From positions 1 to 28,669 of IMG/VR virus record IMGVR_UViG_3300032287_001729: 28,669 nt of DNA. One strand, given 5' to 3'. Below are positions 1 through 28,669 of this stretch, piece after piece. Made by a program: the position numbers and the translations under genes. The stretch is from a virus. The notes under the pieces are model-generated. The model searched no databases. It was not told the origin of the DNA and saw only the letters and a list, made by a program, of their open reading frames with translations. Positions within the stretch are counted from its first letter, which is position 1. Each line of letters starts with the position of its first letter.

Positions 1-335
1 CATACCGACCAATCCGGTTTTTTCCCTCGAACGATGAAGTGCAAACCGCGTCTACTTTGCGAAGTTTCGCAGTATGCTTTGCCTTTGAATAACTCAAGAC
101 AGTAGCTAGCGACTGCGTTATAGTCACCAGCCTCGTCAATGCAGTTGTCTAAATCAATGCCGACAAAAGGATCGTCAGCAGCGAACACATACGCAATACG
201 ATCATTGCTTTTCACCTCGTCGTAATCAAACCAGGTCTTAGGCTGATTGCTAGGCGAGTTAGGTATCTTTTTTCCGTCCGCCGTAAGCGTCCAGGTTATC
301 CATTGCCTACGCTCGGTTAAACACTTAGGAAACAT
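1..335 (-). CDS. AEP-type primase / primase-polymerase, N-terminal part (cut by window edge)
   Basis: The frame opens with ATG at 335 and is still open at base 1, so only about 111 residues are visible. They read as the N-terminus of a phage or plasmid archaeo-eukaryotic primase. A W-x-x-W core comes near residue 12, followed by a stretch ending K-T-W-F-D-Y, then VGIDLDNC (about residues 59-66), which fits the hhhDhD metal-binding motif. SQSRRGLHFIV (about 93-103) fits the following S-x-H motif. The family synthesises primers and in some members (NrS-1 type) extends DNA. The start overlaps the helicase stop by 11 bases and has GAGG nine bases upstream, so the two are coupled. The missing C-terminus would decide between primase, primase-polymerase and primase-helicase. 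Seen: the motifs. Inferred: the function. Confidence 0.8.
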   Translation of the reverse strand, partial: MFPKCLTERRQWITWTLTADGKKIPNSPSNQPKTWFDYDEVKSNDRIAYVFAADDPFVGIDLDNCIDEAGDYNAVASYCLELFKGKAYCETSQSRRGLHFIVRGKKPDWSV

Positions 336-1986
336 CTTGGGCAACCTCGTTATCTTTTCTAGTTGGGCCTGTAGTGATCTTCCAGTATCTTCCGTCTCGC
401 TCCGCGTTGATAACGCTCGGCGTTCCAAGCTCTCCGCTCTTGGCAATCGCTAATGCTTCGTCGGTCGTTTGCGGGAATGGTAGGCTTGTCCTCTTCGACC
501 ACCATCGCCTAGCCTGTTCAATTGCAAAAGGTTTTTCAGACTCGAACGCGACAAACTCCATCGGGGAATCATCAGGTAATCGAGTCTTTTCGCCGCTTTG
601 CACGATATACAAAACGGTCATACTTGCCGGCTTGTCCTTGGCTTTGCTCTTTCCGTAGACGATATGCCGCACGTTGTAAACCCTAGGCTTGCCGTCTGAG
701 ATAATCGATACCTCACGCTCCGCTGTATCGCCATGCCGAAACACAACAGGGAAGCGATAGCCGCACTCGCAATGCGTCTCGGATGGAGGCGAATAGACTT
801 CACAAGCGGGGCACATCTTGCCCGACTGCTTTTCTTCGTCCTCTTCGCTTTCGACCTGATCTCTCGGCTCGGTTTCCTTCGGTGCCTTTGGTCTGCCTCG
901 CACCCGGTCAATCGCACCGTGACGCCGGATGTTTTCGCCAAAGTCCAATACTAGGCAATCCGTCTTGGATTCGTGCGTACGCAAGCCACGCCCTACGATC
1001 TGAACGTACAAACCAGGGGAAGCGGTTGCCCTCAGTATCGCAATCGCATCCACAACAGGAGCATCAAACCCAGTCGTAAGCACATCGACATTTACAAGGT
1101 ACTTTAATTGCAGTGACCGGAATCGCTCTGCTACGTTTCGCCTGTGTTCGTTTGTGCTTTCGCCGGTAATCAAATCGACGCATAGACCTACCTTTTGATA
1201 GATCATGTTTGCAACCGTTTTGGCGTGCATGACTGAGGTACAAAATACCATCACGCTGTGCCTGTTGGCGGTCTTTTGAAGGATCTCATTTACCGCCGCT
1301 TCAATCTCCGGCTCGTTGCCGAATAACTGCTCGACTTCGGCTTGGATAAACTCCCCGCCTCGCTTGTGAAGATCGCTTGTATCTACCGAAGCATCCGCGT
1401 CGGTATTGACGATAGAGCATAGGTAGCCATCTTTGATGAGTTGTGGTACGGTCGCTTTTTCGATGATGTCAGTAAACAGTTTCTCGACGCCGTAAATCTT
1501 ACCGCTTTCCGTTCGGTATGGAGTTGCTGTCAATCCTACGACGCGATGCGAATAGCCTAGCGATGCAATGTCCGCAAGCAACTTGCCGTACATGCTATCC
1601 GCGTTGTCGCTGCACAAGTGGCACTCATCGATGACGATGAGATTACGCCGACCAAGTAGACTTGCGTGCCTGTAGATACTCTGGATGCCACCGACAACAA
1701 CATCTTGCGAGCATTCCCGCTGCTTTAATGACGCTGAGAATAGGCCGACCTCGATTCCCGGTAGTAACGCCCGGATCTTCTCAGCATTCTGCTCGATTAA
1801 CTCTTTGCGATGCTGCAAGACTAGCACACGGCCGCCGAAGTCCTGTACCGCGATGCGTGCTAGTTCCGCGATGACAATCGATTTACCGGCTCCTGTCGGC
1901 AAGCATATAACCGGATTGCCTTCAAACTCTTTTAGGTACTGATACGCCGCATCGACTGACGAGCGTTGATAGTCGCGGAGTTGCAT
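325..1986 (-). CDS. Superfamily 2 DEAD/DEAH-like DNA helicase with C-terminal zinc ribbon
   Basis: This 553-residue protein belongs to the ResIII/SSL2-like SF2 helicases common in phage replication modules; it should unwind or translocate on nucleic acid using ATP. Visible motifs from the chosen start are QLRDYQ at residues 2-7 (Q-motif region), PTGAGKS 30-36 (motif I), DECH 120-123 (motif II), TATP 153-156 (motif III), TTGFDAP about 304-310 (motif V) and QIVGRGLR about 329-336 (motif VI). A zinc ribbon CxxC...CxC follows at about 392-409, then a unique C-terminal tail. The frame extends upstream to a GTG at 2082 just after a stop, but the family usually begins M-x-L-R-x-Y-Q, so I chose ATG at 1986. 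The ribosome site there (TGAGAA) is weak. The stop overlaps the downstream primase start, which supports a joint role in replication. Confidence 0.88.
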   Translation of the reverse strand: MQLRDYQRSSVDAAYQYLKEFEGNPVICLPTGAGKSIVIAELARIAVQDFGGRVLVLQHRKELIEQNAEKIRALLPGIEVGLFSASLKQRECSQDVVVGGIQSIYRHASLLGRRNLIVIDECHLCSDNADSMYGKLLADIASLGYSHRVVGLTATPYRTESGKIYGVEKLFTDIIEKATVPQLIKDGYLCSIVNTDADASVDTSDLHKRGGEFIQAEVEQLFGNEPEIEAAVNEILQKTANRHSVMVFCTSVMHAKTVANMIYQKVGLCVDLITGESTNEHRRNVAERFRSLQLKYLVNVDVLTTGFDAPVVDAIAILRATASPGLYVQIVGRGLRTHESKTDCLVLDFGENIRRHGAIDRVRGRPKAPKETEPRDQVESEEDEEKQSGKMCPACEVYSPPSETHCECGYRFPVVFRHGDTAEREVSIISDGKPRVYNVRHIVYGKSKAKDKPASMTVLYIVQSGEKTRLPDDSPMEFVAFESEKPFAIEQARRWWSKRTSLPFPQTTDEALAIAKSGELGTPSVINAERDGRYWKITTGPTRKDNEVAQDVS

Positions 1987-2156
1987 TTTTCTCACAACGG
2001 TTAGAGACTTGAGACAGAACGCCCCGCCCCTTTCGGGGCAGGACGTGGAGGTTGATACGGTAGTTAGGTGAGACACCGGCACTTACCGCGCACCAGCCCG
2101 TTTGGCCTGCCCCTAATAAGCAGTCACATTTGCCCAGGCGAGCCAACCTGTTAGGG
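1987..2156 (-). other. 170-base leader between two helicase genes, with GNRA-loop hairpin
   Basis: This is a gap in an otherwise overlapping gene string. On the minus strand it contains a perfect hairpin GCCCC-GAAA-GGGGC (2026-2039), a 5 bp GC stem closed by a GNRA tetraloop. There is no run of T after it, so it is not a typical intrinsic terminator. Two short frames cross the gap (a TTG-initiated one from 2185 and a GTG-initiated upstream extension of the helicase from 2082). Neither has a good ribosome site or protein-like composition. I see no tRNA-like elements and no convincing promoter. It may be a structured 5' leader for the helicase mRNA; function unknown. Confidence 0.45.
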
Positions 2157-4685
2157 CTAGTCGAGTACAGGCTGTAGAGCGTCAAGTTCCATCAGGTCAA
2201 ACAATGTCGGAGCCGTCAGTTCACGCTCCGCCCGTTCGCAAAACGCGACGCCAAATTTCCAGTAATCGGGATTCAGTTCGATGCCCCAACCCTTTCGCCC
2301 CATCTTGACCGCTTGGTATGGCGTTGAGTGGATGCCGCCGAACGGATCGAGGATGACATCTCCCTTGTTGCTGTAGCGTTCAATCAATCGCTCGATGACG
2401 TCTAGCTGTAAGGGGCAAACATGGTTTTCGGTAGTCTTGCGACTCAACTCCGTGTTCAATGTCTTGATGCGGATAATGTCCGTCCAGATGTCTTGATTGT
2501 TCGACACTGGAGCGAACAGCATCATCGACGCCGGTAGCCGTCCAACCTGCTCCACCGCTTCGGTGAACGCTACGTGGTCTTCGTAGTTGTATCGATGCTG
2601 CTTCGCGTATGCTCTCCACCAGTGATAGACCTCTGACGTGGTCATCGTTTGCAGCATTGCCGGGCTTGCAAGCTCGTTGCCGCTTGACCGCCAGATACCG
2701 CTAGCGTGAATCTGCCAACGTGACCTTGAGTATTCCGCCTTGGCTTTAACCACTGGATCCGGCCCGTTCGCAGTTTGGTTCGGACTCATCGACGGATCGA
2801 ACTTGCGAAACAACAAAACGAACTCAGTCGAACCGCAACCCATCTTGGATGAGTCTTTGCTGTTCTCGGTGTGCCCCAATCGGTACGTCTGTGCATTCTC
2901 TCGCACGACGTCTGTATCTATGACAATGCGTCCCATGTAGATAAAGCCATGCTGCTTGAAAGCTGCTACGGTCTTATCGCTGAACTCGTTGACGCTGTAC
3001 ATTGCGTTACCCGTCATCGTTCCGTACTGGATGCGGTCTTTTGTGTGGATGCAAGCAACTCGACCATCTTTAAGCACCCGAAGCAACTCAGGTACTAAGA
3101 AGTCGAACTGCTTGAAGAATCCGTCATCGCCTTGATTGTGTCCGAAGTCATTTAGGTTCGGACTGTATTCGTAGTGATCGGAAAACGGGATCGACGTAAC
3201 AACCTGATCGACGCAACCATCAGGCCATGTCTTTAACTCAGCAACGCAATCATTATTGATCGCTCGATACAGTTCGCCGCTAACCTCAACCCGTGGAACA
3301 CCTAGCCCGCGCTGAAACTTCATCTTTAACATATCTCCTGAAAGGCCGTTTTCTCTTATGATTTCCCGCATGCGTTGCGAGAGTTCGTTATGTCGCTCCC
3401 ATTTCTTCCGCATGATCAACACCGTGTCGAATTGCGTCGAAGCGTAAACAATATGAACCTGAACCGTCTTAGTCTGCATGAACCGCTGGATGCGGTGAAC
3501 CGCTTGGATGAAGTCGTTGAACTTATCCGTCGGCCCGATGAACACCGCCCGATTGCAATGCCGCTGAAAGTTGCAACCGCTTCCAAGCAGTTCCGGCTTA
3601 CTGCTTAGAATCTGCAGCCTGCCGTCCGCGAAGTCGCTAACGATCTGTTCACGCTCTTCTAGCTCTTGCGAGCCGTAGACCGCTTTGCTGTGTGGGATCG
3701 CTTTTTGGATCGCTTCGCGTTCGCTTTCAAGGTAATGCCAGACTAGCCAATGCTCATCAGATTCGGCGTTGACAATCTCGACCATCTTATCAATGCGAGC
3801 ATCTTTGGTTTTCCTTCGCTGCTTTGCGACGTGCTTAATACCGCCGCCGGTTTGCTCAAAGAGAAGCGGATTACCGCGACTATCCACGCATGATCCAGCC
3901 TCCCCCAGTTCGCCCGGCACTTCGTGCCAATGCACTTCCAATTCAGGCATCGAGTACCCCGCATCATCGAATCCTAAGTCGCTCGGTGAATTAACGAACG
4001 CCGCCCACGATGCAACCCAAAGCCAAAAGCGTTGCGTTTCATGCGGATACAACTGAAGGTTTCCAGCCTTCTTGCTATCGCGTTGAAAAAATCGCGTCAT
4101 CGCTTGCCCTCGATCCATTACGCCTAGGAAGTCGGCGTAGTTAATCAACTCGATGAAGTCGTTAGGCGATGGAGTAGCAGTCGCCACGAATCGATACTGA
4201 ACGTTTCGAAAGAGCATTGCGAACTGTTGCGTTGTCTTCGTTCCGTAGGATCGCAAGCAACTAGCTTCATCAAGCATCGCGCCAGCGAACCGCTTTGGAT
4301 CAATCTGACCGTCTCGCACTCGCTCATAGTTCGTGATGATGTAGGGACTATCGCAAGCATCAACCTCGGCATCCGTGCGACAATAAACGACCTTCATTCC
4401 CATTCGTGGCCCGTCATTCTTGGTGAACTCTTGGCGAACGCCTAAAGGGGCGACGAATAGAACTTTCCCGCTAGTCTTTTCGTGTATCCACTTGCCAATC
4501 TGTAATTGCTGTACAGTCTTGCCTAAACCGAAAGCCTCAAACAATGCCGCGCGACCTTTTCGGATAGCCCAATCGACGCATACGACCTGATGCGGCTTGA
4601 ACCACTCAGGGCAAGGTGACTCAGGCTCAAAGCCCTCATCCGCAACTACCGGTGCTTTCGACCGTATAAACTCTTCGTAGTCCAT
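2157..4685 (-). CDS. SNF2-like helicase fused to beta-class DNA methyltransferase
   Basis: This 842-residue fusion has two enzyme halves. Residues about 30-420 are an SNF2/SF2 helicase: GLGKT 53-57 (Walker A), DEAS 139-142 (Walker B), ATATPSPND about 168-176 (motif III), and HRIQRF about 397-402 in the C-terminal helicase lobe. Residues about 460-842 are an amino-methyltransferase: TSIPF (498-501 is SIPF) as motif IV, a motif X-like stretch ending QLDVIERLIER, then DPFGG 780-784 with GIELNPDYW as motifs I-II. The order IV-X-I is that of beta-class N6-adenine/N4-cytosine enzymes. Motif IV normally reads [DNS]-P-P-[YFW]; here the first proline is isoleucine. ATG at 4685 follows GGAGG with nine-base spacing; a TTG at 4694 sits directly against GGAGG and was rejected. 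No nuclease domain is visible. Roles in epigenetic masking, replication or anti-restriction are possible; I cannot choose. Confidence 0.85.
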   Translation of the reverse strand: MDYEEFIRSKAPVVADEGFEPESPCPEWFKPHQVVCVDWAIRKGRAALFEAFGLGKTVQQLQIGKWIHEKTSGKVLFVAPLGVRQEFTKNDGPRMGMKVVYCRTDAEVDACDSPYIITNYERVRDGQIDPKRFAGAMLDEASCLRSYGTKTTQQFAMLFRNVQYRFVATATPSPNDFIELINYADFLGVMDRGQAMTRFFQRDSKKAGNLQLYPHETQRFWLWVASWAAFVNSPSDLGFDDAGYSMPELEVHWHEVPGELGEAGSCVDSRGNPLLFEQTGGGIKHVAKQRRKTKDARIDKMVEIVNAESDEHWLVWHYLESEREAIQKAIPHSKAVYGSQELEEREQIVSDFADGRLQILSSKPELLGSGCNFQRHCNRAVFIGPTDKFNDFIQAVHRIQRFMQTKTVQVHIVYASTQFDTVLIMRKKWERHNELSQRMREIIRENGLSGDMLKMKFQRGLGVPRVEVSGELYRAINNDCVAELKTWPDGCVDQVVTSIPFSDHYEYSPNLNDFGHNQGDDGFFKQFDFLVPELLRVLKDGRVACIHTKDRIQYGTMTGNAMYSVNEFSDKTVAAFKQHGFIYMGRIVIDTDVVRENAQTYRLGHTENSKDSSKMGCGSTEFVLLFRKFDPSMSPNQTANGPDPVVKAKAEYSRSRWQIHASGIWRSSGNELASPAMLQTMTTSEVYHWWRAYAKQHRYNYEDHVAFTEAVEQVGRLPASMMLFAPVSNNQDIWTDIIRIKTLNTELSRKTTENHVCPLQLDVIERLIERYSNKGDVILDPFGGIHSTPYQAVKMGRKGWGIELNPDYWKFGVAFCERAERELTAPTLFDLMELDALQPVLD

Positions 4686-4884
4686 CTCTGTCAACCTCCG
4701 TTACGCCAACTCCCTCAGAGCAACCGTTGCCCCTTTGCTTGTCGGCTGTTAATACTTCAATCTCCCTCAGTAACTCGATTATCATTGCCGAGAGTGTACC
4801 GCTAGTGCCAGTCCAGCAATTCGCTGGCCCGAAGCGTCTAGCGTGTTGTTCAATCTCAATCAATCTTTCACGGCTTATGGGCAT
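4636..4884 (-). CDS. Small hypothetical protein, 82 aa
   Basis: I do not recognise this protein. The N-terminal 45 residues look like a compact helical domain (helices around RERLIEIEQHARR and MIIELLREIEVL, with a Cys-Trp turn between). The C-terminal third is Gly/Thr-rich and overlaps the helicase-methyltransferase gene by 50 bases. ATG at 4884 has GGAGGGG five bases upstream; the alternative GTG at 4890 is too close to it. The gene starts inside the end of the preceding one, so it is part of the early operon. The helix pattern resembles small phage ead/Ea22-like proteins, but this is a resemblance only. Confidence 0.65.
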   Translation of the reverse strand: MPISRERLIEIEQHARRFGPANCWTGTSGTLSAMIIELLREIEVLTADKQRGNGCSEGVGVTEVDRDGLRRVYTVESTGSCG

Positions 4885-5140
4885 CCGCACCCCTCCTTAC
4901 CGCTTCTGCAATCTCGGTTGCTACTTTCCAAGACCGCAAGTCGATCTCCGCATCTCTGTGGTCGTTAGCAACGCGTCGAACGTACTTGCGAACATCATCG
5001 AAGTCATGAAACCAACTGCTAGAAATGCCGATTGCAAACTCATCGCTTGTTAGTGGTAAGCAATGCCCATTTAGCGTGTGCTTGATGCCATGCTTTTGCA
5101 GGATGCGATGCGCTGCGGCCTGTTCGTTGTTGGTCATCAT
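4868..5140 (-). CDS. Small hypothetical protein, 90 aa
   Basis: This is an unrecognised soluble protein. It begins with two ATG codons in a row at 5140/5137, overlapping the stop of the preceding gene (ATGATGA arrangement), so translation is probably coupled. The N-terminus (AAAHRILQKHGIKHTL) resembles that of the neighbouring 79-residue protein (QQVVEILRRHNIPARIL). Both then continue with a D/E-F/K-V or F-A turn and a helical C-terminus, suggesting an old tandem duplication. No membrane segment or cysteine motif is present. Confidence 0.7.
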   Translation of the reverse strand: MMTNNEQAAAHRILQKHGIKHTLNGHCLPLTSDEFAIGISSSWFHDFDDVRKYVRRVANDHRDAEIDLRSWKVATEIAEAVRRGADAHKP

Positions 5141-5376
5141 TGCACCTCACTTTGCTCGAGCCAAAAATCTCTAACCTCTGCGGATGCTTCGTAGAGCTTT
5201 TCTTGCTTGTCGTATAGTTTTCCGAGTAGGTCTCTCACGCTGCCAAACTTACCTCCAATTGCGTCCACCTTAAATCCATCCCACGTCTTCGGATTTCCGT
5301 ATGTCAAAATCCTCGCCGGTATGTTGTGTCGGCGAAGGATTTCAACCACTTGCTGCGCCTGCGTGTACTTCATCAT
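5137..5376 (-). CDS. Small hypothetical protein, 79 aa
   Basis: This is an unrecognised small protein, possibly paralogous to the 90-residue protein encoded just downstream (similar N-terminal helix ending H-x-I-x-x-x-L). It starts with adjacent ATGs at 5376 and 5373 overlapping the previous stop; either could serve. A strongly helical, charged C-terminal region (DLLGKLYDKQEKLYEASAEV) ends WLEQSEVQ. There are no catalytic motifs. Confidence 0.7.
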   Translation of the reverse strand: MMKYTQAQQVVEILRRHNIPARILTYGNPKTWDGFKVDAIGGKFGSVRDLLGKLYDKQEKLYEASAEVRDFWLEQSEVQ

Positions 5377-5615
5377 TCACCCGCCTTTTCCGCACAGCGT
5401 TTGCAGAGTGCTAAACCGTCGGGAACGCAGATAACCCACTGCGAACAACCGCGACACAACGACAAGTCCATGCCTGACTGCTCGGCAATCACTTGGATGC
5501 GAGCCGTGATGCTATGGGCCATGTTTGCTACTACCTTTTGCAGTTCCTCGCATCGCTTGCACGATTCCGGAGTCACTAGGACATCACTCGCTAAACTAGA
5601 TACGTTGTTTGCCAT
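5373..5615 (-). CDS. Small zinc-ribbon protein, 80 aa
   Basis: The protein has one N-terminal CxxC (CKRC) followed by a helix (LQKVVANMAHSITARIQVI), and a C-terminal zinc ribbon CRGC...CKRC with about 15 residues between the pairs. This suggests one structural zinc and a nucleic-acid or protein-binding adaptor. ATG at 5615 overlaps the previous stop as TGATG; an in-frame GTG lies one codon upstream. The start overlap and early-operon location fit a small regulatory or accessory factor. The exact role is unknown. Confidence 0.72.
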   Translation of the reverse strand: MANNVSSLASDVLVTPESCKRCEELQKVVANMAHSITARIQVIAEQSGMDLSLCRGCSQWVICVPDGLALCKRCAEKAGE

Positions 5616-5935
5616 CACAGCACCTCAGCATGTTTCGACTTCGCCAACACGCACCGGATAGCAGCCTTGATTGCTGCGCCGTGCGTAGACCACCACGCCG
5701 CAGCATCGGCGTGCATCCCCCAGGCTTGCGCAAGCAGCGCATCGTCACCTTCGCTAGCCGCGTAGTTTGGATAGTCGGATATGCACGCGATTTCCCTTGC
5801 TAAGTCCGTCAATTCAGTCGCGAACTCAGGATACTGTTGCAAATACCTTTGGAATGTTGCTGTGTCGACTTCGTCTTCTAAGAGGAACGACTCGAGGACG
5901 GACTCGACGTCCTTTTTCTTATCTTCATTTCTCAT
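5615..5935 (-). CDS. Hypothetical acidic protein, 106 aa
   Basis: The ATG at 5935 overlaps the upstream stop as ATGA. The N-terminal half is acidic and helical with FQRYLQQYPEFATELTDLARE, a pattern of the form YPE-x-x-x-E-L seen in short helical bundles. The C-terminal half is alanine- and tryptophan-rich (HADAAAWWSTHGAAIKAA) and probably also helical. I do not recognise a family. No signal peptide or metal motif is present. Confidence 0.68.
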   Translation of the reverse strand: MRNEDKKKDVESVLESFLLEDEVDTATFQRYLQQYPEFATELTDLAREIACISDYPNYAASEGDDALLAQAWGMHADAAAWWSTHGAAIKAAIRCVLAKSKHAEVL

Positions 5936-6618
5936 TTGGTGCACTCCTTCGTCATCTCAGTCACAGCCGCGGTCGCCTTTTTTAGATAGTCCCTAGTAGT
6001 TTTGGGGGTTCTGCCGATCGCGTACCACCTTGGCAACTCGTTCGCAATCGCAACCCGGTCATCACCGATAACGATCCAATCCTTCGCACCTAGCGACCAA
6101 TACGCATCACTTGCGAGCCGGTCTTCGTCCTTGCCAAGCACACGCCATCCGCTGGGGGTGTCGTCGCGGGATCGGCAACTCTCCGAAGATGTTGGAGAGT
6201 TGGTTTCAATGCGGCGGCGATACCACACGTTTTCAACTTGCAATCGGTCAGCCTGCGGAGTTGCATTTGATCCGCCAATCTGCAACCACTGACTACAAAC
6301 ATTGCTCCAGTATTCATCGGTCGGCAACTTCTCCTCCGGTGGAAACTTCCCAAGCAACCGCCACCCTTCGCCGGGATCAGGCTTGTTGATGTACCACTCA
6401 GGCGGGTCGTAGACTTGGCAGTTTTCAAAATACGCACGCTGCCCCGACTGTTCGCAATACCAAGTAGGTCTATCACAAGACCAACCCGAAAGCGTCCCGT
6501 AGGCTATTCCGACATGTTCATCATCTTTGAATCTTGCCTCAACCGTCCGCCCGTCCATCACCCGCATAACGTCCGCACCGTCTGCGTCACGCCAGAACTG
6601 CTCGATCTTCTCGCTCAT
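5932..6618 (-). CDS. Hypothetical protein with internal W/Y-rich repeats, 228 aa
   Basis: The frame starts with ATG at 6618 (ATGA overlap with the preceding stop). The protein contains a visible duplication: residues about 85-115 (GWRLLGK...TDEYW...W-L-Q-IG) and about 157-185 (GWRVLGK...SDAYW...W-I-V-IG). A W-Y element precedes each repeat (EWYINKP, VWYRRRI), and a third element (RWYAIGR) lies near the end. This looks like tandem copies of a roughly 70-residue beta-rich module of the type often found in unannotated phage early proteins. I know of no catalytic function for it. The repeats suggest binding or an oligomeric scaffold; that is inference. Confidence 0.72.
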   Translation of the reverse strand: MSEKIEQFWRDADGADVMRVMDGRTVEARFKDDEHVGIAYGTLSGWSCDRPTWYCEQSGQRAYFENCQVYDPPEWYINKPDPGEGWRLLGKFPPEEKLPTDEYWSNVCSQWLQIGGSNATPQADRLQVENVWYRRRIETNSPTSSESCRSRDDTPSGWRVLGKDEDRLASDAYWSLGAKDWIVIGDDRVAIANELPRWYAIGRTPKTTRDYLKKATAAVTEMTKECTK

Positions 6619-6836
6619 TGCGTTAACCTCCCAACTCGCTTCCATTCTTCATTGACCGCATGAGGCACGTTGCCTCCTGCCCGTCTTAGTTCAAAATACG
6701 CGGCCCTCGTTGCATCAAACTCGGAGAGGCCCTCGACAATCATAATCGCAACCCGTTCGCGGAAAGCTTCGGTTATGCTCTGCTCGCTGCGAGTTCGCAA
6801 CGTAGGCAACGCTTCTTGGTCAATGGGATATTGCAT
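6615..6836 (-). CDS. Small hypothetical protein, 73 aa
   Basis: The core (FRERVAIMIVEGLSEFDATRAAYFELRR) has the ER-x-AIM...G-L-S-x-x-x-A-x-x-A pattern of a short helical domain common in small phage proteins of unknown function. The start at 6836 has GGTGG eight bases upstream and lies 64 bases inside the previous gene; using the internal ATG at 6743 would destroy the domain. Its own stop overlaps the next gene as ATGA. Confidence 0.62.
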   Translation of the reverse strand: MQYPIDQEALPTLRTRSEQSITEAFRERVAIMIVEGLSEFDATRAAYFELRRAGGNVPHAVNEEWKRVGRLTQ

Positions 6837-7156
6837 GTGCTACACCACCATTTCGCATTCTGATACTCGCCTTCGTTGTTGAGCCTTTGACGCATTGGCC
6901 GAATGCCGTTGCGTACTTTGTTGAGTTGCTTCGCTCGATGCGGTGACATACCAAGCATCTCTTCGTTTCTGTGCCGATCCGCAAGTCTTTCGAGGCGAAG
7001 TATAACACCTCGATCTTTCGCAATCTCAGCCATTTCCGAAACAACCTCAGAATAACTTGACCCGGCAGCGATTGCCCTAGAGCATGCGCTGCAATGCTTG
7101 TCACCGCTTTTGATATACGAGGGCGATAGTTGCTTTTCGCAGCATCTACACCGCAT
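6773..7156 (-). CDS. Double zinc-finger protein, 127 aa
   Basis: This basic protein has cysteine pairs at both ends. An N-terminal C-x-C-C...C-x-x-C cluster (residues 3-6 and about 24-27) and a C-terminal ribbon CSTC...CLRC (about 105-120) flank a basic, arginine-rich helical middle. This arrangement suggests nucleic-acid binding. ATG at 7156 follows GAGGGG at four-base spacing; a GTG-type start further upstream (7183) was rejected. The start overlaps the previous gene by 11 bases. I do not recognise a named family. Confidence 0.7.
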   Translation of the reverse strand: MRCRCCEKQLSPSYIKSGDKHCSACSRAIAAGSSYSEVVSEMAEIAKDRGVILRLERLADRHRNEEMLGMSPHRAKQLNKVRNGIRPMRQRLNNEGEYQNAKWWCSTCNIPLTKKRCLRCELAASRA

Positions 7157-7337
7157 CGATCCCCTCGCCTTCCTCGACCTCAAACGTTATCTCCTTGATC
7201 GCAAACGCTCCGCCGAGGTCTACCGGATCGGGCTTTATGTAGTACATTGCCGTCCCTGCTCTTGGCCAAACCGCAATCCATCGAGTGACTGTCATTTTGT
7301 GTTTCGGTTTCTGCCTGTCGTCGCTAATTGGTTCCAT
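7146..7337 (-). CDS. Small hypothetical protein, 63 aa
   Basis: This is an unrecognised small protein immediately after the sliding clamp (two bases between the clamp stop and its ATG, with GAGGGTG upstream). The middle (TRWIAVWPRAGTAMYYIKPDP) looks beta-stranded and the C-terminus is acidic. No motifs are visible. Its position suggests an accessory to the clamp or simply an operon passenger. Confidence 0.62.
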   Translation of the reverse strand: MEPISDDRQKPKHKMTVTRWIAVWPRAGTAMYYIKPDPVDLGGAFAIKEITFEVEEGEGIDAV

Positions 7338-7339
7338 CT

Positions 7340-8431
7340 CTACACCCTCGCCATTGGCATAATAACCCCTAAAACGTCACCGGAAGTAAGCACAACCGGA
7401 TCGCCTGATTGCTTGTATCGAACTTCGACCGTTTGCTCCTTGCCGAGCGAACGAAGGAAGTCGGCAAGATACGTGTGATCTACGGTTAACTTCGCTGGCT
7501 CATCCGCCTCGCACCCCATCACAACGCTAGATGCTCCAACCTCGGCGGTCTTTGCAGTCGCAGTTAGTTCGCCGCTACTGATAACGAGGTCAATGCCTCT
7601 GGAGTCTTGATCGTTGACGATTGCCGCTTGACGTACCACGCTCAAGAACTTCTCCGCATCGCACCGAAGCGTAGATGCTCCGTCTGTCGATGGCACAACC
7701 TTCCGCCAGTCTGGATAGCGACCTTCGACCAATCGCGTCTGTAGCGATATGTCACCGCATATAAACACCGCTGACCGATTGTCGATCATTACGTCAACTC
7801 CGCATCCCTCAGCGGCGATGATGCGGCTAACGGCCTGTAGTGGGCGAATAGGCACAATCCCGCTGACCGCTGCAACTTGCCCCGCAATCTGACAGGATGA
7901 GACGGCAAGCCTACGCCCGTCAGTAGCAACGCAAGTAAGACGCTCGCCAAGGTCGAAGTAAACGCCGCCGAGTTGATACCGCGTCGATGCTAAGTCAGTT
8001 GCGTAGATCGTTTGACGGATCGCATCAGACAACGCAACGCCCGGTACGCCTGCCGCTCCTTCTGCCGCGTCAATCTTGACGGATGGAAACTCATCGGGAT
8101 TCGGCATTGAGAGCGTGAACCCGCCCGATTGCGTTGTGATCCGCAATTGCGTATCTACCTCGATATCCACCGAATCCCCGCCGCAATCCTTAAGGATGGG
8201 GATTACCTTCGAGGGAAGTAACAACGCTTTGCCCGGACTCGAAACATATTGCACCGCATCGGCGACATTGCAAACAATTGAAAGTTCGTTGTCAGTTGCT
8301 TGCATGTTCTTCGCGTCGTCGCAAGTAAACTTCACGTAACGCAAAACTTCGCTTTGCGGCTTGCTGCCGACAATCGATGCCGCGATTTCGAGCGACTTCA
8401 AAAACGGTAATCTCTGGACTGTGACTTTCAT
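7340..8431 (-). CDS. dnaN: DNA polymerase III beta subunit (sliding clamp)
   Basis: At 363 residues this has the full length of a bacterial beta clamp, which encircles DNA as a dimer and tethers polymerase and other partners. It contains the expected features: an N-terminal strand-helix (VTVQRLPFLKSLEIAASIV), LSMPNPDEFPSV near residues 105-116, YQLGGVYFDL in the middle domain with LTCVATDGRRLAV next, and a C-terminus ending VIMPMARV, matching the hydrophobic P-M-R end of the family. ATG at 8431 is preceded by GGAGG. Phage-encoded clamps of bacterial type are uncommon and suggest the phage either brings its own processivity factor for a host-like polymerase or uses it as a platform. No polymerase is seen in this window. 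Confidence 0.93.
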   Translation of the reverse strand: MKVTVQRLPFLKSLEIAASIVGSKPQSEVLRYVKFTCDDAKNMQATDNELSIVCNVADAVQYVSSPGKALLLPSKVIPILKDCGGDSVDIEVDTQLRITTQSGGFTLSMPNPDEFPSVKIDAAEGAAGVPGVALSDAIRQTIYATDLASTRYQLGGVYFDLGERLTCVATDGRRLAVSSCQIAGQVAAVSGIVPIRPLQAVSRIIAAEGCGVDVMIDNRSAVFICGDISLQTRLVEGRYPDWRKVVPSTDGASTLRCDAEKFLSVVRQAAIVNDQDSRGIDLVISSGELTATAKTAEVGASSVVMGCEADEPAKLTVDHTYLADFLRSLGKEQTVEVRYKQSGDPVVLTSGDVLGVIMPMARV

Positions 8432-8522
8432 ACCTAACCTCCATTAACTCGTAACGAACCGGCTTTGCTTGGCATCCTGCCAGCATCGCCAAAAATAAAA
8501 CTAAACGCATCATGCTTGCCAA
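8292..8522 (-). CDS. Possible small lipoprotein overlapping the clamp gene, up to 76 aa
   Basis: The frame opens with TTG at 8522 (GGAG eleven bases upstream), with ATGs at 8513 and 8510. It reads a short hydrophobic signal MRLVLFLAMLAGC that ends in a good lipobox (L-A-G-C). This would make a lipid-anchored envelope protein if translated. The reading frame then runs 140 bases into dnaN out of frame, so the C-terminal 46 residues are an overprint of the clamp gene and carry its ribosome site. That overlap is far larger than elsewhere in the operon. It could be a superinfection-exclusion lipoprotein or an accidental frame. The signal peptide is what supports it; nothing else does. Confidence 0.4.
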   Translation of the reverse strand: MASMMRLVLFLAMLAGCQAKPVRYELMEVRYESHSPEITVFEVARNRGIDCRQQAAKRSFALREVYLRRREEHASN

Positions 8523-8525
8523 AAA

Positions 8526-8780
8526 CTACGACTCTCCGCTAATTCGATCTGCGATATTAGACATCTCCAGTGCGATATCTTTTAGTGCAATCAGGGCATT
8601 GCTGTCTGACTCTTCAGCCGTATGGCCGATGCTATTGTCAATTGACTGAGCCAACATTGCGAACCCTGTCAGTATTGCGTTTGCAATAATGCGACTATTT
8701 TCGGATGCGTGCTCGAATCCGCTCATGGATTGATCGATTTTTTGCGCATACCAAGAATCTGTAAAACCTGCGTAACCCAT
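8526..8780 (-). CDS. Small hypothetical protein, 84 aa
   Basis: The ATG at 8780 has GGAG nine bases upstream and is the natural start. The frame is open upstream to 8966, but that extension overlaps DUF669 and crosses a hairpin-rich gap. The protein is helical throughout (NSRIIANAILTGFAMLAQSID, ALIALKDIALEMSNIADRI), like a small helical bundle or coiled oligomer. I do not recognise it. Confidence 0.62.
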   Translation of the reverse strand: MGYAGFTDSWYAQKIDQSMSGFEHASENSRIIANAILTGFAMLAQSIDNSIGHTAEESDSNALIALKDIALEMSNIADRISGES

Positions 8781-8925
8781 TTTCAATTTCTCCAATTCTC
8801 CAATAAACGCCGCCCCAAAGTGGCTTGGCGAAAGGATCGGTAACGCTGTCGCGTTACTCAGTACGGAGCGTGAAGCCCTCTTCGACTGATCTACGTAGAC
8901 GATCCTAGCCGCTTTCGCGGTTACT
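8781..8925 (-). other. Structured 145-base gap with two GNRA-loop hairpins
   Basis: On the minus strand this gap contains CCGC-GAAA-GCGG (8909-8920, 4 bp) and the stronger GTAACGC-GACA-GCGTTAC (8840-8857, 7 bp). Both loops fit the GNRA consensus. A smaller GAAG-AGGG-CTTC hairpin lies between them. No poly-T follows, so transcription termination is unlikely. It is probably a leader or processing element between the DUF669 gene and the 84-residue protein gene. A frame from 8966 runs through it but lacks a ribosome site. Confidence 0.45.
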
Positions 8926-9387
8926 CTACCAAGGACGCCCCTGCCCATCCTGTCGAGTTTGTGCAACTGGTGCTTGCGATTGTTGCGGTACGCTTCGCTC
9001 TAACTTAGCGTAGCCCTTGACGCGATTTACCTTCGACGTTGTGCCGTTGTAGGTGTTGTCCTCAACACCAACGCTCAATAGCAAAGGGTAGTTGCATAAC
9101 TGCGAAGTGTCCGACACCTTGCGTCCAATCGCTTCGCAGATCGCTTTGAGCGTGCTTCGTGCAATGTCGCGGGGCTTGTCGTTTGGATGCCATAGGTTAA
9201 GGTTATCCCAGAGTTTACGCCCTTGGTAATCGCCTGCAATCACCTCCAATTCGAGCTCAACGTAACGCGAATTTGACTTGCTGGTCTTCTCAGTCGTCGT
9301 CGTGATTACCGCTTGATACTTGCCCTCAGGCAGTGCCCCAACTGGACGCGATGCTTTGTATTGATCTAAATCAAAGTCAATGTTCAC
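8926..9387 (-). CDS. DUF669-family protein, recombination/ssDNA-associated
   Basis: This 153-residue protein has the layout of DUF669, a family commonly placed beside Sak4/RecA-like ATPases in phage replication-recombination modules. Features are an N-terminal FDLDQY start, PEGKYQAVI near residue 20, EVIAGDYQGRKLWDNLNLW near 48-66 (family-typical beta region), and a Gln/Pro-rich flexible tail ending QGRPW. The tail resembles the disordered tails of single-strand binding proteins but lacks their acidic tip. The start is GTG at 9387 with GGAG nine bases upstream, directly after the Sak4-like gene. The likely role is binding DNA or assisting the ATPase; this is family inference. Confidence 0.8.
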   Translation of the reverse strand: MNIDFDLDQYKASRPVGALPEGKYQAVITTTTEKTSKSNSRYVELELEVIAGDYQGRKLWDNLNLWHPNDKPRDIARSTLKAICEAIGRKVSDTSQLCNYPLLLSVGVEDNTYNGTTSKVNRVKGYAKLERSVPQQSQAPVAQTRQDGQGRPW

Positions 9388-9391
9388 TTAA

Positions 9392-10171
9392 CTATTCTCC
9401 AAACTGAATTTCACTTGCTGGATCAATCACCGATGCGGCTACGCTGCCGCTTGGTTTGATCTCGTTTTTCGTTAGGTATGGATAAAAGGATGCGATTTCC
9501 ATCGGCACTTCATCAGGCATACCAAGACGGTTTTTCGCTTCGATGCTTTGCATGTTATTGCATACGATGACGCGATCTCCCTTCGCCGCTACCGTACGCT
9601 TACCTTCGTCTGCTTTGCGTGCTATTCGACGATGTTTGCAAAAGAGCACCTCATCGCACCACTCACTGACGCATGCCGAACCGACGCGATGCAATGCTGG
9701 CCGATAGTAGTTGTATCCGTCACCTTCTGGATCGGCAAACTTGTCGATGGTTTCGTGACAAGTCAGCACGATGTTTCGACCCTGTTTCCAAAGGTAGGTC
9801 AGCCCCGCGAATACGTCTTGCCATGCTTTAGCTAGGGACTGATAGCCCTTACCGAACCCGATGTCCTCGATGGTTTTCTTGCCGTGTGCCGATGCAACTT
9901 CGAGCATCAGCAACTTCTCCAACCAGTCGACTGTATCGATCACAATCGTAGCGTAGTCGGTTTGTGGCAACTCCAACGCTAGGAGTTGCTGAAACTCTTT
10001 GTAACTGCGGATGACGTCTGTTGAATCGCACTCGATATCCCCGATGCCGTCTTCCATATTCAAGAAAAACGGATGCGGAAACTGACTTGCGAGCGTTGAC
10101 TTGCCTACGCCAGGCTCGCCGTAAATAAGCATCCTTCGTGATCTTGATTGCTTGCCTTTGTTGATCTTCAT
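9392..10171 (-). CDS. Sak4-like RecA-fold ATPase (AAA_24 type)
   Basis: This 259-residue RecA-fold NTPase has Walker A GEPGVGKS at residues 18-25 and a Walker B-like ATIVIDTVDWLE at about 73-84. Later come LTCHE (about 138-142) and a long segment ending in YNYYRPAL, typical of the phage NTP-binding family that includes Sak4. These proteins work as single-strand annealing or recombination ATPases, often with SSB or DUF669 partners, which is what lies next to it here. The start ATG overlaps the previous stop as ATGA. The spacing after it to DUF669 is four bases, so both are one translational unit. Confidence 0.85.
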   Translation of the reverse strand: MKINKGKQSRSRRMLIYGEPGVGKSTLASQFPHPFFLNMEDGIGDIECDSTDVIRSYKEFQQLLALELPQTDYATIVIDTVDWLEKLLMLEVASAHGKKTIEDIGFGKGYQSLAKAWQDVFAGLTYLWKQGRNIVLTCHETIDKFADPEGDGYNYYRPALHRVGSACVSEWCDEVLFCKHRRIARKADEGKRTVAAKGDRVIVCNNMQSIEAKNRLGMPDEVPMEIASFYPYLTKNEIKPSGSVAASVIDPASEIQFGE

Positions 10172-10410
10172 TCGAACCTAACCTCCTCGCCGAAAGCTTT
10201 GAACTGCTCGGTATTCATATCGTAGATTTCTTGCATTCCACCGGGATCGATTGCCGACCAATCGACCTTAAAACCGGCATCACGCATACTTTCAAACTCT
10301 TTGTTTAATGCAGCATCGCAAAGTTCCCTTGCGTGCGATTTCGGGAAGCGACGGAATGTCATCGCTTGCCCTTCGTCGGAGCTAATCTTGACCCAAAAGC
10401 ACCAGTTCAC
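10168..10410 (-). CDS. Small hypothetical protein, 80 aa
   Basis: The chosen start is GTG at 10410, which overlaps the upstream stop as GTGA and has AAGGTG five bases upstream; a frame extension to 10464 would run far into the previous gene. The protein begins VNWCFWVKISSDEG and ends in an acidic helix-rich segment (IYDMNTEQFKAFGEEVRFE). No known motif is visible. Its coupling to the Sak4-like ATPase suggests an accessory role in the recombination module. Confidence 0.65.
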   Translation of the reverse strand: MNWCFWVKISSDEGQAMTFRRFPKSHARELCDAALNKEFESMRDAGFKVDWSAIDPGGMQEIYDMNTEQFKAFGEEVRFE

Positions 10411-10742
10411 GCTTGCACCTTTTCTTTCATATCTCGCTTTCGCTTGTTGACAGTTGTCAACCAAGCATCGTAACTTCGCTCGTTAGGCCATCTTGCCTCG
10501 CATGACTCCGCGATCTTGCATCCCAGCTTTCCGTCGTGTAGCCAATAGTCGATGTAATCAAGTTGCTCTTCGGTAAACTTTCGAGGGGTAAACCTGACCT
10601 TACGAGCGGTAGAAGATTCAGCCGTGCGGGCTTCATGAAAAACACCAGTAACTCCTACCGTCGAGTTAAACCACTCGACTATTTTTCTCTGATCCTCTCT
10701 GCTCAACTGGCGAAATTCATCGAACACTTTCAAGATGTTCAT
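10407..10742 (-). CDS. Hypothetical basic protein, 111 aa
   Basis: ATG at 10742 overlaps the stop of the 29-residue micropeptide (TGATG) and has GGGAGG upstream; an in-frame GTG at 10745 is less favourable. The N-terminal helix (VFDEFRQLSREDQRKIVEWF) is a common fold element of small phage proteins. The C-terminal half (FTEEQLDYIDYWLHDGKLGCKIAES...NERSYDAWLTTVNKRKRD) looks like a helix-turn-helix or SANT/Myb-like region, so DNA binding is possible. The function is unknown. Confidence 0.65.
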   Translation of the reverse strand: MNILKVFDEFRQLSREDQRKIVEWFNSTVGVTGVFHEARTAESSTARKVRFTPRKFTEEQLDYIDYWLHDGKLGCKIAESCEARWPNERSYDAWLTTVNKRKRDMKEKVQA

Positions 10743-10831
10743 CACTCACCTCCCATCAAAAACCATAAAACCAAACCGACCACGCTTAGCACCACGCCAA
10801 GCTCGCATAGGTCAGACAGTAAGTAACTCAT
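10742..10831 (-). CDS. Single-pass membrane micropeptide, 29 aa
   Basis: ATG at 10831 overlaps the stop of the upstream 34-residue gene as ATGA, and the stop overlaps the ATG of the 111-residue gene as TGATG, so it is locked into the translational chain. The peptide has a short polar N-terminus (MSYLLSDLCE) followed by one hydrophobic helix (LGVVLSVVGLVLWFLM) and ends GGE. Its size and topology fit a phage membrane micropeptide. Possible roles are membrane signalling, antiholin-like action or modulation of a host membrane protein. No homologue is known to me. Confidence 0.6.
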   Translation of the reverse strand: MSYLLSDLCELGVVLSVVGLVLWFLMGGE

Positions 10832-10932
10832 TCGCAATCGTCGCAATGCGTTACACCGCTGAACAGGATCGCAGCGACACCCGCAGCGAAGCCAAGTCCG
10901 AAACAACCGATGACAGTAAGGATTAAAGCCAT
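10828..10932 (-). CDS. Single-pass membrane micropeptide, 34 aa
   Basis: ATG at 10932 has a near-ideal ribosome site (GGAGG with six-base spacing) and follows the stop of the previous gene by one base. The peptide is one glycine/alanine-rich hydrophobic helix (ALILTVIGCFGLGFAAGVAAILF) with a short hydrophilic tail ending THCDDCE, a C-x-x-C pair that could bind metal or form a disulfide. It is too short for standard gene callers. The coupled downstream 29-residue membrane peptide makes a chance origin less likely. Function unknown. Confidence 0.65.
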   Translation of the reverse strand: MALILTVIGCFGLGFAAGVAAILFSGVTHCDDCE

Positions 10933-10933
10933 G

Positions 10934-11137
10934 TTACACCTCCAAAAACTCAATATCATCAAACTCAAAACCGTCCGCAAACACTTCGCGGTACTTGATT
11001 TCTATAAACGTCGTCATCTCTCCTGCCGTCATCCCCGCAGGGACTCCAGTTACAATTGTTCGCGTCGATGTGATTATGTCATCGCCGTTGCGGATGTAGC
11101 GAACGAAGTAAAGCTCCACCGGCTGATATAACTTCAT
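10934..11137 (-). CDS. Small hypothetical protein, 67 aa
   Basis: ATG at 11137 overlaps the stop of the ribbon-helix-helix-like gene as ATGA. The protein looks all-beta at its N-terminus (VELYFVRYIRNGDDIITSTRTI) and acidic at its C-terminus (FDDIEFLEV). No cysteine or catalytic motif is present. I do not recognise it. Confidence 0.65.
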   Translation of the reverse strand: MKLYQPVELYFVRYIRNGDDIITSTRTIVTGVPAGMTAGEMTTFIEIKYREVFADGFEFDDIEFLEV

Positions 11138-11334
11138 CGCTCACCTCGCCGGATTCGTTCGCCAAGTTCCGCTTTTAGCTCCTTGAGGCTGACTCCAAGT
11201 ATCTTTGCCGCTCTTGCTAAGCAAGCCTCACCGACAAATTCGCTGAGTGTGATCCCTTCAAGCGATGCCGCTTTGCGGAATACCTGATTGTGCGAAGGCG
11301 GTTGCGTTGTTTCCAATCGTGCCGATTTACTCAT
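11134..11334 (-). CDS. Ribbon-helix-helix-like small DNA-binding protein, 66 aa
   Basis: After a short N-terminal strand (SARLETTQPPS) come two helices with the pattern FRKAASLEGITLSEFVGEACLARAAKIL. This resembles the helices of DUF1778/TacA-type and other ribbon-helix-helix proteins. These usually act as dimeric repressors, or as antitoxins with a GNAT toxin; no toxin gene lies beside it here, so a phage transcription factor is more likely. ATG at 11334 overlaps the previous stop by eight bases and has GGAGGGG upstream. The 12.3 kb inverted repeat is a conceivable target, but nothing proves it. Confidence 0.55.
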   Translation of the reverse strand: MSKSARLETTQPPSHNQVFRKAASLEGITLSEFVGEACLARAAKILGVSLKELKAELGERIRRGER

Positions 11335-11551
11335 CCTTCTCGCCCCTCCGAATAAAATCCAAAAACTTGTGCATATCATGCGACGCCCTCGATAGCGTCA
11401 AACTCAACTCAATCATCTTGCCCAAGTGGGCATGTCCAACGTGATCGCCCTTTGACGTGTCGGGCATCAGGTCGAGTTGCTGAGCGATTGCGTCAAGCAG
11501 CATCGACGCCGTGTTGATTTGTGCGTTGTAATGGTCGTGTATGCCGCTCAC
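11327..11551 (-). CDS. Small hypothetical helical protein, 74 aa
   Basis: The start is GTG at 11551, immediately after the upstream stop, with GAGG eight bases upstream inside the preceding gene. The protein is histidine-rich at the N-terminus (GIHDHYNAQ) and contains two long helices (MLLDAIAQQLDLM and MIELSLTLSRASHDMHKFLDFI), like a small helical hairpin. No family is recognised. Confidence 0.62.
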   Translation of the reverse strand: MSGIHDHYNAQINTASMLLDAIAQQLDLMPDTSKGDHVGHAHLGKMIELSLTLSRASHDMHKFLDFIRRGEKDE

Positions 11552-11767
11552 TTACGCCACCTCGAAACTACAATAGGTCAGCATCGACTCAACCGACTCA
11601 GCGTCCCAATCGCCCCCTAATCGCTCCGCTGCCGCCTCCAAAACCTCTTGCGTCAGTTCGGTCGACTTGCGGCATTCCATAACATCAGAGACGGCGTTAG
11701 CGGCCTCCATTGCGTTATGACTCGCACCGCCCATAAACTCCCAAAGAACTGTGTATGTATCCGTCAT
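11552..11767 (-). CDS. Small hypothetical acidic protein, 71 aa
   Basis: ATG at 11767 has GGGAGG at seven-base spacing. The upstream in-frame TTG (11812) would merely translate the repeated leader and is rejected. The protein is acidic and helical (NAMEAANAVSDVMECRKSTEL, EVLEAAAERLGGDWDAESVESML). It shares its 5' leader with the 62-residue gene before it, see the repeat entries. Function unknown. Confidence 0.65.
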   Translation of the reverse strand: MTDTYTVLWEFMGGASHNAMEAANAVSDVMECRKSTELTQEVLEAAAERLGGDWDAESVESMLTYCSFEVA

Positions 11768-11774
11768 CGCATTA

Positions 11775-11809
11775 CCTCCCAAAAAACTAAAGACTAAAAC
11801 CAAGACCGC
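11775..11809 (-). repeat. Direct repeat copy A: duplicated leader with ribosome site
   Basis: A 35-base stretch upstream of the 71-residue gene, matched by copy B at 12008-12043 with one indel and one substitution. The shared core on the plus strand includes CTAAAGACTAAAAC and AAGACCGC. On the coding strand it ends in GGGAGG, the ribosome site of the following gene. Confidence 0.75.
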
Positions 11810-11812
11810 CAA

Positions 11813-12001
11813 CTACCAGCCTGCCTCGCTCCACTCTTCGTAGGTCGTATTCGCAGGTTCGCTTGTACTGATAACTGAAAACGCAACGTCTGCGAAAACC
11901 AACATGCAATCGGACACCGCCGAATCTGCTTCTCCCTTGCTGGCGAATACAACACCGTCAAGCCCTGTACTTTCTGCGTTTGTAATAACCTTGAATGCCA
12001 T
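11813..12001 (-). CDS. Small hypothetical protein, 62 aa
   Basis: ATG at 12001 has GGGAGGG upstream in the duplicated leader. The protein looks beta-rich and acidic (AFKVITNAES, GVVFASKGEADSAVSD, VFADVAFSVIST) and ends EEWSEAGW. No known family. It is probably expressed with the similar-sized acidic neighbour through the same kind of leader. Confidence 0.62.
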   Translation of the reverse strand: MAFKVITNAESTGLDGVVFASKGEADSAVSDCMLVFADVAFSVISTSEPANTTYEEWSEAGW

Positions 12002-12007
12002 CTCTCA

Positions 12008-12043
12008 ACCCTCCCAAGAAAACTAAAGACTAAAACTAAGACC
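12008..12043 (-). repeat. Direct repeat copy B: duplicated leader with ribosome site
   Basis: The partner of 11775-11809. It lies in the 79-base gap before the 62-residue gene and also carries GGGAGG. Its distal end merges with a GAAA-loop hairpin (12039-12052), which copy A lacks. Confidence 0.75.
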
Positions 12044-12052
12044 GCTTTCGCG
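12039..12052 (-). terminator. Terminator-like GAAA-loop hairpin
   Basis: On the minus strand ACCGC-GAAA-GCGGT (5 bp stem, tetraloop) is followed by a T-rich but interrupted stretch (CTTAGTTTTAGTCTTTAG). It could be a weak or partial terminator after the 58-residue gene, or a structured leader of the next one. The broken T-run argues against efficient termination. Confidence 0.35.
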
Positions 12053-12080
12053 GTTTCGCCGTTCCCGGCTCGTCAGTTGG

Positions 12081-12257
12081 TTAGCGTGCAGACAGCACAA
12101 CTTGCCAAGCCATATCCCCGATCAACTCGACAGATGCTTGTGGACATCGAGCGGTTAAAACCTCAATTGCTGTTCGGTGTGCCAAGCTTGCATCGGCAAC
12201 ACCTACCGTCTTGACTTGCTTCTTTGCTGCGTTGAAATCTGCTGTCGTAATCTTCAT
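12081..12257 (-). CDS. Small hypothetical protein, 58 aa
   Basis: A 58-codon frame with ATG at 12257 (AAGGG upstream) and TAA at 12081. It begins MKITTADFNAAKKQVKTVG and continues with helical, alanine-rich sequence (LAHRTAIEVLTARC) to WQVVLSAR. The composition is protein-like and the gene sits directly downstream of the candidate early promoter, so it may be the first gene of the early operon. I do not recognise it. Confidence 0.6.
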   Translation of the reverse strand: MKITTADFNAAKKQVKTVGVADASLAHRTAIEVLTARCPQASVELIGDMAWQVVLSAR

Positions 12258-12309
12258 CTGCTCAACCCTTTACTTGAGAAACTTGCCAGCACCCGCTAGC
12301 GATGTACTA

Positions 12310-12338
12310 AGATTATCGGCAACCGCCGAGCATTGCAA
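12310..12338 (-). promoter_or_regulatory. Candidate leftward promoter of the early operon
   Basis: Reading the minus strand, TTGCAA (12338-12333) and TAATCT (12315-12310) are separated by 17 bases; an overlapping GATAAT (12317-12312) matches the -10 consensus better but with only 15-base spacing. The site lies 50 bases upstream of the first early gene, in the longest gene-free stretch of the window. The match is moderate and the host sigma factor is unknown. Confidence 0.4.
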
Positions 12339-12367
12339 GACTACTAATTTCAAAACTTAGTAGTTTT
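12337..12367. promoter_or_regulatory. Inverted repeat, candidate operator
   Basis: The arms AAGACTACTAA and TTAGTAGTTTT are inverted repeats of 11 bases with one mismatch around a 9-base spacer (TTTCAAAAC). One arm overlaps the proposed -35 element. The symmetry and placement fit binding of a dimeric repressor or activator. The flanking 12258-12410 contains no gene I can support. Confidence 0.5.
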
Positions 12368-12410
12368 CCGTCAAAAAGCACGATTAGCCAATGAAAACAC
12401 AGGGAGAAAT

Positions 12411-12719
12411 TTATTCCGCTGAAACGATTTTTTCGTAAACTCGATACGCGTTTGAGTACTCAAGACCCCAAAGCGGCCCGTGTTGTTGCGTGTTTTCCCA
12501 CTCGATCCAGCTTGCGGCATGGGCTATTTCGTGGATCAAAGTATCGAGTTGCTCTTGCTCAGTGAGACTCGAAGATATCTTGATTGCGAAGTGATCCGGC
12601 ATCCGCTTGCAGTAGCCGCAAACCTTGCTTGATACTCGGCACCTACGCACCGAGATGGACAGCGTAGGGTGTTCCGCTTTGAGTGCGTCACGTAGTTCGC
12701 AAAATAGGTCTTTGCCCAT
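12411..12719 (-). CDS. SprT-like zinc metalloprotease, 102 aa
   Basis: This short SprT-like protein has the zinc motif HEIAH at residues 63-67 within LDTLIHEIAHAASW, and a third ligand candidate at H80 in QQHGPLWGLEY. It also has an N-terminal C-x-x-C pair (CGYC, residues 34-37), not typical of the catalytic core. Family members include SprT and the DNA-protein-crosslink protease Spartan; phage versions are common but uncharacterised. It starts at 12719, four bases after the phosphoesterase stop, and is the last gene of the late block, followed by the 150-base promoter region. The role here could be cleaving a host or virion protein. Confidence 0.75.
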   Translation of the reverse strand: MGKDLFCELRDALKAEHPTLSISVRRCRVSSKVCGYCKRMPDHFAIKISSSLTEQEQLDTLIHEIAHAASWIEWENTQQHGPLWGLEYSNAYRVYEKIVSAE

Positions 12720-12723
12720 TTTG

Positions 12724-13596
12724 TTACTTCGCTCGCATGTGATCGAAAAGCACTCGGTCGTTTTTATTATCCCAGTAAAACCTCAACCAATGCGAGCCGA
12801 GAGACTTCGGCCCTAGCATCCGCTCAACTTCCCAACCGTGATCGCCATCGCCCCAAGCGTCTTTGTACCCTGGGCACCTAATGTGCAATTGCTCATCGTG
12901 ATAAACATTGCCATGTATTGACAATCGCTGCCTTGGTATAGTCAACGACCACTCATCGTGAGTATGCCCGGTCAAGACGATCTCTGGATCCGGTGTCATC
13001 ACCGCGATGCGGTTTGTTTGGATCGTGCCCCGCGTTACCGGCCCACCTCCGCCCGTCCCGTGGAAGTGATAGAGCGTCACAGAGTCTTTAGCACTCCTGC
13101 TGCCCTCACCAACGCGAAAGCGAAAGATAACCCACCCGCCGTATCCGCTCGCTTCCGTGATGCCGCTATGTGCCCTTAATCGCCCCGCTAGCCGATCCGT
13201 CAAGTCGGTTTCATGTGCTTTAGTGATCGCGGTTTCGTGATTACCGCGTCCCATTACCGCGAAAATATCTTTGTAGGGCTTGTAGTATTCGTAGGCCGTA
13301 TCTACTAGCAAGTCGAAGTAGTTACTGCCTTGATGCTCCGGCCTTAATGCTGACTTATCTGCCCGCTTATCCCATCGCCCTTGCATCGCACAAAACAGAT
13401 CGCCGTTGTCGACGACTGGAGCATTAACGGCTAGTGCTTCGTCGAGGTGTTTACGCTCTAGGGCTTGATCGCACTTGGGGTTGTCGTGGTGCACGTCCGA
13501 CCGCAATAGCACCCACTGCTCCCAGTCTTTATTCTTTGTCAACTCGCAATTGATCTCGATTACATTGCGTTGTAGTTTGTTGAGTCTCCAGCCCAT
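12724..13596 (-). CDS. Calcineurin-like metallophosphoesterase, 290 aa
   Basis: All the metal-site motifs of the calcineurin-like phosphoesterase fold are present: D34-x-H36 (SDVHHDNP), G-D66 (NGDLF), GNHE 118-121, H177/H179 (YHFHG) and GHTH 210-213. The expected activity is two-metal hydrolysis of a phosphomonoester or phosphodiester; the substrate is unknown. ATG at 13596 has GGAGG at seven-base spacing, so the 68-base overlap with the Erv-like gene is real. Its place between virion-associated genes and SprT is unusual: it might process nucleotides or DNA ends, or act at the cell surface. Confidence 0.85.
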   Translation of the reverse strand: MGWRLNKLQRNVIEINCELTKNKDWEQWVLLRSDVHHDNPKCDQALERKHLDEALAVNAPVVDNGDLFCAMQGRWDKRADKSALRPEHQGSNYFDLLVDTAYEYYKPYKDIFAVMGRGNHETAITKAHETDLTDRLAGRLRAHSGITEASGYGGWVIFRFRVGEGSRSAKDSVTLYHFHGTGGGGPVTRGTIQTNRIAVMTPDPEIVLTGHTHDEWSLTIPRQRLSIHGNVYHDEQLHIRCPGYKDAWGDGDHGWEVERMLGPKSLGSHWLRFYWDNKNDRVLFDHMRAK

Positions 13597-13969
13597 CGTT
13601 CCGCCTCCAAATTGCTAGTGCATCTTCCACGGTCAACTCAGCTTTGCCAAGTTTGCGGTTTACCCAGTTATGTAAGTTGTAGCCCCAAAGCCAATAGGCA
13701 TCGGGCGATGAGAAGTCGGGAGGGTTGTCGGCTTTGTATTCGGCATAGTCTTTACGACAAGAGCAGCCGTAGTTGGGGATCGTCAATTCCCACTCAGCAT
13801 GCCAAACAGGATCGCATCCGTCGTAAGCGTGCAAGGCTAGCCATGCGTTAGGCAGTGGCGTGATCGTAAAGGATGCGTACGTTATCCGCTTGCCACCTAG
13901 AGCAATCTGCTTGCCTTTGTTGCGTTCGCAAGCCAACTTGCCTAGGTCTGGATTGCTTCGGTCGAGCAT
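13529..13969 (-). CDS. Erv/ALR-like thiol oxidoreductase candidate with CxC, 146 aa
   Basis: The C-terminal half resembles the Erv1/ALR sulfhydryl oxidase fold. An N-terminal AWLALH (42-47) compares with W-x-x-L-H in ALR helix 1. Then come PNYGCSCRKDYAEY (65-78) with the pair C69-x-C71, NPPDFSS (82-88), and LHNWVNRKLGK (99-109), which matches the FAD-contacting HNxVNxxLxK motif. Erv enzymes use CxxC to make disulfides; here only one residue separates the cysteines and the helix-1 to cysteine spacing is about nine residues shorter, so the activity may differ or be lost. ATG at 13969 overlaps the stop of the 35-cysteine protein as TAATG, giving direct translational coupling. A frame start at 14008 is rejected. 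Family by motif only; partner assignment is inference. Confidence 0.6.
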   Translation of the reverse strand: MLDRSNPDLGKLACERNKGKQIALGGKRITYASFTITPLPNAWLALHAYDGCDPVWHAEWELTIPNYGCSCRKDYAEYKADNPPDFSSPDAYWLWGYNLHNWVNRKLGKAELTVEDALAIWRRNDGLETQQTTTQCNRDQLRVDKE

Positions 13970-15333
13970 TACGCAAACTCCAAGGTAACCGTAGGCACCG
14001 GAAAGCAAACATCGCCCGCCGTGAAGTGGCTAGTTGTAATTGAGCAGGTGAGGTCGCGTAAGTCACGCTGGCAACTTCCTTGCAGGTCAATGCAGTTATT
14101 GGCTATAGGCATCCCGTTATCGTCGAAGCGGAAGCAGCATCCGGTAGATCCCTCAACCTCGCAAAACTCTTCCAGTGGCGGATCGCCACCGCCTAGGCAA
14201 TAGTCGTTGAGCGTTCCGCACATTGAAGGGTTACCGAAGATTCTATCCGGGTCGTTTTCCGATACGAAGTAGTCAAAGCCTGGATACTCCTGCAAGCAGT
14301 TGGGAGTAAATGGAGCATCCTGGACAAAGTTGCAAGGCCCGTCGATGAAATAGGCTTGAGTCATCACAAGTACAGCTTCATCCTTTGGGAGAATCGAAAA
14401 GCACCCGGTTGAATCTCCAAAGCCCGGATTAGACCTGTCGTCTTGCATTCCAAAGTAACAAATATCCTCGAATTGCCCATCAAACTGAGGCAACGCTGGT
14501 AAGCACCTATCACTTGCCGCCGTATCGCTCAAACCGCATGGCACAACGACAAAAGTGCAATTCGTCTTCCCAGTGCAACAACTATTCGGCAATGAATCGG
14601 CATTGGTAAGCGATACCGCTTCAGTTGGCAACGTGTCATAAAACTTGATCCGTGTGAATGATCCAATGTCTAGTTCCGCCGTTGCTGGATTGACTACAAG
14701 CCCTTCTGGGCAGTTATCGCTGTCGGTGCCCTCTTCCTCTGTCCAATTGTTCGTATAGGAGCATATTCCGTTGCGATAGACACCCGTGCAAGCGTTGTCT
14801 ATTTTCTTGTAGACGTAAGCGTTTGAAATGTCCTCAAGGATTGAGTAGTAATAGGTCGTCGCAACGAAGAATCTGCAAACCGGCTCCGCGTCTTCATCGC
14901 ACTTTGTTAACGCTTTGCCTACCGTAATTCTCAAGCGAATTAAATCGTACTGTGCGAGATAGTAGATTCTGATCTTTCCATCAAACGAGACTTGCTTCGT
15001 TTGGTACTTGATGCAATCGCAAACGGGCGTTGTTGGCGGAGTCGTTCGATTGATAAAGTCAGTTTGCGTTTTGTAGAAGTCGGCGGTATACGAAAACGAG
15101 TAATTGCGACGCGCCCACAAGTCGCAAACGTTCGTTGCTGTCTGACAATCCAATTCAAACTCTGCAACGTAGCAACACCCTTGGAGAACCAAAGGTTGAC
15201 TAGGATATGTCGGCGGCTCCGTAACTCCGTTGCAAGTCTCGTAGGGTGCTTTTAGCGTCACCGTTTCCCACGGCATTTCTTCCGCTGTTATGCAACAATC
15301 GCAGCAACACTTGCTTAACTTACTCACGCCCAC
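13969..15333 (-). CDS. Cysteine-rich virion/tail-associated protein, 454 aa
   Basis: The protein has 35 cysteines in 454 residues, starting with CCCDCC at residues 9-14 and including five CC or CCC clusters. A segment near the C-terminus (STGCCFRF...NNCIDLQGSC...DLTC) resembles the cysteine-rich repeats I associate with Planctomycetota surface proteins. The rest is aromatic and acidic with beta-like strands and no membrane segment or signal peptide. It follows the tape measure and two structural proteins, where distal tail or receptor-binding proteins usually lie, so a tail-tip role is inferred. Starts are GTG at 15333 or GTG at 15327; AGGGGG favours the latter. Spacing is three bases after the preceding stop. 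A metal-binding rather than disulfide-bonded protein is the main alternative. Confidence 0.65.
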   Translation of the reverse strand: MGVSKLSKCCCDCCITAEEMPWETVTLKAPYETCNGVTEPPTYPSQPLVLQGCCYVAEFELDCQTATNVCDLWARRNYSFSYTADFYKTQTDFINRTTPPTTPVCDCIKYQTKQVSFDGKIRIYYLAQYDLIRLRITVGKALTKCDEDAEPVCRFFVATTYYYSILEDISNAYVYKKIDNACTGVYRNGICSYTNNWTEEEGTDSDNCPEGLVVNPATAELDIGSFTRIKFYDTLPTEAVSLTNADSLPNSCCTGKTNCTFVVVPCGLSDTAASDRCLPALPQFDGQFEDICYFGMQDDRSNPGFGDSTGCFSILPKDEAVLVMTQAYFIDGPCNFVQDAPFTPNCLQEYPGFDYFVSENDPDRIFGNPSMCGTLNDYCLGGGDPPLEEFCEVEGSTGCCFRFDDNGMPIANNCIDLQGSCQRDLRDLTCSITTSHFTAGDVCFPVPTVTLEFA

Positions 15334-15336
15334 CCC

Positions 15337-15666
15337 CTAGCAAATTTCCACCGCTGAGAATTTATTACCGATGCGAAACAACTTCAAATAGGCACCGTTT
15401 GCAATCGCTGAACCCATATTGACTAGGTTCACGTCGTAAAGGTCTTCGAGTACGTTTGCATCCGTAATACGTTTCACCTTCGCCGTGCCTGTGCCTAGCG
15501 TCGTACCTGCCCTCGCTGTGATTGTACTCGTTGCGACTGCAATCAAGCAATCCGCCGTTTGTTGCGTAGGATCGCTATTGCCGCCAGTGCTTGACCCACT
15601 GCCAATCATCCGAAGCAGTTCAAGCGAGTCCGCATCGTTAAAAGCGTAGAGAACTTCATCGGGCAT
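15337..15666 (-). CDS. Hypothetical virion-module protein, 109 aa
   Basis: ATG at 15666 overlaps the preceding stop as TAATG and has AAGGA seven bases upstream; an open extension to 15711 is rejected. The N-terminus (MPDEVLYAFNDADSLELLRMI) is a helix, followed by a Gly/Ser/Thr-rich link (GSGSSTGGNS) and beta-like sequence (TITARAGTTLGTGTAKVKRI), the composition of tail spike or adaptor proteins. No family is recognised. It is expressed between the 297-residue and the cysteine-rich proteins. Confidence 0.62.
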   Translation of the reverse strand: MPDEVLYAFNDADSLELLRMIGSGSSTGGNSDPTQQTADCLIAVATSTITARAGTTLGTGTAKVKRITDANVLEDLYDVNLVNMGSAIANGAYLKLFRIGNKFSAVEIC

Positions 15667-16559
15667 TAGGAAGTCCTTATGAATGACGAGAAGCTGATTT
15701 CCTTTTTGCAACGGAAAGTAAGCGTTGCTGGCGTTGACGCTTTTGCTCCGGTCGTGCCGTTCAAGGCTCCGATAATGCCGAACGTGTTCGTATCGTCCAT
15801 GTACCGCTTGAGTTTATTTCCGTCCGCTGCATCGACGTAATAAGGCCCTACGTCCAGTCTTAGCTCATCGTGCTTATCGGGATCGTACGTGACTTTGTAT
15901 TTAACCCGCCAAGCCGCGAATCCTGCGTACGATCCTAACTCCGCTTCGACAACTTCAAGTAGCAAGGTTCTCGCATCGAAGACTTGCCCGATAGCGTCAA
16001 ACGATGATTGATTTACCGTATCGTTTCGATCCAAAAACACCTTGAGTTTTTGCGAAGCGTCTTCAAACTGCACAAATGAGAATTGGCAAAGTGATCGCGT
16101 CTCAGTCAATGGCGAATCGAACGGAGTACCCGCCGAGTTCACAGGCTTCTTGGCCGTTGGCGTAGTTCGATCCTGTACTAAGACTCGCTCCTTGGTAACG
16201 AAAGAGTCAATCTTAAATACTGGAGTCCATGTCGTAGGATCGGGACTATCGGGATTCTCTTGGCTCTGCTTTTGCTCTTCGGTGCCCGTTTGAAACTTTG
16301 CGTCTACTGTCCAGTAGAGAGGGTGCTTTTCGTCACGGTCGGCGGTCAAGTCATCGCACACTAAACCTAGAGGCCCGTATAGCAAGCCAACGCGGGGCAA
16401 GCCTGGAGTCTCAGTAAGTACCGAGAGACGCGAAGTAAACTTATCATCGGTCTTGACGCGAAAGCTCCAAGCCTCACCGAAGACAAGCGAGAAGCCTTGA
16501 CCCTTGCGAACAAATCCGCTGCCCTTGCGTAACTCCGATCCGATTAACTCATTAGCCAT
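15666..16559 (-). CDS. Hypothetical tail-associated structural protein, 297 aa
   Basis: This is an unrecognised beta-rich protein with a strong ribosome site (AGGAGG) and ATG at 16559. The middle (FKIDSFVTKERVLVQDRTTPT) and a long C-terminal part (VVEAELGSYAGFAAWRVKYKVTYD) look like strands. It is the first gene after the tape measure, which in siphoviruses is usually the distal tail protein. The sequence gives no proof of that fold, so this is a positional inference. Confidence 0.6.
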   Translation of the reverse strand: MANELIGSELRKGSGFVRKGQGFSLVFGEAWSFRVKTDDKFTSRLSVLTETPGLPRVGLLYGPLGLVCDDLTADRDEKHPLYWTVDAKFQTGTEEQKQSQENPDSPDPTTWTPVFKIDSFVTKERVLVQDRTTPTAKKPVNSAGTPFDSPLTETRSLCQFSFVQFEDASQKLKVFLDRNDTVNQSSFDAIGQVFDARTLLLEVVEAELGSYAGFAAWRVKYKVTYDPDKHDELRLDVGPYYVDAADGNKLKRYMDDTNTFGIIGALNGTTGAKASTPATLTFRCKKEISFSSFIRTS

Positions 16560-16564
16560 TCGTG

Positions 16565-18544
16565 TTACCTCCTAAAAGCGATTCGCGGTGCATTCTCGGC
16601 CAGTAGCGTTTGCTTCTTGGTTTCCGCTAGCAAGTCCTCGGCAAGTTTCTTCTGCTCTGCTTGCTGCTTGCTCTTTGCGTTCTCTTGCTGCATGAATGTA
16701 AACGCTTCTTTAGTGCCTGCCTTGAGCGTAGGTGCGATGTTCTTGGCGATCTCCTGGCCTACTCCAGCAAACTTATCTGATGCCCCTTGTCGGCTTTGTT
16801 GCTGTGCTTCAAACGCTGACCGTGCAAAGATGGATTGCTCTGCCATCGCTGCCCGCTTGCGTATGCCCTCTTTTTGCTTCTCGTTGTCGCCAGCCTCTGC
16901 GAGTTGCCGCCTGAATGCTTCGTCAAGCGTTGCGTACTCTTTGCGTAACGAGTCGCTAGATAGAAAGTTCTTCTCCTTCATCGCTGCGACTTGCTTCTCT
17001 ACTTCGAGTTGTTTGTTGGCCGCTTCGACGGATGCGTGTATCGCGTTCAGTTCGTTTAGCCGCTTGGTTTCTTCCATGTCCATTAACGCGGCTTGGGCTT
17101 GCATCTTTTCGCCCTCTGTCATCTGAAAAGTGTCGTCGAACAACTTCGCCTTTTCGTAGTTCTCGGCACCCATGCCCGCCTTGCGTCGCTCTTCGCTGAT
17201 CTGGTTGATGCGACTTGCAAACGCCGACCGCTCGCTCTCCATCTTTCGATTGTCAAACTCAATCGCCTCTTTAGATGCCTTAGCGGCTCGTTCCCGCTCG
17301 TCCGCGATCTGCTTAGACAGTCTAGCCCTTTCGCGTTCTTGATCCGCCATTCGCTTCTCTATGCGTTCAGACTCGGCGTAGATTTCTTTTTCTTGTTGCG
17401 TCAACTCCTTCTTTTGCTTCGACGCTTCGACTAGCGAAAGGATGCCATCTAGGGCCTTGTCGACACCCGGCTTAATTTCACGCTCACCAATGGCCGTCAC
17501 GAACTGCTTAAACTCGCTTTGAAGTTTCGACATCTTGACCGATGTGGTCGTTGCCATCTTTTCATTCATGCCGTAAAACAACCCGCCCTTTTTCGTAGCA
17601 TTCTCAAAGGCTGTCGCTACCATCTCGGCACTAATCGCCCCGTCTTCCATCCGCTTGCGTAGCTCTGCCATGCTAACGCCGGTATCCTTGCTGATCTGTT
17701 GCAAGGGATTGAAGCCAGCGTTAACAAGTTGCAAGACTTCCTGCCCTGTCAGTTTCCCTGCGGCTTGCACCTGGCCGAATGCTAACGCCATTGCTTGAAA
17801 GCGTTGAGCATTGCCCATTGATATCTCTGACATGGACTCCATAACCGGCACGACATTGCGTACACTCACGCCGAACTGCATCAACGTCTTGGAAGCGTCT
17901 TGGAAGTCAGTTGCACTCAATGCCGATGCTTGATCCAAGCGGATAAACTCCGCCATCAGTTTTTTGGTAGCCTCTTCCGATTGCGTGAAGACGTTTATCT
18001 GTGCCCTGACTTGCTCGACTTGCATAGCAAGCCCCATAGCATGCTTGCCAAAGTCAGTGAGGCCCTTAACCGCTCCCAGTGCAGCACCTGCGACGGCTAG
18101 ACCGCTTATCGCTGATGTGGCCCTATTGATTGCAACTGGTGCCGATGCTCCAAAACTATTCGTTGCGTCCGATTGTCTTCGGATACCTTCGAGGTACGTT
18201 TGAAAGTTTGCTTGCCTTGCGTCTTCGGCTTGCTTTGCTTTTAGCTTGGTATCCGCCAGCCGCTGCTCTGCCTTTGCTGCGTTCTCGGCATAGGTCGCGG
18301 TCAACCCGTGCTTTTTTGCTAGATTGTCAATGGTTCGATTGTAAGCATCCGCCGTGAGCCCACCTGCCGCAAATGCTCTGTCAAGCAACGCAACATCCTT
18401 CGCCATCTTCTGCATCGGGGTTTCCGATGCTCGCACCGCCCTAGCAATAGAGTTCAATTCGTGGCGTGCAAACTCACCATTCTTCTTGAGTTCCTCAATC
18501 TTTAACCCAATCGAGATGTTAGCGACGTTTACAGTAGTTGCCAT
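16565..18544 (-). CDS. Tail tape measure protein, 659 aa
   Basis: Residues about 170-355 match the tape-measure N-terminal domain (VNAGFNPLQQISKDTGVSM near 274-292 and DGAISAEMVATAFENATKKG at 301-320 are typical). A glycine/alanine hydrophobic stretch at about 147-163 precedes it. A long charged coiled coil runs from about 375 to 560 (KEIYAESERIEKRMADQERE), and the end is Gln/Lys-rich. Known family: this protein sets tail length at roughly 1.5 angstroms per residue, so a tail near 100 nm is a rough inference. ATG at 18544 directly follows the chaperone stop (TAAATG) with AGGAG upstream. No lysozyme or peptidase domain is seen. Confidence 0.88.
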   Translation of the reverse strand: MATTVNVANISIGLKIEELKKNGEFARHELNSIARAVRASETPMQKMAKDVALLDRAFAAGGLTADAYNRTIDNLAKKHGLTATYAENAAKAEQRLADTKLKAKQAEDARQANFQTYLEGIRRQSDATNSFGASAPVAINRATSAISGLAVAGAALGAVKGLTDFGKHAMGLAMQVEQVRAQINVFTQSEEATKKLMAEFIRLDQASALSATDFQDASKTLMQFGVSVRNVVPVMESMSEISMGNAQRFQAMALAFGQVQAAGKLTGQEVLQLVNAGFNPLQQISKDTGVSMAELRKRMEDGAISAEMVATAFENATKKGGLFYGMNEKMATTTSVKMSKLQSEFKQFVTAIGEREIKPGVDKALDGILSLVEASKQKKELTQQEKEIYAESERIEKRMADQERERARLSKQIADERERAAKASKEAIEFDNRKMESERSAFASRINQISEERRKAGMGAENYEKAKLFDDTFQMTEGEKMQAQAALMDMEETKRLNELNAIHASVEAANKQLEVEKQVAAMKEKNFLSSDSLRKEYATLDEAFRRQLAEAGDNEKQKEGIRKRAAMAEQSIFARSAFEAQQQSRQGASDKFAGVGQEIAKNIAPTLKAGTKEAFTFMQQENAKSKQQAEQKKLAEDLLAETKKQTLLAENAPRIAFRR

Positions 18545-18898
18545 TTACTTCGCTCCTAATCCAAACATCGCTTTGACCTGCCCTGCTATTTGCGTCGATG
18601 CTTTAGCGGCCTGCTTTAGCATCGTTTTTGCGCTCCGTTTTGGCCGCCTGTAGCGACTCGGCATGAAGTCGGCTACCTCTGGCATCTCCTGACCAGCCCT
18701 AGCGTATAGAGGCAAGTTGATAGCGTGTACGATAGATGCGGTTTGCTCCCACTCTTCGCCGATTGGCTCGATAGAGTCAAATGCAATCCATTGAGTTAAC
18801 GCTCCCGATGGTAGGCTCTTTATCCATGCCATCGGGTCAACAATCCCCCATCTCAACGCAAGCCGGAATGCGATTGCTAGCCGCCGGTTGCGTCTGAT
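18545..18898 (-). CDS. Tail assembly chaperone T-part, made by -1 frameshift from G
   Basis: This frame is the T domain of a lambda G/GT-like tail chaperone. Its core (ALTQWIAFDSIEPIGEEW, then ADFMP) matches the family pattern of W-x-A-F-x-x-I-E-P-[FI]-G and F-M-P. The frame has no good start: a TTG at 18856 is open but lacks a ribosome site, and the upstream residues (RRLAIAFRLALRW) between the slip site and that TTG are domain-like. Reading from the slip site, 117 residues are added to the first 111 of G, giving a fusion of 228. The fusion would bind tail tube and tape measure during assembly. This is a recognisable family feature plus visible frame geometry. Confidence 0.82.
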   Translation of the reverse strand: MRRNRRLAIAFRLALRWGIVDPMAWIKSLPSGALTQWIAFDSIEPIGEEWEQTASIVHAINLPLYARAGQEMPEVADFMPSRYRRPKRSAKTMLKQAAKASTQIAGQVKAMFGLGAK

Positions 18899-18904
18899 TT
18901 TTTT
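18839..18904 (-). promoter_or_regulatory. -1 programmed ribosomal frameshift signal: A-AAA-AAA slip site and predicted pseudoknot
   Basis: On the coding strand the heptamer A-AAA-AAA (18904-18898) is read in the G frame as gcA AAA AAA. After a five-base spacer comes stem 1: CGCAACCGG (18892-18884) pairs with CCGGCTTGCG (18866-18857) with one bulged C. The loop segment AGCAATC (18878-18872) can pair with GATTGTT (18845-18839; one G-U), forming stem 2 of an H-type pseudoknot. G stops at 18877, so -1 shifting bypasses that stop. Pairing was done by eye. Confidence 0.82.
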
Positions 18905-19230
18905 GCTAGTGCTTCGATCTCGCCAGCGTCGTATTCGGAGAGCTTTAACGCTTCGGCGTAAAGACTCCCGATGATTGACTTAGGCAAGGGCTTGAGCGCG
19001 TCCGAATCCTTTACGATCCGCTCGCCATCAGCCCCAACCAAGCAATACGACACGAGCAATCTTCGATGCTTCGCAAAATCGAACTTCTCGCCTGACTGCA
19101 TAGAGACTTCCATGTCCGCTGCATCAGACTCGCACAACTCCCGAAGCGTAAACACTTCCGATCCGATGCGAACCTCGATAGTGCGAAGTGGACGCGATGC
19201 CGCTGCAAGGAATCTATCTAGTTCACTCAT
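18877..19230 (-). CDS. Tail assembly chaperone G-part, 117 aa
   Basis: ATG at 19230 lies inside the previous gene's stop region (overlap of eight bases, ATGAGTGA) with GAGGA eleven bases upstream; an open extension to 19275 is rejected. The protein has an N-terminal helix (SELDRFLAAASRPLRTIEV) and a beta segment (IGSEVFTLRELCES), then a helical C-terminus. This matches the general size and position of phage G-type chaperones upstream of the tape measure. Most ribosomes terminate at 18877, producing G; a minority slip to make the GT fusion. Family by position plus the frameshift partner. Confidence 0.78.
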   Translation of the reverse strand: MSELDRFLAAASRPLRTIEVRIGSEVFTLRELCESDAADMEVSMQSGEKFDFAKHRRLLVSYCLVGADGERIVKDSDALKPLPKSIIGSLYAEALKLSEYDAGEIEALAKKSDATGG

Positions 19231-19528
19231 CGTCTTCGTCATCCTCTTCGATAATCCGCTTTGCTTCCTCGACAAACTGCCGTGAAAATTGCTCAGGCGG
19301 TAACACCTTGACTGGATGCCCTAACGCTTGCTCCGCTTGTAGCTCAAGCGATGCAATCGCGTCGGCATTCAGTTCGTCGTGTGGGAAGTGAAACAACGCC
19401 TGTAACTGCGATTCCTCGCCGTGTGGCAAGTAGCCAACTAGCACCGAATCGAATAACACCTGAAACTGTGCCAACGAAACATCAATTCCGTCGGCTCTCG
19501 TACCAAACTGCTGCTTTATAGCAAACAT
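19223..19528 (-). CDS. Hypothetical tail-module acidic protein, 101 aa
   Basis: ATG at 19528 has AAGGGG upstream. The protein is amphipathic in the middle (VSLAQFQVLFDSVLVGYLPHG) and ends with an acidic helix and tail (RIIEEDDEDDE). It sits between the tail tube gene and the G-type chaperone, where small tail proteins of unknown function are common. A second frameshift into G was considered and rejected because no slip site exists and G has its own start. Not recognised. Confidence 0.62.
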   Translation of the reverse strand: MFAIKQQFGTRADGIDVSLAQFQVLFDSVLVGYLPHGEESQLQALFHFPHDELNADAIASLELQAEQALGHPVKVLPPEQFSRQFVEEAKRIIEEDDEDDE

Positions 19529-19540
19529 AAAAGCCCCTTA

Positions 19541-19963
19541 CTAAGCTACTGTGTAAGTCAAAGTTGTTGCACCGTCAAACTGTAGGGTGTAACTGCCCTT
19601 CATGATAACGCCCTTTTCGCAACTTGGGAATTTTACGTTTTTGACGAACGCGGTTCCCTGCACCGAGCCAGCACTGGGAAAGGTCAAGGTAACTGCGATT
19701 CCCGCGTATGGCTCCGAGGTTGGAATCATTGCAGTAGTGATCGGCACCGCAGCACCGAGCCAGTTAAACTCGACTTCTATTTCTGGATTCTTTCGCAGGT
19801 CGCTTGGTCGCAATTGCTCATAGAGCGTGGTGCCCAAGTGCGTAATATCGAGAGCATCAACGGAGATATTAAAATCCCCAATTCGAGTGATCTGAGTTGT
19901 CACCAAACCAGTACCGGAAATGGTTGCCCCCAACCCGGTATCTGCGACGGTCAAAGCTGCCAT
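19541..19963 (-). CDS. Major tail tube protein, 140 aa
   Basis: This beta-rich protein of the size and position of a siphovirus tail tube protein lies between the tail completion protein and the chaperones. Features are N-terminal DFNISVDALDITHLGTTLYEQ (residues about 29-49), a middle FNWLGAAVPI (65-74) and a C-terminal strand GSYTLQFDGATTLTYTVA, consistent with a two-sheet tube fold. AAGGAG precedes ATG at 19963. Alternative: another tail structural protein; the tube is the best fit by context and composition. Confidence 0.72.
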   Translation of the reverse strand: MAALTVADTGLGATISGTGLVTTQITRIGDFNISVDALDITHLGTTLYEQLRPSDLRKNPEIEVEFNWLGAAVPITTAMIPTSEPYAGIAVTLTFPSAGSVQGTAFVKNVKFPSCEKGVIMKGSYTLQFDGATTLTYTVA

Positions 19964-19965
19964 AG

Positions 19966-20382
19966 TTAAGGCTCCTTGTAGTGCACCAAGAGATCGAAAC
20001 TAACCAAATACCGATGCTCTTGGTTGCCATCGGTTGGAGGATCCTGCATGTATTCATCGCCGCTGTCGAAGTCGATGCCGCAAAAGGTATAGCCATCGAC
20101 AACACCGCGAAAAGAATCAATTCCAGTCTCACGAATCGCTCTGCTGATCGCACTTGCTGCCGTGCGAGTCAGTGCGAAACACTCGAGCGTTATCCGTGCA
20201 TGTGCGGACTTGCCTAGCCCGCTTACCATGTGATCGCGTTGCGTCGAGATGACGTAGTAAATCACCGCTGGCATGGTCGCTTTTTGTACCAAGACGTCTG
20301 GATACATACGCTGCCCTATAAGCGTTGATACGCTTGCATAGGATAGCAGTTTAGTACGCAACGCTTCGCCAATGGCACTCAT
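19966..20382 (-). CDS. Tail completion / DUF3168-like protein, 138 aa
   Basis: The pattern is of DUF3168: an N-terminal helix (IGEALRTKLLSYASVSTLIG), RMYPD at 25-29, MPAVIYYVIS and RITLECFALTR strands, and a C-terminal strand SFDLLVHYKEP. Family members cap the tail end next to the head. TAATG overlap of one base with the previous stop, and GGGGAG upstream, indicate coupling. It lies between the HK97 gp10-like gene and the tail tube, matching the usual order. Confidence 0.78.
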   Translation of the reverse strand: MSAIGEALRTKLLSYASVSTLIGQRMYPDVLVQKATMPAVIYYVISTQRDHMVSGLGKSAHARITLECFALTRTAASAISRAIRETGIDSFRGVVDGYTFCGIDFDSGDEYMQDPPTDGNQEHRYLVSFDLLVHYKEP

Positions 20383-20717
20383 TACAGCTCCCCGCTGATG
20401 ATGCCGATTGTTCGCGTTGCCGCTTCGCTCGATCCGCTCACAATGCGTAGCAACTTGACGCCCTCGAAGACGTTTGGATTGAGTGCAACGTAACGGCTAG
20501 CCCCGACGTTAACGCTGTACTGCGTCCCTTCGTTGTAGAGGTTGTAGAAGTTGGTTCCCTGATCGGCGGATGCCTGAAACGTAAACGCCGTGCCCGTCAA
20601 CGCCGAAGGGGTGACAATTGCAAGCGGTACGCGTCCGCCTTGCATCGTCAACGATGTTGAGGTCGTACCGCTCGATGCGATAGTTACGGTATCTGTCAGT
20701 GTGATATTTTTAGCCAA
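20382..20717 (-). CDS. Small beta-rich structural protein, 111 aa
   Basis: The start is TTG at 20717 with AAAGGAG at seven-base spacing, overlapping the previous stop by eight bases. The sequence is Ser/Thr/Val-rich (TLTDTVTIASSGTTSTSLTM) with a strand-forming ASADQGTNFYNLYNEGTQY core, and resembles the 152-residue protein at 22276-22734 in composition (both have an F/L-Q-A-S pattern around residue 50). A head decoration or connector role is possible. No family named. Confidence 0.6.
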   Translation of the reverse strand: MAKNITLTDTVTIASSGTTSTSLTMQGGRVPLAIVTPSALTGTAFTFQASADQGTNFYNLYNEGTQYSVNVGASRYVALNPNVFEGVKLLRIVSGSSEAATRTIGIISGEL

Positions 20718-21258
20718 GACGCAACTCCTTTATTTCTTTTTGCAATCGGTCGAGGAATGCCGCTTCCGCTTGCGACCTCGTCTGGTCATACGCCCGAACT
20801 GGTGCCCGTTCGTTGTTAGGGTAGTTCGCCGTTTGTGCCTTCGTGCCTACGGTTGCGTAGTATTGATTACCACGCCGCGAAGTCCTTAAGACTTGCTGGC
20901 CCGGCTTGCCCCAAAGGTATCGCGTATACGAAGTGCCTTTTTTGTACGGCATAACGAACTGTTGCTTATTGCCCTTTGGATATTGGGCACCGACATAAAC
21001 GACAACTCCGCTCTTACTAACCTTGTGCCCAATGTGCTTGCGTGAATCATTGCTAAACGCTGGATTGTCTTTGTACTTTTTGCTCCATCGCTTGCGGCTT
21101 CCGCTCTCTCTCGATGATCTCGATAGAGGCTCTGTGGCTCGTGCGATAGGCTTTGCAAACTCACCAAGGCACCGACCGAAAGGCCCATTGCGAAGCGTCA
21201 ATGGGATCGCTCCGATTGCCTTAATCAAGTCCATGTTGATTTCGATGCTGCTGCCCAT
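20710..21258 (-). CDS. HK97 gp10-like head-tail / tail component, 182 aa
   Basis: ATG at 21258 overlaps the previous stop as TAATG with GGTGG upstream; a TTG at 21276 is rejected. The N-terminus (INMDLIKAIGAIPLTLRN) and the basic middle (SGSRKRWSKKYKDNP) fit the HK97 gp10-like family. A C-terminal extension (SQAEAAFLDRLQKEIKELR) is helical. Its order after the closure protein and before DUF3168 fits. Family by position and partial pattern. Confidence 0.65.
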   Translation of the reverse strand: MGSSIEINMDLIKAIGAIPLTLRNGPFGRCLGEFAKPIARATEPLSRSSRESGSRKRWSKKYKDNPAFSNDSRKHIGHKVSKSGVVVYVGAQYPKGNKQQFVMPYKKGTSYTRYLWGKPGQQVLRTSRRGNQYYATVGTKAQTANYPNNERAPVRAYDQTRSQAEAAFLDRLQKEIKELRLG

Positions 21259-21599
21259 TACATTACCACCGAGCAAATAAGATCGATGTATCTTCGTAGC
21301 CCGTCGACTGGGTTTATGTGCGTGATTCCGTAACGCTCGCCTTCGTAGGTGACCGACATCGTCGTATCGTATCCGCTTCGGTATCTAACGCGAAAGACCG
21401 CCCGTGTACCTGCCTCTAGTTGCCTCCCACGCATGGATTCAGTGCCGCCCGTTGGGTAATACTCGCAAGGCTCGCCAACGACGTAATTAGACCACGACAC
21501 AACCGGCTGACCTGATGCGTCTTGCGTCTCGGTTTTCTGCTGGATCGTGCATCGCTGGCGAAGTCTTCCGACTCGCAAGTCTTTAGGTCGTCCGCTCAT
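21258..21599 (-). CDS. Head closure / head-tail joining protein, 113 aa
   Basis: The small beta-barrel pattern of the SPP1 gp16-like joining family is visible: GRLRQRCTIQQKTETQDASGQ near residues 11-31, a T-x-A-V-F-R-V-R-Y-R strand, and a G-I-T-H-I-N-P-V-D loop before the C-terminus. These proteins seal the portal-connector channel. ATG overlaps the previous stop as ATGA. The size and place agree with the family. Confidence 0.82.
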   Translation of the reverse strand: MSGRPKDLRVGRLRQRCTIQQKTETQDASGQPVVSWSNYVVGEPCEYYPTGGTESMRGRQLEAGTRAVFRVRYRSGYDTTMSVTYEGERYGITHINPVDGLRRYIDLICSVVM

Positions 21600-22165
21600 G
21601 GGTAACTGCTCCGCATGTAACGGCGAACCAGCATTTCATAAGGTCGCATCGTCTGCAATGCTTCAGACATCAGCATATCGCGGTTTTCGAAGTAGTGCGC
21701 CACCAGTAATTTTATAGCCGCCTTAGCCGCCTCTGGTACGCTTTGACCGTCTTGCGAATATCCGCATTTGTATGTGATCGTCCAAGCATCCCAACGCGAT
21801 GCGGTCGCCGGTAGGGTTACTTGGTACGCAAGCCTAAATTGATCGACGTGCAATTGGTAGAGACTGCTCGATAGCGTCTGCAATCCGTTGTTGCCGTCGT
21901 AGTATTGGATCGAGGTGATCGAATGGATCGGTGATCGCAATAGCGTAAATCCATCGTATAGCGAACCAATCCGCAAGCGTAGCGTTTGGTAGCAAGTAAC
22001 CGTATCGGTATCATGCTCCCACTGCTCCCTAGCCGCCTGGATTAAAGCGGATAGATGGACGTCGTGCGTAGTATCGCTACTTGCGATTTCGAGTTGTTTT
22101 TTTGCTTCGCTCAGTGTCACTGGCTCGGTTGTCGGCCCTGTCACTAGCTCCGGTATCAATCGCAT
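21596..22165 (-). CDS. gp6-like head-tail connector protein, 189 aa
   Basis: The sequence fits phage gp6/phiE125 gp8-like connectors: TEPVTLSEAKKQLEI at residues about 12-26, LIQAAREQWEHDTDT near 40-54, and a C-terminal helix AAKAAIKLLVAHYFENRDML. ATG at 22165 has AGGGGA upstream; a longer frame from 22183 is rejected. It docks on the portal to receive the closure protein. It starts inside the 64-residue frame discussed next. Confidence 0.8.
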   Translation of the reverse strand: MRLIPELVTGPTTEPVTLSEAKKQLEIASSDTTHDVHLSALIQAAREQWEHDTDTVTCYQTLRLRIGSLYDGFTLLRSPIHSITSIQYYDGNNGLQTLSSSLYQLHVDQFRLAYQVTLPATASRWDAWTITYKCGYSQDGQSVPEAAKAAIKLLVAHYFENRDMLMSEALQTMRPYEMLVRRYMRSSYP

Positions 22166-22271
22166 GTGCGAGTCCCCTAGCAATCATCAACTCAGCCTGT
22201 CCGATAGGCACTGCTACCAACCGATAACCGGCTGGTAGCCCTTGCCAAAATTGATTAAGGATCAAATCCAT
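22077..22271 (-). CDS. Small phage protein, 64 aa, overlapping the connector gene
   Basis: The ATG at 22271 (just inside a longer out-of-frame ORF) reads a protein starting MDLILNQFWQGLPAGYRLVA, then QAELMIARGLAHAID. This matches the A-E-x-x-I-x-x-G-L-A pattern of short structural or adaptor proteins that often lie between capsid and connector genes. The C-terminal half (RADNRASDTERSKKTTRNRK) is basic and overlaps the connector by 89 bases. There is no strong ribosome site (GAGTGG). The domain-like N-terminus fills an otherwise empty 110-base gap, which supports it. Confidence 0.5.
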   Translation of the reverse strand: MDLILNQFWQGLPAGYRLVAVPIGQAELMIARGLAHAIDTGASDRADNRASDTERSKKTTRNRK

Positions 22272-22275
22272 CGGA

Positions 22276-22734
22276 TTAGACCACTCGGCAAACGTCACCG
22301 TCAGCCGCACCCGTTGAGGTCGTTGGAGCAATCTTGCCACGGGACAAGACGGCAACGGCTGCGATGTAGCCACCGCTAGTTCCATCGCCGAAGGTTGCAA
22401 CAACCTTGAGGAACGGCTCCTTGCCGCGAAGATCGACTTGGAAAACGCAAGTCTGCCCGTCATCGGTCGCACTTGGAAGAGCGAGCGTTGCACCTCCAAG
22501 TCCGCTGCCACCTGCAAAGGTCGCTCCGGTGATATCGGCGTAACTCCCGCCGCTGGTCGATGAGGCTTGCAACTTCAACGCGGTCATCGCAATATCGGTT
22601 GCTCCGAGTTGCACGATCACAGTCGCGTAGTCGTAGCCTCTGGTATCAACAACATCAGCCGTAGCCGTGTTGTTGTCGATCAATGCACCGGGTTTAATCG
22701 CGGTGACAAATTTGCATTGCTGTAGTGGATTCAT
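22276..22734 (-). CDS. Beta-rich head-associated protein, 152 aa
   Basis: The gene follows the capsid gene with AAGGAAGTG upstream of the ATG at 22734. The protein is Gly/Ala/Thr-rich with strand-forming segments (YDYATVIVQLGATD, CVFQVDLRGKEPFLKVVATFG, GYIAAVAVLSRG), the composition of head decoration or fibre proteins. Its order directly after the major capsid protein is where decoration proteins are often coded. Family unknown. Confidence 0.6.
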   Translation of the reverse strand: MNPLQQCKFVTAIKPGALIDNNTATADVVDTRGYDYATVIVQLGATDIAMTALKLQASSTSGGSYADITGATFAGGSGLGGATLALPSATDDGQTCVFQVDLRGKEPFLKVVATFGDGTSGGYIAAVAVLSRGKIAPTTSTGAADGDVCRVV

Positions 22735-22768
22735 AAGGTCACTTCCTTTCGTTTGGTTGTTGGGTTAA

Positions 22769-24085
22769 TTACGCTGCGGCTTTGATTTGCACAATCGGCC
22801 CCGCGTTGCTTACATCGCCGATTTCGTGGACGTTGTAGTCCCATCGCCCAATCGACCGGAATGCAGTTTGATCAAATTCCATGTAGCGAGAAGAGTCGGC
22901 GACAACGCTTAATCCGCGTCGAAGTCCCAAGGTGGATGCCATCGACAAATCCCCGATGTAGGCGAGTTTGGTTCCGCCGCTAATCGTGCTTGGCATCACT
23001 TGCGTGAACTGGACTGGGTAGCCCATGAACTGCAACACCGGCCCGCTTCCGAGGTCAACGTAGTTGTTCCCGCCTGCTGCGAGTTGCAAGCGTGCAAGGA
23101 CATTCCAGAAAACAGCCTTGTGACAGAACCAAACCGGATTCATTCCGGCGAACTCTGGCAACTTGCCGACCGCTTCTTGGAAGACTGCAATGGTCAAGTT
23201 AGCCGCAGTGTTTTGACCTGCTGCTGCGGTTGCAACCGAACCCGCTGCAAGCACGTTGGCTAGGCCGTTGATGCCGCCGTATGCGGTCGTGCCGTCACCG
23301 AGGAACGCGGCTTGATCCAACTTGAGGGCGTGGGCTTGAGCCATTTCCATCGCCAAATAATCAGCGATAGCGATAACCGCGTCTTCGTTGAGTTCGTTCG
23401 ATACGCGGGTCAGAGTCGCCCACTTGTGGGCAGTCAAGGAGACCTGCCCCAATGCTGGATCGCTAGCGGTGATTTCACCCGCTTCACCAACTGCATAGGC
23501 GGTAAGTCCGCTGACGCGTCGAGGGATCGTCACAGTGTCCGAACCCATTGGGTAGGTACGTGCGTAACGCGAAGTTACGCCGTAGGTTTCCATCAGGCTA
23601 ATCACCGAAGTTTCAAACTCAGGTGGCACAAGTACGCCACCGCGTAGATCGTCGTTTTCGCCCATCGCGTTCAAGACGCCGTTATCTCGGCACCATTGGC
23701 GAGCGTTAGCGTTGCCGTTCAACGCACGGAAAAACTGACCGGCCTTGAAAGCGTCGCGTTCAGCGTCTGGCCCCTTGAAAGCCTTAAGTTTCCCGGTTGC
23801 ACGTGCGGTCGCTGGAATGCGGAATGCCGATGCTTCAACGCTTCGGTTGTCGTTGACTTGGCGGACAGTGTTACTTACCGCCGACTCGATGCGAATCGCT
23901 CGTTCGCGTTCCTTGCTGAGGTTCTCAATCTGACCGGCTTTGCCGTCAGTGCCGACGATTGCGTCGATCTCTGCTTGTTCGTCTGCGAGTAGATCGCGAT
24001 TGTCTTGCGATGCTACGTCTTGGATTGCCTTAACCTTGGCTTGCAAGGCTTGGATTTCTTCGCCAATTTGCTTTGCGGTTTTCAT
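22769..24085 (-). CDS. Major capsid protein, HK97 fold, 438 aa
   Basis: ATG at 24085 (AGGAG eight bases upstream) gives 438 residues; a GTG-type start at 24124 is rejected. Residues 1 to about 75 form a charged coiled coil (IGEEIQALQAKVKAIQDVAS) that acts as the scaffold-like delta domain in this family, usually cleaved by the prohead protease. The mature part begins around residue 85-110. It contains GGVLVPPEFETSVISLM (about 147-163) and EDAVIAIADYLAMEMAQAHA (about 231-250), both typical of HK97-type capsid proteins, and a C-terminal HEIGDVSNAGPIVQIKA. It is the expected partner of the upstream ClpP-like protease. Confidence 0.9.
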   Translation of the reverse strand: MKTAKQIGEEIQALQAKVKAIQDVASQDNRDLLADEQAEIDAIVGTDGKAGQIENLSKERERAIRIESAVSNTVRQVNDNRSVEASAFRIPATARATGKLKAFKGPDAERDAFKAGQFFRALNGNANARQWCRDNGVLNAMGENDDLRGGVLVPPEFETSVISLMETYGVTSRYARTYPMGSDTVTIPRRVSGLTAYAVGEAGEITASDPALGQVSLTAHKWATLTRVSNELNEDAVIAIADYLAMEMAQAHALKLDQAAFLGDGTTAYGGINGLANVLAAGSVATAAAGQNTAANLTIAVFQEAVGKLPEFAGMNPVWFCHKAVFWNVLARLQLAAGGNNYVDLGSGPVLQFMGYPVQFTQVMPSTISGGTKLAYIGDLSMASTLGLRRGLSVVADSSRYMEFDQTAFRSIGRWDYNVHEIGDVSNAGPIVQIKAAA

Positions 24086-24116
24086 GCCGACTGCTCCTGT
24101 GATAAGTGGCAGTCGG
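24086..24116 (-). promoter_or_regulatory. RBS-presenting hairpin at the capsid gene start
   Basis: On the coding strand CCGACTGC (24116-24109) pairs with GCAGTCGG (24094-24087), an 8 bp perfect stem with a 14-base loop. The loop contains AGGA and the last G of AGGAG is in the stem, so the ribosome site sits at the loop/stem edge, one base (C at 24086) separating the hairpin from the ATG. This could tune capsid translation. Confidence 0.55.
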
Positions 24117-24128
24117 TAAACCAAGATA

Positions 24129-24180
24129 GCGGCATGACTGCCACGGTTTCGTTAAAAACTTTCCCGTGTGTCACTGCCGC
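24129..24180 (-). other. Long imperfect hairpin in the protease-capsid gap
   Basis: In the 149-base gap 24086-24234 the plus strand can pair GCGGCA (24129-24134) with TGCCGC (24175-24180), TGAC (24135-24138) with GTCA (24170-24173), and CACGG (24142-24146) with CCGTG (24164-24168), 15 pairs with a bulge and an internal loop. No poly-T follows on the coding strand, so this is more likely an mRNA processing or stability element than a terminator. No gene was found in the gap. Confidence 0.5.
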
Positions 24181-24234
24181 TAATTAGTTGCAGAGTTTCG
24201 GCACTTCTGGCCGACGCAATAAACCTAGCAAGTC

Positions 24235-24855
24235 TTACCGGATTGTCAAGCCTCCAGCATACTGAGCCATCTTTGCTTTGAGCAAATTGACGCGGGCTTG
24301 GTCGAATGCGTTTGAAGTCTTCCGCTTTTTGTTGCCGTTCTCAACTCGACCAGTAGCGAATCCTAATTCAATCGCCTTTTCGACTTCGTACCACGACTCA
24401 TTCGCCATCGCCGTTTCAATTTCGCTCTTCGATAGTTTCGCGTATTGCGAATAGATGTCCACTAGCGACGCGTCGTAGGATTCGAGAGCGTTGATTACCT
24501 TCGCCAACTCTTCCCGGTTGCCGAATGCAAAGCCCATCGCTCGGTGAATCATCAGTCTTGACCCGTCCGCCATCAACCGCTTAGCACCGCCAAGGAAGAT
24601 GATTGACGCTGCCGACGCTGCTAGGCTGTCGTTGATCGTTGTAACCTCGCCTTTGTGAGATCGCAACGCGTTGTAGATGCCAATCCCCTCGTCAGCCGCT
24701 CCTCCTGGTGAATTGATGCGAACCGTCACGGAATTTGATCCGAAAGAGCGAAGAGCATCTACCACGCCACGCTGCGTTATGGGGTTTTCGTCCCATCCGT
24801 CGCCTACAACGCCGGATAGCAGGATTTCGTTGAGTTCCGCCTTGATTTCAATCAT
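24235..24855 (-). CDS. ClpP-like (S14) prohead protease, 206 aa
   Basis: This is a ClpP-family phage protease that trims the capsid scaffold. Nucleophile S81 lies in SLAASAAS (77-84), general base H104 in MIHRAMG, and an acidic member of the triad is probably D128 or D133 in ESYDASLVDIYSQ. VRINSPGG (45-52) is the oxyanion-region strand typical of ClpP. Start ATG overlaps the portal stop as ATGA. It lies between portal and capsid, as in HK97-like heads. No Lon-like extension. Confidence 0.9.
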   Translation of the reverse strand: MIEIKAELNEILLSGVVGDGWDENPITQRGVVDALRSFGSNSVTVRINSPGGAADEGIGIYNALRSHKGEVTTINDSLAASAASIIFLGGAKRLMADGSRLMIHRAMGFAFGNREELAKVINALESYDASLVDIYSQYAKLSKSEIETAMANESWYEVEKAIELGFATGRVENGNKKRKTSNAFDQARVNLLKAKMAQYAGGLTIR

Positions 24856-26420
24856 TTTCCACCTCTTTTCAGGTCAAAAACCCTGTTTTCCCACGTTTTT
24901 ACCTCGTTTTCGACCGCTTTTTTAAGCGATTCGCCCCCGTTTTTAGCCGCTAATTCGGCCAAAATTAGCGTTGATTTTTCGCAGTGAATGCGTGCCAAGT
25001 CGCGGTCAAGTCCGATAGCTTCGATCTTATCCGCTAGTTTCGCTTGCCATTTAGGGTAATTCTTGCCAATCCAAGCCACAAACTGATCCTTTCCGCTGGC
25101 GTTGATCGCGTTGTTGCCTTCGGTCTTAATCAAGTCCCTTAGCATTTGCTCCACCGCCATCGCGTTCTGTGCGTCTTCGGCTTCGTCCTCTGCGTCGTCT
25201 TCTGGCGTATCCTCGACTTCATCCACCGATTGCTCGCCGGTCGCTTCGGAGATCGCAGGGTTGATGAATTCATCACCTCCAACGTAGGGGTTGAGGTCGA
25301 GTTTCGCCCTGCATTCATTCGGATTCATGATGCGGGACGCGATGGCCTTAGAAAAGCTTTCCATCGTCGTACGTAAGTCCGTGCGATAGAGTGCGGCCGC
25401 GTTAAACTTAAAGTAAACCTCGCCGGTTTGCTTCTCTTGCCGAGTTCGCAATTTCATATCGCACTGCTCTTCAAACTTGACCAGCCAACGGTCAAGGGCT
25501 TGCATGTAAGCAAGGTTCTTTTGCTCCAGTGAGTTGTACGAAGTGCTTTCCCCATCGCCCGGCATACCTTCAAGTCCGAACAGCATGCCAATATCCTGCC
25601 GTGTAAAGCGTTGCAGTTCTGCGAACTGTGCATCGTTGTTGCTCATCGATACCGCGTTGGCCTTTACCCCTTCGCGTAGCAGTCCGGCTTTCGCTGAGTT
25701 ATCTGCCCCGGCTTCATGCTTATTAAACGCATCGATGAAACTCTTTGCGTCCTCTTCTTTGCGAAGCATACCCGGCGGAGCTTCTAGGAAGAGTTTACCC
25801 CTAAAGCCTCTTCGCAGCTGCGTATTGGTAAACTTGGTTTGCTCGACACCCGTTGAAAATGTGATGTTCGCAATATCTAACAATCCGATTCCCTCGACAC
25901 CATCGTACGAAAAGCCGGGAAGGTGCAATACGTCAGCATCGGGGAAAATCAGATAGCCATTCTTATCAACATCGAACCCGTCGAAGAGGTCTTTTTTGCT
26001 CTGATCTTCGGGTTGCGTTACGTGCCATTTATTGCCGTTGTAAATAATCGTCCAAGTGTTCTCAGGCAACATCGGGATCAACTCAACCGGCCTGCTTCCG
26101 CTGCGAATAATCGCCGCTCGACCATTGCCACGCATAAGAGCGTGCGAGAGCATCTGCTCCTTAAATGTCGTCGGTGCTTGTACCTTGTTAGGCTCTTCGC
26201 GGAGTAGCAAGTAACCCGGATGCTCGGTATCGTTTACCGCTCCGTCACCCTCTCGACGTTTAACATCGATGGGCAATCGCCCAAAGTCACCCGTCAGTTT
26301 GTTATGGGCATACCACGCCGGCGGTACTCCGAGGGCTTCGCGTACGCCGACCCTTCGACCGTTGCTGAACTGGTCTTCGTTCAAACCCATCCATTGCAAT
26401 AGTGCATTCATCAGCGACAT
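24852..26420 (-). CDS. Portal protein, HK97 family, 522 aa
   Basis: Family features are visible in order: an N-terminal helix (LMNALLQWMGLNE), PAWYAHNKLTGDFGRLPIDV around residues 33-52, MLSHALMRGNGRAAIIR (about 90-106), QDIGMLFGLEGMPGD around 270-290, and a C-terminal AAALYRTDLRTTMESFS. The last third is acidic (EDTPEDDAEDEAEDAQNA) and helical, longer than in typical HK97 portals. ATG at 26420 has AGGAG eight bases upstream. The portal forms a dodecamer at one capsid vertex through which TerL packages DNA. Confidence 0.9.
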   Translation of the reverse strand: MSLMNALLQWMGLNEDQFSNGRRVGVREALGVPPAWYAHNKLTGDFGRLPIDVKRREGDGAVNDTEHPGYLLLREEPNKVQAPTTFKEQMLSHALMRGNGRAAIIRSGSRPVELIPMLPENTWTIIYNGNKWHVTQPEDQSKKDLFDGFDVDKNGYLIFPDADVLHLPGFSYDGVEGIGLLDIANITFSTGVEQTKFTNTQLRRGFRGKLFLEAPPGMLRKEEDAKSFIDAFNKHEAGADNSAKAGLLREGVKANAVSMSNNDAQFAELQRFTRQDIGMLFGLEGMPGDGESTSYNSLEQKNLAYMQALDRWLVKFEEQCDMKLRTRQEKQTGEVYFKFNAAALYRTDLRTTMESFSKAIASRIMNPNECRAKLDLNPYVGGDEFINPAISEATGEQSVDEVEDTPEDDAEDEAEDAQNAMAVEQMLRDLIKTEGNNAINASGKDQFVAWIGKNYPKWQAKLADKIEAIGLDRDLARIHCEKSTLILAELAAKNGGESLKKAVENEVKTWENRVFDLKRGGK

Positions 26421-26432
26421 TCGGCATGCTCC

Positions 26433-28154
26433 TTAAGTAACGTATAAACTACCTGACGAACGCTCTTTTTGCAAACTTGCGATTCGGTACGCCATCACCG
26501 CCGCTACGATTGGGTCAATCTTGTCTTTGCTGTTTTTCTTGTCGAACATCCAGCGGTCTTGACGGTCTTTGCAGATGATCGCATTGTTAGCGCACCATCG
26601 AAGTAACTTGCTATCCGAGAAGACTAGCCGCCCCTCTTGCATCAGTTGTATAAAGTCGCGGATTGCTTCATTGAAGTTGGCCTGATTCTGTGCCATGCGA
26701 GCCGCTACCGCTCCAGTCTTCTCAAGCTTTTCCCCTAATTGCTGACCGTTGTAGGGATCATACGCGACGGTCTGTATTTCGTACGCTTCAAGCTCTTCGA
26801 TTAGCGATGCGGTCAAGTCCTCGATAGGGTACTCGCATTTGTATAGCTCTTCGGTGTGGATGAATTCAGCAAACGGCATCGCGGATAGATCGCGTTTGGA
26901 ATCCGCTGCGATGAATGCCCGCGTTTTGATCTCGTAGCGATAGACCGTCTTGCCCTTGTCGTCGACGGCAACTGGGAATCTTCCGCAAATCGCATACGCT
27001 GCAAGGTCGTCTCTAGACCCAAGGTCGACACCAGCTCCAAGTCCGTCAGCCTCACGCCAATCCGAGTGAACGCCGACGCATCGATCAAACGCCGCTAAAT
27101 CGAAGGCTTTCTCCGTCGAGGATACAACGCGATTACCGTGATAACGAGTAAAGCGATTGACACCGAGAGCCGTTGACTTGTCCTCGTTCCATCGCTGCCG
27201 AAGGTAGTCGGCTTTAATTGATACGTTGAGATTCGGATTCGCCTTTTCCCAATTCGCTTCGTCGGCTGGATCGTCCTTTTCGTCTAGTTCATAGATCAAC
27301 GCAAAGAGCGACTCATCTTTATGGATGCCGCTAACTACGTTCGTTGCGTAGGTGTACTCATCAAGCCAAAGTAGCGAATCATCCGCACCGGCTGTTGTGA
27401 TAATCAAGTGCAACGGTTGCGAGCGTGATCCGCTGCCCGTCACCATCGTGTCATAAAACTTTCGATGGTACTCGCCCCATGCGTGCAACTCATCCATAAC
27501 GACGCAATGCGGGTTAAGTCCGTCGAATGGCTTCTCGCTAGATACCTTGCGGATAAACGATAGGTTATGCCTATAGGTGATCGTCTCGTTTTTTATGTCC
27601 GTGTACTTTTGCAATGGATGCGACTGGTCAACCATACGCTCGCATTCGCTGTACACAACGTCCGCTTGCTCTTTTTTTGTCGCTGTCAAGAGTATCTGCC
27701 CGACTGCTTCCGGCTTTCGTGTCTTGGGGTCAATGTCGGCCATCGCTAGATAGTGGCACAAGCCAGCAATCATCGTCGACTTGCCATTCTTTCTAGCCAT
27801 CGACCAATAGACTTTGCGAAACCGTCGAGAATTGTCGTCGTTACGCTTCCACCCAAAGATATTCCAAAGGCCAAACAACTGCCAATCTTCGAGGATAAGC
27901 GGATGCCCTGCAAACTCGCCGATACTATGACGCAACACAAGCGGGAAGAAGTCACATACCGCCGTTGCATGTCGCTCGTCAAAGTGATATGGGAACTCTG
28001 GCGTGCTTTGATGCTCAAAGTCTAGGCGGTATCGGCGTACGGCATCCTTCACACGGTCGCAGGCGATTATTTCGCCACTTTCCACCGCTTCGCAGTAGTC
28101 TTCGACTCGCTGTCGAACGCCGCTTGCTATCAACCTGTTGCCCTCTTTAGCCAC
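26433..28154 (-). CDS. terL: Terminase large subunit (TerL), 573 aa
   Basis: The ATPase half carries the adenine-binding region (HPLILEDWQLFGLWNIFGW, 84-102), a Walker A-like ARKNGKS 120-126, Walker B CVVMDE 217-222 with DELHAW, and coupling motif LIITTAGAD about 250-258. The nuclease half starts GVDLGSRDD around D377, with further acidic residues at AYDPYNG and KIDPIVAAVMAY near the C-terminus, giving the RNase H-like metal site. The start is GTG at 28154 with AGGAGG thirteen bases upstream, overlapping TerS by 25 bases; the start is the least certain part. HK97/Terminase_1 type. Confidence 0.92.
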   Translation of the reverse strand: MAKEGNRLIASGVRQRVEDYCEAVESGEIIACDRVKDAVRRYRLDFEHQSTPEFPYHFDERHATAVCDFFPLVLRHSIGEFAGHPLILEDWQLFGLWNIFGWKRNDDNSRRFRKVYWSMARKNGKSTMIAGLCHYLAMADIDPKTRKPEAVGQILLTATKKEQADVVYSECERMVDQSHPLQKYTDIKNETITYRHNLSFIRKVSSEKPFDGLNPHCVVMDELHAWGEYHRKFYDTMVTGSGSRSQPLHLIITTAGADDSLLWLDEYTYATNVVSGIHKDESLFALIYELDEKDDPADEANWEKANPNLNVSIKADYLRQRWNEDKSTALGVNRFTRYHGNRVVSSTEKAFDLAAFDRCVGVHSDWREADGLGAGVDLGSRDDLAAYAICGRFPVAVDDKGKTVYRYEIKTRAFIAADSKRDLSAMPFAEFIHTEELYKCEYPIEDLTASLIEELEAYEIQTVAYDPYNGQQLGEKLEKTGAVAARMAQNQANFNEAIRDFIQLMQEGRLVFSDSKLLRWCANNAIICKDRQDRWMFDKKNSKDKIDPIVAAVMAYRIASLQKERSSGSLYVT

Positions 28155-28609
28155 TCCTCGAATACGTCCTCCTCTTCGGCTTGTGGTGCCCTAAGTCGCG
28201 CCCTCGATGATGGAGTTAAGCCTAGTTCGGCTTCGCGTTTTAGGCACCTGTCAGCGAACTTGTGAAACTGGTTTGCTTCGGGCTTTGTGGATACGCTGCC
28301 CTTCTCGTTCATTTCGCTGACGATGCCGCCTTTGATGTGCCCCCAAAGCGAAATCATCATCGAGTAATCGAGACAGTAGCCAGCAATCAAGCCTTGATCG
28401 GTTGCATGTAGCAAACTCATTTCGCGTAGTTGATCGCACACCCAGAACCAGCGCGATTTTGCAACGGGATCGGCTTCGACGTGATCGGGAATCTTTGGGT
28501 CGGAGAGTTTCGGTTTAGGCTCTTCGTGGTTTCGTCGCTGCGGGTTTTTCGCAAAGGCTCCGCTAGCGTCTTTGACCGCAGAAGACAGTGGTTTTCGGCC
28601 TTTTACCAT
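28130..28609 (-). CDS. terS: Terminase small subunit, P27 family, 159 aa
   Basis: The protein has the P27 family layout: a basic N-terminus (MVKGRKPLSS), PKIPDHVEADPVAKSRW near 38-54, a helical middle (LREMSLLHATDQGLIAGYC), and the diagnostic AELGLTPSSRARL around 130-142. It binds phage DNA and recruits TerL to start packaging. ATG at 28609 has GGAGGG seven bases upstream. Together with TerL, portal, protease and capsid it forms the standard HK97-type packaging and head block. Confidence 0.9.
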   Translation of the reverse strand: MVKGRKPLSSAVKDASGAFAKNPQRRNHEEPKPKLSDPKIPDHVEADPVAKSRWFWVCDQLREMSLLHATDQGLIAGYCLDYSMMISLWGHIKGGIVSEMNEKGSVSTKPEANQFHKFADRCLKREAELGLTPSSRARLRAPQAEEEDVFEEWLKRATG

Positions 28610-28612
28610 TTT

Positions 28613-28669
28613 TCAACCCTCCAAAATCCAAAACCGCCATTTTTGTGGAGCATTACGGAAGCGAGATCG
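28613..28669 (-). CDS. Possible C-terminus of an upstream gene (partial)
   Basis: From the right edge of the window a frame reads 18 residues ending FWILEG and stopping at 28613, three bases before the terminase start. A second frame is also open here (ending VEKW), so the choice is uncertain. HNH endonuclease genes often lie in this position, but too little is visible to say. Confidence 0.25.
   Translation of the reverse strand, partial: RSRFRNAPQKWRFWILEG

Follow-up and report, generated by a model that had tools for sequence, protein, structure and literature searches.

The tail module of an uncultured siphophage contains two overlapping genes that appear to encode an obligate oxidase-client pair, in which an Erv-type protein (P0001) would oxidise a cysteine-rich tail-module protein (P0002) in the bacterial cytoplasm; we put the probability of this reading at about 0.74. 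Bacterial viruses would then probably carry a system of their own for cross-linking a virus-encoded protein within the host cell. The Erv family itself is known, and what is new is an Erv-fold branch in a phage setting, with a CxC spacing and a putative dedicated client. A preliminary description of this DNA had proposed a dedicated oxidoreductase made with its disulfide-rich client, a proposal now supported by the predicted fold of P0001, the conservation of the client cysteines, and complete co-occurrence of the two genes.

The window, by which we mean the whole 28.7 kb of the uncultured virus record that was analysed, contains a siphophage module on the minus strand, comprising genes for the small and large terminase subunits, portal, Clp-type protease, HK97-type capsid protein and connectors and, in its tail part, a tail completion protein, a tail assembly protein T-like gene and a tape measure protein (16565..18544, minus strand; Pfam TMP_3, E = 1e-26). 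After the tape measure gene come two unassigned genes encoding 297 and 124 aa (15337..16559, minus strand), which lack a family match and by position are probably tail proteins, then P0002 (13969..15333, minus strand; 454 aa, GTG start), P0001 (13529..13969, minus strand; 146 aa) and a metallophosphoesterase/exonuclease-like gene (12724..13596, minus strand; phrog_7339, E = 1e-11) whose start overlaps the end of P0001. Because the tape measure gene lies nearby, we place the P0002/P0001 pair in the siphophage tail module. The junction of the two genes reads GCGTAATGCTC, where the TAA stop of P0002 and the ATG start of P0001 have one base in common (TAATG, 13967..13971, minus strand). On re-reading the sequence, the coordinates, cysteine count, motifs and overlap first noted for the pair all proved correct. 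Elsewhere in the window, also on the minus strand, are a SprT-like metalloprotease gene (12411-12719; Pfam E = 2.6e-8), which follows the metallophosphoesterase-like gene downstream of the tail module; a gene for an 845-aa protein with SNF2-like helicase and N6/N4 DNA methylase parts joined together (2157-4694); and a phage-encoded DNA polymerase III beta sliding clamp gene (7340-8431).

P0001 is an Erv-fold protein, judged by homology and predicted fold. It matched Pfam Evr1_Alr (PF04777) above the cut-off (E = 1e-8; 35.8 versus 27.6 bits) as its sole family, the same model was matched by 40 of 40 diverse relatives (alignment A2, E ≤ 0.01), and a profile of the P0001 family retrieved exclusively Erv-family sulfhydryl oxidases from the PDB (best match ALR, E = 6e-10). 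The Evr1_Alr match of P0001 spans only profile positions 37-90 of 93, so the assignment of its helix-1 half draws on the structural model together with W43 and H47. In the AlphaFold2 model built from alignment A2 (core pLDDT >90), five helices (residues 42-48, 54-61, 71-81, 89-106 and 114-121) recover the Erv/ALR arrangement of a four-helix bundle plus a short fifth helix. Foldseek searches with this model gave ALR, Erv1, Erv2, African swine fever virus (ASFV) pB119L and mimivirus R596 as the top 25 matches, with QSOX next after these; the best TM score by target was 0.64 (pB119L), and only Erv/ALR/QSOX folds were among the good PDB matches.

The sequence signature of the FAD pocket was also present. 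Alignment A2 places WLALH (W43-H47; 13829..13843, minus strand) as the helix-1 motif equivalent to Erv W-x-x-x-H, and HNWVNRKLGK (H100-K109; 13643..13672, minus strand) is the Erv/ALR helix-4 motif HNxVNxxLxK, seen in the sequence and in the Evr1_Alr match. Across the 40 sequences of A2, W43, W60, I64, P65, C69 and C71 were invariant and H47 was retained in 39, W-x-x-x-H lying outside the search pattern. One DNA search pattern partly predetermined the conservation of HNxVN and PPD; HNxVN was also present in 50 loci retrieved through the client protein alone. On the Pfam match, the structural model and the profile matches in the PDB, P0001 is a probable FAD-linked thiol oxidase.

The preliminary description had read the 146-residue protein as an Erv/ALR-like thiol protein, from the HNxVNxxLxK and W-x-x-L-H motifs beside a CxC (here CSC). 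The fold and motifs bear this out, with the qualification that the active-site spacing marks a divergent branch. The cysteine pair C69-S70-C71 (13757..13765, minus strand) stands in for the Erv CxxC, where helix 71-81 begins in the alignment and the AlphaFold2 model; compared with CEEC of ALR there is a gap of one residue, and C71 aligns with the second ALR cysteine. CxC in place of the canonical CxxC was invariant across 88 distinct viral sequences (88/88; x = S, D, K, G, Q and others), and we therefore classify the family as a divergent Erv-fold branch and not as a canonical Erv enzyme. In 12 Erv-like proteins the two CxC cysteines are the only cysteines, and the family therefore lacks both a conserved shuttle pair and an obvious metal site. 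Disulfides of the CxC type are strained and would be expected to be more oxidising than those of CxxC. The spacing also counts against the oxidase reading, since solved Erv homologues have CxxC and an active Erv enzyme with CxC is not known to us.

P0002 contains 35 cysteines in 454 aa (7.7%). This content had been called extreme, and it is so in comparison with the remaining ORFs of ≥200 aa in related contigs (median 1.3% Cys), only 5 of 459 of which reach 4.5%; given so low a background, cysteine content of this kind is not due to chance. The gene upstream of the Erv-like gene was the most cysteine-rich ORF in 83 of 83 loci. Within the P0002 family (alignment A3, 24 sequences, mostly 31-43% identical to P0002) cysteines were the most conserved residues, accounting for 29 of the 40 invariant columns. 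Their number also varied in a regular manner: a non-redundant set (n = 17) had 35, 37, 39 or 43 cysteines, invariably odd, and among nearest-neighbour pairs of a wider set (n = 47) the number was the same in 40 and different in seven, by an even number in six of these. The seventh, odd pair (L065) is an artefact of N-terminal trimming, the full count of L065 being equal to that of L019 (25), and for W, H, M, Y, F, R, K and Q, taken as controls, the pair differences were mostly odd. Between P0002 and the 89% identical L004 protein, with columns shifted by three to P0002 numbering, exactly two cysteine columns differ (Y43 and Y175, both Cys in L004). Cysteine numbers that change in twos, together with this double exchange, follow the pattern of disulfide gain and loss, and the conservation and paired change of the P0002 cysteines look like a disulfide signature.

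At the N-terminus of P0002 lies a CCCDCC cluster (C9-C14; 15292..15309, minus strand), evident in the sequence and the alignment, and a similar CC-rich N-terminus recurs in the unalignable cysteine-rich partners of L013, L019 and L051. We found no relative of P0002 in Pfam, PHROG or the PDB. Its predicted fold is beta-rich (pTM 0.70), and a fold search with the model returned only improbable matches (probability <0.5, TM <0.25); pore-forming proteins headed this list, but the scores give no support to a pore. Hydropathy indicated neither a signal peptide nor a membrane helix in P0001 or P0002, and both proteins should therefore be cytoplasmic. From its cysteine pattern and gene position, P0002 is probably a disulfide-rich tail-tip client.

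We assessed the linkage of the two genes in both directions. Starting from the oxidase, a gene of ≥4.5% Cys lay upstream of 83 of 88 distinct CxC Erv domains, nearly always as the immediate neighbour. Of the other five, four were cut by the end of the locus; in the fifth (L088) a 162-aa gene separates the Erv domain from a cysteine-rich ORF that is truncated at the 5' end, and its relative L103 shows the same arrangement with a complete cysteine-rich gene (721 aa, 33 Cys). Starting from the client, 61 loci were retrieved with the cysteine-rich alignment only, and all 51 that were long enough had a CxC gene directly downstream (50 complete, one cut inside the domain; the other 10 loci end too early). 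Co-occurrence was therefore complete both ways among testable loci (83/83 Erv-like genes with enough upstream DNA and 51/51 in reverse), in a sample made up entirely of uncultured viral (IMG/VR) contigs, many of them closely related. A sequencing artefact can be rejected as the source of the pair, which recurs in dozens of assemblies. The TAATG overlap was confirmed and is the same or similar in most relatives, the stop and start of the two genes overlapping or lying at most 8 nt apart; a fixed proportion of client and oxidase, as the preliminary description had proposed, is only suggested by this spacing.

The link between oxidase and client outlasts replacement of the client. Although 78 of 83 loci have clients from one large cysteine-rich family, the L013 oxidase, which shares 79% identity with P0001 within the matched region, adjoins a partner with 25 Cys that has no BLAST similarity to P0002 or other clients, and the clients of L019, L051, L065 and L079 make up a further distinct group. 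Erv relatives with CxxC occur in other uncultured phages, mostly beside other cysteine-rich proteins (up to 13% Cys), such as those of L231 (305 aa, 41 Cys) and L218 (315 aa, 38 Cys); no cysteine-rich neighbour was seen for the CxxC relatives of L216 and L217. In L231, L233, L218, L224 and L226 the adjoining proteins are of ~300 aa with 38-41 Cys (12-13%) and at sight are unrelated to the P0002 family. A single ORF in L092 (5851-7272) encodes a cysteine-rich domain, a long Ser-rich linker and a CxxC Erv domain.

Other fusions involve different domains. In two further uncultured phages, an Erv domain is joined to Mannosyl_trans3 and GMA12 family glycosyltransferase domains (L120, 10966-13224) and to a GT29 sialyltransferase-like domain (L125, 8240-9649), which suggests that tail proteins may be oxidised and glycosylated together. 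In L019 (9863-10915), L051, L065, L128 and L152, a CxC Erv domain is followed by a C-terminal domain of ~220 aa without a Pfam match; it has a DxD-like motif (VDADCLIRND in L019) and may be a divergent glycosyltransferase.

PHROG and NCBIfam models covered neither P0001 nor P0002, and a known family from either collection was rejected as the identity of the pair. Among isolated phages there was no match to P0001, P0002, or the oxidases of L087, L118 and L141. Scans of 84,980 bacterial and archaeal genomes with the A1 patterns returned no relative, which, with exact DNA matches only, indicates rarity rather than absence; in the same genomes an exact-match scan with the DNA pattern for PPD[FL]-x13-HNxVN gave one match, outside any matching ORF. 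Evr1_Alr had no match in 296 genomes of the phylum of a Bacteroidetes contig, and control genomes were equally without one. Searches of the open literature did not find a phage Erv system or a paper covering P0001 or P0002.

Could P0001 have kept the Erv fold and lost oxidase activity, acting as a dedicated chaperone, assembly factor or minor virion protein in which CxC is structural or regulatory? All members have a shortened version of the canonical CxxC, fusions to other domains occur in some relatives, and linkage alone would fit a chaperone too. We nevertheless regard this as unlikely, since both cysteines, the tryptophan, the histidine and HNxVN are kept while the rest of the protein diverges to ~30% identity, 12 members have just the two cysteines of CxC, and the CxxC relatives also lie mostly beside cysteine-rich proteins, which fits a conserved redox function. 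Less probable still is that the genes are linked simply by hitch-hiking in a shared conserved tail cassette, without functional dependence. The conserved gene order and the predominance of one client family would be expected in that case, but the linkage persists with unalignable clients (L013, L019 and L051), with CxxC oxidases and as the fused polypeptide of L092, and phages with one gene of the pair were absent among the 51 and 83 testable loci; we consider this explanation very improbable.

A further possibility concerns the client, which might bind metal or Fe-S clusters, with P0001 adjusting the redox state of the cysteines so that clusters can be loaded, not so that disulfides form. Some known phage tail tips contain metal centres, and the CCCxCC-type clusters at the N-terminus of P0002 would suit such a role. 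Against it, ~30 cysteines are spread along a beta-rich chain, conserved singly and stepping in number by two, as disulfides would be, and metal-binding families in Pfam, PHROG and the PDB were all without a match to P0002. We judge cluster loading improbable, though less remote than hitch-hiking.

Under the preferred oxidase-client reading, P0001 would be translated right after P0002 and would oxidise it during folding in the reducing bacterial cytoplasm, a compartment generally considered too reducing to allow structural disulfides. The CxC would form the active-site disulfide, electrons would pass to FAD and on to oxygen or another acceptor, and P0001 would act on P0002 directly, without a separate shuttle protein, yielding a beta-rich tail-module protein with ~17 disulfides. 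Among 30 scanned proteins of the window, which is possibly incomplete, Pfam matched no thioredoxin- or glutaredoxin-like, isomerase-like or shuttle protein. The lack of a thioredoxin- or isomerase-like gene counts against this reading, as shuffling of disulfides would be expected to be necessary in a protein with 35 cysteines; a strained CxC may let P0001 act directly or as an isomerase. We speculate that the N-terminal CCCxCC, present even in unalignable clients, is a candidate docking or relay element. A more ambitious scheme, which we offer tentatively and think rather doubtful as a whole, is a self-contained phage system for oxidative folding in the bacterial cytoplasm, in which a strained and strongly oxidising CxC Erv-fold flavoenzyme would serve one partner without shuttle or isomerase, the flexible CCCxCC tail would provide electron relay and recognition, and the tail tip would be held by ~17 disulfides; elsewhere, fusion to the client or to glycosyltransferase-like domains would form a wider kit for tail-protein maturation.

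A widespread phage pair of this kind would extend the Erv family to bacterial viruses and add a new active-site spacing, and would suggest a compact natural tool for producing disulfide-rich proteins in bacteria. It raises two testable questions, namely whether CxC serves as an Erv active site and whether phage tails are locked by disulfides. P0001 resembles Erv1, Erv2 and ALR (PF04777) in its fold, HNxVNxxLxK, the helix-1 W-x-x-x-H and a cysteine pair where the CxxC helix begins, but differs in its CxC, a shorter stretch from helix 1 to the cysteines, and no conserved shuttle disulfide. Erv oxidases have been described as a family of eukaryotes and nucleocytoplasmic large DNA viruses (PMC3509050), whereas the P0001 family occurs in phages of bacteria. 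In function, the pair comes closest to the Erv enzymes encoded by poxviruses, ASFV, baculoviruses and mimivirus; like ASFV pB119L, poxvirus E10, baculovirus Ac92/P33 and mimivirus R596, P0001 is a small, virus-encoded, Erv-fold protein, although those enzymes have CxxC. Compact viral Erv enzymes without a shuttle disulfide are known, and those of eukaryotic viruses often lack it (PMC3509050). They carry out virion-related protein oxidation in a cytoplasm, as we propose for P0001. The poxvirus E10 pathway includes the partner redox proteins A2.5L and G4L (PMC1318495), whereas the P0001 gene is joined to that of one cysteine-rich client, in a host that is presumably bacterial. Recombinant eukaryotic sulfhydryl oxidase, with an isomerase, suffices to produce disulfide-rich proteins in the E. 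coli cytoplasm (PMC4172947), and this precedent, together with the compact viral enzymes, counts in favour of P0001 as an oxidase. CyDisCo-type expression, with Erv1p in E. coli, follows the same principle, in that a sulfhydryl oxidase permits disulfides in the bacterial cytoplasm; CyDisCo is engineered around a eukaryotic enzyme, and P0001/P0002 would be its natural counterpart.

Follow-up and report, generated by a model that had tools for sequence, protein, structure and literature searches.

In phage lambda, gpG and gpGT are produced through low-level -1 frameshifting, with gpG exceeding gpGT about 30-fold; its T domain is what binds the tail tube protein, and conservation of the G/GT pair extends widely among long-tailed phages (PMC5009743). 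Downstream structured stimulators, either hairpins or pseudoknots, are standard at shift sites and are scored by prediction programs (PMC10274946). The window analysed here, i.e. the whole stretch of DNA under study, comprises 28,669 bases of a virus record from an uncultured-virus collection, and its late genes are situated on the minus strand. It resembles lambda in having a G chaperone with a T domain in the -1 frame, a slip site shortly 5′ of the G stop and a tape measure gene just after. The slip site of lambda is GGGAAAG, in contrast to the A-AAA-AAA of the window, and the window differs further in its strong downstream hairpin and possible clade-specific pseudoknot. Its G and T sequences are too distant for either to find a match in 50,697 phage records. 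From its sequence, the window G/GT would be a real new member of the lambda kind of frameshift that is already known.

Escherichia coli dnaX encodes a protein unrelated to G/GT and shares with the window a poly-A lysine heptamer followed by a stem-loop, as well as, in some relatives of the window, SD-like sequences upstream of the slip site. It differs in that its heptamer is A-AAA-AAG and in that the SD-like match upstream of the slip site in the window is weak (-3.5 kcal/mol). The coordinates of the features considered here are collected in Table 1.

Table 1. Features of the G/GT region of the window. Positions are those of the window.
Feature	Position	Strand	Remarks
Tail terminator	19966..20382	-	Upstream in the tail module; phrog_347, PF11367
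140-aa ORF	19541-19963	-	Position of the tail tube protein
101-aa ORF	19223-19528	-	Acidic tail; stop overlaps the G start (ATGAGTGA)
Gene G, tail assembly chaperone, 117 aa	18877..19230	-	ATG 19230, stop TAG 18879-18877
Slippery heptamer A-AAA-AAA, G frame	18898..18904	-	From the sequence and its relatives
T part, -1 frame	18545..18901	-	117 codons after the second Lys
Stem 1	18856..18893	-	Arms 18893-18884 and 18866-18856; 10 bp, bulged C at 18862
Candidate stem 2	18835..18882	-	Loop 18882-18872 (GGCUAGCAAUC) with 18845-18835 (GAUUGUUGACC)
Possible internal T start	18830..18849	-	ATG 18832-18830, GGGGG 18849-18845
Tape measure protein	16565..18544	-	PF20155, E=1.4e-26; several tape-measure phrogs

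The genes are arranged in the order tail terminator, two ORFs without a family match, G/GT and tape measure. The 140-aa ORF, for which no Pfam or PHROG family match was found, occupies the major-tail-protein position on the 5′ side and by that position would encode the tail tube protein; the 101-aa ORF likewise gave no match in Pfam or PHROG. Directly 3′ of G/GT, the ATG of the tape measure gene is the very next base after the T stop (TAAATG). Beyond the tape measure gene are two large ORFs, one of them cysteine-rich (13969-15333 and 15666-16559, both minus strand), which matched neither Pfam nor PHROG and are, by position, probably tail proteins. Elsewhere on the minus strand, positions 2157-4694 encode an 845-aa protein in which an SNF2-like helicase is joined to an N6/N4 DNA methylase domain. 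No Rfam family or tRNA was found in the window.

G is a member of the tail assembly chaperone family. It matches the tail assembly chaperone family phrog_344 with an E value of 7e-9, a match common to all 29 aligned relatives. When its AlphaFold model (pLDDT 87) was compared with the PDB using Foldseek, the top match was 2OB9, the HK97 tail assembly chaperone (probability 1.00, TM 0.57/0.63, E=1.8e-3), although the identity between the two is 19%. A profile search by sequence among solved structures gave no relative of G. The T part matches PF06223 (Phage_tail_T) with an E value of 2.5e-6, exceeding the gathering score, and also matches the tail protein family phrog_337; the PF06223 match was obtained for 10 of 13 diverse relatives. 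By frame arithmetic and the open frame, the T domain lies in the -1 frame and overlaps the 3′ end of G, and the predicted GT fusion is 228 aa in length.

Scans of viral contigs for relatives yielded 68 distinct slip regions. These belong to several clades, and individual members are referred to by L numbers; no relative was found in the genome contigs scanned. Identity of the T protein across clades is about 33-60%, and it falls to 33-34% relative to the window in L067 and L068, the most distant relatives. The T frame is open from the slip site in every relative.

At the slip site of the window, the G frame reads GCA AAA AAA TCA, with 18 nt between the heptamer and the G stop. The heptamer is A7 in 66 of the 68 distinct relatives and A-AAA-AAC in the remaining two (L067 and L068), so that an X-XXY-YYZ slip site ahead of the G stop is kept throughout. 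The G stop itself varies among relatives (TAG, TGA or TAA), with the arrangement unaffected. Just three A7 runs occur on the minus strand in 28.7 kb, and AAA accounts for 36% of the Lys codons outside the slip site. SD-like sequences are present in many relatives, 10-20 nt before the slip site, and hardly in the window itself; GAGG or AAGGAG precedes the heptamer by roughly 7-15 nt in L062, L098, L104, L126, L129, L134 and L136.

Stop codons in the relatives bear on where the shift would take place. In L122 and L124 (contigs that also bear the numbers L026 and L017), which differ from each other at 45 of 750 positions, a TAA stands right behind the heptamer in the G frame and the T frame is intact; in these two contigs, G terminates at the slip site itself. 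In L062, L063, L104, L105, L117, L118, L137, L153 and L183, the -1 frame is blocked by a stop 4 codons upstream. Natural stops on both sides therefore leave the heptamer, plus about 9 nt ahead of it at most, as the site of the shift.

After a spacer of 5 nt (TCAGA), within the 5-9 nt expected for a stimulator of the H-type pseudoknot class, the heptamer is followed by stem 1. Its arms, CGCAACCGG and CCGGCTTGCG, form 9 bp interrupted by a single bulged C; including the A-U pair beneath brings the stem to 10 bp. The predicted free energy of the hairpin is about -17.5 kcal/mol, outer pairs included. Every clade but L067/L068 has a hairpin at this place, its predicted energy ranging from about -14 to -26 kcal/mol; in those two (L067:1680-1967 and L068:2001-2309), no hairpin was found right after the heptamer. 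The arms are clade-specific, e.g. GAGCCG/CGGCTC in L137, CCAGCC/GGCTGG in L098 and AAGCCAGCGG/CCGTCTGGCTT in L134. The window hairpin is modestly more stable than T-frame sequences recoded at random with synonymous codons (p=0.043); the corresponding values are p<=0.005 in most other clades, and 0.001 or below in L061, L098, L134, L136, L137 and L153. T codons 13-15 show zero synonymous changes, in keeping with stem 1.

When stem 1, as drawn for the window, was applied over all clades, 68.9% of cells could pair vs 61.5% in shuffled data, and 0 of 500 shuffles gave a value as high. The shifting of bulges from clade to clade weakens the column-wise covariation test of this stem. No structure emerged when the 53-sequence alignment was folded as a consensus, as clades with different bulges and registers were aligned there without gaps; folding was done clade by clade instead. 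The hairpin itself is well supported, and a stimulatory function for it is likely. A-AAA-AAG shifts better than A-AAA-AAA in E. coli (PMC5009743), a point against the frameshift reading that would also fit the need for a stimulator.

A preliminary description, made from the letters of the window, had proposed a -1 frameshift joining G and GT at a perfect A-AAA-AAA in the G frame, 18 bases before the G stop, with the T frame open from there and a 9 bp stem bearing one bulge after a five-base spacer. The present data agree with each of these points on the minus strand: the heptamer lies at 18904-18898, the T frame is uninterrupted from the slip site to the TAA at 18545, the stem and spacer are as described, and the protein identities, gene order, slip site, bracketing stops and hairpin are all consistent with the proposed joining. 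A comparison of homologues had also been suggested, for conservation of the slip site and for compensatory changes in the two stems. The slip site proved conserved in the proportions given above; stem 1 recurs except in the most distant relatives, with different pairs and shifted bulges.

Taken together, the data make a lambda-type programmed -1 ribosomal frameshift on A-AAA-AAA very probable at this locus. Most ribosomes would translate G through to its stop. A minority, we infer, would stall at the RNA hairpin 5 nt downstream of the heptamer and re-pair both lysine tRNAs one base back on A-AAA-AAA, after which reading in the -1 frame would produce GT. By analogy with lambda, G would coat the tape measure protein and the T domain would recruit the tail tube protein.

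A further element may be present in the window's own clade. The sequence CAATC in the hairpin loop pairs with GATTG, which begins 11 nt after the 9-bp stem, as noted in the preliminary description, and the complementarity is longer than was stated there: 8 contiguous bp can form between TAGCAATC and GATTGTTG (18879-18872 with 18845-18838). The extended pairing comprises 10 of 11 pairs with one C.A mismatch, and in L127 and L130 a C to T change turns this sole mismatch into a U-A pair, giving 11 bp. A full 11-bp stem 2 would leave one nucleotide to cross it and is sterically doubtful; 6-8 bp is the plausible form. By a crude energy sum, pseudoknot variants fall at -12 to -19 kcal/mol vs -17.5 kcal/mol for the plain hairpin, with no clear preference.

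Stem 2 is confined to the window clade, and no partner was found for it in L057, L061, L062, L134 and L136. Across 19 window-clade sequences its pairs are intact in 100% of cells, two of the pairs being preserved by A-U/G-U exchange. No double (compensatory) changes were present among these sequences, so covariation neither supports nor refutes the stem. Synonymous sites were more informative. Within T codons 18-22, where the downstream arm lies, 22 window-clade sequences show 0 synonymous changes vs 15.3 expected from codons of equal degeneracy; a simpler permutation gave p=0.0004, the synonymous-site p-values being nominal in that the background comprises only ten three-fold codons and the sequences are related. 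The same codons show 18 synonymous changes vs 19.9 expected in clade 2, which is without the complementarity. Within the window clade, synonymous changes are absent from loop codons 8-9 and number 12 in codons 10-12, between the stem-2 arms. This marked invariance would lend support to stem 2. A separate candidate in the L098 clade (11 pairs, many of them G-U, p=0.06) was set aside, because on inspection a change in L099 breaks the pairing.

Of the pseudoknot put forward in the preliminary description, the loop pairing and its 11-nt distance stand, with the synonymous invariance added in the window clade; the compensatory changes looked for in stem 2 did not appear, and the other clades lack the stem. 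The chances that an H-type pseudoknot forms in the window clade, between the loop and 18845-18838, are judged to be about even. A particular role for such a structure is advanced tentatively, at slightly less than even probability. The G stop is in the loop, and the loop would be one arm of stem 2, such that a terminating ribosome would open the pseudoknot and a shifting ribosome would meet it folded; the stimulator would have arisen in one clade atop an older plain hairpin. It is also possible, at a probability that falls somewhat short of even, that the frameshift is real and its stimulator is a plain hairpin, with the stem-2 complementarity due to chance or to another constraint. The hairpin is what recurs across clades, stem 2 has neither covariation nor a partner in the five relatives listed above, and the energy estimate fails to separate the two structures. 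Such an account is opposed by the invariance of codons 18-22 and 8-9 on either side of codons 10-12 with their 12 changes, and by the C to T change in L127 and L130 that converts the single mismatch into a pair.

The conserved stretch at 18850-18830 could alternatively represent a start region, with T translated on its own from an internal start at ATG 18832. The preliminary description had held that the T frame has no ribosome site, a statement that is too strong, since GGGGG is situated 12 nt 5′ of this ATG with a predicted anti-SD pairing of -8.4 kcal/mol, similar in strength to that of real genes of the phage. The 12-nt spacing is long, however, and the ATG is absent at the same place in L061, L062, L098, L104, L105, L134 and L162. 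In addition, the T protein is conserved upstream of the ATG (RRxRRLxxAFRLAL), the L057 clade shares both GGGGG and ATG yet varies at codons 19-20 between them, and the invariant loop codons 8-9 would be left unexplained; internal initiation is accordingly considered improbable. A little less probable still is slippage of RNA polymerase on the A7 run, in which one extra A would yield the -1 frame. Some bacterial and IS genes do make use of transcriptional slippage (PMC5009743), and a homopolymeric run is indeed present in the window. The A-AAA-AAC of the two most distant relatives fits tandem tRNA slippage instead, and the position of the hairpin suits a ribosomal stimulator. Seven A's are, moreover, short for efficient polymerase slippage. 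That a recent frameshift mutation or a sequencing error split one gene has a negligible probability, as the same arrangement is seen in 68 distinct sequences from many contigs whose T proteins are about 33-60% identical.

The lambda-type ribosomal frameshift, as read from these sequences, would extend the G/GT arrangement to an uncultured phage group that is absent from the annotated phage collection searched. For gene callers, it makes it necessary to join T to G at 18904-18898. The relatives, moreover, may provide a natural series with which to test how the G:GT ratio is set in phages, comprising clades with a plain hairpin, a clade with loop-to-downstream pairing, and two contigs with a stop against the heptamer.
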